A stretch of 43,935 nt of DNA from Candidatus Gastranaerophilales bacterium (GTDB lineage: Bacteria > Cyanobacteriota > Vampirovibrionia > Gastranaerophilales > Gastranaerophilaceae), in assembly GCA_947589425.1 (NCBI GenBank), contig CANQAV010000015.1, positions 1-43,935 of the forward strand, read 5' to 3'. The number at the start of each line of letters is the position of its first letter. Position 1 is the first letter of the stretch. The notes beneath the pieces are model-generated. The model ran no database searches, was not told the DNA's origin, and saw only the letters and a program-made list of their open reading frames with translations. A program made the position numbers and the translations under genes. Below are positions 1-43,935 of this stretch, piece after piece.

Positions 1-466
1 CGCACGCCCTTCGCACACTTTTGTGCCCTCACCGGCGTTCGCTAAGTTCGCCCTGCGAACTAAAACTCACTTGGCTCATGCTTTCCGCCTGTGGGTATCT
101 CGCAAGTGCTTCGCTAAGTCGCTTCGCATTGCTCAATTATCCTACGGCGGCATAGTACGGTCTTCGGGCTGTCGGCAAGGCTCAACGCCTTCCCGCACGC
201 CCTTCGCACACTTTTGTGCCCTCACCGGCGTTCGCTAAGTTCGCCCTGCGAACTAAAACTCACTTGGCTCATGCTTTCCGCCTGTGGGTATCTCGCAAGT
301 GCTTCGCTAAGTCGCTTCGCATTGCTCAATTATCCTACGGCGGCATAGTACGGTCTTCGGGCTGTCGGCAAGGCTCAACGCCTTCCCGCACGCCCTTCGC
401 ACACTTTTGTGCCCTCACCGGCGTTCGCTAAGTTCGCCCTGCGAACTAAAACTCACTTGGCTCGGG
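1..466 (-). repeat. 193-bp tandem repeat, 2.4 identical copies
   Basis: The unit starting at 1 recurs at 194 and, partially, at 387, with no difference that I can see over two full copies. The last copy ends at 463-466, where it meets dnaA. Each unit contains, on the minus strand, the element beginning cccgagccaagtgag (or atgagccaagtgag at internal junctions), a hairpin with stem AGTTCGC/GCGAACT (45-51 with 55-61 in copy 1), and a GC-rich tail. The same family recurs at 13.5-14.06 kb and at 43859-43935. Perfect identity at a contig edge could be a recent duplication or an assembly-graph artefact. Open frames inside it are judged spurious. Confidence 0.9.
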
Positions 467-1877
467 ATATCATCTCAAAGAGTTCGTCAGTTACAATTTT
501 CATGGCTTTATTTACCAAAATAGCTTTTTTAAGTTTATCATACTGATACATAATTGTTGTATGATTTTTATGAAATTTCTTTGCAAGCTCGCTATAGCTC
601 ATTCCGATTGTTTCTTTTGCCAAATAAATCGCATATTTTCTTGCATTTACCACTTCTTTTGCTCTTGCGGATGAAAGAATTTCTTCTTTGTCAATGGAAA
701 AATACCTTGCGCAAATATCTAAAATATTTTCAACCGTTATTTTTTTCTTTCTTTGAGAAAAGTTCAAAAACTCTTTTGTATTTTCCACATCAAGCTCAAC
801 ACCTTCAATTGATGCTCTGGCGCTTGCCTTGTTATATGCACCTTCGAGCTCTCTTACATTGTCGCAGTATTCTTTTGCTAAAAATTCCGCCACTTCGTTT
901 GAAATTGGAAAATTCGACGAAACTGCATGACGTTTAACTATTTCAACTCTTGTTTCAAAATCGGGCACTTGAATATTTGCTTCAATTCCCCACTCAAAAC
1001 GGCTTCTCAATCTGTCGGGGATTTTCTCAAATGCGCAAAGAGGTCTGTCGGAAGCAAAAACAATCTGTTTACCCGCATGATAGAGGGCATCAAATGTATT
1101 AAATATTTCTTCTTCGGTACGGTTTTTCCCGTCTATCCACTGAATATCATCAATTAATAAAACATCTACCGACCTGTGCATTTCACGAAATTTTTTCATT
1201 TTTTCGTTTAAATCACTTGTATTTTTACAGGTATTAAGCGCTTCAATAAGCTTATTGCCAAATTCTTCCGCTTTTGTATATCTTACTTTTAAATTCGGAA
1301 AGTTTCTTAAAATTTTATGTCCTATAGCATGCATTAAATGGGTTTTTCCGACCCCGACAGTGCCTGAAATAAAAAGAGGATTATATTTTTGCCCCGGGGT
1401 TTCAGATATCGTCTTGGCAATTTTATAGGCAAATTTTGAATTTTCACCTTCAACAAAATTTTCAAAAGTATATTTTAAATTAAGCCCGCAAAAAGAATGC
1501 ATCTGAGCAAGGTTTTCCATTTTTTTGGCTGTTACGATATGCTCTTTTTCTTCTTTTGTCTGTTTTGAAGCTTTTTTCTTTTTGGATACGGTTTCATCAA
1601 GGATAAACCTCACCCCTCTTTTTAAATGTGTCGCTTCTTCAAGCGCTTCTTCAACTTTTTGAAGGTATTTCTGCTGTAAGACCTGAATACCGAAGCTTTG
1701 AGAGCTTTTAATTAAATATATTCCGTTTTCGCTCATTTCCATAAGCCCCGAAGTGGGCTCAAGCGAGCTAATCCATGTTTTAACAAAAGCGGGAAGCCTG
1801 TTTTCCAATAAATTCAGAAAATTATTCCACACTTCGCTTTCTTTTTCATCAGTTGAGCTTGCCAAAAAATTTTCCAT
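453..1877 (-). CDS. dnaA: Chromosomal replication initiator DnaA
   Basis: DnaA is the AAA+ ATPase that melts oriC and loads the replisome. It has 474 residues from the ATG at 1877; a TTG five codons upstream is possible, and neither has a good ribosome site. Domain I spans about 1-85 and is followed by a lysine-rich linker. The Walker A motif GTVGVGKT lies near 172-179 and Walker B LLIDDIQ near 240-246. An arginine-finger region RLRSRFEWG follows, and the C-terminal DNA-binding helix-turn-helix contains the signature around NHTTIMYQY. The last residues (SRAK) and the TGA stop are encoded by the inserted repeat, so the natural C-terminus has been replaced or trimmed by a few residues. No cluster of DnaA boxes is evident in the short gap upstream. 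Confidence 0.96.
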   Translation of the reverse strand: MENFLASSTDEKESEVWNNFLNLLENRLPAFVKTWISSLEPTSGLMEMSENGIYLIKSSQSFGIQVLQQKYLQKVEEALEEATHLKRGVRFILDETVSKKKKASKQTKEEKEHIVTAKKMENLAQMHSFCGLNLKYTFENFVEGENSKFAYKIAKTISETPGQKYNPLFISGTVGVGKTHLMHAIGHKILRNFPNLKVRYTKAEEFGNKLIEALNTCKNTSDLNEKMKKFREMHRSVDVLLIDDIQWIDGKNRTEEEIFNTFDALYHAGKQIVFASDRPLCAFEKIPDRLRSRFEWGIEANIQVPDFETRVEIVKRHAVSSNFPISNEVAEFLAKEYCDNVRELEGAYNKASARASIEGVELDVENTKEFLNFSQRKKKITVENILDICARYFSIDKEEILSSARAKEVVNARKYAIYLAKETIGMSYSELAKKFHKNHTTIMYQYDKLKKAILVNKAMKIVTDELFEMISRAK

Positions 1878-1948
1878 ATATAATCTAACCAATTTCTAAG
1901 CCATGCTTAATTATTTATATTTTACATCAAAAATTCGACCGGTAAAGA

Positions 1949-3196
1949 TTATAATTTTTCAAGATATTTTTGAGCGTATGCAAGTTGAGGGTCATTATCA
2001 TTAATAAAATCGCTGTGAGTAAAATTGATTGTATAATCAGGCTCAAACCCTTTTTTATTAATATCTTTTCCGGAAGGAGTCAAATAACGTGCTATTGTTA
2101 AATTCATGCCCGTTTTGTTATAAAGAGGGAATATTTTTTGAACAAGCCCTTTTCCGTATGTCCTTGAGCCGACCAAAATCGCTCTGTTATTATCTTTTAG
2201 CGCAGATGCCACAATTTCGGATGCCGAAGCGGTAGAGCCGTCTACAAGAACTACAACGGGGTTTTTATAAATACAACCTTCGGGTTTTGCGGTATATATA
2301 TTCTTTTTGCCTTGCCGTGCCACAACCTGAACGATATTCCCTTTATCCAAAAAGAAATTTGAAATAATGACCGCATTTTGGAATAAACCTCCGGCATTTC
2401 CTCTCAAATCAAGAATCAATCCTTTTGGATTTTGCAATTTATTTAAGGCAATAATAAATTCTTTTGGGGTATCCGCTCCGATAAAGCTTGAAATTCTTAT
2501 ATAGCCGATTTCATCCGTAATTTTTTTATACTCTATTGTTTTGACGTTGATTTCTTCACGCTTTGTACTTTTTTTAAATTTCTCCGTACCTCTTAAAAGC
2601 TCAAGTTCAATGCTTTCATTTTCTTCGCCTTTTATTAATTGTGCCGTATGATACAAAGACGCTCCGTTGACATCATTATCATTTACTTTTAAAATAATAT
2701 CTCCCGGGCGAATTCCCGCAGCATATGCGGGGGCATCTTTCAAAACATTTACGATATAAATTTTTCCCGAAATGGAAGCTATATTTATCCCGATACCATA
2801 CAATCTTGAATTTATCGCATTGTTTTGTTCCCTAAACTCACCTTCCGACATAAATTTTGAATATGAATCATCAAGGCTTGCAAGCATTGTATTAATTGCG
2901 ACATAAGCATCTTCATCCGTTTTTATTTTGTTTGCGTATCTTTTTTTCCACTTATACCAATTTTGACTGTTTAAATTTCTATTGTAATAATTTGTTTTAA
3001 TAACCTGCCATGACTCAAGAAAAAGCCCTTTTGAAGATGTTGTTTCAGTATTTATTATGTTGGCTTTTGATATCGAATTTATTCTTTTTAATTGATTAAT
3101 TTTATAATTATTGTTATTTAAAAAGAACAGCAGAATAACGCTTAAAGCAAGCAGAATATAATGTCTTATTTTAATTTTTTTATAGTCGGGTTTCAT
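1949..3196 (-). CDS. ctpA: S41 family C-terminal processing protease (CtpA-like)
   Basis: This is a periplasmic serine protease of the tail-specific/CtpA family, 415 residues. An N-terminal membrane anchor lies at about residues 12-28, followed by a PDZ domain (about 130-210, with GIGINI and GIRPGDIILKVN) and an S41 catalytic domain. The likely nucleophile is Ser324 in STASASEI, with general base Lys349 in TYGKGLVQ, 25 residues later as in plant and cyanobacterial D1 processing proteases. Its start overlaps the stop of the response regulator by 4 bp (ATGA), so the two are translationally coupled. Photosystem II is not expected here, so the substrate is probably another exported or envelope protein. 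Confidence 0.9.
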   Translation of the reverse strand: MKPDYKKIKIRHYILLALSVILLFFLNNNNYKINQLKRINSISKANIINTETTSSKGLFLESWQVIKTNYYNRNLNSQNWYKWKKRYANKIKTDEDAYVAINTMLASLDDSYSKFMSEGEFREQNNAINSRLYGIGINIASISGKIYIVNVLKDAPAYAAGIRPGDIILKVNDNDVNGASLYHTAQLIKGEENESIELELLRGTEKFKKSTKREEINVKTIEYKKITDEIGYIRISSFIGADTPKEFIIALNKLQNPKGLILDLRGNAGGLFQNAVIISNFFLDKGNIVQVVARQGKKNIYTAKPEGCIYKNPVVVLVDGSTASASEIVASALKDNNRAILVGSRTYGKGLVQKIFPLYNKTGMNLTIARYLTPSGKDINKKGFEPDYTINFTHSDFINDNDPQLAYAQKYLEKL

Positions 3197-3912
3197 TTAT
3201 TCTTTTCTACGCCATTTGATAAAAGCTTATAACCCCCGCCATATATAGTCTTAATGTATTTCTTATCCGCAGGAGAAATTTTATCAATTTTTGCTCTGAG
3301 GTGAGTAATGTGAACTCGGATGGTATCTATATCATCGTCATCATCATAACCCCAAACTTCCTTAAGAAGAGTTTTTGCGCTAACCATAGAGCCTTCGGAC
3401 TGCATTAAAACATTTAAAATATCAAACTCAATCGGGGTTAATTGAGTTTGTTTATCAACAATCTGTACGCTGTAGCTTTCGGGAATCAGGGTAATATCTC
3501 CTTTCGAGAGTATTTCTTTTACTCTTAAAGAGGGTATCTGTTCTCCCGAGCGATTTATAAGAGCAATAACTCTTGCTTTTAATTCTTCCATTTCAAAAGG
3601 TTTAACCAAATAATCATCCACACCGCTGTTAAAACCTTCAAGCTTATTGTTCAGCTCGCCCAAAGCGGTAAGCATGATAATCGGAGTTCTTGCGATTTTA
3701 TCAGTCTGTCTTATTTTTTGGGCAACTTCATACCCGTTAACATTACCCATCATAACATCCAAAATAACAAGAACTGGCTCTTCTTGAACAACAAGAGCAA
3801 ATCCTCTTATGGGATCGGTTGAATAAAGACAGTTATAGCCCGATAATTCAAGGTTAACTTTTATCAACTCGCAAATAGCTATATCATCATCAATAATTAA
3901 AATTTTATTCAT
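3193..3912 (-). CDS. OmpR/PhoB-family response regulator
   Basis: This is a two-component transcription factor of 239 residues. The receiver domain (1-120) has the acidic pocket Asp8-Asp10, phospho-acceptor Asp52 (ILDVMM), Thr82 and Lys104 (LVKPF). The winged-helix effector domain (about 135-230) has the RVHITHLRAKID recognition region and a terminal wing hairpin YGGGYKL. An acidic run DDDDD precedes the recognition helix. No histidine kinase is adjacent; the gene is coupled instead to the ctpA-like protease. A TATAAA hexamer lies 8 nt before the ATG and there is no ribosome site, so the leader may be extremely short. It resembles cyanobacterial RpaB-type regulators, but orthology cannot be settled by eye. 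Confidence 0.9.
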   Translation of the reverse strand: MNKILIIDDDIAICELIKVNLELSGYNCLYSTDPIRGFALVVQEEPVLVILDVMMGNVNGYEVAQKIRQTDKIARTPIIMLTALGELNNKLEGFNSGVDDYLVKPFEMEELKARVIALINRSGEQIPSLRVKEILSKGDITLIPESYSVQIVDKQTQLTPIEFDILNVLMQSEGSMVSAKTLLKEVWGYDDDDDIDTIRVHITHLRAKIDKISPADKKYIKTIYGGGYKLLSNGVEKNK

Positions 3913-3985
3913 AATAAAATTTTATATCTAAAACTTTCTCTCTATGAAAATATTTTCAACACTTTTTACAAAATGAAATACATTT

Positions 3986-5521
3986 TTAATATATCTGATT
4001 AAGTGCGTTAAATATAGCTTTTACGTTTGCAAGGGCGGTTGAAGTATCTATTGCTCTGCCGATTATTTCCTCATTATTTTTATTAAGCATTGATATCATG
4101 CTCATCGCTTGTGCGGATGAGCCTTTGTCATCGCTGTCAAGAGAATATTGTTTATAATATGAAAGTTTTGTTTCAAAACCCAATTTTTTAAGCCCGTTTA
4201 AACAAGCATCAACAGGCCCGTTTCCCTGTCCGATAACTTCTTTTCTTTCCCCTTTAAAATTAAAGAATAAATCAAATACTCCTTTTTCAATCTGTTTAAA
4301 GGAAATTAATTCAAACGCACCTTTGATGTTGCATATTCTATCAAAATACAATTGAAGAATTTCATCAGATTTAAGCTCGCCCTTTTCTTCTGCCAGAGCT
4401 TTTGCATAGGGCATTAAAGCGATTGATTCTTTTATTGTAATAGGATATTTTTGAGCTTTTATTATGTCATAGATTGCAGTTTTACCCGATTGAGAAGTAA
4501 ATCCGATTTTTTCATCGTCATATCTTCCGATTAAATCCGGATGTATGGGTCTGTATGCTCCAAAATCCATTTCTTTTGTTTTTATTGCGCCGTCCTGGTG
4601 TATTCCGCTTCTGTGGGCAAGAGCTTCAGGACCTATTAACGGAGCTTTTTCATAAATTTTTACTTTTGACATTTGAGATATTATAAGAGAAGTTTCATAG
4701 ATTTTGCTTAAGTCAATACCTGTTTTTATACCGCAGTTATGAAGCGCTACCGCAACCTGATTAAAATCGGTATTACCCGCACGCTCGCCCAAACCGTTTA
4801 GACAGCATTCAAGCTGGAGTGCGCCCGCAAAATAACTTTCAACCGTTGTTGCCGTCGCCATGCCTAAGTCGTTGTGATTATGAACGGATATAATCGTATC
4901 ATCGGGCAGCGCTTCTTTTACTTTAAGCATTGTCTCAATAAATTTTTTAGGGCGGTATCTTTCAACCGTGTTTGGCAGATTAATTGTTTTAGCGCCATTT
5001 TGAACAACATCTTTTAATACATCAATCACAAAATCAATGTTTTGAGAACAATCTCCAAAGTGTTCAACCGAAAATTCAATATTTACTTCTTTGTTAATTT
5101 TTTCCATGCATTCTTTTGCATATGAAACAGCGTCAATTGCAAGAGTTGCAACCTCGTCAGGTTTTTTATTTAAAACATGCTCCATATGAAACGGCGAGAG
5201 AGTAATAAAAGTATGTATCCTCGGTTTTTTAGAGTTTTTAATCGCATCGGATGCTTTTTCGATATCTCCCTTGTGCGCCCTTGCAAGAACGGATACAAGA
5301 GTGTTTTTGTCCGCTTTTTCACAAAGAGTTTTACAACATTCAAAATCCATTTGAGATGAAGCAGGAAAACCTATTTCTACTGCAGGAATACCCAATTCTA
5401 CAATTTTATCGAATATAAATAATTTTTCTTCAAGACTCCACGGTTTTTTTAAAGACTGATTGCCGTCCCTTAATGTAATGTCGTAAAAATATGGCGCAGA
5501 GCCATTTTTCAATCTTTGCAT
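3986..5521 (-). CDS. leuA: 2-isopropylmalate synthase
   Basis: LeuA condenses 2-ketoisovalerate with acetyl-CoA in the first committed step of leucine synthesis. The protein has 511 residues. The N-terminal TIM barrel carries DITLRDGNQS at 14-23 and the metal-binding HNHND motif. The GLGERAGN segment closes the barrel. The C-terminal part (about 400-511) has the features of the leucine-binding regulatory domain, including GNGPVDACLNGL. The RDGNQS form and the 511-residue length fit isopropylmalate synthase better than homocitrate or citramalate synthases, which cannot be fully excluded. No other leu gene is near. The region upstream contains the palindrome TGACCGGTCA. Confidence 0.87.
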   Translation of the reverse strand: MQRLKNGSAPYFYDITLRDGNQSLKKPWSLEEKLFIFDKIVELGIPAVEIGFPASSQMDFECCKTLCEKADKNTLVSVLARAHKGDIEKASDAIKNSKKPRIHTFITLSPFHMEHVLNKKPDEVATLAIDAVSYAKECMEKINKEVNIEFSVEHFGDCSQNIDFVIDVLKDVVQNGAKTINLPNTVERYRPKKFIETMLKVKEALPDDTIISVHNHNDLGMATATTVESYFAGALQLECCLNGLGERAGNTDFNQVAVALHNCGIKTGIDLSKIYETSLIISQMSKVKIYEKAPLIGPEALAHRSGIHQDGAIKTKEMDFGAYRPIHPDLIGRYDDEKIGFTSQSGKTAIYDIIKAQKYPITIKESIALMPYAKALAEEKGELKSDEILQLYFDRICNIKGAFELISFKQIEKGVFDLFFNFKGERKEVIGQGNGPVDACLNGLKKLGFETKLSYYKQYSLDSDDKGSSAQAMSMISMLNKNNEEIIGRAIDTSTALANVKAIFNALNQIY

Positions 5522-5590
5522 AATCTTAATATCCCAATTGCTTACTTTTTTAAAATTTTATGTTAATATAAATTTTAGACTAAAAGTAAA

Positions 5591-5600
5591 TGACCGGTCA
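5591..5600. promoter_or_regulatory. 10-bp palindrome, possible operator
   Basis: TGACCGGTCA is a perfect palindrome in the 175-bp gap between the divergent leuA and the membrane-protein pair. Its GC richness stands out in an AT-rich gap. Shorter related words occur near 1938 and 8953. No factor can be assigned. Confidence 0.25.
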
Positions 5601-5696
5601 ACGGGGATTTTTGTAAAAAAATGTTAAACCTACCATAAAAACAGGCAAGTTTTTTTCTTGACGGATTTTAAAAAAAGCGGGTTTTGAAAAAAATAT

Positions 5697-6311
5697 ATGA
5701 AAATTAACAACGTTTCAAATCAAAATTTTAAAGGCGATTCGCTGAATATGGCAGCGAAGTTTATAGGAAAACACCCCGGATTTATAGCAGGTCTTGCGGG
5801 CTGTTCCGTTGTTGCTCAAAAAATTGTTATGTCAACGGCAGAAGCAGGAGTTGCTCCCATAGTTGATATCGGGGTCGGAAAAACGATAAGCAAAGTTGCA
5901 AAAGAAAAAGATGACAGGTTTGTTCAAAGCTCAAAAGTTCAAGCCGTAAGAACATGCGCTCAATCAACGGGCGGTATGATAACGGGTGTCATAATAAGAG
6001 GAGCATGTATTGCTTTATCCACCCTTGGTTTTATGAAAGCGGGAGAAAAAGCAGGCGGAAAAATTGCGGAAATAATCAATCAAGAAGGTATTAAAAAAGC
6101 GGAAAATTTATATAAATATACTAAAAATGCCGAATCATGGGGTAAAACCGTAGGCGGAGCAATTGCAATCCTTGTTATGATGTTTACGAATTTCTTACTT
6201 GATGTACCTTTAGTAAACTTTTTAAACAAAAAATTCACTTCAATTGCAAAAATTAAAAAAGAAAATAAAGAGCGGGAAAATCAGGCTCAAGAAGTAAAGG
6301 AGGCTAAATAA
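5697..6311 (+). CDS. Membrane protein of unknown function with MKI...FKG N-terminus
   Basis: I do not recognise this 204-residue protein. It begins MKINNVSNQNFKG, a short N-terminus resembling those of two other proteins in this window (see the genes ending at 19647 and starting at 19778). Hydrophobic, glycine/alanine-rich segments lie at about 28-46, 92-113 and 153-175, followed by a highly charged C-terminal tail rich in Lys and Glu. The stop overlaps the next start (TAATG), so the pair is co-translated and probably forms one membrane complex. No ribosome site is obvious before the ATG. Confidence 0.75.
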   Translation: MKINNVSNQNFKGDSLNMAAKFIGKHPGFIAGLAGCSVVAQKIVMSTAEAGVAPIVDIGVGKTISKVAKEKDDRFVQSSKVQAVRTCAQSTGGMITGVIIRGACIALSTLGFMKAGEKAGGKIAEIINQEGIKKAENLYKYTKNAESWGKTVGGAIAILVMMFTNFLLDVPLVNFLNKKFTSIAKIKKENKERENQAQEVKEAK

Positions 6312-7039
6312 TGGGAAATCCTTTTACTTCTTTACTTAAATGTTGTAATCCTGACCCTGAAAAAGCGGGAAAAATACTTCTTGTCTTGAACGCTCTGGGT
6401 ATGGTTTTTGCTGCCGCAAGCAACACATTTGCCGCTTCGGTTGATAAAAATACATCAAAAGAAGATAAAAAATTCCTTGTTCCTGCAGGTGCCGTAACGG
6501 GTGCTGCCAATATCGGCATATATTATTTAATGACAACAAAAATAATAGACGGTTTAAAGAAAAGTGCAGTTAAGGCAGTTGAAAAAATGAGTCCGAAAGA
6601 ATTATCGGATAATACGCTTCAATATGTTCAAAAAACCATTGCAAAAAAAGAAAACGGATTTTTAAAAACAGGATTGTTTAAAAAATCTCCCGAATATATT
6701 GCATCCATGAAAAATGCGTTAATTAAAAACGGAGAAGCAACGCAAGAAGCTAAAGATTTATTTAAGACCAACATGAAAGCGGGTGCAGGTGTTTTAGGCG
6801 CATTTATCGGCGCTGTTGTCGGATGTGCTGTTTTAACTCCCATTATTCGAGATGTAAGCGCATATTTTGTACAAAAAAGAATGGAAAAAAATAATCCTTC
6901 TCTTAAAGATAAACCCTACAGACCCTATTTTAACCCTACACACATAGGTCCGAAATGGCAGCAAAATACCCATGCCAAAAAACAGCCTCTTACAATGACA
7001 AGCTATATGGCATTTACAAGCGGAAATATGAAAATTTAA
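6311..7039 (+). CDS. Membrane protein of unknown function, partner of the upstream gene
   Basis: This 242-residue protein is not recognised. Hydrophobic stretches lie near 20-42 (a signal-like LLVLNALGMVFAAAS), 56-74 and 157-180 (glycine-rich). The region between them is positively charged. The C-terminus ends in AFTSGNMKI, which looks like a rearranged version of the MKI/F-G words at the N-terminus of its neighbour. A ribosome site (AAGGAGG) lies just inside the end of the preceding gene and the reading frames overlap by one base, indicating coupling. Its stop abuts the stop of the convergent downstream gene. Confidence 0.75.
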   Translation: MGNPFTSLLKCCNPDPEKAGKILLVLNALGMVFAAASNTFAASVDKNTSKEDKKFLVPAGAVTGAANIGIYYLMTTKIIDGLKKSAVKAVEKMSPKELSDNTLQYVQKTIAKKENGFLKTGLFKKSPEYIASMKNALIKNGEATQEAKDLFKTNMKAGAGVLGAFIGAVVGCAVLTPIIRDVSAYFVQKRMEKNNPSLKDKPYRPYFNPTHIGPKWQQNTHAKKQPLTMTSYMAFTSGNMKI

Positions 7040-7435
7040 TTACACGCTGCATATAAATCTTACGGCATAACCCAAAAGCTGTTTAAATGCTTGAGCATAA
7101 AACAGCGTTCTTACAACTTTAAAGTCGATTTTTTTGATACCCGATGCGAGCTTTAAAGAACGTATCAGAAGTATTACCTGAATTGCATTTGCGGCAATTT
7201 TAATTATTCTTATTGCACTGAGAAGTTTTTTATTTGTTAAAATTGAAATAACTTTATTTATATTTTTTATAACTTCTTTAACTTTTTGGTTGGCTACAAT
7301 AATAATTTTTGAAATTTTCACTGTTTTTTCGTTAAGCTCAATAACTCTTTTTTCAATTTGCATTAATTTTTTACAGCAAAAAACCACAAGAGGGATTTCA
7401 AAAATTATTAATAATATAAAAACAAAATTTAACAT
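7040..7435 (-). CDS. Small membrane protein with coiled-coil centre
   Basis: This 131-residue protein is unrecognised. An N-terminal hydrophobic helix (about 2-20) is followed by a long amphipathic, Lys/Ile/Val-rich helix (about 27-70) and a second hydrophobic region (about 75-95). The layout resembles small envelope proteins with one anchor and a coiled coil, but no family can be named. Its TAA stop touches the stop of the convergent gene. A perfect TATAAT lies exactly 6 nt before the ATG with no ribosome site, so transcription may begin at or next to the start codon. Confidence 0.6.
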   Translation of the reverse strand: MLNFVFILLIIFEIPLVVFCCKKLMQIEKRVIELNEKTVKISKIIIVANQKVKEVIKNINKVISILTNKKLLSAIRIIKIAANAIQVILLIRSLKLASGIKKIDFKVVRTLFYAQAFKQLLGYAVRFICSV

Positions 7436-7441
7436 TAGTGT

Positions 7442-7447
7442 ATTATA
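7442..7447 (-). promoter_or_regulatory. Candidate -10 box 6 nt before an ATG
   Basis: TATAAT on the minus strand is separated by ACACTA from the start codon at 7435. No convincing -35 hexamer exists at normal spacing, so this is weaker than the ruvC and der cases. It suggests a leaderless message. Confidence 0.35.
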
Positions 7448-7498
7448 ATATATTTATAAAAAAATCTCTATACACAATTAAAACTATTTAGGATAAAA

Positions 7499-8872
7499 AT
7501 GGATTTTAAAACTGCAATAATCTGGTCGGGGAAAATATATAAATTTCTTGAAAAATTACATCTTAACGACAATATTTCTCTCGATTATCTGATTGACAAC
7601 AAATACCCCAGAGCCCTCTCAAAGCTTCAAACATATTCTAAGGGCGATAAAATTGCGCTGTGCGCAACAAACGGGAAAAAAATAACTCTTGATATTCTAA
7701 ATCAAATCCTTATCAATGCTCAAAAAAGCGTTATAACAAATGTTTCAAAAGAGGGAAAAATATATCCTGCCCTAACTTCAATTGTTCTTGATTTAACAAA
7801 AGGCATGGATATATTTGGTGAAAATTTTCAAAAAGACCACTATTCAATGGCTTTCAACGAATTTGAACTAAGCGGATATTTTAATTCAATGAAATTTGAA
7901 CATTTAATTCTTCACAATCTCTTAAAAGATCAGAATGATTTTTGTTCTCTAAGCGAAAAAAGAAGAAAAATTCAAGATGCGCTCATACTTAATTCAAAAT
8001 TAAATTTAATTATAAATGCAGATGAGCCATATTTCTTTGCAATTGATGAAATAAAAGATGATATAGCCCAAAACAAAAAAAGAAATAAATTTTATTACGG
8101 TTTTAATGATATTAAATTTGCTGATAAAGATGACAAAATTAATCAACCGAACGATTTTTTCAAATGTCCTAAATGCGGCTCAAGCTTTAACTATAAAAAA
8201 GTATTTTACTCTCATATAGGTATATATGAATGCGAATGCGGTTTTAAACGTCCTAAGCCCGATTTGGCGGCAAATGCGAAAATATATCGTGATTATTCAT
8301 TTATTAATGTTGAATACAAAGGCAACAAATATGCGTTTAAAATACCTCTGGGCGGAGTTGAAAATGCTTATAATGCACTCGGAGCAATTGCGGGAGCTTT
8401 TGCGCTCGGGGTTGACAGAAAAACAATCTCTCAGGCTTTTGAAAATTACAAATATTACTATTGTCACGATCAAGTAATAAATTATAAAAATAAAACAGTC
8501 AAAATTAAAATCATGAAAAATCCGACATCTTTAACTCAAGCGGTGAGCGAACTGTATGGCTTAAGTAATACAAAAATTATTTTATGTATTGATGATGAAA
8601 ATGCTCAAAACGGAGATATAAGCTGGATTTGGGATTCGAATTTAGAAGCCCTTAAAAATTTTGATAATAAAATATATATAACGGGTCCGAGAAACGATGA
8701 TTTAGCGCTTAAACTTAAATATTCGGGTATTAATCCCGTTCTTATGATTATTGACAGCTCCTTTAAAAATGCAATTGAATGCTGTTATTGGGAGCTTGAA
8801 GAAAAAGAGGACATGGTAATAATCGCAACACCTTCCTGTGCAAATGAAATATACAAACTTCTTAAAAAATAA
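7499..8872 (+). CDS. MurT-like Mur ligase with altered P-loop
   Basis: MurT with GatD amidates the stem-peptide glutamate of lipid II. This 457-residue protein keeps the MurT layout: a Mur ligase core, the inserted zinc ribbon (CPKC at about 223-226, CEC at about 244-246), NADEP, and the C-terminal DUF1727-type domain with DISWIWD at 373-379. The ATP-binding loop, normally GTNGKTTT, reads ATNGKKIT near 56-63, replacing the Thr after the key Lys, and the usual DRYGE-type segment is changed. No gatD is adjacent. It may be inactive, use another partner, or tolerate the change. A ribosome site AGGA precedes the ATG. Confidence 0.8.
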   Translation: MDFKTAIIWSGKIYKFLEKLHLNDNISLDYLIDNKYPRALSKLQTYSKGDKIALCATNGKKITLDILNQILINAQKSVITNVSKEGKIYPALTSIVLDLTKGMDIFGENFQKDHYSMAFNEFELSGYFNSMKFEHLILHNLLKDQNDFCSLSEKRRKIQDALILNSKLNLIINADEPYFFAIDEIKDDIAQNKKRNKFYYGFNDIKFADKDDKINQPNDFFKCPKCGSSFNYKKVFYSHIGIYECECGFKRPKPDLAANAKIYRDYSFINVEYKGNKYAFKIPLGGVENAYNALGAIAGAFALGVDRKTISQAFENYKYYYCHDQVINYKNKTVKIKIMKNPTSLTQAVSELYGLSNTKIILCIDDENAQNGDISWIWDSNLEALKNFDNKIYITGPRNDDLALKLKYSGINPVLMIIDSSFKNAIECCYWELEEKEDMVIIATPSCANEIYKLLKK

Positions 8873-9002
8873 TTGCAATAATACTAAAAAAGTTATATTA
8901 TAAACATAATTAGCTATTAGTGCACTTAATCTTTAATATTTTTAAAAATTTTTGCACCGGTGGTCTGATAAGTCACAAAACATAACAAAACAAGGAGACA
9001 AA

Positions 9003-9293
9003 ATGTACGAAGATCAAACGCTTGTGTGCGAAGATTGCGGAAAAGAATTTGTTTTTAGCGCCGGAGAACAAGAGTTCTATGCGCAAAAAGGATTGGTAAA
9101 CATTCCGAAAAGATGTCCCGAATGCCGTAAGGCAAGAAGACAAAAATCAAGAAGAAAAATGTATGATGCCGTATGTTCTCAATGCGGAGCACAGACAAAA
9201 GTTCCTTTTAAACCGATTGAAGGAAAAGAAATTTTCTGTAAAGAATGTTTCTTAAAAAGAAAAGAACAGGAACAGGAACAACAGCCTCAATAA
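9003..9293 (+). CDS. Zinc-ribbon protein with four CxxC motifs
   Basis: This is a 96-residue protein with two zinc-ribbon modules: Cys9/12 with Cys38/41 and Cys58/61 with Cys79/82. It matches the small CxxC...CxxC proteins often seen in bacteria and lacking an assigned function. Lys/Arg-rich segments between the ribbons suggest nucleic-acid or ribosome contact. The start was chosen after the strong ribosome site AAGGAGACAAA; an upstream in-frame ATG at 8952 lacks one. A strong terminator follows. The charged Glu/Gln tail is low complexity. Confidence 0.8.
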   Translation: MYEDQTLVCEDCGKEFVFSAGEQEFYAQKGLVNIPKRCPECRKARRQKSRRKMYDAVCSQCGAQTKVPFKPIEGKEIFCKECFLKRKEQEQEQQPQ

Positions 9294-9305
9294 AATAATT
9301 ACATA

Positions 9306-9335
9306 AAATCCCCCTTAAAAAAGGGGGATTTTTTT
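9306..9335. terminator. Bidirectional Rho-independent terminator
   Basis: An 11-bp stem AAATCCCCCTT/AAGGGGGATTT (306-316 and 321-331 of the 9 kb coordinates) with an AAAA loop is followed by a T run. It separates the convergent zinc-ribbon gene and the secreted-protein gene. Confidence 0.92.
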
Positions 9336-9795
9336 ATCTTGCATTTAAGAAAGTTTGAACATTTGTTGTCATACTTTCTTCTTTAATTTTCCAATTTCCG
9401 CCCTGTTTTGTAAAGATAAAATAACAGGGTAAACCCGTTTTATCGTTCCTTGGGATGCGTGTTGCTGTGATTTTATAATCTTCTCCTAATTTTGCAATCT
9501 TTTGATTTACATATCTGTTTTTATATCCGACGGTTTTAGCTAACGCAGAATGTCCGTTTAACTCTTTTAAATATCTCTGATAAGGTATTACTACGGATTG
9601 CTGTCCGCCTTGTTTTTTATTTACCACACGAACAATTTTAGCATTAGATACATAATAAGAAGGCAGATTGGTTGAATAATTGTTTGCATCCGCAACATAT
9701 CTGTTAAACAAATTTAATACATCAGCCTGTTCATCCGCAAAAGCACCCAAACCAAACATTGAAAGAGCGCATATTGATAAAATTATCTTTTTCAT
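9334..9795 (-). CDS. Secreted small protein, possibly NTF2-like
   Basis: The 153-residue product has a clear Sec signal peptide (KK, hydrophobic core, cleavage after AFA at about residue 20). The mature part has an early helix, LFNRYVADANNY, then alternating strand-like segments ending in NWKIKEESM, which suits an NTF2/SnoaL-type alpha+beta barrel. That fold call is an inference and no catalytic residues are identifiable. A ribosome site AAGGATGAT is present. It is monocistronic, with the terminator at its 3' end shared with the zinc-ribbon gene. Confidence 0.75.
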   Translation of the reverse strand: MKKIILSICALSMFGLGAFADEQADVLNLFNRYVADANNYSTNLPSYYVSNAKIVRVVNKKQGGQQSVVIPYQRYLKELNGHSALAKTVGYKNRYVNQKIAKLGEDYKITATRIPRNDKTGLPCYFIFTKQGGNWKIKEESMTTNVQTFLNAR

Positions 9796-9865
9796 ATTAT
9801 CATCCTTTTTGTTACTTTTTTATTATACAATAAATAAGCCGAAAATAATCACCTGAAAAGGTAAT

Positions 9866-9898
9866 AAAAAAAGAGAGAGCAAATGCTCCCTCTTTTTA
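9866..9898 (-). terminator. Rho-independent terminator of the PFOR gene
   Basis: The inverted repeat AAAAAGAGAGAGCA/TGCTCCCTCTTTTT, with two mismatches and a short loop, lies just beyond the PFOR stop. On the minus strand the 3' arm ends in a T-rich run. Confidence 0.8.
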
Positions 9899-9913
9899 TA
9901 AACGAAATTAACT

Positions 9914-12900
9914 CTATTTCATTAATTCGCCCACTGCCTTATAAACAGACATTCTGTTTGCCGCATCTTTTTCAGCTTGTGTATAAAGAGCTTCCGCAGC
10001 ATCAGGATTTGTTTTAAGGAGTGATTTATATCTGCCTTCGCTTCTGATAAAGTCTTGATAGCTTCCCTTGGGCTCTTTAGCATCCCAGCTGAAGGGTTGT
10101 TCGTTTGCGGGATTATAGCGATAAAGCGGGAAGTATCCTGCTTCAACGGCACGTTTTTGTTCGGTTTGAGTTTTTGACATATCAATACCGTGAGCTATAC
10201 AAGGTGCATAAGCAAATATTATAGACGGACCGTTATAGCTTTCAGCTTCTTTGAATGCTTTAAGAGTTTGGTTTCTGTCGGCTCCCAAAGCAACGGATGC
10301 TACATAAACATAACCGTATGACATACTCATTAAGCCCATGTTTTTCTTGTATGTCTTTTTACCGCCTGTTGCAAATTTAGCAACAGCACCCGTCGGAGTT
10401 GATTTAGAAGCCTGACCGCCGGTATTAGAATATACTTCCGTATCAAGAACAAGGATATTAACATTTTGACCTTGAGCCAAAACATGGTCAATACCGCCGT
10501 ATCCGATATCATTTGCCCAGCCGTCGCCGCCTATAATCCAGATTGATTTATCGGTAAAGTAGTCTTGAAGTTCTTTGATTTTAGCGCAAGTCGGGCAGTT
10601 GTCATCACCGTATTTTGCCAAAGCTTCTTTTACTTTGTTTTGAGCCTCAAGTGCTTCAGGTGTCTTTGAGTTATCCCAATGAGCCATTGCTTCTTCAAGA
10701 GCTTGCTTAATTTCAGGCTTAGCATCAGGGTTATCAAGAACTTTTTGAACGTATGTTTTTAAAGTATCTCTGTTTTGGTCAACCGCTAATCTCATACCAA
10801 AACCAAATTCGGCATTATCTTCAAATAATGAATTTGCCCAAGCGGGACCCCTGCCTTCTTTGTTTTTAGTATAAGGAATGGTAGGGAATGTACCCGAATA
10901 TATTGAAGAGCAGCCTGTTGCATTAGCTACAATAGCGTTTTCACCAAATAATTGAGAAACCAGTTTAACGTACGGCGTTTCTCCGCAGCCTGCGCATGCG
11001 CCTGAGAATTCAAATAAAGGAGTTCTCAACATTGCGCCTTTAATTGTTGCGGTTGTATTTTTACCCATGAAATTATCGGGCAGTTCGTTGAAGAATTTTT
11101 CATTAACTTCTTCGCAAGCTTCAACTTCCGCTTCAATAGTAGACCATGTAAGAGCGTTTTTGCCTTCAATTTTGTTCATCGGGCATTGGTCTAAGCATAC
11201 GCCGCATCCCGTACAATCTTTGCAATATACTTGAACTTTAAATTGTTCATCAGCAATAGCGGGTTTTGCTTGAACGGTTTTAAATGATTCGGGAGCATTA
11301 GCCAGATTTTTCTTTTCAATTAATTTAGTTCTTATAGCTGCATGCGGACAAGCAGAAGCGCAAACTCCGCACTGAGCACAAAATTCGCCATGCCACTGCG
11401 GTACACGAGGTGCAATAGCACGTTTTTCAAGACATGCGGTACCTGTGGGGATTACGCCGTCTACACTCATTGCGCTGACGGGGATGTCATCGCCTTTTTG
11501 TTTCATTGAAGGCTCAATGATTTTCTTTGCAAATTCATCCGCATTATCGGGTAAGAATTTAACATCATCTACAGCGCAAACATTATCCAATGATGAAGGT
11601 ATATCAACAAGTTCTGTTGCGTTCACTGCAGCATCAATTAAAGCTAAGTTCATATTAACAACATCGTCGCCTTTTTTCTTAAAGGTTTTCTTTGTCATTT
11701 CTCTCATACCTTCCAAAGCTTGTTCAAAAGGAATGATTCCCGATACTTTAAAATATGCTACCATCATAACCGTGTTAGCACCTTTTCCGCGGAGCCCCGG
11801 CTGTTCTTTGATTAATTTTTCAGCATCAACATTATAGAATTTGATTTTTTTGTCGATTATTGTTTTTTGCATATCACGTGTTAAGTGAGAAAATGCTTCT
11901 TCTTTTGTATAAGGAGAATTTAAGAGGAATGTACCTCCTTCTTTAATACCTTTCAAAAGGTCATATCTGCCGACATAAGAATGAGCGGATACTGAAACAA
12001 AATCCGGTGCCGTGATTAAATATGTTGATTTGATTTGTTTATCTCCGAAACGAAGGTGAGAAACCGTAACACCGAATGATTTTTTAGAGTCATATGCAAA
12101 ATATGCCTGAGCATCTTTATTTGTATATTGACCTATGATTTTAATAGAGTTTTTATTTGCGCCTACGGTACCGTCTGAGCCTAAGCCCCAGAACATGCAA
12201 TTTGTAGTGCCCTCTGGCTCTGTTACGATGTGTTCTTCTACTTTCAGAGATTTATTTGTAACGTCATCTTCAATACCTACCGTGAAACCGTGGAAACCAT
12301 TGTTTTCAAGGTGTTTATAAACGGCAAATATCATTGAAGGTGTGAATTCTTTGCTTGATAAACCGTAACGACCGCCGATAACTCTTATTGATTTATCTTC
12401 AAGAGCTGCAACAACATCTAAGTATAAAGGTTCGCCGATTGAGCCGGGCTCTTTTGTTCTGTCTAATACTGCGATACGTTTTGTGCTCTTTGGCAGTGCT
12501 TCGTTGAAACGTTTAACATCAAACGGACGATATAATCTTACTTTAACAAGACCATATTTTTTACCTCTTTGAGTATTTAAATATTCGATTGTTTCTTCGA
12601 TTGCTTCACAGCCCGAGCCCATTGCAACTATGATATCGGTAGCATCGGGAGCGCCGACATAATCAAACGGATGATATTGTCTGCCTGTAACGCGCGCAAC
12701 TTTATCCATATATTCCTGAACGATATCGGGAACTGCATTATAGTATTTATTAACAGTTTCTCTGCCTTGGAAATATACATCGGTATTTTGAGCGCCGACT
12801 TTGCAAACCGGTTTTTCCGGTCTTAAGGCACGAGCTCTGAATTCTTCAATATATTTAGGCTCAACCAAAGAAGCAATTTCTTCATAAGAAATTTCTTCAA

Positions 12901-13447
12901 TTTTATGAACTTCATGACTTGTTCTAAATCCGTCAAAGAATTGAAGGAAAGGAACTTTTGCTTTATATGTGGCTAAATGAGCAACTAAAGCCAAATCCAT
13001 TTCTTCTTGAACAGAATTAGCAGCGAGCATTGCATAACCCGTATTACGGCAACCCATAACATCTGTATGGTCGCCAAATATTGCAAGTGATTGAGCGGCT
13101 AATGCACGAGCAGCAACGTGAATAACCGAAGGAAGCATTTCACCCGCAACCTTATGCATTACGGGAATCATCAACAATAAACCTTGAGAAGCGGTGTATG
13201 TAGAAGTTAGAGCACCTGCTGCCAATGAGCCGTGAACGGCACCTGCTGCGCCTGCTTCAGATTGCATTTCCGCAACTCTGACTTCTTTTCCCCAAATATT
13301 TTTTTTGTGTTGTGAAGCCCATTCATCAATCCATTCGCCCATGGTTGAAGATGGGGTAATAGGATAAATTGCGCTGACTTCGCTCAATGCGTATGCAACA
13401 TGGGCTGCAGCGTAATTACCGTCAACCGTAATAGTTTTTTTTGTCAT
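9914..13447 (-). CDS. nifJ: Pyruvate:ferredoxin (flavodoxin) oxidoreductase
   Basis: This single-chain PFOR of 1177 residues converts pyruvate and CoA to acetyl-CoA, CO2 and reduced ferredoxin. The N-terminal pyrimidine-binding domain begins near SAIYPITPSSTMGEW. The [4Fe-4S] ferredoxin-like domain has CAQCGVCASACPH (about 687-699) and CKDCTGCGVCLDQCP (about 743-757). CAGCGETPY near 815 supplies proximal-cluster ligands. The thiamine diphosphate site is GDGWANDIGYGG followed by SNTGGQASKSTPTG. Length and domain order match the homodimeric NifJ type. A strong AAGGAGAGA ribosome site precedes the ATG. Electrons would feed the [FeFe] hydrogenase implied by the maturases downstream. Confidence 0.97.
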   Translation of the reverse strand: MTKKTITVDGNYAAAHVAYALSEVSAIYPITPSSTMGEWIDEWASQHKKNIWGKEVRVAEMQSEAGAAGAVHGSLAAGALTSTYTASQGLLLMIPVMHKVAGEMLPSVIHVAARALAAQSLAIFGDHTDVMGCRNTGYAMLAANSVQEEMDLALVAHLATYKAKVPFLQFFDGFRTSHEVHKIEEISYEEIASLVEPKYIEEFRARALRPEKPVCKVGAQNTDVYFQGRETVNKYYNAVPDIVQEYMDKVARVTGRQYHPFDYVGAPDATDIIVAMGSGCEAIEETIEYLNTQRGKKYGLVKVRLYRPFDVKRFNEALPKSTKRIAVLDRTKEPGSIGEPLYLDVVAALEDKSIRVIGGRYGLSSKEFTPSMIFAVYKHLENNGFHGFTVGIEDDVTNKSLKVEEHIVTEPEGTTNCMFWGLGSDGTVGANKNSIKIIGQYTNKDAQAYFAYDSKKSFGVTVSHLRFGDKQIKSTYLITAPDFVSVSAHSYVGRYDLLKGIKEGGTFLLNSPYTKEEAFSHLTRDMQKTIIDKKIKFYNVDAEKLIKEQPGLRGKGANTVMMVAYFKVSGIIPFEQALEGMREMTKKTFKKKGDDVVNMNLALIDAAVNATELVDIPSSLDNVCAVDDVKFLPDNADEFAKKIIEPSMKQKGDDIPVSAMSVDGVIPTGTACLEKRAIAPRVPQWHGEFCAQCGVCASACPHAAIRTKLIEKKNLANAPESFKTVQAKPAIADEQFKVQVYCKDCTGCGVCLDQCPMNKIEGKNALTWSTIEAEVEACEEVNEKFFNELPDNFMGKNTTATIKGAMLRTPLFEFSGACAGCGETPYVKLVSQLFGENAIVANATGCSSIYSGTFPTIPYTKNKEGRGPAWANSLFEDNAEFGFGMRLAVDQNRDTLKTYVQKVLDNPDAKPEIKQALEEAMAHWDNSKTPEALEAQNKVKEALAKYGDDNCPTCAKIKELQDYFTDKSIWIIGGDGWANDIGYGGIDHVLAQGQNVNILVLDTEVYSNTGGQASKSTPTGAVAKFATGGKKTYKKNMGLMSMSYGYVYVASVALGADRNQTLKAFKEAESYNGPSIIFAYAPCIAHGIDMSKTQTEQKRAVEAGYFPLYRYNPANEQPFSWDAKEPKGSYQDFIRSEGRYKSLLKTNPDAAEALYTQAEKDAANRMSVYKAVGELMK

Positions 13448-13514
13448 GTATCTCTCCTTTTCAATATCATCCTCATTTGATAATTATTATATTGCGAACA
13501 GATTTTATTTCAAG

Positions 13515-14061
13515 AAAAGTCATGCGTAAGCCGAGGTGAAGCCGTAAAGAAAATGGCAATGCGTCGAGCATTGCCATTTTTAGGCGTAACCGTACGATTG
13601 CGACGTAGGATGTTGAGCGTTTGAGCAAGAGCGAAGCCTTGCGAAATTTAGCGAAACACCCACAGGAGCAAACCCGAGCAGAGTGAGTCCTAGTTCGCAG
13701 GGCGAACTTGACGAACGACGGCGAGGGCAAAAGAGTGCGAAGCCCGTGACGGCAGACTGTTGAAGTCTGGCGGACAGGGCGCAGACATTTCTATGGCGAC
13801 GTGGAAATCTTTGATTTCCTCAGGAGCCATGCGTAAGCCGATGCGATAATCGGCAAGCGGTCAGCTTGACGATTAAGCATAACGATGCCGCCGTAGGATA
13901 ATCGAGCAATGCGAAGCTACTTAGCGAAGCCTTGCGAGATACCCACAGGCGGAATGCGTAAGCCGAGGTGAAGCAAACGGCTTGCGTTGAGCAAGACGAT
14001 TGCGAAACCGTACGACGGCGACGTTTCAAATTCTTGCCCGAAGGGCGAATTTGTCAGGAGC
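13515..14061 (+). repeat. Mosaic of GC-rich hairpin repeats
   Basis: This stretch carries no gene. It holds related modules: atgcgtaagccgaggtgaag at 13522 and 13954 (truncated near 13829), a taggat(a/g)-type word followed by gcgaag words, and acccacagg at two sites. Hairpins include a 12-bp stem at 13550-13580, GCAGACT/AGTCTG near 13752-13769, and two inside the same GGCGACGT...TCAGGAGC frame (13795-13827 and 14017-14061) with unrelated stem sequences. The element at 13675-13750 matches the window-end repeats. Its base composition is far more GC-rich than the genes around it. Confidence 0.88.
13675..13750 (+). repeat. Copy of the cccgagc..gtgag hairpin element
   Basis: Starts acccgagcagagtgag, contains stem AGTTCGC (13692-13698) and GCGAACT (13702-13708) with loop AGG, then the tail gagggcaaaagagtgcgaag and cccgtgac. 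It is the same element as the minus-strand copies at 1-466 and the plus-strand copy at 43859. Confidence 0.9.
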
Positions 14062-14099
14062 TTCAGCATCTGAGGAGTATAGAAGGACATGTTTTGTAC

Positions 14100-14490
14100 T
14101 GGCAGTAGTCAGACCCTGAACACCTCGGCTTCGCCTACGGATACAGGCTCACAAGGCTCGTACCTCGCCTGTTCGCTTTGTAAAATTCAGGGTGACAGGG
14201 TTAAGTTAAATGTGTAAATTCCTGCACTTCACTACCCCATGTCATGCTGAACTGACTAGAAAATAGCGTGCATCGTTATTTTCTGTCCTCTGTGAGCGTT
14301 TCAGCATCTGACCAAGTGAAGTAACTGACATTTGAGTAAATGGAAGGGATGTAGAATTCTCCACCCCTAAGACCCTGAAACGAGTTCAGGGTGACAGGGT
14401 AAGAGGTGATGTGATTAATGCATACTTCAGGGCGACAAGGCTCGTACCTCGCCTGTTCGCTTTGTAAAATTCAGGATGACAGGGTAGAGT
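14100..14490 (+). repeat. Second repeat family: ccctgaa/ttcaggg words and a 51-bp direct repeat
   Basis: A 51-bp sequence at 14151-14201 recurs at 14435-14485 with one difference that I can see (cagggtgac against caggatgac). Around it are several short inverted words, such as ccctgaa...ttcaggg near 14373-14392 and tgtcatgctgaact near 14251. These look like a dispersed palindromic family distinct from the GC-rich modules on the left. No open frame here is credible as a gene. Confidence 0.8.
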
Positions 14491-14503
14491 AACCTCTTTT
14501 CAT

Positions 14504-14585
14504 GTGCACTTAGTGAAATATTACTGCGTAAGATTGTCTGAGCGTAAGCGAGTTATCTGAAGCAGTAATATTGAACTTAGTGCAC
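14504..14585. repeat. Long imperfect inverted repeat (about 24-bp arms)
   Basis: The arm at 14504-14527 (beginning gtgcact, ending aatattactgc) pairs with 14562-14585 (beginning gcagtaatatt, ending agtgcac) with about four mismatches. The interior, with tctgagcgtaagcgag, can form a further short stem. The 82-bp unit could be a small non-autonomous element or a large RNA hairpin. Confidence 0.7.
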
Positions 14586-14630
14586 TACTGGTAACCCACA
14601 CAAAACCAAGCCGAGGTTTCTTTCTTTTTG

Positions 14631-14687
14631 CTTCATTTTTCTTTCTTTGCGTTATGGCGTTTGAATGACAAAGAAAGAAAAATGAAG
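14631..14687. repeat. Perfect 19-bp inverted repeat
   Basis: cttcatttttctttctttg at 14631-14649 is the exact reverse complement of 14669-14687, with a 19-nt loop. Pairing can extend imperfectly outward into flanking T- and A-rich runs. It lies directly upstream of the broken HAD gene and lacks a normal terminator T-tract on the plus strand. Confidence 0.85.
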
Positions 14688-14718
14688 AAGTAAAAAAAGA
14701 ATAAAAGTTAATTTGTAA

Positions 14719-15068
14719 ATGAACATGAAAAAATTGCTTATTCAGAGCTTTTAATTGACCTTGACGGTGTATTAAACAACTACAACGGTCATTTTGATGC
14801 AAATTATATCCCCGAAATAAAAGACGGCGCAAAAGAATTTTTGGAAAAATTAAACGAAAAATATACCCTTATCCTTTTTACGACAAGAAATGCTCTCTTG
14901 GCTTCAAAATGGCTAATTGAAAATAAAATAGACAAATATTTTTCCAATATTACTCACACAAAAATTCCCGCATTTTTACATATTGATGACAGGGCTTTGT
15001 GCTTTAAAGGGGATTTTGAGTTAACTTTAAAAGAAACTGAAAAATTTCTTCCGTATTGGAAAAATTAA
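14719..15068 (+). pseudogene. Small HAD-superfamily phosphatase, frameshifted near the start
   Basis: A HAD-like frame open from 14712 to 15068 reads LLIDLDGVLNN (motif I, nucleophile Asp), then FTTRN (motif II region, Thr) and HIDDRAL (motif IV acidic pair), the layout of short (about 120-residue) HAD hydrolases. It lacks an ATG in frame before motif I. A plausible start (ATG at 14719 or 14725, coding MKKLLIQSF) lies in another frame and stops at once. Adding one T to the TTTT run at 14749-14752 would join the frames. This is either a real one-base loss or a sequencing error. Position just before hydG suggests no clear functional link. Confidence 0.65.
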
Positions 15069-15131
15069 TTAAAAAAATATTGTTTGTGCTTATTGTGTGT
15101 GTTATTTTTTTATTGAAATTGGAGTAAAAAA

Positions 15132-16571
15132 ATGTACGACCCTAAATCCGAAAAAGCACAAGATTTTATTAACCACGAAGAAATTTTAGCAACTCTTGAA
15201 TATGCAAAACAAAATAAAAATAATTTTAAACTGATTGATGAAATACTGGAGTCTGCCCGCCCCTTAAAAGAAGGCTCAAAAACCTATTGCAGAGGCTTAA
15301 CCCACAGACAGGCAAGCGTACTTTTAGAATGTGAAGATGAAGATGTAAAAAACAAAATTTTCAAATTGGCAGCTGAAATAAAACAAGCATTCTATGGCAA
15401 ACGAATTGTAATTTTTGCACCGTTATATCTTTCAAACTACTGTGTAAACGGCTGTGTATACTGCCCCTACCACAATCAAAACAAAACAATACCGAGAAAA
15501 AAACTGACACAGGAAGAAATTAAAAATGAAGTTATTGCTCTTCAGGATATGGGGCATAAACGTCTTGCGATTGAATCAGGCGAAGACCCGCAAAATAACC
15601 CTCTTGAATATATCCTTGAAAGCATTAAAACAATTTATTCCATTCACCACAAAAACGGTGCAATAAGAAGGGTAAACGTAAACATTGCCGCAACAAGCAC
15701 TGAAAACTATAAAAAGCTGAAAGAAGCGGGAATTGGCACATATATTCTTTTTCAGGAAACATACCACAAAGACTCCTATCTTAAACTTCACCCGACAGGT
15801 CCGAAACACAACTATGACTATCACACCGAAGCCATGGACAGAGCCATGGAAGCGGGAATTGATGATGTCGGTCTCGGGGTGTTGTTCGGCTTAGAAAGAT
15901 ATAAATATGAATTTGCCGGACTTTTAATGCATGCACAGCATTTGGAAGCACGCTTCGGGGTTGGTCCTCATACAATTTCGGTGCCGAGAGTTAAAAATGC
16001 CGATGATATTGATAAAGACTGCTTTGAAAACGGCATTGACGATGAAACATTTAAAAAAATTATTGCTTTAATAAGAATTTCAACCCCGTATACGGGAATA
16101 ATAATTTCGACCCGTGAAAACGAACAGGTTAGAAAAGAAGCACTCGAACTTGGTGTTTCTCAAATTTCCGGAGCTTCAAGAACAAGTGTCGGAGGCTATA
16201 CCCAAAAAGAAAGACCAAAAGACACGGAACAGTTTGATGTATCGGACGAAAGAACTCTTGATGAAGTGGTAAATTGGCTTATGGAATTAGGTTATATTCC
16301 CTCATTTTGCACGGCATGCTATTCATCCGGAAGAACGGGGGACAGATTTATGTCTTTATGTAAAACGGGGCAAATTCAAAACTGCTGTCAGCCCAATGCG
16401 CTTATGACGCTTAAAGAATTTTTAGAGGACTATGCAAGCGAAAAAACCAAAAAAACAGGGGAAGAATTAATAAAACGGGAAATAAATAACATAAATAACG
16501 AAAAAATAAAAAACACCGCCCTTGAAAACCTTAAAAAAATTGAGGAAGGGGAAAGAAATTTCAGATTTTAA
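15132..16571 (+). CDS. hydG: [FeFe]-hydrogenase maturase HydG (radical SAM tyrosine lyase)
   Basis: HydG cleaves tyrosine to make the CO and CN ligands and delivers an Fe-cysteine synthon for the H-cluster. It has 479 residues, the usual length. The radical-SAM cluster motif CX3CX2C is Cys104, Cys108, Cys111 (CVNGCVYC). The C-terminal auxiliary-cluster motif CX2CX22C is Cys393, Cys396, Cys419, which separates HydG from the tyrosine lyase ThiH. A ribosome site GGAG precedes the ATG. hydF starts 13 nt after the stop, and hydE follows, so the three maturases form one operon. Confidence 0.97.
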   Translation: MYDPKSEKAQDFINHEEILATLEYAKQNKNNFKLIDEILESARPLKEGSKTYCRGLTHRQASVLLECEDEDVKNKIFKLAAEIKQAFYGKRIVIFAPLYLSNYCVNGCVYCPYHNQNKTIPRKKLTQEEIKNEVIALQDMGHKRLAIESGEDPQNNPLEYILESIKTIYSIHHKNGAIRRVNVNIAATSTENYKKLKEAGIGTYILFQETYHKDSYLKLHPTGPKHNYDYHTEAMDRAMEAGIDDVGLGVLFGLERYKYEFAGLLMHAQHLEARFGVGPHTISVPRVKNADDIDKDCFENGIDDETFKKIIALIRISTPYTGIIISTRENEQVRKEALELGVSQISGASRTSVGGYTQKERPKDTEQFDVSDERTLDEVVNWLMELGYIPSFCTACYSSGRTGDRFMSLCKTGQIQNCCQPNALMTLKEFLEDYASEKTKKTGEELIKREINNINNEKIKNTALENLKKIEEGERNFRF

Positions 16572-16584
16572 TTAAAGGGGAAAA

Positions 16585-17793
16585 ATGAACTTATTATCAA
16601 CGCCAACCGCTCAAAGATGTCATATTGCTTTTTTTGGAATGCGAAATGCAGGCAAATCAAGCCTTATTAATGCCATTGCAAATCAGGAAGTTTCTCTTGT
16701 ATCGGATATTAAAGGAACAACAACCGACCCTGTTAAAAAAACAATGGAAATCCTTCCTCTCGGCCCCGTGGTATTAATTGACACCGCAGGAACAGACGAC
16801 GAAGGAGAGCTCGGGGAAAAAAGAGTAGAAAAAACTTATGAAATATTAAATAAAACAGATGTTGCAATTTTGGTATGTGATGCCGTTATAGGCTTAAGCG
16901 AAAATGATTTTAAAATTATCGAAAAATTCAAAGAAAAAAATATTCCTTATTTAATTGTCTACAATAAATCCGATTTAGCTAAAAATATCTCTAAACCAAA
17001 AGAAAACGAAATATTCCTCAGCGCCAAAGAAAATATAAATATAACAGAATTTAAACAGATATTGGGCAATCTGGCAAAAGCCAGCCAAAAAGAAAAATAT
17101 ATCATTACGGATAAAATCAAAAAAGATGATATTGTTGTTCTTGTCATTCCGATTGATGAGTCTGCGCCCAAAGGAAGGCTTATTCTTCCCCAGCAGAATA
17201 CCTTAAGAGAGCTTCTGGATAATCACAACAGAATTATTTGCACTCAGGAAACCGAGCTTAAAACTACTCTTGAAATGCTTAATAAAAAGCCTAAAATCGT
17301 CATCACCGATTCGCAGGTTTTTGGAAAAATAAAAGATATTGTGCCAAAAGACATTTTATTAACTTCTTTTTCAATTCTTTTTGCAAGATACAAGGGGCTT
17401 TTGGATAAGTTAATCATGGGAGCTGAGACATTTAAAAAATTAAAGGAAGGCGATAAAATTTTAATTTCCGAAGGATGTACCCACCACAGACAATGCAACG
17501 ACATAGGAAGCGTAAAATTCCCGAAATGGCTTAAAAATTTCACGGGGAAAAATTTTGAATATGATTTTTCATCCGGCGGGAGTTTTCCCAAAGATTTAAC
17601 AAAATATTCTCTTGTTATTCATTGCGGAGGCTGTATGTTAAACGAAAAAGAAATGATATCAAGAATAGAGCGCTCAATCTCTCAAAACATTCCGATTACA
17701 AACTATGGAATAGCGATTGCATATATGAACAACATTTTAGAACGCTCTGTTGAAGTTTTTCCCGAAGCACTCAAAATTTTAAAAGGAGAATAA
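16585..17793 (+). CDS. hydF: [FeFe]-hydrogenase maturation GTPase HydF
   Basis: HydF is the scaffold that carries the diiron precursor and transfers it to HydA. The GTPase domain has the P-loop GMRNAGKSS at 18-26, switch regions with DTAGTDDEGELG, and YNKSDLA. The C-terminal cluster-binding domain has Cys298-x-His300 (CTHH) and His346-Cys347-x2-Cys350 (HCGGC), matching the HydF CxH...HCxxC motif. At 402 residues it is the usual length. The ribosome site AAAGGGG precedes the ATG. Its own last codons contain the ribosome site used by hydE. Confidence 0.97.
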   Translation: MNLLSTPTAQRCHIAFFGMRNAGKSSLINAIANQEVSLVSDIKGTTTDPVKKTMEILPLGPVVLIDTAGTDDEGELGEKRVEKTYEILNKTDVAILVCDAVIGLSENDFKIIEKFKEKNIPYLIVYNKSDLAKNISKPKENEIFLSAKENINITEFKQILGNLAKASQKEKYIITDKIKKDDIVVLVIPIDESAPKGRLILPQQNTLRELLDNHNRIICTQETELKTTLEMLNKKPKIVITDSQVFGKIKDIVPKDILLTSFSILFARYKGLLDKLIMGAETFKKLKEGDKILISEGCTHHRQCNDIGSVKFPKWLKNFTGKNFEYDFSSGGSFPKDLTKYSLVIHCGGCMLNEKEMISRIERSISQNIPITNYGIAIAYMNNILERSVEVFPEALKILKGE

Positions 17794-17798
17794 TTATT
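17783..17798 (+). promoter_or_regulatory. Ribosome site and AUU start of hydE
   Basis: AAGGAG at 17783-17788, inside the last hydF codons, is followed after 7 nt by ATT at 17796. Reading from this ATT gives ILKEEIIELL, the expected HydE N-terminus, with no ATG, GTG or TTG before the radical-SAM cysteines. An alternative ATT lies at 17793. Confidence 0.7.
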
Positions 17799-18782
17799 TT
17801 AAAAGAAGAAATAATTGAACTTTTAAGCAGCGACAAAAAAAATGATTGGCTCTTTAAAAAAGCCGACGAAACAAGGCGAAAATACGTTAAAGACGAAGTT
17901 CATTTAAGAGGATTAATCGAATTTTCAAATATATGCAAGAGAAATTGTTTCTATTGCGGTTTGAGATGCGAAAATAAAAATGTCGAAAGATACAGAATTT
18001 TAAAAGACGAACTTATAAAATATGCAAAATTGGCAGTTGATTTGGGGTATAAAACTCTTGTTCTTCAATCGGGAGAAGATGATTTTTATTCGGTTGACAG
18101 AATGTGCGAAATCATAAGAGAAATTAAAAAACTTGATGTTGCGCTGACTTTAAGTATCGGAGAAAAGAGCTTTGAAGAATATAAGGAGTATAAAAAAGCG
18201 GGGGCAGACAGATATCTTTTAAGAATTGAAACAACGGACGAAAAACTATACAAAAAACTTCATCCCAATATGAGCTTAGAAAACAGGAAACGCTGTTTAT
18301 CTGATTTAAAAACATTGGGATATGAGACGGGAACGGGAATTATCGCAGGGCTTCCGCAGCAGAGTATTGACTCCGTTGCGGATGATATATTGTTTTTTAA
18401 AGAACATGATTTTGACATGATTGGGATAGGACCTTTTATTGTACACCCTGACACCCCTTTGAAAGACTGTGAAAGCGGAAATTTTACCTTTGCTCTTAAA
18501 GTTATGGCGATAACAAGAATAATAATGAAAAATATAAACATCCCCGCAACCACGGCAATGGAAACCCTTAATCCCAACGGCAGAATAATCGCCCTTCAAG
18601 TCGGAGCAAATGTCGTTATGCCAAATGTCGGCGGGGTTGAATATCGAAAAAAATATGAAATATATCCCGATAAGATTTGTTTAAAAGAAAACCCTTCGCA
18701 TTGCAGAAAATGTATTGAAGGAAAAATTAAATCAATAGGACGTAAAATATCTGATAATTACGGTTTCAGACAAAAAATTTAA
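17796..18782 (+). CDS. hydE: [FeFe]-hydrogenase maturase HydE (radical SAM), AUU start
   Basis: HydE is a radical-SAM enzyme that acts on the HydG-derived iron synthon during H-cluster assembly. From ATT at 17796 it has 328 residues. The cluster motif is Cys47, Cys51, Cys54 (CKRNCFYC), preceded by VHLRGLIEFSN, a typical HydE context. If translation began at the first conventional start (TTG at 17961) the cluster motif would be lost, so the AUU start is strongly favoured. It follows hydF with 2 nt between stop and start and is probably coupled to it. The barrel includes GTGIIAGLPQQ and MPNVGG. Confidence 0.92.
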   Translation: MLKEEIIELLSSDKKNDWLFKKADETRRKYVKDEVHLRGLIEFSNICKRNCFYCGLRCENKNVERYRILKDELIKYAKLAVDLGYKTLVLQSGEDDFYSVDRMCEIIREIKKLDVALTLSIGEKSFEEYKEYKKAGADRYLLRIETTDEKLYKKLHPNMSLENRKRCLSDLKTLGYETGTGIIAGLPQQSIDSVADDILFFKEHDFDMIGIGPFIVHPDTPLKDCESGNFTFALKVMAITRIIMKNINIPATTAMETLNPNGRIIALQVGANVVMPNVGGVEYRKKYEIYPDKICLKENPSHCRKCIEGKIKSIGRKISDNYGFRQKI

Positions 18783-18798
18783 GGCAAATATATCTGTT

Positions 18799-19647
18799 TT
18801 ATAAAACGGCGGGCTTAGCTTTTTCAATCTTTTGAAGATAATTTCCGTCAAAATCTTCGTCCCAGCCCATCATTTCCTTATCATAATCCGTTAAATCAAA
18901 ATAAAGGTTTTTCATCATATTATAAAAATTAAAATCATAAAATTTAATATCCCCTCTGCTTTTCGGATTTAAACAGTTATTGAGCACTATGGCATCATCC
19001 GTCAAATAAGTTCCCAAATTACAGCCGATATAGAGGTTGTCCTTTTGCATTTCAACAATAAAACGAACTATTTCATCAATATTTTCTCTTTTATAACTAT
19101 GAAACTTTCTTAATGCATAAAGTCTGAAATCACTTTCATCATCAAGCTGAAAAGATTTAATCAGCTCGTCCGAGTTTTCCATGGAAAATGAAACTAAATT
19201 ATCACTGCCCGCTTTTATAACTTTTGTCATTGGAAAATAATAATATTCAAGCCCGTTTTCTTCACAGCGTTTCTTATATGCCGAATATCCCCAAAGGTCA
19301 ATTACACGCTCAACACCGTTGTTTTTGAGCGTTTTTAAACATTTCGGTTTATAAACAAGTGTTTGACCTCTGTATGAATTTTGGGTTTTCGGCAATTTTT
19401 TAACATTGGAAGTCATTAAAAGAATTTGGGATATATCTGTTCTGTAAGGCTTTTTATCAAGCTTTGAAAGCATGGAATTTAAAGAATCTTGTGAGAGTTG
19501 ATTTTCCCGTTTAAAAAATTCATCCGAAACCAAATCCTTTTCGAGTTCTTTTCTCATCATATCTCTTACATTTTTTAATGCGTCATTGTCGGGCACAAAA
19601 ATGTAATCATTTTTAAAAGAAATATTTCTAACGGGACAAATTCTCAT
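18799..19647 (-). CDS. Tyrosine-phosphatase-like protein lacking the catalytic Arg
   Basis: This 282-residue protein starts at the ATG at 19647, preceded by AAAGGTG, giving an N-terminus MRICPVRNISFKND similar to two other proteins here. The middle has YRGQ followed by GVERVIDLWGY, as in dual-specificity/bacterial tyrosine phosphatases. The P-loop equivalent is GCNLGTYLTD: Cys209 and Gly212 are kept, but the His before Cys is Gly and the Arg of CX5R is Leu215. By family knowledge this should abolish or cripple phosphatase chemistry, so a binding or pseudo-enzyme role is inferred. It is convergent with hydE. Confidence 0.65.
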   Translation of the reverse strand: MRICPVRNISFKNDYIFVPDNDALKNVRDMMRKELEKDLVSDEFFKRENQLSQDSLNSMLSKLDKKPYRTDISQILLMTSNVKKLPKTQNSYRGQTLVYKPKCLKTLKNNGVERVIDLWGYSAYKKRCEENGLEYYYFPMTKVIKAGSDNLVSFSMENSDELIKSFQLDDESDFRLYALRKFHSYKRENIDEIVRFIVEMQKDNLYIGCNLGTYLTDDAIVLNNCLNPKSRGDIKFYDFNFYNMMKNLYFDLTDYDKEMMGWDEDFDGNYLQKIEKAKPAVL

Positions 19648-19777
19648 ATAACACCTTTCAGATAATAAAACAAAACTTGTAAAGAAATTTTTTGTCAACT
19701 TAACAATTCTTTATAAAGAGGCAATCATGGGGCTTCACGTGTTTTAATAGGGTGTGTGTGATATAAACGGGTGCTGA

Positions 19778-21790
19778 ATGAAAATAACGGGAATTTCTTC
19801 CTACAGATTAAATAATTACAAACAGAGCTTTGGTAACGCTCTATCTTCCGAGCAGGAAAAGAAGTATACGAAATTAAGGGATAAATCAAGAGAGCTTCAA
19901 GGACACCAAAACGGCATCAGGGTTGTAAAATTATACACCCCTGCGCTTCCGAGAAGTGATGAATTTGACACGGGAACAGGCAAAATTACATCCCCCGAAG
20001 CAAAAAGATTTTATGAAATCGCAAAAGTCTATGGCGGGGCTACCATGATTAAATTTATGCCTATGGGTAATTTGTCCGATAAATCATCCTATAACGACAA
20101 CCACTATCCCGGAGCATATCACAGAGGCGCTTTTACTTTGGGCGAAGATATCATTGATATCACCCAGCTTGCAACAAAAAAATACGGAAACATTCTCTCC
20201 CAAAGAGATATTAAAAATTTTATAAACCGCCACAGACAAAAAAACATGCAAGAAAATCAAATTGATTTTGAAACGACTCTCGGCTGGAAAAATCAGGAAG
20301 ATTATCCCGTAAACGAAATTTTAAGAACTGCATTCAGCAATTTTAAAGATGCACCAAACCCAAACAGTGAACTCGAAAAAATGAGAAAAGAATTTGAAGA
20401 GTTCAAAAATCAAAAAGAGCCCGTTGATTATGACGATATTTATACAAGAATTGCACTTTTTCCTTATCTTAAAGACTGGTCAAACGCAAGAACGGATTTC
20501 TTTGTAGGTTTTGATTCCGACCCCGAAATAAGAAAGCAAAAAATGCCGATTTACGAACAATTAAAAATAACCCGTAAAGACGAAATTGATTTTTTCAAGT
20601 TTAAACAATTTTTAGCTCACAAAACCCTCAAAGAAGCAAAGAAAACAATTAATGACCTCGGAATGGATTTACAGGGTGATTGCCCCGCAACATTTTCATG
20701 GGCGGAAGAGCAAGTTTTCCCGGATGCATTTTTAAAGGATGAAAAGAATGTACCCGCAGAAATGGGCTGGGGTATCCACGTTCTTAACTGTCATGACTTA
20801 ATTGAAAAAGATGACAGTCCGGCACATCGTCTTTTAAAAGCAAAAGTTGCACATTTTCTTAATTGTTATGACGGTGTGAGATTTGATGTGGGCTGGTATT
20901 ATATGAGCCCCACATATCATTTCAGCTACGGTCATAAAAGACGTTTGGATGCCGGAAATAAAATTACAGACTTCATTGAAAATATCGCAAGAGAAATAAA
21001 AGGTGATGATTACGACTTTAGAAAGCTGACCTATGAATGTGATGCAAGTGAAGATGATTTCAGCCTTTGGGATAAAAAATTCAACATAAAACACAACAAA
21101 GGGCTTGCAATTTTATCTACCGAAGAAGAAAAAAATGACAGCGCAAATATGGGCTGGGCAAGTCTGCCTTTTATTAAATATGATATCGGATTGGATAATG
21201 ATGATTTTATTATCGGTACAAATAACCACGACAAAGAAGGTATTTTAAGATGTGCCAAAAATAAAGTAAAATCAAGCGAACAGGTGGGCGCTCTGCTTCG
21301 TGTGTTCAACCTTAGGTTTGAGCCATACGGATATTTAAAATTTAAAGATGACTCAAATTTACACGAACACATTAAAAAATATACAAAAGGAAGATTTGCC
21401 GAAATTGACCTTGCAAAAAATACATTTTTACTTTTTACCGATTTACTCGGAAGGGAAGAAAAAGTAGACTATCATACAAACGGAACAGGCTATCAGGGAG
21501 AAAAAGATTATAAAAACAGACTTGAAAGAGATTATGAAAAACACTATCATGAAGCGCTTCAAGATGATGTAGGCTATAACGAGCCGGATGTTAAATCCTT
21601 CAGAATGGAGCTTGACCATACGGATAGTCAATATCGGGACGTTTATGAAAAACTTAGAAAATATGCGCTTTATCTTAAACAAAGAGGCGGAATTTATACA
21701 AGAGATGAAGCCGATAAATCCCCTCTCGGCAAATTGGATATTGAATCTATGTCGGAAGATGATATTAAAAGGTTAAATATTCAAGCATAA
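19778..21790 (+). CDS. GH77-like (4-alpha-glucanotransferase-related) protein
   Basis: This 670-residue protein begins MKITGISSYRLNNYKQSFGNAL, the third example of the MKI...F-G N-terminus. The core resembles amylomaltases: FFKFKQFLAHKTLKEAKKTI followed by GMDLQGDCPATFSW (as in MalQ Q.L.F.QW...GI.L.GD.P), VRFDVGWYYM with the position of the catalytic Asp, a later YECDAS with a candidate acid residue, and IGTNNHDKEG matching the conserved HD of clan H. It is clearly diverged, with an N-terminal extension, so activity on alpha-glucan is inferred. A leading TATAAA lies 10 nt before the ATG. It ends at a shared terminator. Confidence 0.6.
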   Translation: MKITGISSYRLNNYKQSFGNALSSEQEKKYTKLRDKSRELQGHQNGIRVVKLYTPALPRSDEFDTGTGKITSPEAKRFYEIAKVYGGATMIKFMPMGNLSDKSSYNDNHYPGAYHRGAFTLGEDIIDITQLATKKYGNILSQRDIKNFINRHRQKNMQENQIDFETTLGWKNQEDYPVNEILRTAFSNFKDAPNPNSELEKMRKEFEEFKNQKEPVDYDDIYTRIALFPYLKDWSNARTDFFVGFDSDPEIRKQKMPIYEQLKITRKDEIDFFKFKQFLAHKTLKEAKKTINDLGMDLQGDCPATFSWAEEQVFPDAFLKDEKNVPAEMGWGIHVLNCHDLIEKDDSPAHRLLKAKVAHFLNCYDGVRFDVGWYYMSPTYHFSYGHKRRLDAGNKITDFIENIAREIKGDDYDFRKLTYECDASEDDFSLWDKKFNIKHNKGLAILSTEEEKNDSANMGWASLPFIKYDIGLDNDDFIIGTNNHDKEGILRCAKNKVKSSEQVGALLRVFNLRFEPYGYLKFKDDSNLHEHIKKYTKGRFAEIDLAKNTFLLFTDLLGREEKVDYHTNGTGYQGEKDYKNRLERDYEKHYHEALQDDVGYNEPDVKSFRMELDHTDSQYRDVYEKLRKYALYLKQRGGIYTRDEADKSPLGKLDIESMSEDDIKRLNIQA

Positions 21791-21822
21791 AAAAAGACCG
21801 AAAAATCGGTCTTTTTTTTATT
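21788..21822. terminator. Bidirectional Rho-independent terminator
   Basis: The stem AAAAAGACCGA/TCGGTCTTTTT with loop AAAA and T-runs lies between the convergent GH77-like and ferritin genes. Confidence 0.92.
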
Positions 21823-21832
21823 TTTTTTGTTT

Positions 21833-22342
21833 CTAGCCGATTACGGGAGCAACAAACGTTCTTTGAGCCAATTCTTTATCAAGTGCAAAAAGTCCGTTTT
21901 TATCTGCGCCGATTAATTCAAGCTGTGCTAAAATTTCGCCTGCGCCTGCTTCTTCTTCAACCTGTTCTTTAATATACCAGTTTAAAAGTATCATTGCTGC
22001 TCTGTCACGGGTTTCTTCAGCTACATCCATAAGAGCATTTATTCTTGATGTAACAAATTCTTCGTGTTTTAAAACCGCTTTAAATACTTCAAGAGGGCTT
22101 GCCCAATTACATTCGGGTTTATCAATTGCAAGAAGTTCAACACGTCCCCCTCTTTCAATAACATAATCAAACATACCCATAGCATGAGCGTGTTCTTCCT
22201 GTACCTGTACATCCATCCAATTTGCAAAACCGTTAAGATTTAAGCTTTTAAAATATGCTTTCATGGACAGATATAAATATTCGGAAAACAATTCTTTGTT
22301 AATCTGGTCAAGAAAAGCACTTTGCATTTTTTCACTAATCAT
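21833..22342 (-). CDS. ftnA: Ferritin (non-haem, FtnA type)
   Basis: Ferritin oxidises and stores iron. The four-helix protein has 169 residues. Ferroxidase ligands are visible: Glu17 in NKELFSEYLYL, the Glu-Glu-His-Ala segment EEHAHAMG near 49-56, Glu94 in KHEEFVTSRI, and the QVEEEAG segment near 127-133. No haem-binding Met of bacterioferritin is evident. AAGGAGAAAATT precedes the ATG. Iron storage fits the iron-rich PFOR and hydrogenase enzymes. It is divergent from pyk. Confidence 0.95.
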   Translation of the reverse strand: MISEKMQSAFLDQINKELFSEYLYLSMKAYFKSLNLNGFANWMDVQVQEEHAHAMGMFDYVIERGGRVELLAIDKPECNWASPLEVFKAVLKHEEFVTSRINALMDVAEETRDRAAMILLNWYIKEQVEEEAGAGEILAQLELIGADKNGLFALDKELAQRTFVAPVIG

Positions 22343-22391
22343 AATTTTCTCCTTTTTATAGTCAATTTATCACAAATTTTTATAATTAATA

Positions 22392-22421
22392 TTGCACGGT
22401 TATTCCATTTGCTTTTATAAT
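22392..22421 (+). promoter_or_regulatory. Sigma-70-like promoter for pyk
   Basis: TTGCAC (22392-22397) and TATAAT (22416-22421) are separated by 18 nt. A ribosome site AAGGGGG follows 7 nt before the pyk ATG. Confidence 0.65.
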
Positions 22422-22438
22422 ACTACAAGGGGGTTGTC

Positions 22439-23872
22439 ATGGATAAAAAAAATTTTAAAAAAACTAAAATTGTTGCAACAATAGGACCTGCAACGGAAAC
22501 CAAAGATATAATTAAGGAATTAATTAAAAAAGGGGTAAATGTTTTCAGGCTCAACACTTCTCATGGCAATATAGAGGACCATTCTCAAAAATTTGATACC
22601 ATAAGAGAGGCAATGAAAGAAACAAATACTTATTGCGCCATTATGATTGATTTACAGGGTCCCAAAATAAGGGTCGGAAATTTTGAAGGAGAAATTGAGC
22701 TGAAATGTGATGAAAATGTTACGTTTATCCATGGAAAAGGAGATATCCCAAACAAAATAATTCCCGTTGATTATCAAGGCATTGCAAATGATGTTAAGGA
22801 AGGAAATAAAATTCTTCTGGATGACGGCAAAATTCAAGCCGAAGTTGTTGAAGTTAAAGACAATCAAGTAATTACAAAAATCACGAACGGCGGTTTTTTA
22901 AAACAAAGAAAAGGACTCAATATTCCGGGGTGTACAAACAGCCTTAAAACAATAAGCGAAAGGGATTTGGAATTTTTAAAGTTTGCGGTTGAAAAAAAAG
23001 CGGACTACATTGCCCTCTCTTTTGTAAGAAACAAAGAAGATGTTTTGCTTGCAAAAAAATATATAAATGACTTAAATTCGGATATTCCCGTGATTTCAAA
23101 ACTTGAAAAACCTCAAGCACTTGAAAATTTAAAAGAAATCGTTTCGGTGTCAGATTCAATTATGGTTGCAAGGGGAGATTTGGGAATTGAATTGTCCCCC
23201 GTTGAAGTTCCCGTTGCGCAGAAAAAAATTATTCAAGAATGTACAAAACAAAAAAAGCCGGTAATTGTAGCAACGCAAATGCTTGAGAGTATGATAAACC
23301 AGCCGATTCCAACCCGTGCCGAAAGCTCGGATGTTGCAAATGCAATACTTGACGGAGCAGATGCGGTTATGCTGAGCGCCGAAACTTCAACGGGACAATT
23401 TCCGCTTAAAGCTGTTGAAACAATGGCAGAAATAGCGCTTCAAGTTGAAAACAGCAATTTTTATAAATATGACCTTGATTTTAATATGTCCGAAAACCTT
23501 TCTCTTACTCGTCAGGCAGTGACATACGGAGCAATAGCAATGCTTGATGTGACGGATGCAAAAGCAATAATCAGTTTTTCAAAATACGGCAGTGCAACAA
23601 AACTTCTTTCAAAATTAAAACCGAAAGCACCCGTTATTTTAATTACGGATGATGAACAAACGGCGCAAAGAATGGCGCTGTATTGGGGCGTTAAATCTTA
23701 TGTTAAAAATTGGGATAACATTGCAGACAGACACATCTTATCAAGTATCAGCAATTTTTTAATTGATGAACTTGAACTTAAAAACGGCGACAGCGTTATA
23801 GTTGAAGGGTCAATTCCGAAGCTGATTTCAGGCAAGGCAGACTTTGTCAGAATACACAAAGTTGAAACATAA
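22439..23872 (+). CDS. pyk: Pyruvate kinase
   Basis: This enzyme transfers phosphate from phosphoenolpyruvate to ADP, giving the pyruvate used by PFOR. It has 477 residues, the standard length without extra domain. Seen are KIVATIGPAT at 9-18, FRLNTSHG, MIDLQGPKIRVG, the active-site segment SKLEKPQALENL with MVARGDLGIEL, and the DGADAVMLSAETSTG effector/K+ region. The C-terminal domain is complete. There is its own promoter and ribosome site; it is followed by ruvC, which has a separate promoter. Confidence 0.97.
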   Translation: MDKKNFKKTKIVATIGPATETKDIIKELIKKGVNVFRLNTSHGNIEDHSQKFDTIREAMKETNTYCAIMIDLQGPKIRVGNFEGEIELKCDENVTFIHGKGDIPNKIIPVDYQGIANDVKEGNKILLDDGKIQAEVVEVKDNQVITKITNGGFLKQRKGLNIPGCTNSLKTISERDLEFLKFAVEKKADYIALSFVRNKEDVLLAKKYINDLNSDIPVISKLEKPQALENLKEIVSVSDSIMVARGDLGIELSPVEVPVAQKKIIQECTKQKKPVIVATQMLESMINQPIPTRAESSDVANAILDGADAVMLSAETSTGQFPLKAVETMAEIALQVENSNFYKYDLDFNMSENLSLTRQAVTYGAIAMLDVTDAKAIISFSKYGSATKLLSKLKPKAPVILITDDEQTAQRMALYWGVKSYVKNWDNIADRHILSSISNFLIDELELKNGDSVIVEGSIPKLISGKADFVRIHKVET

Positions 23873-23887
23873 ACTTAATTTAAATTT

Positions 23888-23916
23888 TTGACAAAAAAAC
23901 AATGCTGAAATATGCT
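23888..23916 (+). promoter_or_regulatory. Strong promoter placing ruvC transcription at its start codon
   Basis: TTGACA (23888-23893), 17 nt, TATGCT (23911-23916). The ATG of ruvC begins at 23923, 7 nt after the -10 box, the usual initiation distance. There is no ribosome site, so the message is probably leaderless. Confidence 0.7.
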
Positions 23917-23922
23917 TAAAAT

Positions 23923-24417
23923 ATGTTGATTTTAGGTATAGACCCGGGAATTGGAATCAGCGGGTACAGTTTTGTTGAATATTCGCTTGAAGAAGAAAAA
24001 TTTACCCTTATTTCAAGCGGGTCAATTCAAACCGACAAAAATGCCCCCCATCCCAAAAGGCTTATGGAGCTTAAAAGAGATTTTGACTGCTTGATTAAAG
24101 AATATAAGCCTGATTGCGCTTCAATCGAACAATTGTTTTTCTTTAAAAACCAAAGGACAATAATCCCCGTAGCACAAGCAAGAGGAGTGATTTTATTGTC
24201 TTTGGAAGAAAATTCAATTCCGATGTATGAATATACCCCTCTTGTTGTAAAACAGGTTATAGCGGGGGAAGGAAGGGCGGATAAAGCCAAAGTCAAAGCA
24301 ATGATTAAAAATTATATAGATTTAGACCAAAATATAAAATTAGATGATACAATAGATTCGGTGGCATTGGCAATTTGTCATGCCAGAAATTTAAACTTTA
24401 AAGAGGAGATAAAATGA
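23923..24417 (+). CDS. ruvC: Holliday-junction resolvase RuvC
   Basis: RuvC nicks Holliday junctions with RuvAB during recombination repair. It has 164 residues. Catalytic carboxylates are Asp7 (GIDPGIGISGY), Glu67 in SIEQLFF, and the Asp pair in DDTIDSVALA near 139-145. The position of the ATG is fixed by the motif spacing. Its 5' signals suggest a leaderless transcript. The stop overlaps the next gene's ATG by 4 nt (ATGA). Confidence 0.96.
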   Translation: MLILGIDPGIGISGYSFVEYSLEEEKFTLISSGSIQTDKNAPHPKRLMELKRDFDCLIKEYKPDCASIEQLFFFKNQRTIIPVAQARGVILLSLEENSIPMYEYTPLVVKQVIAGEGRADKAKVKAMIKNYIDLDQNIKLDDTIDSVALAICHARNLNFKEEIK

Positions 24418-24854
24418 ATTTAACAACAGTGAAAAAAACGGCAGTTCTTTCATTGATTTTGGGGGCTTGCATAGGACTTTTTTCGCTGCTTCCTTTGGTT
24501 GTGGGTCTCAGCCTGTTTATAATGTGTTTTCTCTTATCTCCGATTGTTCTTCTATATATGAAAAAAGGGAAATATATTGAAACAATAAACAATGAACAGG
24601 GAGCAATTTTAGGAGCAATAATCGGTTTTTGCGCAACCGTCGGTTTTTTTGCTTCATTTGCACCCATGGTATACATACTGCATCTTATATTTAAAAACTA
24701 TTATGCGTATGCAATACCCGACATGTTCTCCATGGGGCTGTGGCTCTTTTTTGTTATTTTAATTATGGTGGGAATAATTTTTGCAATGACAAACTCCGTA
24801 AGCGCCATGGGAATTGTATGGATATTAAAACATAGTGAAAAAACGGAAAAATAA
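24414..24854 (+). CDS. Four-helix membrane protein of unknown function
   Basis: The 146-residue product has four hydrophobic segments: about 8-30, 31-50, 66-91 and 108-134. A short basic loop, MKKGKYIET, separates the second and third. No motif identifies a family. It overlaps ruvC by 4 bp with a ribosome site AGGAG before it, and mtnA begins 2 nt after its stop, so it sits in a ruvC-X-mtnA operon. Function is unassigned. Confidence 0.75.
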   Translation: MNLTTVKKTAVLSLILGACIGLFSLLPLVVGLSLFIMCFLLSPIVLLYMKKGKYIETINNEQGAILGAIIGFCATVGFFASFAPMVYILHLIFKNYYAYAIPDMFSMGLWLFFVILIMVGIIFAMTNSVSAMGIVWILKHSEKTEK

Positions 24855-24855
24855 C

Positions 24856-25893
24856 ATGGATATAACAAAAACAATTGAATGGCAAAAAGAAGATAACGGC
24901 GGTTTTTCAAGGATGATTGACCAGAGCGTTATTCCTTATGAATTTAAAAAAGTTGATATAAAAACTTCAAAAGACATGTACCATGCAATCAAAACAATGA
25001 TAGTAAGAGGCGCTCCGGCAATAGGTATAGCAGGGGCGCATGCAGTTGTGCTCGGAGCGATTGAAAACAGAAAAAGCCCCAATTTTTATGAAGACGTTAA
25101 AAAAACGGCGGATTATCTTATCTCTTGCCGTCCGACGGCGGTAAATTTAAGCTGGGCGATAAACAAACAAATTGATTTAATTAAAGAAAACAAAGAAAAA
25201 TCAAATGATGAAATAATTGAGCTTTTAGTTCAAAATGCCGTAAAAATGGAAAACGACGATATTGAAATCAATAAGAAAATAGGTGATTACGGCTCATCAA
25301 TAGTCCCTAAAGGAGCAGGCATTTTAACTCACTGTAATGCGGGAGCTCTTGCAACGGTAGGATACGGCACGGCATTAGGAGTTATCAGAAGCGCTTATCA
25401 AAAAGATAACACAATTAAAGTCTATGCGGATGAAACCCGTCCCCGACAGCAGGGTGCACGCCTTACGACTTTTGAATTAACAAAGGATAATATAGACACA
25501 ACCCTTATAACGGATGGCATGGGCGCATATTTTATGAAAAAAGGAATGATTAACGTTACAATAACCGGAGCGGACAGAATTGCCTTAAATGGCGACAGTG
25601 CAAATAAAATCGGCACATATATGATAGCTATTGCATCAAAATACCACAACATTCCTTTCTATATTGCCGCACCCAAGTCTACAATCGACCCCAATATTAA
25701 AACAGGGGACGAAATTAAAATTGAATATCGTGATACAAACGAGGTTTCAATCATAAACGATAAACCAATCTGTACCGATAAAGTGAAAATTCTAAACCCC
25801 GCTTTTGATGTAACTCCAAACGGGCTTATTGACGGAATTATTACCGAATACGGCATATTTAAACCTAAAGATTTATATAAACTTTTTGAATAA
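24856..25893 (+). CDS. mtnA: S-methyl-5-thioribose-1-phosphate isomerase
   Basis: MtnA converts methylthioribose-1-phosphate to the ribulose form in methionine salvage. It has 345 residues from the ATG at 24856; an in-frame GTG at 24835 would overlap the upstream gene and has no ribosome site. Motifs are VRGAPAIGIAGA, THCNAGALATVGYGTALG (with the catalytic Cys), DETRPRQQGARLTT and TGADRIALNGDSANKIGTY (with the catalytic Asp). These separate it from eIF2B-like relatives. Other salvage genes are not nearby. Confidence 0.95.
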   Translation: MDITKTIEWQKEDNGGFSRMIDQSVIPYEFKKVDIKTSKDMYHAIKTMIVRGAPAIGIAGAHAVVLGAIENRKSPNFYEDVKKTADYLISCRPTAVNLSWAINKQIDLIKENKEKSNDEIIELLVQNAVKMENDDIEINKKIGDYGSSIVPKGAGILTHCNAGALATVGYGTALGVIRSAYQKDNTIKVYADETRPRQQGARLTTFELTKDNIDTTLITDGMGAYFMKKGMINVTITGADRIALNGDSANKIGTYMIAIASKYHNIPFYIAAPKSTIDPNIKTGDEIKIEYRDTNEVSIINDKPICTDKVKILNPAFDVTPNGLIDGIITEYGIFKPKDLYKLFE

Positions 25894-25973
25894 AGTCAAC
25901 AAAATATACTAAAATCAATCATAAATGCTTTTAAAAAAATAATTAACATGGTATAAATAAATAGAAAACAAAA

Positions 25974-25991
25974 TAGGAGATTAGTAAAATT
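25974..25991 (+). promoter_or_regulatory. Ribosome site and AUU start of infC
   Basis: TAGGAGA at 25974-25980 is followed by ATT at 25989, reading ISKNDYKAQNELLNEKIRAREV, a complete IF3 N-terminus. An in-frame ATT six nt upstream is less well spaced. No standard start occurs until codon 43. Confidence 0.8.
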
Positions 25992-26522
25992 AGCAAAAAC
26001 GACTACAAAGCTCAAAATGAGCTGTTAAACGAAAAAATCAGAGCCAGAGAAGTTAGACTGATTGATGATGAAGGCAATAATCACGGTACCGTCCCAACCG
26101 CAAAAGCCCTGCAAATGGCAAAAGAAAGGGATTTGGATTTAGTTGTTGTTTCCCCTAACCAAGCGCCTCCGGTTGCAAAAATTCTCGACTGGGGCAAATA
26201 TAAATATGAAACGGAAAAAAGAGCAAAAGAAGCAAAGAAAAAACAGCACACCGTTGACATTAAAGAAGTTAAAATGCGCTATAAAATTGATGTGCACGAT
26301 TACGAGGTAAGACTTCGTGCAGCGAAAAAATTTCTTGCTTCGGGCAACAAAGTTAAAGTTGTTGTTATGTTAAGAGGAAGAGAAATGCAGCATTCTCACC
26401 TCGCAGTTGATTTAATTACAAAATTTCAAAACGAATTTGAAGAAAATACCGTTATAATTGAGAAAAAGCCTCAAATGGAAGGCAGAAACGTAATTATGAT
26501 ACTTGCTCCGCAGGGTAAATAA
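25989..26522 (+). CDS. infC: Translation initiation factor IF-3, AUU start
   Basis: IF3 binds the 30S subunit and rejects non-canonical starts. From ATT at 25989 it has 177 residues, the usual size. The N-domain has INEKIRAREVRLIDDEGNN-type sequence, followed by QMAKERDLDLVVVSPNQAPPVAKILDWGKYKYE and a C-domain containing KEVKMRYKIDVHDYEVRL. If the first ATG (26115) were used the N-domain would be lost. In E. coli the AUU start of infC mediates autoregulation, so the same control is likely. The common downstream genes rpmI and rplT are absent; its stop abuts the convergent permease gene. Confidence 0.95.
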   Translation: MSKNDYKAQNELLNEKIRAREVRLIDDEGNNHGTVPTAKALQMAKERDLDLVVVSPNQAPPVAKILDWGKYKYETEKRAKEAKKKQHTVDIKEVKMRYKIDVHDYEVRLRAAKKFLASGNKVKVVVMLRGREMQHSHLAVDLITKFQNEFEENTVIIEKKPQMEGRNVIMILAPQGK

Positions 26523-27656
26523 TCATTCGGTTTTATTGTTAAAAGACCACCTTGCCACAAAGAGCGTTAAGAAACCTATTAATATCAAAGGAATTAAATT
26601 TTGGACAACCGTTTGGATGTCCATATTTTTAAAATAAATCCCTTTGACTATGAGCATGTAATACCTGATTGGGTTCAGGAGGCTTATGTATCTAAAAAAT
26701 AAAGGCATATCTTCAACGGGAGATACAAAACCCGAGAGCAAAACAGCCGGCATCTGAAAAGCAAAAACCCCCAATATAGCCTGCTGCTGTGTATAAGCAA
26801 GAGAAGAAATAAACAAACCTATTCCGACAATAGAAAATAACGCAATAAAATTTGATAAAAGATATAAAATAATTGAGCCCGAAAAAGGAACTTTAAACAA
26901 AACCGCAATTATTAAAGTAATAACAATGCTTGATATAAAGGAAGATACAAGCGGGGGCACGGTTTTTGAAAAAAGTATTTCATCATTTGATAAAGGGCTT
27001 ACCATAAGCTGGTTAAATGTTCCGAGCTCCCGCTCTCTTGCAATGGATAGGGCAGATAAAAGCAAACTTAAAACCAAAGAAAGCATTACAATCATACTGA
27101 CCGTTAAAAACCACTTATATTCAATATTGGGATTAAACCAATTTCTTGTTATAAGATTTATCGAGCTTTCTTTGTATCCTGTTCTTTTTGATAACTCGTT
27201 TGAATATGAACTGATTATGTTTGATGCATAACCCGAAGTTAAGCTTGCGGAGTTTGTCTGTCTGCCGTCCGCTATAATCAAAATATCGCTTTGTTTATTT
27301 GAATTGATATTTTTTGCAAAATCATTTTGAATAATTATTCCAATCTGCGATTTTTTTAAATCTATGTCCTCTCTTAATTCCTTCGGGGTTTTCGGATAAT
27401 AAATTTTTCTAAACCATTTTGATGCATAAAACTTTGAAATCAATTCTCTTGAATAGAAGCTTTTTGAATAATCGAGCACTGATATATCAACATTTTTTAC
27501 CTCAAGAGTTATTGCATTTGCAAACACAAACAGCTGTAAAACAGGAGGGAAAATAATCAAGGCTCTGCTTTTCGGGTCTTTAAAAATTGCAAGAAATTCT
27601 TTTTTAATTAATGCCTTAATTCTTATCAATCTGTCGTTTTTAACTGCTTTTTGCAC
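26523..27656 (-). CDS. ABC-2 type permease, second of two
   Basis: This 377-residue inner-membrane permease of the ABC-2 (YhhJ-like) family has an N-terminal helix (about 27-49), a large extracytoplasmic domain (about 50-175) and five clustered helices after residue 178. ERELGTFNQLMVSPLS is the conserved coupling-helix segment. The GTG start at 27656 overlaps the upstream permease by 31 nt; a TTG closer to the upstream stop is possible. It is the last gene of the export operon, and probably forms a heterodimer with its neighbour. Confidence 0.87.
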   Translation of the reverse strand: MQKAVKNDRLIRIKALIKKEFLAIFKDPKSRALIIFPPVLQLFVFANAITLEVKNVDISVLDYSKSFYSRELISKFYASKWFRKIYYPKTPKELREDIDLKKSQIGIIIQNDFAKNINSNKQSDILIIADGRQTNSASLTSGYASNIISSYSNELSKRTGYKESSINLITRNWFNPNIEYKWFLTVSMIVMLSLVLSLLLSALSIARERELGTFNQLMVSPLSNDEILFSKTVPPLVSSFISSIVITLIIAVLFKVPFSGSIILYLLSNFIALFSIVGIGLFISSLAYTQQQAILGVFAFQMPAVLLSGFVSPVEDMPLFFRYISLLNPIRYYMLIVKGIYFKNMDIQTVVQNLIPLILIGFLTLFVARWSFNNKTE

Positions 27657-28765
27657 TTTTCAAGCCTCAAATCAATGTTATTGTATACAATGAAAAACAA
27701 ACCCAATCCCAAAAGAGATAAAAATATCGAATTAATAATTATTATTTTGGGAACGCTTCCTGCCATAAATTCGCTTTGTATAAAGGTTATAAAATATCTC
27801 GGAGGTAAAATTGAAGTTAAATATTGGAAAAATAAAGGCATGGAAGATATCGGATATATTAATCCCGAAAGCATAAGAGCCGGCAAAAGCCCGAAAGACA
27901 ATGCCATTTGAGAAGAAGAAAACTGTTCTTTATAAGATGAACTTATGGTTAAACCAACCCCCAAACAGCAAATTAAATAAAGCGCCGAAACAAAAAGCAA
28001 AATAAAGATGTTGCCCCGAAAAGGAATTTGAAAGACTTTTATGCACAAAAATATGTTAAATATAAAAGATGCCATACCCAAAATAAAATAGGGCACATAT
28101 TTCCCGACAACCAGATGCATCTTCGTAATGTTTGTGGAAAAAAGCGCTTCTATTGTTCCTCTTTCCCACTCCCTTGAAATAACAAGAGCGGTAAGAAGCA
28201 TCCCAATCATATTCATTGTAACGGCAAGAGAGCCGGGAAGAATAAAATGATGAGAATTTATGTCCTGATTATACCAGAAACGAATATCGGGATTTATTAA
28301 AGGAGGAGAAATTTCATAATTTAAATCACGGTTTTGGCTAAGCCACAAATTCAATATCGACAAGCAATAACTGCTTACAAAATTTGCTAAATTTGCTTCC
28401 GAGCCGTCTGTTATGACAAAAACGTCGGGAGTTGTATTTCTCATTAATTTTTTTGTAAAATCATTGGGAAAAATAATCGCTCCTTTAAGGTTTGAATTTC
28501 TTATTTCTTTATACATTTCTTCTTTTGAAGAATAAAACCTTGTTGTAATATAGTCGCTGTGGTGAAAACTGTTCATTAAAGTTTCAATTTTCGGATTTAT
28601 ATCGTCATTTTTTATGCCGAGAGTAATCCTTACCGTGTCGAGGTTAACCCCCCAGCGGTATAAAATCAATATCATTAAAGGAAGAACAAAAGCAATTAAA
28701 ATACTCGAAAAATCCCTTATAATCTGGTAAAATTCTTTTTTTATCAAAGCAATATATATCTTCAT
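27626..28765 (-). CDS. ABC-2 type permease, first of two
   Basis: This 379-residue permease has the same layout as the following gene: N-terminal helix (about 18-36), a periplasmic domain, and helices from about 178 on, with the ABC-2 coupling segment SREWERGTIEALFSTN. The start overlaps the double ATPase gene's stop by 4 nt. Its C-terminal tail is charged (LRLEKCKKQLKTTD). The two permeases differ in sequence, so the transporter is likely a heterodimer. Substrate is unknown; related systems are linked to drug or lipid-like export. Confidence 0.87.
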   Translation of the reverse strand: MKIYIALIKKEFYQIIRDFSSILIAFVLPLMILILYRWGVNLDTVRITLGIKNDDINPKIETLMNSFHHSDYITTRFYSSKEEMYKEIRNSNLKGAIIFPNDFTKKLMRNTTPDVFVITDGSEANLANFVSSYCLSILNLWLSQNRDLNYEISPPLINPDIRFWYNQDINSHHFILPGSLAVTMNMIGMLLTALVISREWERGTIEALFSTNITKMHLVVGKYVPYFILGMASFIFNIFLCIKVFQIPFRGNIFILLFVSALYLICCLGVGLTISSSYKEQFSSSQMALSFGLLPALMLSGLIYPISSMPLFFQYLTSILPPRYFITFIQSEFMAGSVPKIIIINSIFLSLLGLGLFFIVYNNIDLRLEKCKKQLKTTD

Positions 28766-30246
28766 TTTTCATTTGCCTTTTTAATTAAGCTGATGAAAGC
28801 ATCCTGCATTGTTTTCCGTCCCGATTTTCTTATCAGTTCATCGGGGCTGTCGAGCGCTATAATTTCGCCGTTATAAAAAAGGCTGATATTATCGCAAAAT
28901 CTTGCTTCATCCATAAAATGAGTCGTAATTAAAACGCTCACGCCGATTTTTGCCAATGCCCTTATATGACACCAGAACTCTTTTCTCTGAATTGCATCAA
29001 CTCCTGATGTCGGCTCATCCAAAAACAAAACGGGGGGCTCATGGATTATGGCGCATCCTAAAGAAAGCCTCTGCTTAAAACCCAGCGGAAGTTCGCCCGC
29101 ACTCATATCAAGATATTCTTTAAGGTCAAAAACTTCAATAATTTTATCTATTTTCTTTTTCTTATTTTTACCCCAAAGCCCGTACACGCCCGAAAAAAAA
29201 TCTAAATTATCATAGAGAGATAATCTTTGATAAAGAGAAAATTTCTGTGCCATATACCCAAGAAGGCTTCTTGCTTTTGTGGGATTTTTTTCGACATCTT
29301 CTCCCATAATATAGCCCTTTCCGCCCGTCGGCTTAATAAGAGCGCACATCATTTTAAAAGTAGTTGATTTTCCTGCGCCGTTAGGTCCTAAGAGTCCGAA
29401 AATTTCTCCTTTTTTAATACAAAAAGAATTATTTTTCACCGCCCAAAAATCTCCGTATTTTTTTGACAAATTTTGTGCAAGAACACGGCAGTCCTCTTCA
29501 TAATTTAAAATATGGTAATTTTGGGCGATTAGTGAAGGTTTTTCTTTGTATCCGCCCATTAAATCAATTACTTTTTTCTCAAATTCCTCATAATCCCTTC
29601 CCAGTTTTTTTGTATCCCCGTTAAAAATCACACTGCCTTTATCTAAAATAATGCTCAAATTAAAATTAAAAGCTTCATCAAGATATGAGCTTGACCAAAT
29701 AACGGTGGTATTGGTTTTGATTGATTTTTTAACAAGCTCCAGCAATTCAAGCCTTGAAAGAGGATCAACCCCGACTGAAGGCTCATCCAGAATTAAAAGC
29801 TCCGGCTCTCCCAAAAGAGCACAGGCAAGTCCCAATTTTTGCTTCATTCCGCCCGAAAGATTGCCTGCAAGTCTGTTTTTAAAGGGTTTTAGTGTAGTAA
29901 ATTCAAGAAGCTCATCAAAATCATCTTTTGCATTTTTTAATTTTGAATATAAATTAAGATTTTCAATTACCGTTAAATCTTCATACAGACCGAATTTTTG
30001 AGGCATGTAGCCATAGCGGGAAACAAGGCTTTGCTTATCATTTACGGGATTTAAATTAAGAGTTAAAATTTTGCCCTCATCCGGACACAAAAGCCCCGAT
30101 ATCAGCCTCAAAAGCGTAGTTTTACCCGAGCCGTCCGCACCCAAGAGCGCAACAATGAGCCCTTTTTGAAATTTTAAATTAATGTTTTTAAGAGCATACC
30201 TTCCCTCAAACTGTTTATACAAATTTGAAATTTCAACGCTGTTCAT
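28762..30246 (-). CDS. ABC transporter ATPase with two fused nucleotide-binding domains
   Basis: This 494-residue protein holds two ATPase domains. Domain 1 has Walker A GADGSGKTTLLR near 35, signature LSGGMKQKLGLA and Walker B LLILDEPSVGVDP. Domain 2 has Walker A GPNGAGKSTTFK near 284, a modified signature LPLGFKQRLSLGCA and Walker B VLFLDEPTSGVDA. The LPLG form of the second signature is seen in the RbbA/YhiH-type fused ATPases that pair with YhiI- and YhhJ-type partners. The C-terminal 4 nt overlap the permease start. It drives export by the complex encoded in this operon. Confidence 0.92.
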   Translation of the reverse strand: MNSVEISNLYKQFEGRYALKNINLKFQKGLIVALLGADGSGKTTLLRLISGLLCPDEGKILTLNLNPVNDKQSLVSRYGYMPQKFGLYEDLTVIENLNLYSKLKNAKDDFDELLEFTTLKPFKNRLAGNLSGGMKQKLGLACALLGEPELLILDEPSVGVDPLSRLELLELVKKSIKTNTTVIWSSSYLDEAFNFNLSIILDKGSVIFNGDTKKLGRDYEEFEKKVIDLMGGYKEKPSLIAQNYHILNYEEDCRVLAQNLSKKYGDFWAVKNNSFCIKKGEIFGLLGPNGAGKSTTFKMMCALIKPTGGKGYIMGEDVEKNPTKARSLLGYMAQKFSLYQRLSLYDNLDFFSGVYGLWGKNKKKKIDKIIEVFDLKEYLDMSAGELPLGFKQRLSLGCAIIHEPPVLFLDEPTSGVDAIQRKEFWCHIRALAKIGVSVLITTHFMDEARFCDNISLFYNGEIIALDSPDELIRKSGRKTMQDAFISLIKKANEK

Positions 30247-30248
30247 AT

Positions 30249-31094
30249 TTATTCCTCATCAAGTTTAATTTCAACGCTGACAGGCATACCCTGACGAAGA
30301 AATTCATCCGTTTCATTAATATAAACTCTTATTCGATAAACCAAATCAACCCTTAAATCTTCTGTTTGAACTGTTTTCGGGGTAAATTCGGCAACGGGTG
30401 AAATATAGCCGATAAAACCTTCATATCTCTTTTTTTCGCCTGTTTCAGGGTCTTTTGTATCGGTATAGATATAAGCTTTTTTGCCGTATTTGATATTACC
30501 CAAATCCTCTTCTTTGATATATGTTCTGACCCAAACAGGCTTATGAAGGCTCAGGACATAAACCGTCTGATTTGCGTTTACTCTTGCTCCTTTTTCCTGT
30601 ACACGTGTTGTTATAATACCGTCCTGCGGAGCATAAAGCTTTGTATAATCAAGCTGGTTTTTCTGAAATTCACGATTTGCAATGTTTTCAGAATACTTTG
30701 CCAGCGATAAATCTCTTTTATTCAACAAAGTGGTACATTCTTCTTTTGATAAAGTGCCGTCTCGACAGAGGGGGAAATTCCTTTGATATCTTGATAAATC
30801 TTCGTTTTTCTGTGCAAGAGAAGATTTTTCCTGAAAAAGCGCTTTTTTATAATTTGCACTGTAGTCCTTATCATCAAGCTGTGCAATCAATTGCCCTTCT
30901 TTAACATAGTCTCCTTCTTCCCCAAACACATCTTTTATAATTCCCGATACCTGAAAAGACAGGTCAACCTGTCTTATTTCAATATTTCCGAATAAGCGTA
31001 TTACATTTGTTTTTTTATTTGCAAAAACAAAATATAATACAATGGCTGAAATTAACAATATGAGAGAAGATATTAATATTGCTTTTTTGTTCAT
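30249..31094 (-). CDS. HlyD-family periplasmic adaptor (YhiI-like)
   Basis: The 281-residue adaptor links the inner-membrane ABC transporter to the outer-membrane channel. An N-terminal anchor lies at about 5-26. It is followed by a lipoyl half-motif (VSGIIKDVFGEEGDYVKEGQLIAQLD at about 49-74), a coiled-coil hairpin (about 80-150), the second lipoyl half (YTKLYAPQDGIITTRVQEKGARV) and a beta-barrel region. Its start overlaps the stop of the outer-membrane factor by 4 nt, and the ATPase starts 2 nt after its stop. Confidence 0.9.
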   Translation of the reverse strand: MNKKAILISSLILLISAIVLYFVFANKKTNVIRLFGNIEIRQVDLSFQVSGIIKDVFGEEGDYVKEGQLIAQLDDKDYSANYKKALFQEKSSLAQKNEDLSRYQRNFPLCRDGTLSKEECTTLLNKRDLSLAKYSENIANREFQKNQLDYTKLYAPQDGIITTRVQEKGARVNANQTVYVLSLHKPVWVRTYIKEEDLGNIKYGKKAYIYTDTKDPETGEKKRYEGFIGYISPVAEFTPKTVQTEDLRVDLVYRIRVYINETDEFLRQGMPVSVEIKLDEE

Positions 31095-32422
31095 AACTGC
31101 CCGCCGAGCGCTTTATACAACGTAAAATAATCAACAAGCCTTGAAGCTTTTGCAATTGCTCTTAACTGCTCTTTTTGATTGAGCGCCGTTTTGTCGTTAA
31201 GATAATCCATTGTTGAAATAGTCCCTCTTTTAAGCTTGTTATTTGAAGCTTTAAGATTTTTTGTTTCAAGATTTATTTGAACAATTGAATTTTTTTCGCT
31301 CAGCTTATCCTGTTTTATTAAATTAAGTGCGTTATTTATCTCTTTAAAGGCATTGAGATCGGCTTGTTTATATTCCTCAAAAAGCTCCATATAGCGGGCT
31401 TTTTTATATTTTAAATTTGCAATTTTTGCTCCGCCTTTAAATATATCCTGAGTTAAGCCCGCAATTAAATATGCAAATGATGACTCCCACGAAAAAAAGT
31501 TCCCCATGCCCGCAGTATCAAAAACAATTGCGCCGTTTAAATTAAAGCTCGGAAAAAAATCTTTTTTTGCGACTGTAATATCAATTTTTGCGCTTTTTAA
31601 TTTTTTTTCAATTTCAACTATATCAGGGCGCTCATATATCAAATCCGAGCTTACGGCTTCGGGAATTGTACCCTGATATTCAAAATCTTTTAATTTTCCT
31701 CTCTTTAATTCAAGAGCGCAATAGGGGCTTTCGCCGATTAAAACCGAAAAATTATAAAGAGTTGTTTTTAATTGTTTCAGAAGATTTTCGTAAATTATTT
31801 TTTCGGTTTCAATGTCTTTATTTGAATTGTTTAAACTTACAAGGTCGATTATGCCGTATTTAAATTTTCTTGTGTTAAAATCATAGTTTTTTGCTTTGTT
31901 TCCTATTATTTCACGCTGTTTTTGAAGAAGATAATCAAAAAGCAAAATGTTGACATAACCTGAAGCAACGTCGGTTAAAAGAGAAATATAGACCCCTTTT
32001 TTATTTTGAAGCATTGCTTCATACATTTTTTTGGAAGAGCGGGTTTTATCCCTGTTTTTCAGAAGGAAATCAGGCTCGTATGAGGCTTGAAAGGGCAAAA
32101 TATATGAATTTTGCTTTATAAAAAAATTATAATCCCGTCTTGGAAAGTGTGCTCCGAGATAATTGCTTGAAACGGAAAGGGAAGGTAATTCATAAGCTAA
32201 TTGCTGTCTTACATTTTGTCTGAATTGTTCCGTCCTGTAGTTTGCCTGTTTTAATTCGTGATTATTCTCAAGAGCCTCTAAGATATATTTTTCTAAATAT
32301 TCATCGTTAAACCTTGTAAAAAAATCGATATTTACGGTGTTTGCAAAAACATCGCTTAAAAGCACAATCCAAAACAAAAAAATTATTGAAACCGCTTTTT
32401 TCATATAAAAATTTTTTATCAT
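31091..32422 (-). CDS. TolC-like outer-membrane efflux protein
   Basis: This outer-membrane factor of 443 residues has a signal peptide (MKKAVSIIFLFWIVLLSDVFA; an alternative start at 32404) and no lipobox Cys, unlike many NodT-type lipoproteins. It has the tandem helical repeats of the OEP family and the diagnostic IYERPDIVEIEKKLKSAKID with VAKKDFFPSFNLNG. It is first in the operon, which runs factor, adaptor, ATPase, permease, permease, with overlaps or 2-nt gaps throughout: a complete tripartite exporter across both membranes. It confirms a Gram-negative-type envelope. Confidence 0.9.
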   Translation of the reverse strand: MIKNFYMKKAVSIIFLFWIVLLSDVFANTVNIDFFTRFNDEYLEKYILEALENNHELKQANYRTEQFRQNVRQQLAYELPSLSVSSNYLGAHFPRRDYNFFIKQNSYILPFQASYEPDFLLKNRDKTRSSKKMYEAMLQNKKGVYISLLTDVASGYVNILLFDYLLQKQREIIGNKAKNYDFNTRKFKYGIIDLVSLNNSNKDIETEKIIYENLLKQLKTTLYNFSVLIGESPYCALELKRGKLKDFEYQGTIPEAVSSDLIYERPDIVEIEKKLKSAKIDITVAKKDFFPSFNLNGAIVFDTAGMGNFFSWESSFAYLIAGLTQDIFKGGAKIANLKYKKARYMELFEEYKQADLNAFKEINNALNLIKQDKLSEKNSIVQINLETKNLKASNNKLKRGTISTMDYLNDKTALNQKEQLRAIAKASRLVDYFTLYKALGGQL

Positions 32423-32568
32423 TTTAAATTTTTTTTAAATTAGCATTGTGTCTTAAAACAGACGGATAATATAAAAATTTTTTAACATTCCGTTATAAAT
32501 AATTGTCGCCAAAAAATGTTTAATGTAGTCTATACCATGAGTATTAGATTAATTTTTTAAGGTAAAAA

Positions 32569-33669
32569 ATGTATAATAATGAATTTTTTGTTGTAGACAT
32601 GGCGTCTTGTACATCCACCGGCGAAATTATAAACAATTTATCTCTTGCCCTTGAAACTCTTAATCATTCGGGTAAAAAAATCGTTTTAAAACTGAATGAA
32701 AGCTATCTTAATCAATCGCAAATGCTCAGTATTCAATCTCTTATAACAAGCTACGGCTGTTCACTGGATACCGTTGAAACAACCAACGAAGATACCCAAA
32801 AAGTAGCCGAAAATATGAATATATTTGTCCAAAAGCCTATTGAAAAAAGAATTGAAGAAAAATATGAAAGCAATGATAACGATTTTGAAAAATTTTCCAT
32901 GGATGCAAACCGAAATATTACCGTGAAAGAAGTAAACGGACTGCATTTTGAAGCCGATTTGGATGCCATCCAAAAACAACAGGACAATATTGATATTTCA
33001 TCCGATTTAAAAAATGCCGGAATAAGCCCGAATGATGATTTTGAAGAAATTGAGCAAAAAGTAAGTGCTCAATATGCACAAAGTCAAGATTTGATTAATC
33101 AAAATGATGATATTGACAGAATTGAAAATCCTGAAATGTTTGAAAATCAGCAAAGCACCTCTGCAATAACGGCAGAAAACAAGGAATTTGATAATACCGA
33201 AAAAAACACAATCGGAGTATATAAAAAAGCATACAAAGAAGAAAATATTGAAGAAGAACACTTTGAAGATGTTGATTTTTATGAAACCGCAACAGATGAG
33301 CCTGTTGTATCCGATACAAAAAATACGACATATATCAATCAAACTCTTCGCTCGGGTCAAGTTCTGGAAGCCGAAGGAAATGTTGTTATAATTGGCGATT
33401 GCCACCCCGGAAGCGAAGTAAGAGCGGGAGGCGATATTACCGTTTGGGGAGTTCTTTCGGGAATTGCGCATGCGGGCTATAAAGGCAATATTGATGCAAA
33501 AGTAAGGGCTCTTAAATTAAATGCAATACAACTTAGAATAGGAAACTGCTATTCAAGAAGACCCGACGGAACAAACATTCCCTATATAATACGCTCATCC
33601 GTGTTTACTCCCGAAGAAGCAAGAGTTGTGGATGACGAAATAATATTGTTTAAAATTAATCAAAACTAA
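32569..33669 (+). CDS. minC: Septum-site inhibitor MinC with long acidic linker
   Basis: MinC blocks FtsZ assembly away from midcell. The 366-residue protein is longer than the usual 220-260. An N-terminal domain (about 1-85) has LALETLNHSGKKIVLKL. A roughly 180-residue acidic, low-complexity linker rich in Asp, Glu and Asn follows. The C-terminal beta-helix domain (about 258-366) has LRSGQVLEAEGNVVIIGDCHPGSEVRAGGDITVWG and LRIGNCY, the MinD-binding and dimer domain. AAGGTAAAAA precedes the ATG. minD starts 13 nt after it. Confidence 0.92.
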   Translation: MYNNEFFVVDMASCTSTGEIINNLSLALETLNHSGKKIVLKLNESYLNQSQMLSIQSLITSYGCSLDTVETTNEDTQKVAENMNIFVQKPIEKRIEEKYESNDNDFEKFSMDANRNITVKEVNGLHFEADLDAIQKQQDNIDISSDLKNAGISPNDDFEEIEQKVSAQYAQSQDLINQNDDIDRIENPEMFENQQSTSAITAENKEFDNTEKNTIGVYKKAYKEENIEEEHFEDVDFYETATDEPVVSDTKNTTYINQTLRSGQVLEAEGNVVIIGDCHPGSEVRAGGDITVWGVLSGIAHAGYKGNIDAKVRALKLNAIQLRIGNCYSRRPDGTNIPYIIRSSVFTPEEARVVDDEIILFKINQN

Positions 33670-33682
33670 AGGAGCAAAATAA

Positions 33683-34492
33683 ATGGCAGGTTCTGTTATT
33701 GTTATTACATCTGGAAAAGGCGGGGTCGGAAAGACCACGACATCTGCAAATATTGGTACAGCCTTGGCCCTTATGGGTAAAAAAGTTGCCATGATTGATA
33801 CCGATATAGGTTTAAGAAATCTGGACTTATTGTTAGGGCTTGAAAACAGAATTGTATACACTATTGTTGACGTTGTTGAAAATCGCTGCAAATTAAAGCA
33901 GGCTCTTGTAAAAGACAAAAAAAATCCTAACCTGTGCCTTTTAGCCGCTGCTCAAACACGTGATAAATCAGCAGTTGATGCCGACCAATTAAAAGAAATA
34001 TGCGGACAACTAAAAGAAGACTTTGATTATGTCATTGTAGACTGCCCCGCAGGCATTGAACAAGGTTTTCAAAACGCAGTTGCGGGAGCAAACGAAGCAA
34101 TCGTTGTAACAACTCCCGAAATGAGCGCAATTCGTGATGCAGACAGAATTATCGGTCTTTTGGAAGCAAAAGAAGGAGTTGAAAGACACAGATTGCTTGT
34201 AAACCGTGTAAGACCAAAACTTATTAAATTAAACAATATGCTAAGCGTTGATGATGTTGTTGAAACATTGTCTTGCGAACTGATAGGGGTAATACCGGAA
34301 GATGAGCACATCACAACATCAACCAACAAAGGCGACCCTGCGGTAAATGACAACAAATCATTGGCGGGAATGGCTTATATGAATGTAGCAAAAAGAATCA
34401 CGGGCGAAGAAGTTCCGCTTTTAGATATTGATGTACCTTCCAATATATTTGAAAAAATCAAAAAATTCTTCAAGAAGAAAGAGCAGGGCTAG
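33683..34492 (+). CDS. minD: Septum-site ATPase MinD
   Basis: MinD is a membrane-cycling ATPase that recruits MinC and MinE. It has 269 residues. The deviant Walker A GKGGVGKTT is at 11-19, the signature Lys is Lys11, and switch regions contain DTDIGLRNLDLLLG and DCPAGIEQGF. The C-terminal amphipathic membrane-targeting helix IFEKIKKFFKKK is present. AAGGAGC precedes the ATG. minE follows one base after its stop. Confidence 0.97.
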   Translation: MAGSVIVITSGKGGVGKTTTSANIGTALALMGKKVAMIDTDIGLRNLDLLLGLENRIVYTIVDVVENRCKLKQALVKDKKNPNLCLLAAAQTRDKSAVDADQLKEICGQLKEDFDYVIVDCPAGIEQGFQNAVAGANEAIVVTTPEMSAIRDADRIIGLLEAKEGVERHRLLVNRVRPKLIKLNNMLSVDDVVETLSCELIGVIPEDEHITTSTNKGDPAVNDNKSLAGMAYMNVAKRITGEEVPLLDIDVPSNIFEKIKKFFKKKEQG

Positions 34493-34493
34493 G

Positions 34494-35060
34494 ATGAAAG
34501 ATATTTTTGCAGATTTATATGACAGAGTTTTAAGTTTTTTCACTTCGCAAACCGAACAGGAAACAAAAAGCATTGCAAAAAATCGTCTTAAAACCGTTTT
34601 AATGCAAGACAGAGTAGGTTTCTCCGAACGTGCCATGCAGATGTTAAAAGATGATATGCTGGAAAGCATTTCAAAATATCTTGAAATTGAGGTAGACTCT
34701 TTTGAATTAAGCATAACACCAAAAGAAAATGCCACTGTTTTAAATTTCAGCATCCCCGTTTTAAGAGCAAAAACCGATGAAGAAATAGACGAAGCTTTAT
34801 CTTGTCAAGAACAGGCAAAAATCGAAAAAACTCAGGAAATCGTCGGCGAATTACAGGAATTGGTCAAAGAAAAAGCTCAAGCACTTGCCGACAGAATGAG
34901 TGCAAAAGAAGAAACAGAAGAAGAATCCCGTGCAAAAGAACAAAATGAAGAAGCGGAAAACTCCCCCGAAACAGACACCGCAAAAGAGGAAGAAGCAACC
35001 GAACAAGTCGAAAAAAAATCAGATAAATTTGGTCAAAAAAGCTCACAATCAAAAAAATAA
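34494..35060 (+). CDS. minE: MinE topological specificity factor with long charged tail
   Basis: MinE stimulates MinD ATPase and drives the Min oscillation. The conserved part is residues 1-88: N-terminal amphipathic helix MKDIFADLYDRVLSFF, the anti-MinCD segment AKNRLKTVLMQDR, and the dimerisation domain ending LNFSIPVLR. A tail of about 100 residues, rich in Glu, Lys, Ala and Gln with coiled-coil character, roughly doubles the usual length. The start is the ATG at 34494, one base after minD's stop. The tail could tether other proteins or slow diffusion, but this is inference. Confidence 0.92.
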   Translation: MKDIFADLYDRVLSFFTSQTEQETKSIAKNRLKTVLMQDRVGFSERAMQMLKDDMLESISKYLEIEVDSFELSITPKENATVLNFSIPVLRAKTDEEIDEALSCQEQAKIEKTQEIVGELQELVKEKAQALADRMSAKEETEEESRAKEQNEEAENSPETDTAKEEEATEQVEKKSDKFGQKSSQSKK

Positions 35061-35139
35061 AAGCCCAATGCTTGAAATTTAAGCATGTTTTAAATATTAT
35101 TTAAATTAACTTAATAAATAACAAAAGGAGAACAACCAA

Positions 35140-35643
35140 ATGCAGGTTATATTAAAAAAAGATGTACAAAATATAGGCGAAGTAGGCGACCTTGTTAACG
35201 TTAAAGACGGTTACGCAAGAAACTACCTTCTTCCTAACTCTTTAGCTGAAATTGCAACAAAAGGCGCATTAGCTCAAAGAGAAAGAAACATTCAACGAAT
35301 TAAAGCAAAAGCCGAAAAACTTCATCAGGAAGCTTTAAGCTTAAAAGAAAAAATTGAAAAAATTGAAAAAATCAGCCTTAGCGCAAAAGCAGGCGAATCA
35401 GGAAAATTGTTCGGTACAATTACAACCAAAAAATTATCGGAAGAACTTCACAATATTGCAGGTGTTGAGATTGATAAAAAATCAATTATACTTGATAATC
35501 CGATAAATCATATCGGCAATTTTGTTATGACAATTAAATTATCTTCTAAAGTTAAAGCTCAAATCAACGTTGAAGTAACGGCTTCCGAAACAATTAAAGA
35601 AGTTTTTGAAGAAGAAGTTAAAGAAGAACAAGAAGAAGCATAG
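35140..35643 (+). CDS. rplI: Ribosomal protein L9
   Basis: L9 binds 23S rRNA and limits frameshifting. The 167-residue protein has the N-domain signature VILKKDVQNIGEVGDLVNVKDGYARNYLLP, then the long connecting helix (about 45-75), then the C-domain with GKLFGTITTKKLSEEL. The tail EEEVKEEQEEA is acidic. AAGGAG precedes the ATG. A strong terminator lies downstream. Confidence 0.97.
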   Translation: MQVILKKDVQNIGEVGDLVNVKDGYARNYLLPNSLAEIATKGALAQRERNIQRIKAKAEKLHQEALSLKEKIEKIEKISLSAKAGESGKLFGTITTKKLSEELHNIAGVEIDKKSIILDNPINHIGNFVMTIKLSSKVKAQINVEVTASETIKEVFEEEVKEEQEEA

Positions 35644-35661
35644 GCTTTATAAAACAATTTT

Positions 35662-35697
35662 AAAAAGAGCTTATTAACCGATAAGCTCTTTTTATAT
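35662..35697 (+). terminator. Rho-independent terminator after rplI
   Basis: A perfect 13-bp stem AAAAAGAGCTTAT/ATAAGCTCTTTTT (35662-35674 and 35681-35693), loop TAACCG, T-tract. Confidence 0.95.
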
Positions 35698-35699
35698 GC

Positions 35700-35728
35700 T
35701 TGTGAGCTAAAAAAGTTTATATTATAAT
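35700..35728 (+). promoter_or_regulatory. Promoter placing der transcription at its start codon
   Basis: TTGTGA (35700-35705), 17 nt, TATAAT (35723-35728). The ATG of der is 7 nt downstream, and no ribosome site is present, so der is probably leaderless. Confidence 0.7.
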
Positions 35729-35734
35729 TTCCCT

Positions 35735-37054
35735 ATGAAAGAAAAAATTATAGCTGTTGTAGGTCGTCCGAATGTCGGAAAATCAACCCTTGTAAACAGA
35801 ATAGCAGGCAAAAGACTCTCTATTGTTGATGATAAACCAAATATCACAAGGGACAGGATTTATATTGAAGCAAGCTGGCAGGATAAAAATTTTATCCTGA
35901 TTGATACCGGCGGAATTGTTGAAGGCAACGACGATGAATTTTATCAAAATATCAATTCACAAGTTGATATTGCGCTTGAAGAAGCGGATTTAATTCTTTT
36001 CACGGTTGATGCCAAAACAGGTTTAAACCCTTATGATTACGACATTGCAAACAAATTAAGACAGACAAAAAAACCCGTTATTCTTGTTGTAAACAAGGTT
36101 GATTCAAAAGCTCAGGAAGATTTAAAATATGAATTTTGCGCATTGGGATTTGATAATATGCAAACTCTTTCCGCTCTCCATGGCGATTTAGGAGTGGGCG
36201 ATTTGCTTGATATAATAACAGAAGATATACCCCCCCAAACAAAAGAAGATAATGAAGAAAACGACGAGATAAAAATTGCCATAATAGGTAAACCCAATGC
36301 CGGAAAAAGCTCTCTTTTAAATAATCTTTTAAAAAAACAAAGAGCAATTGTAAGCGATGTTTCAGGTACAACCAGAGATATAATAGATGAACAGATAATA
36401 TTTAAAGATAAAACCTTCAGACTGATTGACACCGCAGGCATAAGAAAAAAATCAAAAGTTGATTGGGGCGTTGAAATGTTTGCCGTAGACAGAGCAATTA
36501 AAGCAATTAAAGAATGCGACGTTGCGCTTTTAATGATAGACAGCACCGAAGGTCTATCCGAACAAGATAAAAAAATTGCTTCAATTTGTGAAAGTTCGGG
36601 ATGCGGTTTAATTTTGGCTTTTAACAAATGGGATTTAATTAAAAATGTACAAACCCACACCTATGAAGCAAAAATCGAAAAAGAAGCTCCGTTTTTAAAT
36701 TATGCAAAAAAAATATTTATCTCGGCAAAAACCGGTCAAAGACTTGAACAGATTTTTGATACCGCTCGGGAAATTCAAAACGAAAGACAAAAAAGAATTT
36801 CAACAGGGCTTTTAAACAAAGTCATATCTGAAGCATACAGCCTTAATCCGCCCTCATCAATCAAAGGAAAAATGCTCAGGATTTATTATTCAACACAGGC
36901 AAAAACAGCCCCGCCGACATTTGTTATTTTTGTGAATAATAAAGACCTTATTCAAGACCACTATAAAAGATATTTAAGCAAAAAATTGAGGGAAAATTTC
37001 GGCTTTTTCGGCACCCCGATAGTTGTTTCATACAGACAAAAAGGAGAAAAATAA
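35735..37054 (+). CDS. der: Ribosome-assembly GTPase Der (EngA)
   Basis: Der is a double-GTPase needed for 50S assembly. It has 439 residues. GTPase 1 has GRPNVGKSTL, DTGGIV and NKVD. GTPase 2 has GKPNAGKSSL near 190, DTAGIRKKSK and NKWD. The KH-like C-terminal domain follows. The ATG is preceded by ATTTCCCT with no ribosome site (see the promoter entry). plsY overlaps its stop by one base (TAATG) and is preceded by AAAGGAG inside der, so the two form an operon. Confidence 0.97.
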   Translation: MKEKIIAVVGRPNVGKSTLVNRIAGKRLSIVDDKPNITRDRIYIEASWQDKNFILIDTGGIVEGNDDEFYQNINSQVDIALEEADLILFTVDAKTGLNPYDYDIANKLRQTKKPVILVVNKVDSKAQEDLKYEFCALGFDNMQTLSALHGDLGVGDLLDIITEDIPPQTKEDNEENDEIKIAIIGKPNAGKSSLLNNLLKKQRAIVSDVSGTTRDIIDEQIIFKDKTFRLIDTAGIRKKSKVDWGVEMFAVDRAIKAIKECDVALLMIDSTEGLSEQDKKIASICESSGCGLILAFNKWDLIKNVQTHTYEAKIEKEAPFLNYAKKIFISAKTGQRLEQIFDTAREIQNERQKRISTGLLNKVISEAYSLNPPSSIKGKMLRIYYSTQAKTAPPTFVIFVNNKDLIQDHYKRYLSKKLRENFGFFGTPIVVSYRQKGEK

Positions 37055-37668
37055 TGGCTTTTGCTCTTATAATAACAGGATTTACGGTTGTTTTACTGTC
37101 ATATTTAACAGGCTCAATCCCGACAGGCTATATAATTGTAAAAGCAAAAACGGGACAAGATATTAGAAACATAGGCTCAGGCTCAACAGGCGCCACAAAC
37201 GTTAAAAGAGTATTGGGGAAAAAATGGTTTTTTATTGTTATGCTGCTTGATGCCCTAAAAGGGGCGCTGCCCGTAGTTTTAGCAAAGCTTTTTATACCGG
37301 CTCAATATAATATATGGGGAATTTTTCCCGTTATTGCTTCAATTTTTGTCATAATAGGACATTCAAAACCGATATTTTTACAGTTTAAAGGCGGAAAATC
37401 CGTTGCCTCGGGTGTCGGCACAATCCTTGCACTCAATATTTATGCGGGTTTATTAATTGCTCTTATCTGGGGAATTATAACTTATATTTCAAAATATGTA
37501 TCTTTAGGCTCAATTACAGCCCTTATCCTCTCACCCTTTTTAATGTATCTTTTGGGTAATCCGCCCGCATATATAGTTTATTGCGCACTTGCCGCAATTT
37601 ATATTGTTTATCTTCACAGAGAAAATATCAAAAGGCTTATAAAAGGTGAAGAAAATAAAGTGAGATAA
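37054..37668 (+). CDS. plsY: Acyl-phosphate:glycerol-3-phosphate acyltransferase
   Basis: PlsY transfers an acyl group from acyl-phosphate to glycerol-3-phosphate, the first membrane phospholipid step. The 204-residue integral membrane protein has about five helices. The three active-site segments are GSIPTGYIIVK...GSGSTGATNVKRVLG, GHSKPIFLQFKGGKSVASGVG, and the terminal HRENIKRLIKGEE. The order der-plsY is seen elsewhere in bacteria. Confidence 0.96.
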   Translation: MAFALIITGFTVVLLSYLTGSIPTGYIIVKAKTGQDIRNIGSGSTGATNVKRVLGKKWFFIVMLLDALKGALPVVLAKLFIPAQYNIWGIFPVIASIFVIIGHSKPIFLQFKGGKSVASGVGTILALNIYAGLLIALIWGIITYISKYVSLGSITALILSPFLMYLLGNPPAYIVYCALAAIYIVYLHRENIKRLIKGEENKVR

Positions 37669-37851
37669 CAAGAGCAGCTAATTATTAATTAATAAAGCCT
37701 TTTATTGCATTACACATTTTTGTAAACTTTTGTAATATAACATTTATATTAACGTTAGAATATTCCCCGTTGTGGAACTAAGAAATTAGATTAAGCGAAA
37801 GTTATATTCTAAAATCTGCAAAGTAATTTAAAAAAGCAAAGGGGTACAAAA
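37669..37851 (+). promoter_or_regulatory. 183-nt gap with promoter-like words and paired leader words
   Basis: Contains TTGTAA-type hexamers near 37720-37735, TAGAAT at 37756-37761, and a 9-bp inverted word pair TTAGAATAT (37755-37763) and ATATTCTAA (37804-37812). The region upstream of the ribosome site could form a leader structure; otherwise I see nothing in it. Confidence 0.3.
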
Positions 37852-39117
37852 ATGGGATTATCAGCAAGTCAAGGCAGGATGCTATTATTGACCGCCAGAA
37901 AGAGTGATTTGGAATTTAGAGCACAACAAATCTCTCAAAAAAGGCTGGTTTTATCACAACAGCTTGAAGAAATAAGCAATGAATACGAAGAAGCTACTTC
38001 AAACCGTCAGATGAAGATTTCTCTTTATTTACAAGGAGCAACTGATGCAACAGGTAAAGACCTTTTGACAACAACGTCAAACTTAACCTATGCAACTCTT
38101 GTAAGCGGCACTTTATCCTCTATAGCGCCTGCAAAAAGCGGTATAAGAGCGTATGAAAGAACCGAAAACCAAGACTATGCAAGTAACGCTGCATACAGAT
38201 TAACTGATTCTAACGGCTATATTGTTGTATCTGATATTGCCGAAATTCCTTACGAAGGAGTAGAGTATAGAAAGGCAAGTGCAACAAAGAACAAAGAAAC
38301 AGGTTTTTATGAAACAGGTACCAAAGAATTGGACGGCAGCTGGAGAGAAGGCACAAAAAAGAATTTTGTCGATATAAGCGACAGTGAATATAAAAACAGT
38401 GCCCTTAAAGATATCTTGGAATCCGATGAATACCAAGATTTATTATACAGCGGCTACGGTGATTCTGCAGAATTTTTATATGACGGACAATACAGAGATT
38501 CATATACGCAAGTTGTAAAAATCCTCGGCAGATATTTTGATTTAACAGACGGCACTGAAATCGTTGATGATGATGCTGATGAAATTTTCAGCCCTAAAAA
38601 TGATGAAACCGTATCTTTTGTAGATAATAAATCCGATATACCTCAAGTTAAAAGAGCATATTCAACAGGCAAAGGTAATTATATAACAGAAAAAGGAAAC
38701 GGTGTATATGAACTATACTCTCCTACCAATTCATTATTGGGAAAATATGTTGTTGATAACGGCTTAAAAGGAACTTCTACTTTAACGGATGAGCCAAACT
38801 ATCTTCAAGACTGCTTAAGAAACGGCAAATATCTTCTTCAAAAAGCAACGATTAACAATGCCGATAACGAAGTAAGCTGGAGATCGCTATCATGGGATGC
38901 CGCAACAAACATAATGGATTCATATTTTATGGAAGATGATGATAAAGCAAAAGCAAAATATGACAGACTTCAAACACAAGTACAAAATTTAGATAAAAAA
39001 TTAGAACTTGAACTGGATAACATCGAAACTCAAAGAACTGCGGTTTCAAAAGAACAAGAATCCGTTGAAAAAGTTATCGATGACAACATTGAAGGTTCAT
39101 TTAACACATTTGCATAA
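37852..39117 (+). CDS. Large unknown protein with helical ends around a beta-rich centre
   Basis: This 421-residue protein is not recognised. Residues 1-65 (MGLSASQGRMLLLTARKSDL...) and about 365-421 (QTQVQNLDKKLELELDNIE...) are predicted helical coiled-coil. The middle is rich in Thr, Ser, Tyr, Gly and Asp, suggesting a beta-structured variable domain. The layout resembles axial filament, needle or hook-associated proteins, where terminal helices pack together and the centre is exposed, but homology is not shown. There is no signal peptide. A 183-nt gap precedes it, with AAAGGGG before the ATG, and a terminator follows. Confidence 0.75.
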   Translation: MGLSASQGRMLLLTARKSDLEFRAQQISQKRLVLSQQLEEISNEYEEATSNRQMKISLYLQGATDATGKDLLTTTSNLTYATLVSGTLSSIAPAKSGIRAYERTENQDYASNAAYRLTDSNGYIVVSDIAEIPYEGVEYRKASATKNKETGFYETGTKELDGSWREGTKKNFVDISDSEYKNSALKDILESDEYQDLLYSGYGDSAEFLYDGQYRDSYTQVVKILGRYFDLTDGTEIVDDDADEIFSPKNDETVSFVDNKSDIPQVKRAYSTGKGNYITEKGNGVYELYSPTNSLLGKYVVDNGLKGTSTLTDEPNYLQDCLRNGKYLLQKATINNADNEVSWRSLSWDAATNIMDSYFMEDDDKAKAKYDRLQTQVQNLDKKLELELDNIETQRTAVSKEQESVEKVIDDNIEGSFNTFA

Positions 39118-39152
39118 TCTACAAACCCACATTCCGCTTAATTAAATTACTT

Positions 39153-39184
39153 ATTAATGCGAGTTTATAACTCGCATTTTTTTT
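39153..39184. terminator. Rho-independent terminator, shared with the convergent kinase gene
   Basis: A perfect 10-bp stem AATGCGAGTT/AACTCGCATT (39156-39165 and 39169-39178), loop TAT, then eight T. The stop of the minus-strand kinase gene starts within the T-run. Confidence 0.95.
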
Positions 39185-39932
39185 ATTCAGCGGGTATACA
39201 GAAACCAAACATGTTTATATCGTGTGAAAAGCTGTTAACACTCATATTCCCGTGATGAGCGTGAATTATTTCTTTTGATAAATATAGGCTTAGACCTACT
39301 CCCGCTTTACTGAAATATGATGTGCGGGTTTTATTTTTTTCAAATAATTCGTTTATAATGTCTATAGGAATTTTAGGGGAAGGTATTTTTAATTCAAAAA
39401 TTAAATTTTTCTTATTTTCTTTTGCAAATAAACTTATTACCGAATTTCTGAAAGCATAGTTTAAAAAAACGGAAAGCATTGAAGATGCTACTTTTTTCAT
39501 AAGAATTTTATCCGCTTTAACTATGATTTGTTCGTCGCAGTCAAGTTTAATATTGAGATTGTAATACTTAAACAATATTTGAATATCACCAAGACAAGAA
39601 TTAATTAATTCGATAAAATCAAATTTTTCGTAATGGAGTTTTAAGCGCTCGTAATTAAGCCTTTCAACAGCATCAAATATTCCGATTAAATCATTCATAT
39701 ATTTGCAGGAGTTTAGGGTTAACTCAATCAAATCAACTTCATCCGAAGACAATCTTTCTTTTGCGCCTGGCAAAAACAGCTCCAGCGCTTTAATTTGAGC
39801 AACAACAGGAGTTTTTAAATCATGAAGAATTTTTTCTATAAATTCATCTTTTTTTAATTCTTGTTTCATACGATTTGCAGTTTTGATACCCAATATCAAT
39901 CCTACAACAAAAATATAAAAAATAAAATACAA
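39183..39932 (-). CDS. Small degenerate sensor histidine kinase
   Basis: A single N-terminal hydrophobic helix (about 1-18, from a TTG start; a Met at about 22 is an alternative) leads into a HisKA helix with His37 in ILHDLKTP, as in active kinases. The HATPase part keeps an N-box-like FLNYAFRN and the G2 box GVGLSLYLSKEI. But the G1 box (DxGxG) is missing: the equivalent segment reads IPSPKIPIDI, so the Asp that contacts adenine is lost. At 249 residues it has no sensor domain. No response regulator is adjacent. It may be a phosphatase or docking partner rather than a kinase. Confidence 0.7.
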   Translation of the reverse strand: MYFIFYIFVVGLILGIKTANRMKQELKKDEFIEKILHDLKTPVVAQIKALELFLPGAKERLSSDEVDLIELTLNSCKYMNDLIGIFDAVERLNYERLKLHYEKFDFIELINSCLGDIQILFKYYNLNIKLDCDEQIIVKADKILMKKVASSMLSVFLNYAFRNSVISLFAKENKKNLIFELKIPSPKIPIDIINELFEKNKTRTSYFSKAGVGLSLYLSKEIIHAHHGNMSVNSFSHDINMFGFCIPAE

Positions 39933-40111
39933 TTTACATATTTTATATAAATTATAATTATATGTTTTGTTTATTCCACACGATTAAATTTTTAATCTCA
40001 AACTAAAGTATAAAATTAATTAACTTATGTATAAAAATATTAAAAATTTACTACAGTTTTATAAATTTATGCCGATATGTTATTATATATGTGGCACAGG
40101 ATTTGGTATTT

Positions 40112-41401
40112 ATGGGTAAAACAAACAAAAACAGCTCAAATAAAGATTCTTCGGTATATACAAGAAATATAAATCTGCTTGAAGATGACCCTTTGGAAGA
40201 AATTTTCGCATTGAATATGGGGGATTTTTTCGCAGAACATTTAATTACCCCCGAATTTGCACAAAAAATATCCAAAAAGGCTCATGAAAAAGATAAAAAA
40301 GAAAGCCTTAAAGCACAATTAAAAGAGCTTATTTCAATATATTCAATTGATAATACTCTTAGTTTATTGGGTTTTGAGAATAATGAAGATTTTGTAATTT
40401 ATAATTCAATTGCAAAAACAATAAAATTGATGCTAAATCTTGTGGAATGCAACATATTTTTAGCAAAAAAGCACTCTCCTCTGCGCCATGCCGGCTCGTC
40501 GGAAGAAAATTTATCTCAAGGCGAAATTGCGCCCTATATTAAAGAGGTCATGGAAAAAGAAACGGAAACAGTACTTGAAAAAGACGAAATGCAGTTTTCT
40601 CTTTTTCCTATGAAAAACAATTTTGAATGCATAGGGGTAATTGAAGTAATAAGAAAAATTGAACGTCCGCTTGAATTTGAATATGCCGACTTAATTTCAC
40701 ACATGGCAGGACTTTTTGTTACATCATTGGGGCTTCAAAAATTAATTGATGAAGTTTCAAGACTTATTTCGCAAGAAAATGTTGCACTGTTGGAACTTCA
40801 AAATTTAAGAGCACAATTAACCGCAATCATAGGAGATTTAGGCGACCAGCAGCAATCTTTTGTTGAAAAACTTGCATACGCAGCTGACCTCAAGGGTCAA
40901 TATAAACGCTCACACTCAAACGAATGTGCTCAATTATCCCGTGAAATATGCAACCGTATGGGTTTAAACGAAAAAACAACGGATTTAATATATTACGCAG
41001 GACTTTTACAAAATATAGGTAAAATCACTCTCAGCGAAGAAATCTTCACCAAAAAAGAAAAACTGACAAAAGAAGAATGGGACGAATTGAAAAATTCGCC
41101 CAATGCCGGAGTTGATTTGCTTATGAATATTAATTTCATGTCTGAAGTTGTGCCATATATCAACTATCAGCAGGAAAGATACAACGGAAAAGGTTATCCG
41201 GAAGGCTTAAGCGGAAATTCAATTCCTCTGGGTTCAAGAATAATTGCTCTTGCGGGCGCATATTGCGCTCTCACGCAAGACAGAGCCCACAGAAAGGCTT
41301 TGAGCAGCAAAGAAGCTCTTGAAATTTTGAAAAAAGAAGCGGGAACTAAATGGGACCCTAAAATTGTTGATGTTCTTGTTGAAATTAAAAAAGAGAGTTA
41401 A
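40112..41401 (+). CDS. GAF-HD-GYP protein with lost metal ligands
   Basis: HD-GYP proteins hydrolyse cyclic di-GMP. This 429-residue protein has a GAF-like region (about 60-225), a coiled-coil linker and an HD-GYP domain (about 265-429). The fold markers are kept, including GLSGNSIPLGSRIIALAGAY and GKGYP (359-363). But HD is Gln300-Asn301 (GLLQNIGKI), the HP of HPxxG is Ser329-Pro330, HHE is Gln353-Gln354-Glu355, and the AD near residue 378 is Ala-Gly. It should not bind the two metals. The start is the ATG at 40112; a GTG at 40091 is possible. Confidence 0.82.
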   Translation: MGKTNKNSSNKDSSVYTRNINLLEDDPLEEIFALNMGDFFAEHLITPEFAQKISKKAHEKDKKESLKAQLKELISIYSIDNTLSLLGFENNEDFVIYNSIAKTIKLMLNLVECNIFLAKKHSPLRHAGSSEENLSQGEIAPYIKEVMEKETETVLEKDEMQFSLFPMKNNFECIGVIEVIRKIERPLEFEYADLISHMAGLFVTSLGLQKLIDEVSRLISQENVALLELQNLRAQLTAIIGDLGDQQQSFVEKLAYAADLKGQYKRSHSNECAQLSREICNRMGLNEKTTDLIYYAGLLQNIGKITLSEEIFTKKEKLTKEEWDELKNSPNAGVDLLMNINFMSEVVPYINYQQERYNGKGYPEGLSGNSIPLGSRIIALAGAYCALTQDRAHRKALSSKEALEILKKEAGTKWDPKIVDVLVEIKKES

Positions 41402-41418
41402 AAATATATTTTTATGTT

Positions 41419-41449
41419 AAAATCCTGATATCAAAAGTCGGGATTTTTT
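41419..41449 (+). terminator. Hairpin and T-run directly before the ATP-grasp start
   Basis: AAATCCTGA pairs with TCGGGATTT (one mismatch) around a TATCAAAAG loop, followed by TTTTTT and then the ATG at 41450. It reads as a terminator of the HD-GYP gene, yet it leaves no room for a normal promoter and ribosome site for the next gene. Confidence 0.6.
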
Positions 41450-42577
41450 ATGATTATATTAGAAAAACCATACGTATCGGAATATTTAATTAAAACAATA
41501 AAAGAAAACTCCTGCAGGGTTTTTGATAATGAAGTTGCAAGAAAATATTTTCAAAAAGAAGAATTAACCCCAAATTTAGATGAAGATGAGCTTATATATT
41601 CAAACTCCGAAAATTCAATCTCAAAAGTAATTGAAGCTCTTCCCAAATCAAAAATATCTAAAATGATTGAACTGAGCAAAAATAAAGCTCTGTTTAGAAA
41701 AGCTTTAAAACCAATTTATCCCGAATATTATTTCAGGGAAATCAGTTTTGATGAAATAAAAAATCTCAATCCTTCAACAATTCCATATCCCGTTATATTA
41801 AAGCCTGCCGTCGGTTTTTTAAGCTTTGGAGTTTACCCGATTAAAAACAAAACGGAATGGGAAAATACCGTTAATAAACTTAAAAGCGACATTGAAAAAT
41901 TTAAAGACATTTTTCCGAAAAGCGTTGTTAATACTTCCTCTTTTATAATTGAAGAAATGATTGAAGGGGACGAATTTGCGCTTGATGCTTATTTCAACGG
42001 CAAATGCGAAGCCGTTATTTTAAATATTTATCATCATCCCTTTTTTGATGATAAAGATGTTTCAGACAGGCTCTATTATACTTCGGCTGAAATTATCAAA
42101 AATTATCATGATAAATTTCAATCCCTTCTTAATAAAATTGCGGGATGTATAGACTATCAAAATTTTCCTTTCCATCTTGAATTAAGAGCTAATAAAGATA
42201 AAATTATACCTATAGAACTCAATCCGATGCGTTTTTGCGGCTGGTGCATAACGGATATGGCGCAATATTGCTGGGGATTTAATATTTATGAATATTTTTT
42301 AAATCAAAAAAAACCAAACTGGGAAAATATTTTGAAAAATTCAGATGATAGCTTATATTATTTTACAATAGGCGACATTCCCCAAACAATTGAAAAATCA
42401 AAAATAAAAGGAATAGATTTTGAAGGATATCTGAAAAATATTTCAAATCCTCTGGAAGTAAGAAAAATCGACTATAAAAACAATCCCGTTTTTGCGATTT
42501 CTTTTGCAAAAACAAAAGATATAAACGAAATCAAAAATATTTTGAAATTAAATATGTCTGATTTTATAAAAATGTAA
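41450..42577 (+). CDS. ATP-grasp family protein of unknown substrate
   Basis: This 375-residue protein has the ATP-grasp layout. Seen are YPVILKPAVGFLSFGV (substrate/nucleotide loop, with the Lys near 118), IIEEMIEGDEFALDAYF (metal/adenine region), and a late LELRANKDKIIPIELNPMRF with Glu and Asn for metal binding. The segment RFCGWCITDMAQYCWG is Cys/Trp-rich and unusual. Substrate could be an amino acid or peptide; it is unassigned. No ribosome site is seen before the ATG, which follows a hairpin with T-tract. Confidence 0.75.
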   Translation: MIILEKPYVSEYLIKTIKENSCRVFDNEVARKYFQKEELTPNLDEDELIYSNSENSISKVIEALPKSKISKMIELSKNKALFRKALKPIYPEYYFREISFDEIKNLNPSTIPYPVILKPAVGFLSFGVYPIKNKTEWENTVNKLKSDIEKFKDIFPKSVVNTSSFIIEEMIEGDEFALDAYFNGKCEAVILNIYHHPFFDDKDVSDRLYYTSAEIIKNYHDKFQSLLNKIAGCIDYQNFPFHLELRANKDKIIPIELNPMRFCGWCITDMAQYCWGFNIYEYFLNQKKPNWENILKNSDDSLYYFTIGDIPQTIEKSKIKGIDFEGYLKNISNPLEVRKIDYKNNPVFAISFAKTKDINEIKNILKLNMSDFIKM

Positions 42578-42596
42578 CGAAACTGTAAATTAATAT

Positions 42597-42624
42597 TTGT
42601 AAAAAAATATGTTCCTGTTAGAAT
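42597..42624 (+). promoter_or_regulatory. Candidate promoter for the rpmG-trnW-secE-nusG operon
   Basis: TTGTAA (42597-42602), 16 nt, TAGAAT (42619-42624). A 9-bp perfect hairpin follows in the leader. Confidence 0.5.
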
Positions 42625-42647
42625 GATTACATAAGATAAAATTAATG

Positions 42648-42673
42648 AGAATGTCCCTTGATGCGGACATTCT
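42648..42673 (+). other. Perfect 9-bp hairpin in the rpmG leader
   Basis: AGAATGTCC (42648-42656) pairs with GGACATTCT (42665-42673) around an 8-nt loop. The sequence after it is not T-rich, so it is not a terminator. It lies 42 nt before the rpmG start and might be a leader structure or processing site. Confidence 0.7.
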
Positions 42674-42714
42674 ATTAATAAGGAATGAATTTAACCCCTA
42701 GGAAAGGTTTAAAA

Positions 42715-42882
42715 ATGGGAATTAAAGGAAAAAACGACAAAATGGTAGTTCTTGCCTGTGAAGATTGCAAAGAAAGAAATTACACAACTACAAAAAATAA
42801 AAAAACCAATAAAGAAAGAATGGAATTAAAAAAATATTGTCCCAAATGTAAAAAACATACCGTTCACAAAGAAACCAAGTAA
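42715..42882 (+). CDS. rpmG: Ribosomal protein L33 (zinc-binding form)
   Basis: L33 is a small 50S protein. The 55-residue product starts at the ATG at 42715, after AGGAAAGG; an upstream in-frame ATG at 42685 lies before this site and is rejected. CEDC (15-18) and CPKC (42-45) form the zinc ribbon, so this is the C+ form. It is first of the conserved series rpmG, tRNA-Trp, secE, nusG. Confidence 0.94.
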
Positions 42883-42904
42883 TTTTGGACGTTAAAAACT
42901 TTTA

Positions 42905-42977
42905 GCGTCCTTAGTTCAGTTGGTAGAACGTCGGTCTCCAAAACCGGATGTCGAGGGTTCGAGTCCTTCAGGGCGCG
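42905..42977 (+). tRNA. trnW: tRNA-Trp (anticodon CCA)
   Basis: A 73-nt cloverleaf is folded by hand: acceptor stem GCGTCCT/AGGGCGC, D-stem GTTC/GAAC, anticodon stem TCGGT/ACCGG with loop CTCCAAA (anticodon CCA at 34-36), variable loop ATGTC, and T-arm GAGGG-TTCGAGT-CCTTC. CCA is not encoded at the 3' end; discriminator base is G. It lies between rpmG and secE, so processing from an operon transcript is likely. Confidence 0.97.
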
Positions 42978-43004
42978 AATTTACAAATAAATAAGAAGGT
43001 AAAA

Positions 43005-43220
43005 ATGACAGCAGAAAAAAACAAACAGGAAAATAACTTTAAAGAAGCAATGATGACCTATTTCAAAGGCGTTAAAGCCGAATGGTCAAAGGTTTCCTGG
43101 CCTACAAAACAGCAGGTTATAGCAGAAACCGTTGTTGTTTTGGCTGTTGTTATTTTCTTTACTCTGGTTGTTTATTTTATGGATATTATTTTCAAAGCTC
43201 TTTTGGGGCTGATTAAATAA
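43005..43220 (+). CDS. secE: Preprotein translocase subunit SecE
   Basis: SecE stabilises SecY in the Sec channel. The 71-residue single-helix form has the conserved TYFKGVKAEWSKVSWPTKQQVIAET, then a hydrophobic helix (about 42-63). The ATG at 43005 is chosen because AGAAGG precedes it and an upstream in-frame ATG lies inside the tRNA. nusG follows after 10 nt. Confidence 0.96.
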   Translation: MTAEKNKQENNFKEAMMTYFKGVKAEWSKVSWPTKQQVIAETVVVLAVVIFFTLVVYFMDIIFKALLGLIK

Positions 43221-43230
43221 GGGTAGTGAC

Positions 43231-43857
43231 ATGGCGAAAAAAGAAACAGAGCAAAATGCTCAAAACTTAGAAGAAACACAAGAAGAAAGTATCTACATAA
43301 GCAAAGAGCAGACTCATAACATTGAAAAAGCTCCAAAGAAAAGATGGTATGTAGTTCATACTTATTCAGGCTATGAAAACAAGGTTAAAGTTAATCTTGA
43401 AAAACGTATTGAATATATGAACATGGGTGAAAAAATCTTCAGAATTGAAGTTCCCCAAAAAACAATAACACAAGTCCGTTCGGGCAAAAAAACCAAAAAA
43501 GAGGAAAAAATATTTCCCGGATATGTTTTGGTTGAAATGATTATGGATGATGATTCATGGTATGTTGTAAGACATACGGCAGGTGTTACAAAATTTGTCG
43601 GAACTGCCAAAAAACCAATCCCCGCAAAGGATTCGGAAATCAAAAAAATCATCCACAGAGGCGCTCAAACAACCGCAAAAATTGAACTTGACGTTAAAGT
43701 CGGCGACAAAGTGCGTATTGTTTCAGGGCCTTTTGCAGAATTTATCGGCGATATCACGGAAGTTTATCCTGATAAATCTAAACTAAGAGCTATGGTTTCA
43801 ATCTTCGGACGTGAAACCCCCGTTGAATTGGAATACAAGCAAATCCAAAAAGTGTAA
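43231..43857 (+). CDS. nusG: Transcription termination/antitermination factor NusG
   Basis: NusG binds RNA polymerase and couples it to Rho or the ribosome. It has 208 residues. A charged N-terminal extension of about 37 residues precedes the NGN domain (KRWYVVHTYSGYENKVKVNL...IFPGYVLVEM) and the C-terminal KOW domain (VGDKVRIVSGPFAEFIGDI). The ATG follows GGGTAGTGAC. The repeat element begins 1-2 nt after its TAA, so the usual rplK does not directly follow here. Confidence 0.97.
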   Translation: MAKKETEQNAQNLEETQEESIYISKEQTHNIEKAPKKRWYVVHTYSGYENKVKVNLEKRIEYMNMGEKIFRIEVPQKTITQVRSGKKTKKEEKIFPGYVLVEMIMDDDSWYVVRHTAGVTKFVGTAKKPIPAKDSEIKKIIHRGAQTTAKIELDVKVGDKVRIVSGPFAEFIGDITEVYPDKSKLRAMVSIFGRETPVELEYKQIQKV

Positions 43858-43858
43858 A

Positions 43859-43935
43859 CCCGAGCCAAGTGAGCTTAGATTGCGGGGCAATCTTAGCGAA
43901 CGCAGGCGAGGGCACAAGAGTGCGAAGCCCGTGAC
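43859..43935 (+). repeat. Copy of the cccgagc..gtgag hairpin element, cut by the window end
   Basis: Begins acccgagccaagtgag right after the nusG stop. The stem AGATTGC (43877-43883) and GCAATCT (43887-43893) with loop GGG replaces the AGTTCGC/GCGAACT stem of the other copies: both changed pairs are compensated. The tail gcgaacgcaggcgagggcac then agagtgcgaagcccgtgac matches the copies at 13675 and at the left end. Confidence 0.9.

Follow-up and report, generated by a model that had tools for sequence, protein, structure and literature searches.

Hairpins in a shared frame in a Gastranaerophilales genome as parts of a probably mobile family of hairpin-built DNA repeats

A preliminary description of 43,935 nucleotides of Candidatus Gastranaerophilales DNA (the whole of this stretch, contig CANQAV010000015.1, is referred to here as the window) reported two hairpins in which unrelated palindromic inserts are held between the same flanking words. 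Our analysis makes it likely that these hairpins are the 3′-terminal domains of two copies of a small, non-coding and probably mobile family of hairpin-built repeats, here termed E, a judgement that covers the mode of recognition, stem renewal and survival proposed below. As a family of gut-bacterial DNA repeats that are short and structured, E is apparently undescribed. No Rfam family matches it (at E-values ≤1 the window returned only miRNA models and similar low-scoring matches, lying over the neighbouring long palindromes), the plasmid and GenBank phage collections gave no match, and no description of E or of repeats of the Gastranaerophilales was found in the literature searched.

Both hairpins lie exactly where they had been placed (Table 1). 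The strict frame, GGCGACGT and TCAGGAGC separated by 5–35 nucleotides, is found exactly twice in the window, where shuffled sequence predicts 0.01 occurrences, and 11 times in the genome to which the window belongs. It is present in 21 of 28 genomes of the genus, and reversing the pattern as a control gave no match in the genome or in the genus. A relaxed frame (GCGACGT...CAGGAGC) matches approximately 286 times, in 25 of 27 genus genomes, again with no control match; related species carry between 0 and 27 copies, and the window's own genome (99.8% complete) carries 18. Across the order, the relaxed frame is present in 20 of 40 sampled genera, with eight control matches and about ten non-palindromic matches that are probably due to chance, and the order contains at least one further family with the frame and palindromic inserts. 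Seven relatives showed no frame upstream of their orthologous PFOR gene, where synteny is lost.

The inserts differ in sequence and are nearly always palindromic. Perfect stems of at least 5 bp are present in 79 of 89 different inserts (89%, compared with 8% after shuffling), which comprise about 40 different arms, and are absent from all seven inserts of chance matches in other organisms or within open reading frames. Five frame matches outside the Gastranaerophilales, found in a scan of contigs, all contain non-palindromic inserts, as chance predicts. The proposal that the inserts are interchangeable and nearly always palindromic is therefore borne out; a rare frame, or inserts that are mostly not inverted repeats, had been named as observations that would speak against it, and neither was found. 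We assign a practically negligible probability to the hairpins being ordinary transcription terminators or chance palindromes: E does lie downstream of genes, but no U-tract follows the hairpin, a separate terminator often stands just before E, and the frame with its palindromic inserts occurs far more often than in shuffled sequence. As a sufficient explanation, terminators or chance are refuted.

The nature of the frame itself required revision. In the class to which the window hairpins belong, the two words pair together (G-C, C-G, G·A, A·G, C-G, a bulged A and G-C); the canonical pairs of this helix were predicted by RNAalifold from 22 elements and recovered by single-sequence RNA folding of both window hairpins, and DNA folding parameters gave only the upper stem. 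In sister modules that share GTAGGAT...CCCACA, the words outside pair in 15 of 17 matches and in four sequence versions (GCGAC/GGAGC seven times, CCGCC/GGCGG six times, TCGCC/GGCGA and CTGGC/GCCAG once each), and of the remaining two, one is a chance occurrence in unrelated sequence. Certain other subclasses contain an additional nested 2-bp stem, which varies in sequence while its pairing is retained (GC/GC, AC/GT, CT/AG, TT/AA). As the frame words pair and covary, the fixed flanks form a lower stem that is conserved and contains mismatches, and the insert forms the upper stem. The earlier picture of fixed flanks around swapped inserts thus stands for the identity of the flanks and the palindromic inserts, but not for flanks as unpaired borders, and the flanked hairpin is not a whole unit but only the last 30–45 nucleotides, the terminal hairpin, of a larger repeat.

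These observations also bear on the cassette system that had been suggested, taken here as integron-like, with the frame words as the borders of site-specific recombination and the hairpins as the exchanged units. Consistent with this suggestion, differing hairpins occupy one frame at a single site (P12 of RNase P RNA, described below) and a hairpin with its 3′ frame is found behind another 5′ frame (L058, L068). However, the frame is one covarying, base-paired stem within a 90–130 nucleotide repeat, series of single-pair compensatory changes exist, no recombinase such as an integron integrase recurs among the 98 proteins encoded next to E, and the units between hairpins are non-coding spacers, not the gene cassettes of attC-type systems. 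We consider a cassette system very improbable, and as a system bounded by the frame words it is not supported.

E is a repeat of approximately 90–130 nucleotides in which a core hairpin is followed by a 3′-terminal hairpin that holds the frame in its lower part and the insert in its upper part. The core has conserved loops, a GTTGA-type pentaloop and a single G·A or G·G mismatch, and is flanked by GTGTGNGAAGC...GAAACCGTACCA; the conserved lower part of the terminal hairpin is GCGAC-GT / C-A-GGAGC, with a tandem G·A mismatch and a bulged A. Genomes hold many copies of E in arrays, in which E alternates with spacer modules, termed X, that are themselves hairpins, with outer stems CCC/GGG, CCT/AGG or CCTTT/AAAGG as read from their sequences. 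The window contains four consecutive E units (13521–14061) and other array pieces at both contig ends.

Table 1. Hairpins, E units and array pieces located in the window.
Feature	Position	Strand	Description
First hairpin	13795–13827	+	GGCGACGT GGAAATC TTT GATTTCC TCAGGAGC; frame forms the lower stem (tandem G·A, bulged A), insert GGAAATC/GATTTCC the upper stem
Second hairpin	14017–14061	+	GGCGACGT TT CAAATTC TT GCCC GAA GGGC GAATTTG TCAGGAGC; frame as in the first hairpin; upper stem CAAATTC/GAATTTG with inner GCCC/GGGC
E unit 1	13521–13669	+	5′ mini-hairpin GCGTAAGCC, core hairpin, Y-type terminal hairpin GCGACGTAGGAT...ACCCACAGGAGC (13600–13669)
Spacer module X	13670–13734	+	CCCGAGC...AGTTCGC AGG GCGAACT...GCGAGGGCA; outer stem CCC/GGG
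E unit 2	13735–13827	+	Core hairpin GTGCGAAGCCC...GTTGA...GGGCG, then terminal hairpin (the first hairpin)
E unit 3	13829–13952	+	GCGTAAGCC, core hairpin, Y-type terminal hairpin CCGCCGTAGGAT...ACCCACAGGCGG (13888–13952) with a fully Watson-Crick frame helix
E unit 4	13954–14061	+	GCGTAAGCC, core hairpin with GTTGA loop, terminal hairpin (the second hairpin)
Further array, left end of contig	70–466	−	Two Y-type terminal hairpins (85–150, 278–343) with X and core pieces
Further array piece, right end of contig	43856–43935	+	X module

The contig starts (1–466) and stops (43856–43935) inside E/X arrays, so that these repeats probably break the assembly. Adjoining the E array, at 14186–14490, are several hairpin repeats (TTCAGGGTGACA / GTCATGCTGAA) that resemble CGTC/TGTC-tagged REPs (PMC3733652), and at 14504–14585 and 14617–14702 lie two long imperfect palindromes, with arms of 31 and 29 nucleotides, that recur elsewhere in the genome (locus L018).

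The E structure shows strong covariation. In an alignment of 22 elements, 95.5% of cells are paired and 11 of 15 pairs show two-sided changes, and the covariation score is 0.50, compared with 0.15 for shuffled alignments (reached in 0 of 500) and at most 0.10 with slid partners; three frame pairs are invariant because the sequences were chosen by the frame. To set this variation beside that of a structured RNA, RNase P RNA from the same genus (15 sequences) served as the comparison. The share of G·U among standard pairs in variable columns is 1.8% in E and 14.6% in RNase P RNA (Fisher p ~3 × 10−8). One-sided and two-sided changes stand at 1:60 in E and 34:55 in RNase P RNA (Fisher p ~2 × 10−8), and among non-Watson-Crick cells G·U accounts for 4 of 19 in E, which amounts to no preference, versus 56 of 68 in RNase P RNA. 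The upper stems, extracted with a single stem-finding rule, contain 520 Watson-Crick pairs, one G·T and no A·C. E therefore combines strong covariation with a lack of the G·U tolerance of structured RNA, and the concerted change of paired bases with almost no G·U steps points to pairing at the DNA level or to template switching. This comparison pools copies without a tree and is strong but not final.

Part of the stem variety is nevertheless a stepwise compensatory series (GGAAATC, GGGAATC, GCGAATC, GAAAATC and GGAAACC, each with its matching arm). The mechanism that makes palindromes, raised in the preliminary description, thus remains a live option on account of the arms changing together, although ordinary compensatory change explains some of the variety. 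Template-switch mutation has been described as both maker and keeper of hairpins in RNA genes (Monttinen and Loytynoja 2022, PMC8794818); it predicts one-step, two-sided stem changes without G·U intermediates, as seen in E, but it concerns RNA genes, whereas E is a multi-copy repeat.

The same data bear on whether E might instead act as an RNA motif with a regulatory or protein-binding function, under selection in the transcript, with stems that drift by compensatory mutation and internal loops that are conserved. Strong covariation agrees with such a motif, as does the sense orientation of E as an independent arm of RNase P RNA. Furthermore, in 50 of 71 cases E and the nearest upstream gene share a strand (p = 0.0008, from mechanically called open reading frames and some orthologous loci), downstream genes being unbiased; this upstream bias counts against a pure DNA reading and leaves room for a role at the RNA level. 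Set against a transcript-level motif are the near absence of G·U pairs and one-sided changes, the lack of G·U preference among E mismatches, the swings in copy number between related species, the neighbouring genes (98 proteins) without a common function, and the absence of an Rfam match. Taken together, we regard an RNA motif as unlikely, and favour a mobile repeat.

E follows housekeeping genes, lies where phage genes adjoin and is found within RNase P RNA, and several of these placements indicate that it is probably mobile. Of 24 species, 7 carry E in the P12 loop of RNase P RNA, with differing cores and terminal hairpins, and the rest, including the window's own genome, have a plain short loop, so that E is both inserted into an RNA gene and variably present at a fixed site. 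A comparison of one locus, as the preliminary description had recommended, thus yields differing inserts in a like frame, here across species. E lies in P12 in the sense orientation, as an independently folding arm, and its presence accounts for the length of the RNase P RNA (443–479 nucleotides) in seven Gastranaerophilales species (L162–L164, L160, L174–L176). In one genome (G021), E is flanked by two copies of the 5′ side of P12.

Host sequence is duplicated around other copies as well. A 58-bp stretch of the GroEL end, with its terminator, lies on both sides of E at L055; a tRNA is duplicated around E at several loci (tRNA-Leu at L045, tRNA-Arg at L051 and L070, tRNA-Pro at L142), as it is at L054, where the tRNA-Arg runs off the contig; and the 3′ end of tmRNA is duplicated at L143, with further duplications at other loci. 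The direct repeats that flank E range from approximately 11 to 58 bp with no fixed length, and within arrays unequal recombination can mimic target duplication. At L051, L054, L070 and L045, an AT-rich segment of approximately 21–35 bp separates E from the duplicated 5′ end of the tRNA and may replace the promoter. In other species, the GroEL 3′-end module, including the last codons, adjoins E at unrelated loci, namely downstream of a gene for a KH/S1 protein (L140) and, as a variant, of one for a TPR protein (L068); judged from these sequences, it is as if E had taken its flank with it.

E also occurs at gene junctions on four IMG/VR phage contigs (L179–L182). On L180, which carries E at 1302–1406 and 1838–1907, the 5′ mini-hairpin GCGTGAGCC holds the TGA stop codon of the upstream tail gene, the AGGAG of CAGGAGC lies 6 nucleotides upstream of the next ATG, in the Shine-Dalgarno position, and the reading frame of a DNA-invertase gene runs through another copy at its end. 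The features of small palindromic interspersed mobile repeats in the broad sense, namely dispersed copies, presence or absence at given sites and insertion into genes, are therefore all found in E (P12, phage open reading frames, 0–27 copies). What we count against mobility is that no transposition was observed and that no enzyme was found.

The search for a mobilising enzyme, which covered Y1_Tnp and reverse transcriptase in 27 genomes and the 98 proteins encoded next to E, gave no candidate. Y1_Tnp (PF01797) is present in one of the 27 genus genomes and absent from the window's own, and reverse transcriptases are present in 11 of the 27, with no RVT_1 match in the window's own. There was no transposase among the 25 commonest families of the neighbouring proteins, and no recurrent recombinase among all 98. 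Two reverse transcriptases lie approximately 0.9 kb from an E. By inspection, the reverse transcriptase loci of six genus species (L134–L139) include accessory and target-like open reading frames and are probably diversity-generating retroelements.

E could in principle be a SINE-like retroelement, in which target-primed reverse transcription of its RNA would produce the inserted copies and leave long target duplications that vary in size. The fixed 3′ end (CAGGAGC) and structured body, the sense orientation relative to upstream transcripts and the length range of the flanking duplications would suit such a route, but a nearly complete genome holds 18 copies without an RVT_1 match, the copy number of E in the genus does not track reverse transcriptase presence, and the reverse transcriptases near E have the neighbours of diversity-generating retroelements. 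We therefore hold a SINE-like origin to be highly doubtful.

Of the known repeats, the REP and BIME elements, which are GTAG- or CGTC-tagged (Di Nocera et al. 2013, PMC3733652), resemble E in being extragenic hairpins with an unpaired or mismatched fixed flank, in their mosaic arrays, mostly 3′ of genes, and in having several stem families per genome. The terminal hairpin (28–46 nucleotides, 1–27 copies per genome in 25 of 27) also agrees with a multi-copy extragenic palindrome of 20–40 bp, yet it belongs to a longer repeat, and E differs from REP/BIME in its length (90–130 bp, two hairpins), in frame words that pair together, and in lacking both the GTAG/CGTC tag and a RAYT. On the E strand, the 5′ frame GCGACGT pairs with CAGGAGC, and CGTC is found solely on the other strand, 3′ of the hairpin. 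An REP-type element moved by an IS200/IS605-like Y1 (RAYT) transposase would match the mismatched hairpin, fixed flanking words and extragenic arrays of E, but this candidate is weakened by the missing tag at the REP position and by the absence of Y1_Tnp from 26 of the 27 genomes. The flank duplications around E, which to our knowledge are not expected for Y1 transposition, argue in the same direction, and we consider a RAYT-driven origin improbable.

The Rickettsia palindromic elements (RPE) are likewise small palindromic repeats tolerated in genes, as E is in phage open reading frames, where it is in frame, and in an RNA gene. RPE insert into RNA genes. No sequence relation of RPE to E was seen, and E is not of the CGTC type, to which RPE-6 and RPE-4 of R. 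conorii belong in the account in which RPE are described (PMC3733652). Like the MITEs (RUP, NEMIS, ERIC, BOX and similar), some of which are modular, E is small, non-coding and non-autonomous, but it lacks both their terminal inverted repeats of 15–30 bp (E ends in GCGNRAGCC or GTGTG on one side and CAGGAGC on the other) and their short target duplication of fixed length. Within the same phylum, the cyanobacterial STRR repeats likewise occur as inserts in RNase P RNA, in a variable helix; these are short tandem units of a few bases, whereas E is a two-hairpin element. E stands beside REP/BIME, RPE and MITEs in kind, without a tested defining feature of each (tag and Y1 transposase, or terminal inverted repeats and fixed duplication).

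For the probably mobile repeat that we favour, we propose that folded E, probably as single-stranded DNA, is recognised by a trans-acting factor through its conserved mismatches and loops; the stems would then need only to pair, and any sequence would be allowed in them. Stems would be renewed stepwise by compensatory change and also in one step, by template switching within a palindrome or by copies recombining with one another, and one-step renewal would keep them as perfect Watson-Crick palindromes. Copies would persist where they are harmless: after stop codons and terminators, within peripheral RNA loops, and between phage genes, to which they may contribute a stop codon and a ribosome-binding site. 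A more radical form of this proposal, which we think unlikely, is that E is a mobile hairpin recognised solely through its mismatches and loops (tandem G·A, bulged A, pentaloop). All stem sequences would then be free, each stem being rewritten as a perfect palindrome by a single event at the DNA level, and the element would insert beside or into structured-RNA genes, leaving target duplications that are long and variable, by a chemistry that differs from the known Y1, DDE and reverse-transcriptase routes.

E is a likely reason for assembly breaks in these uncultured gut bacteria. It enters RNase P RNA, abuts tRNA and tmRNA genes, and brings its own stop codon and ribosome-binding site to phage gene junctions. 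With hundreds of copies in related genomes, E is a natural system for how palindromes arise and persist, and if its stems are rewritten in single template-switch events, long-read genomes from the same species should show such events directly.
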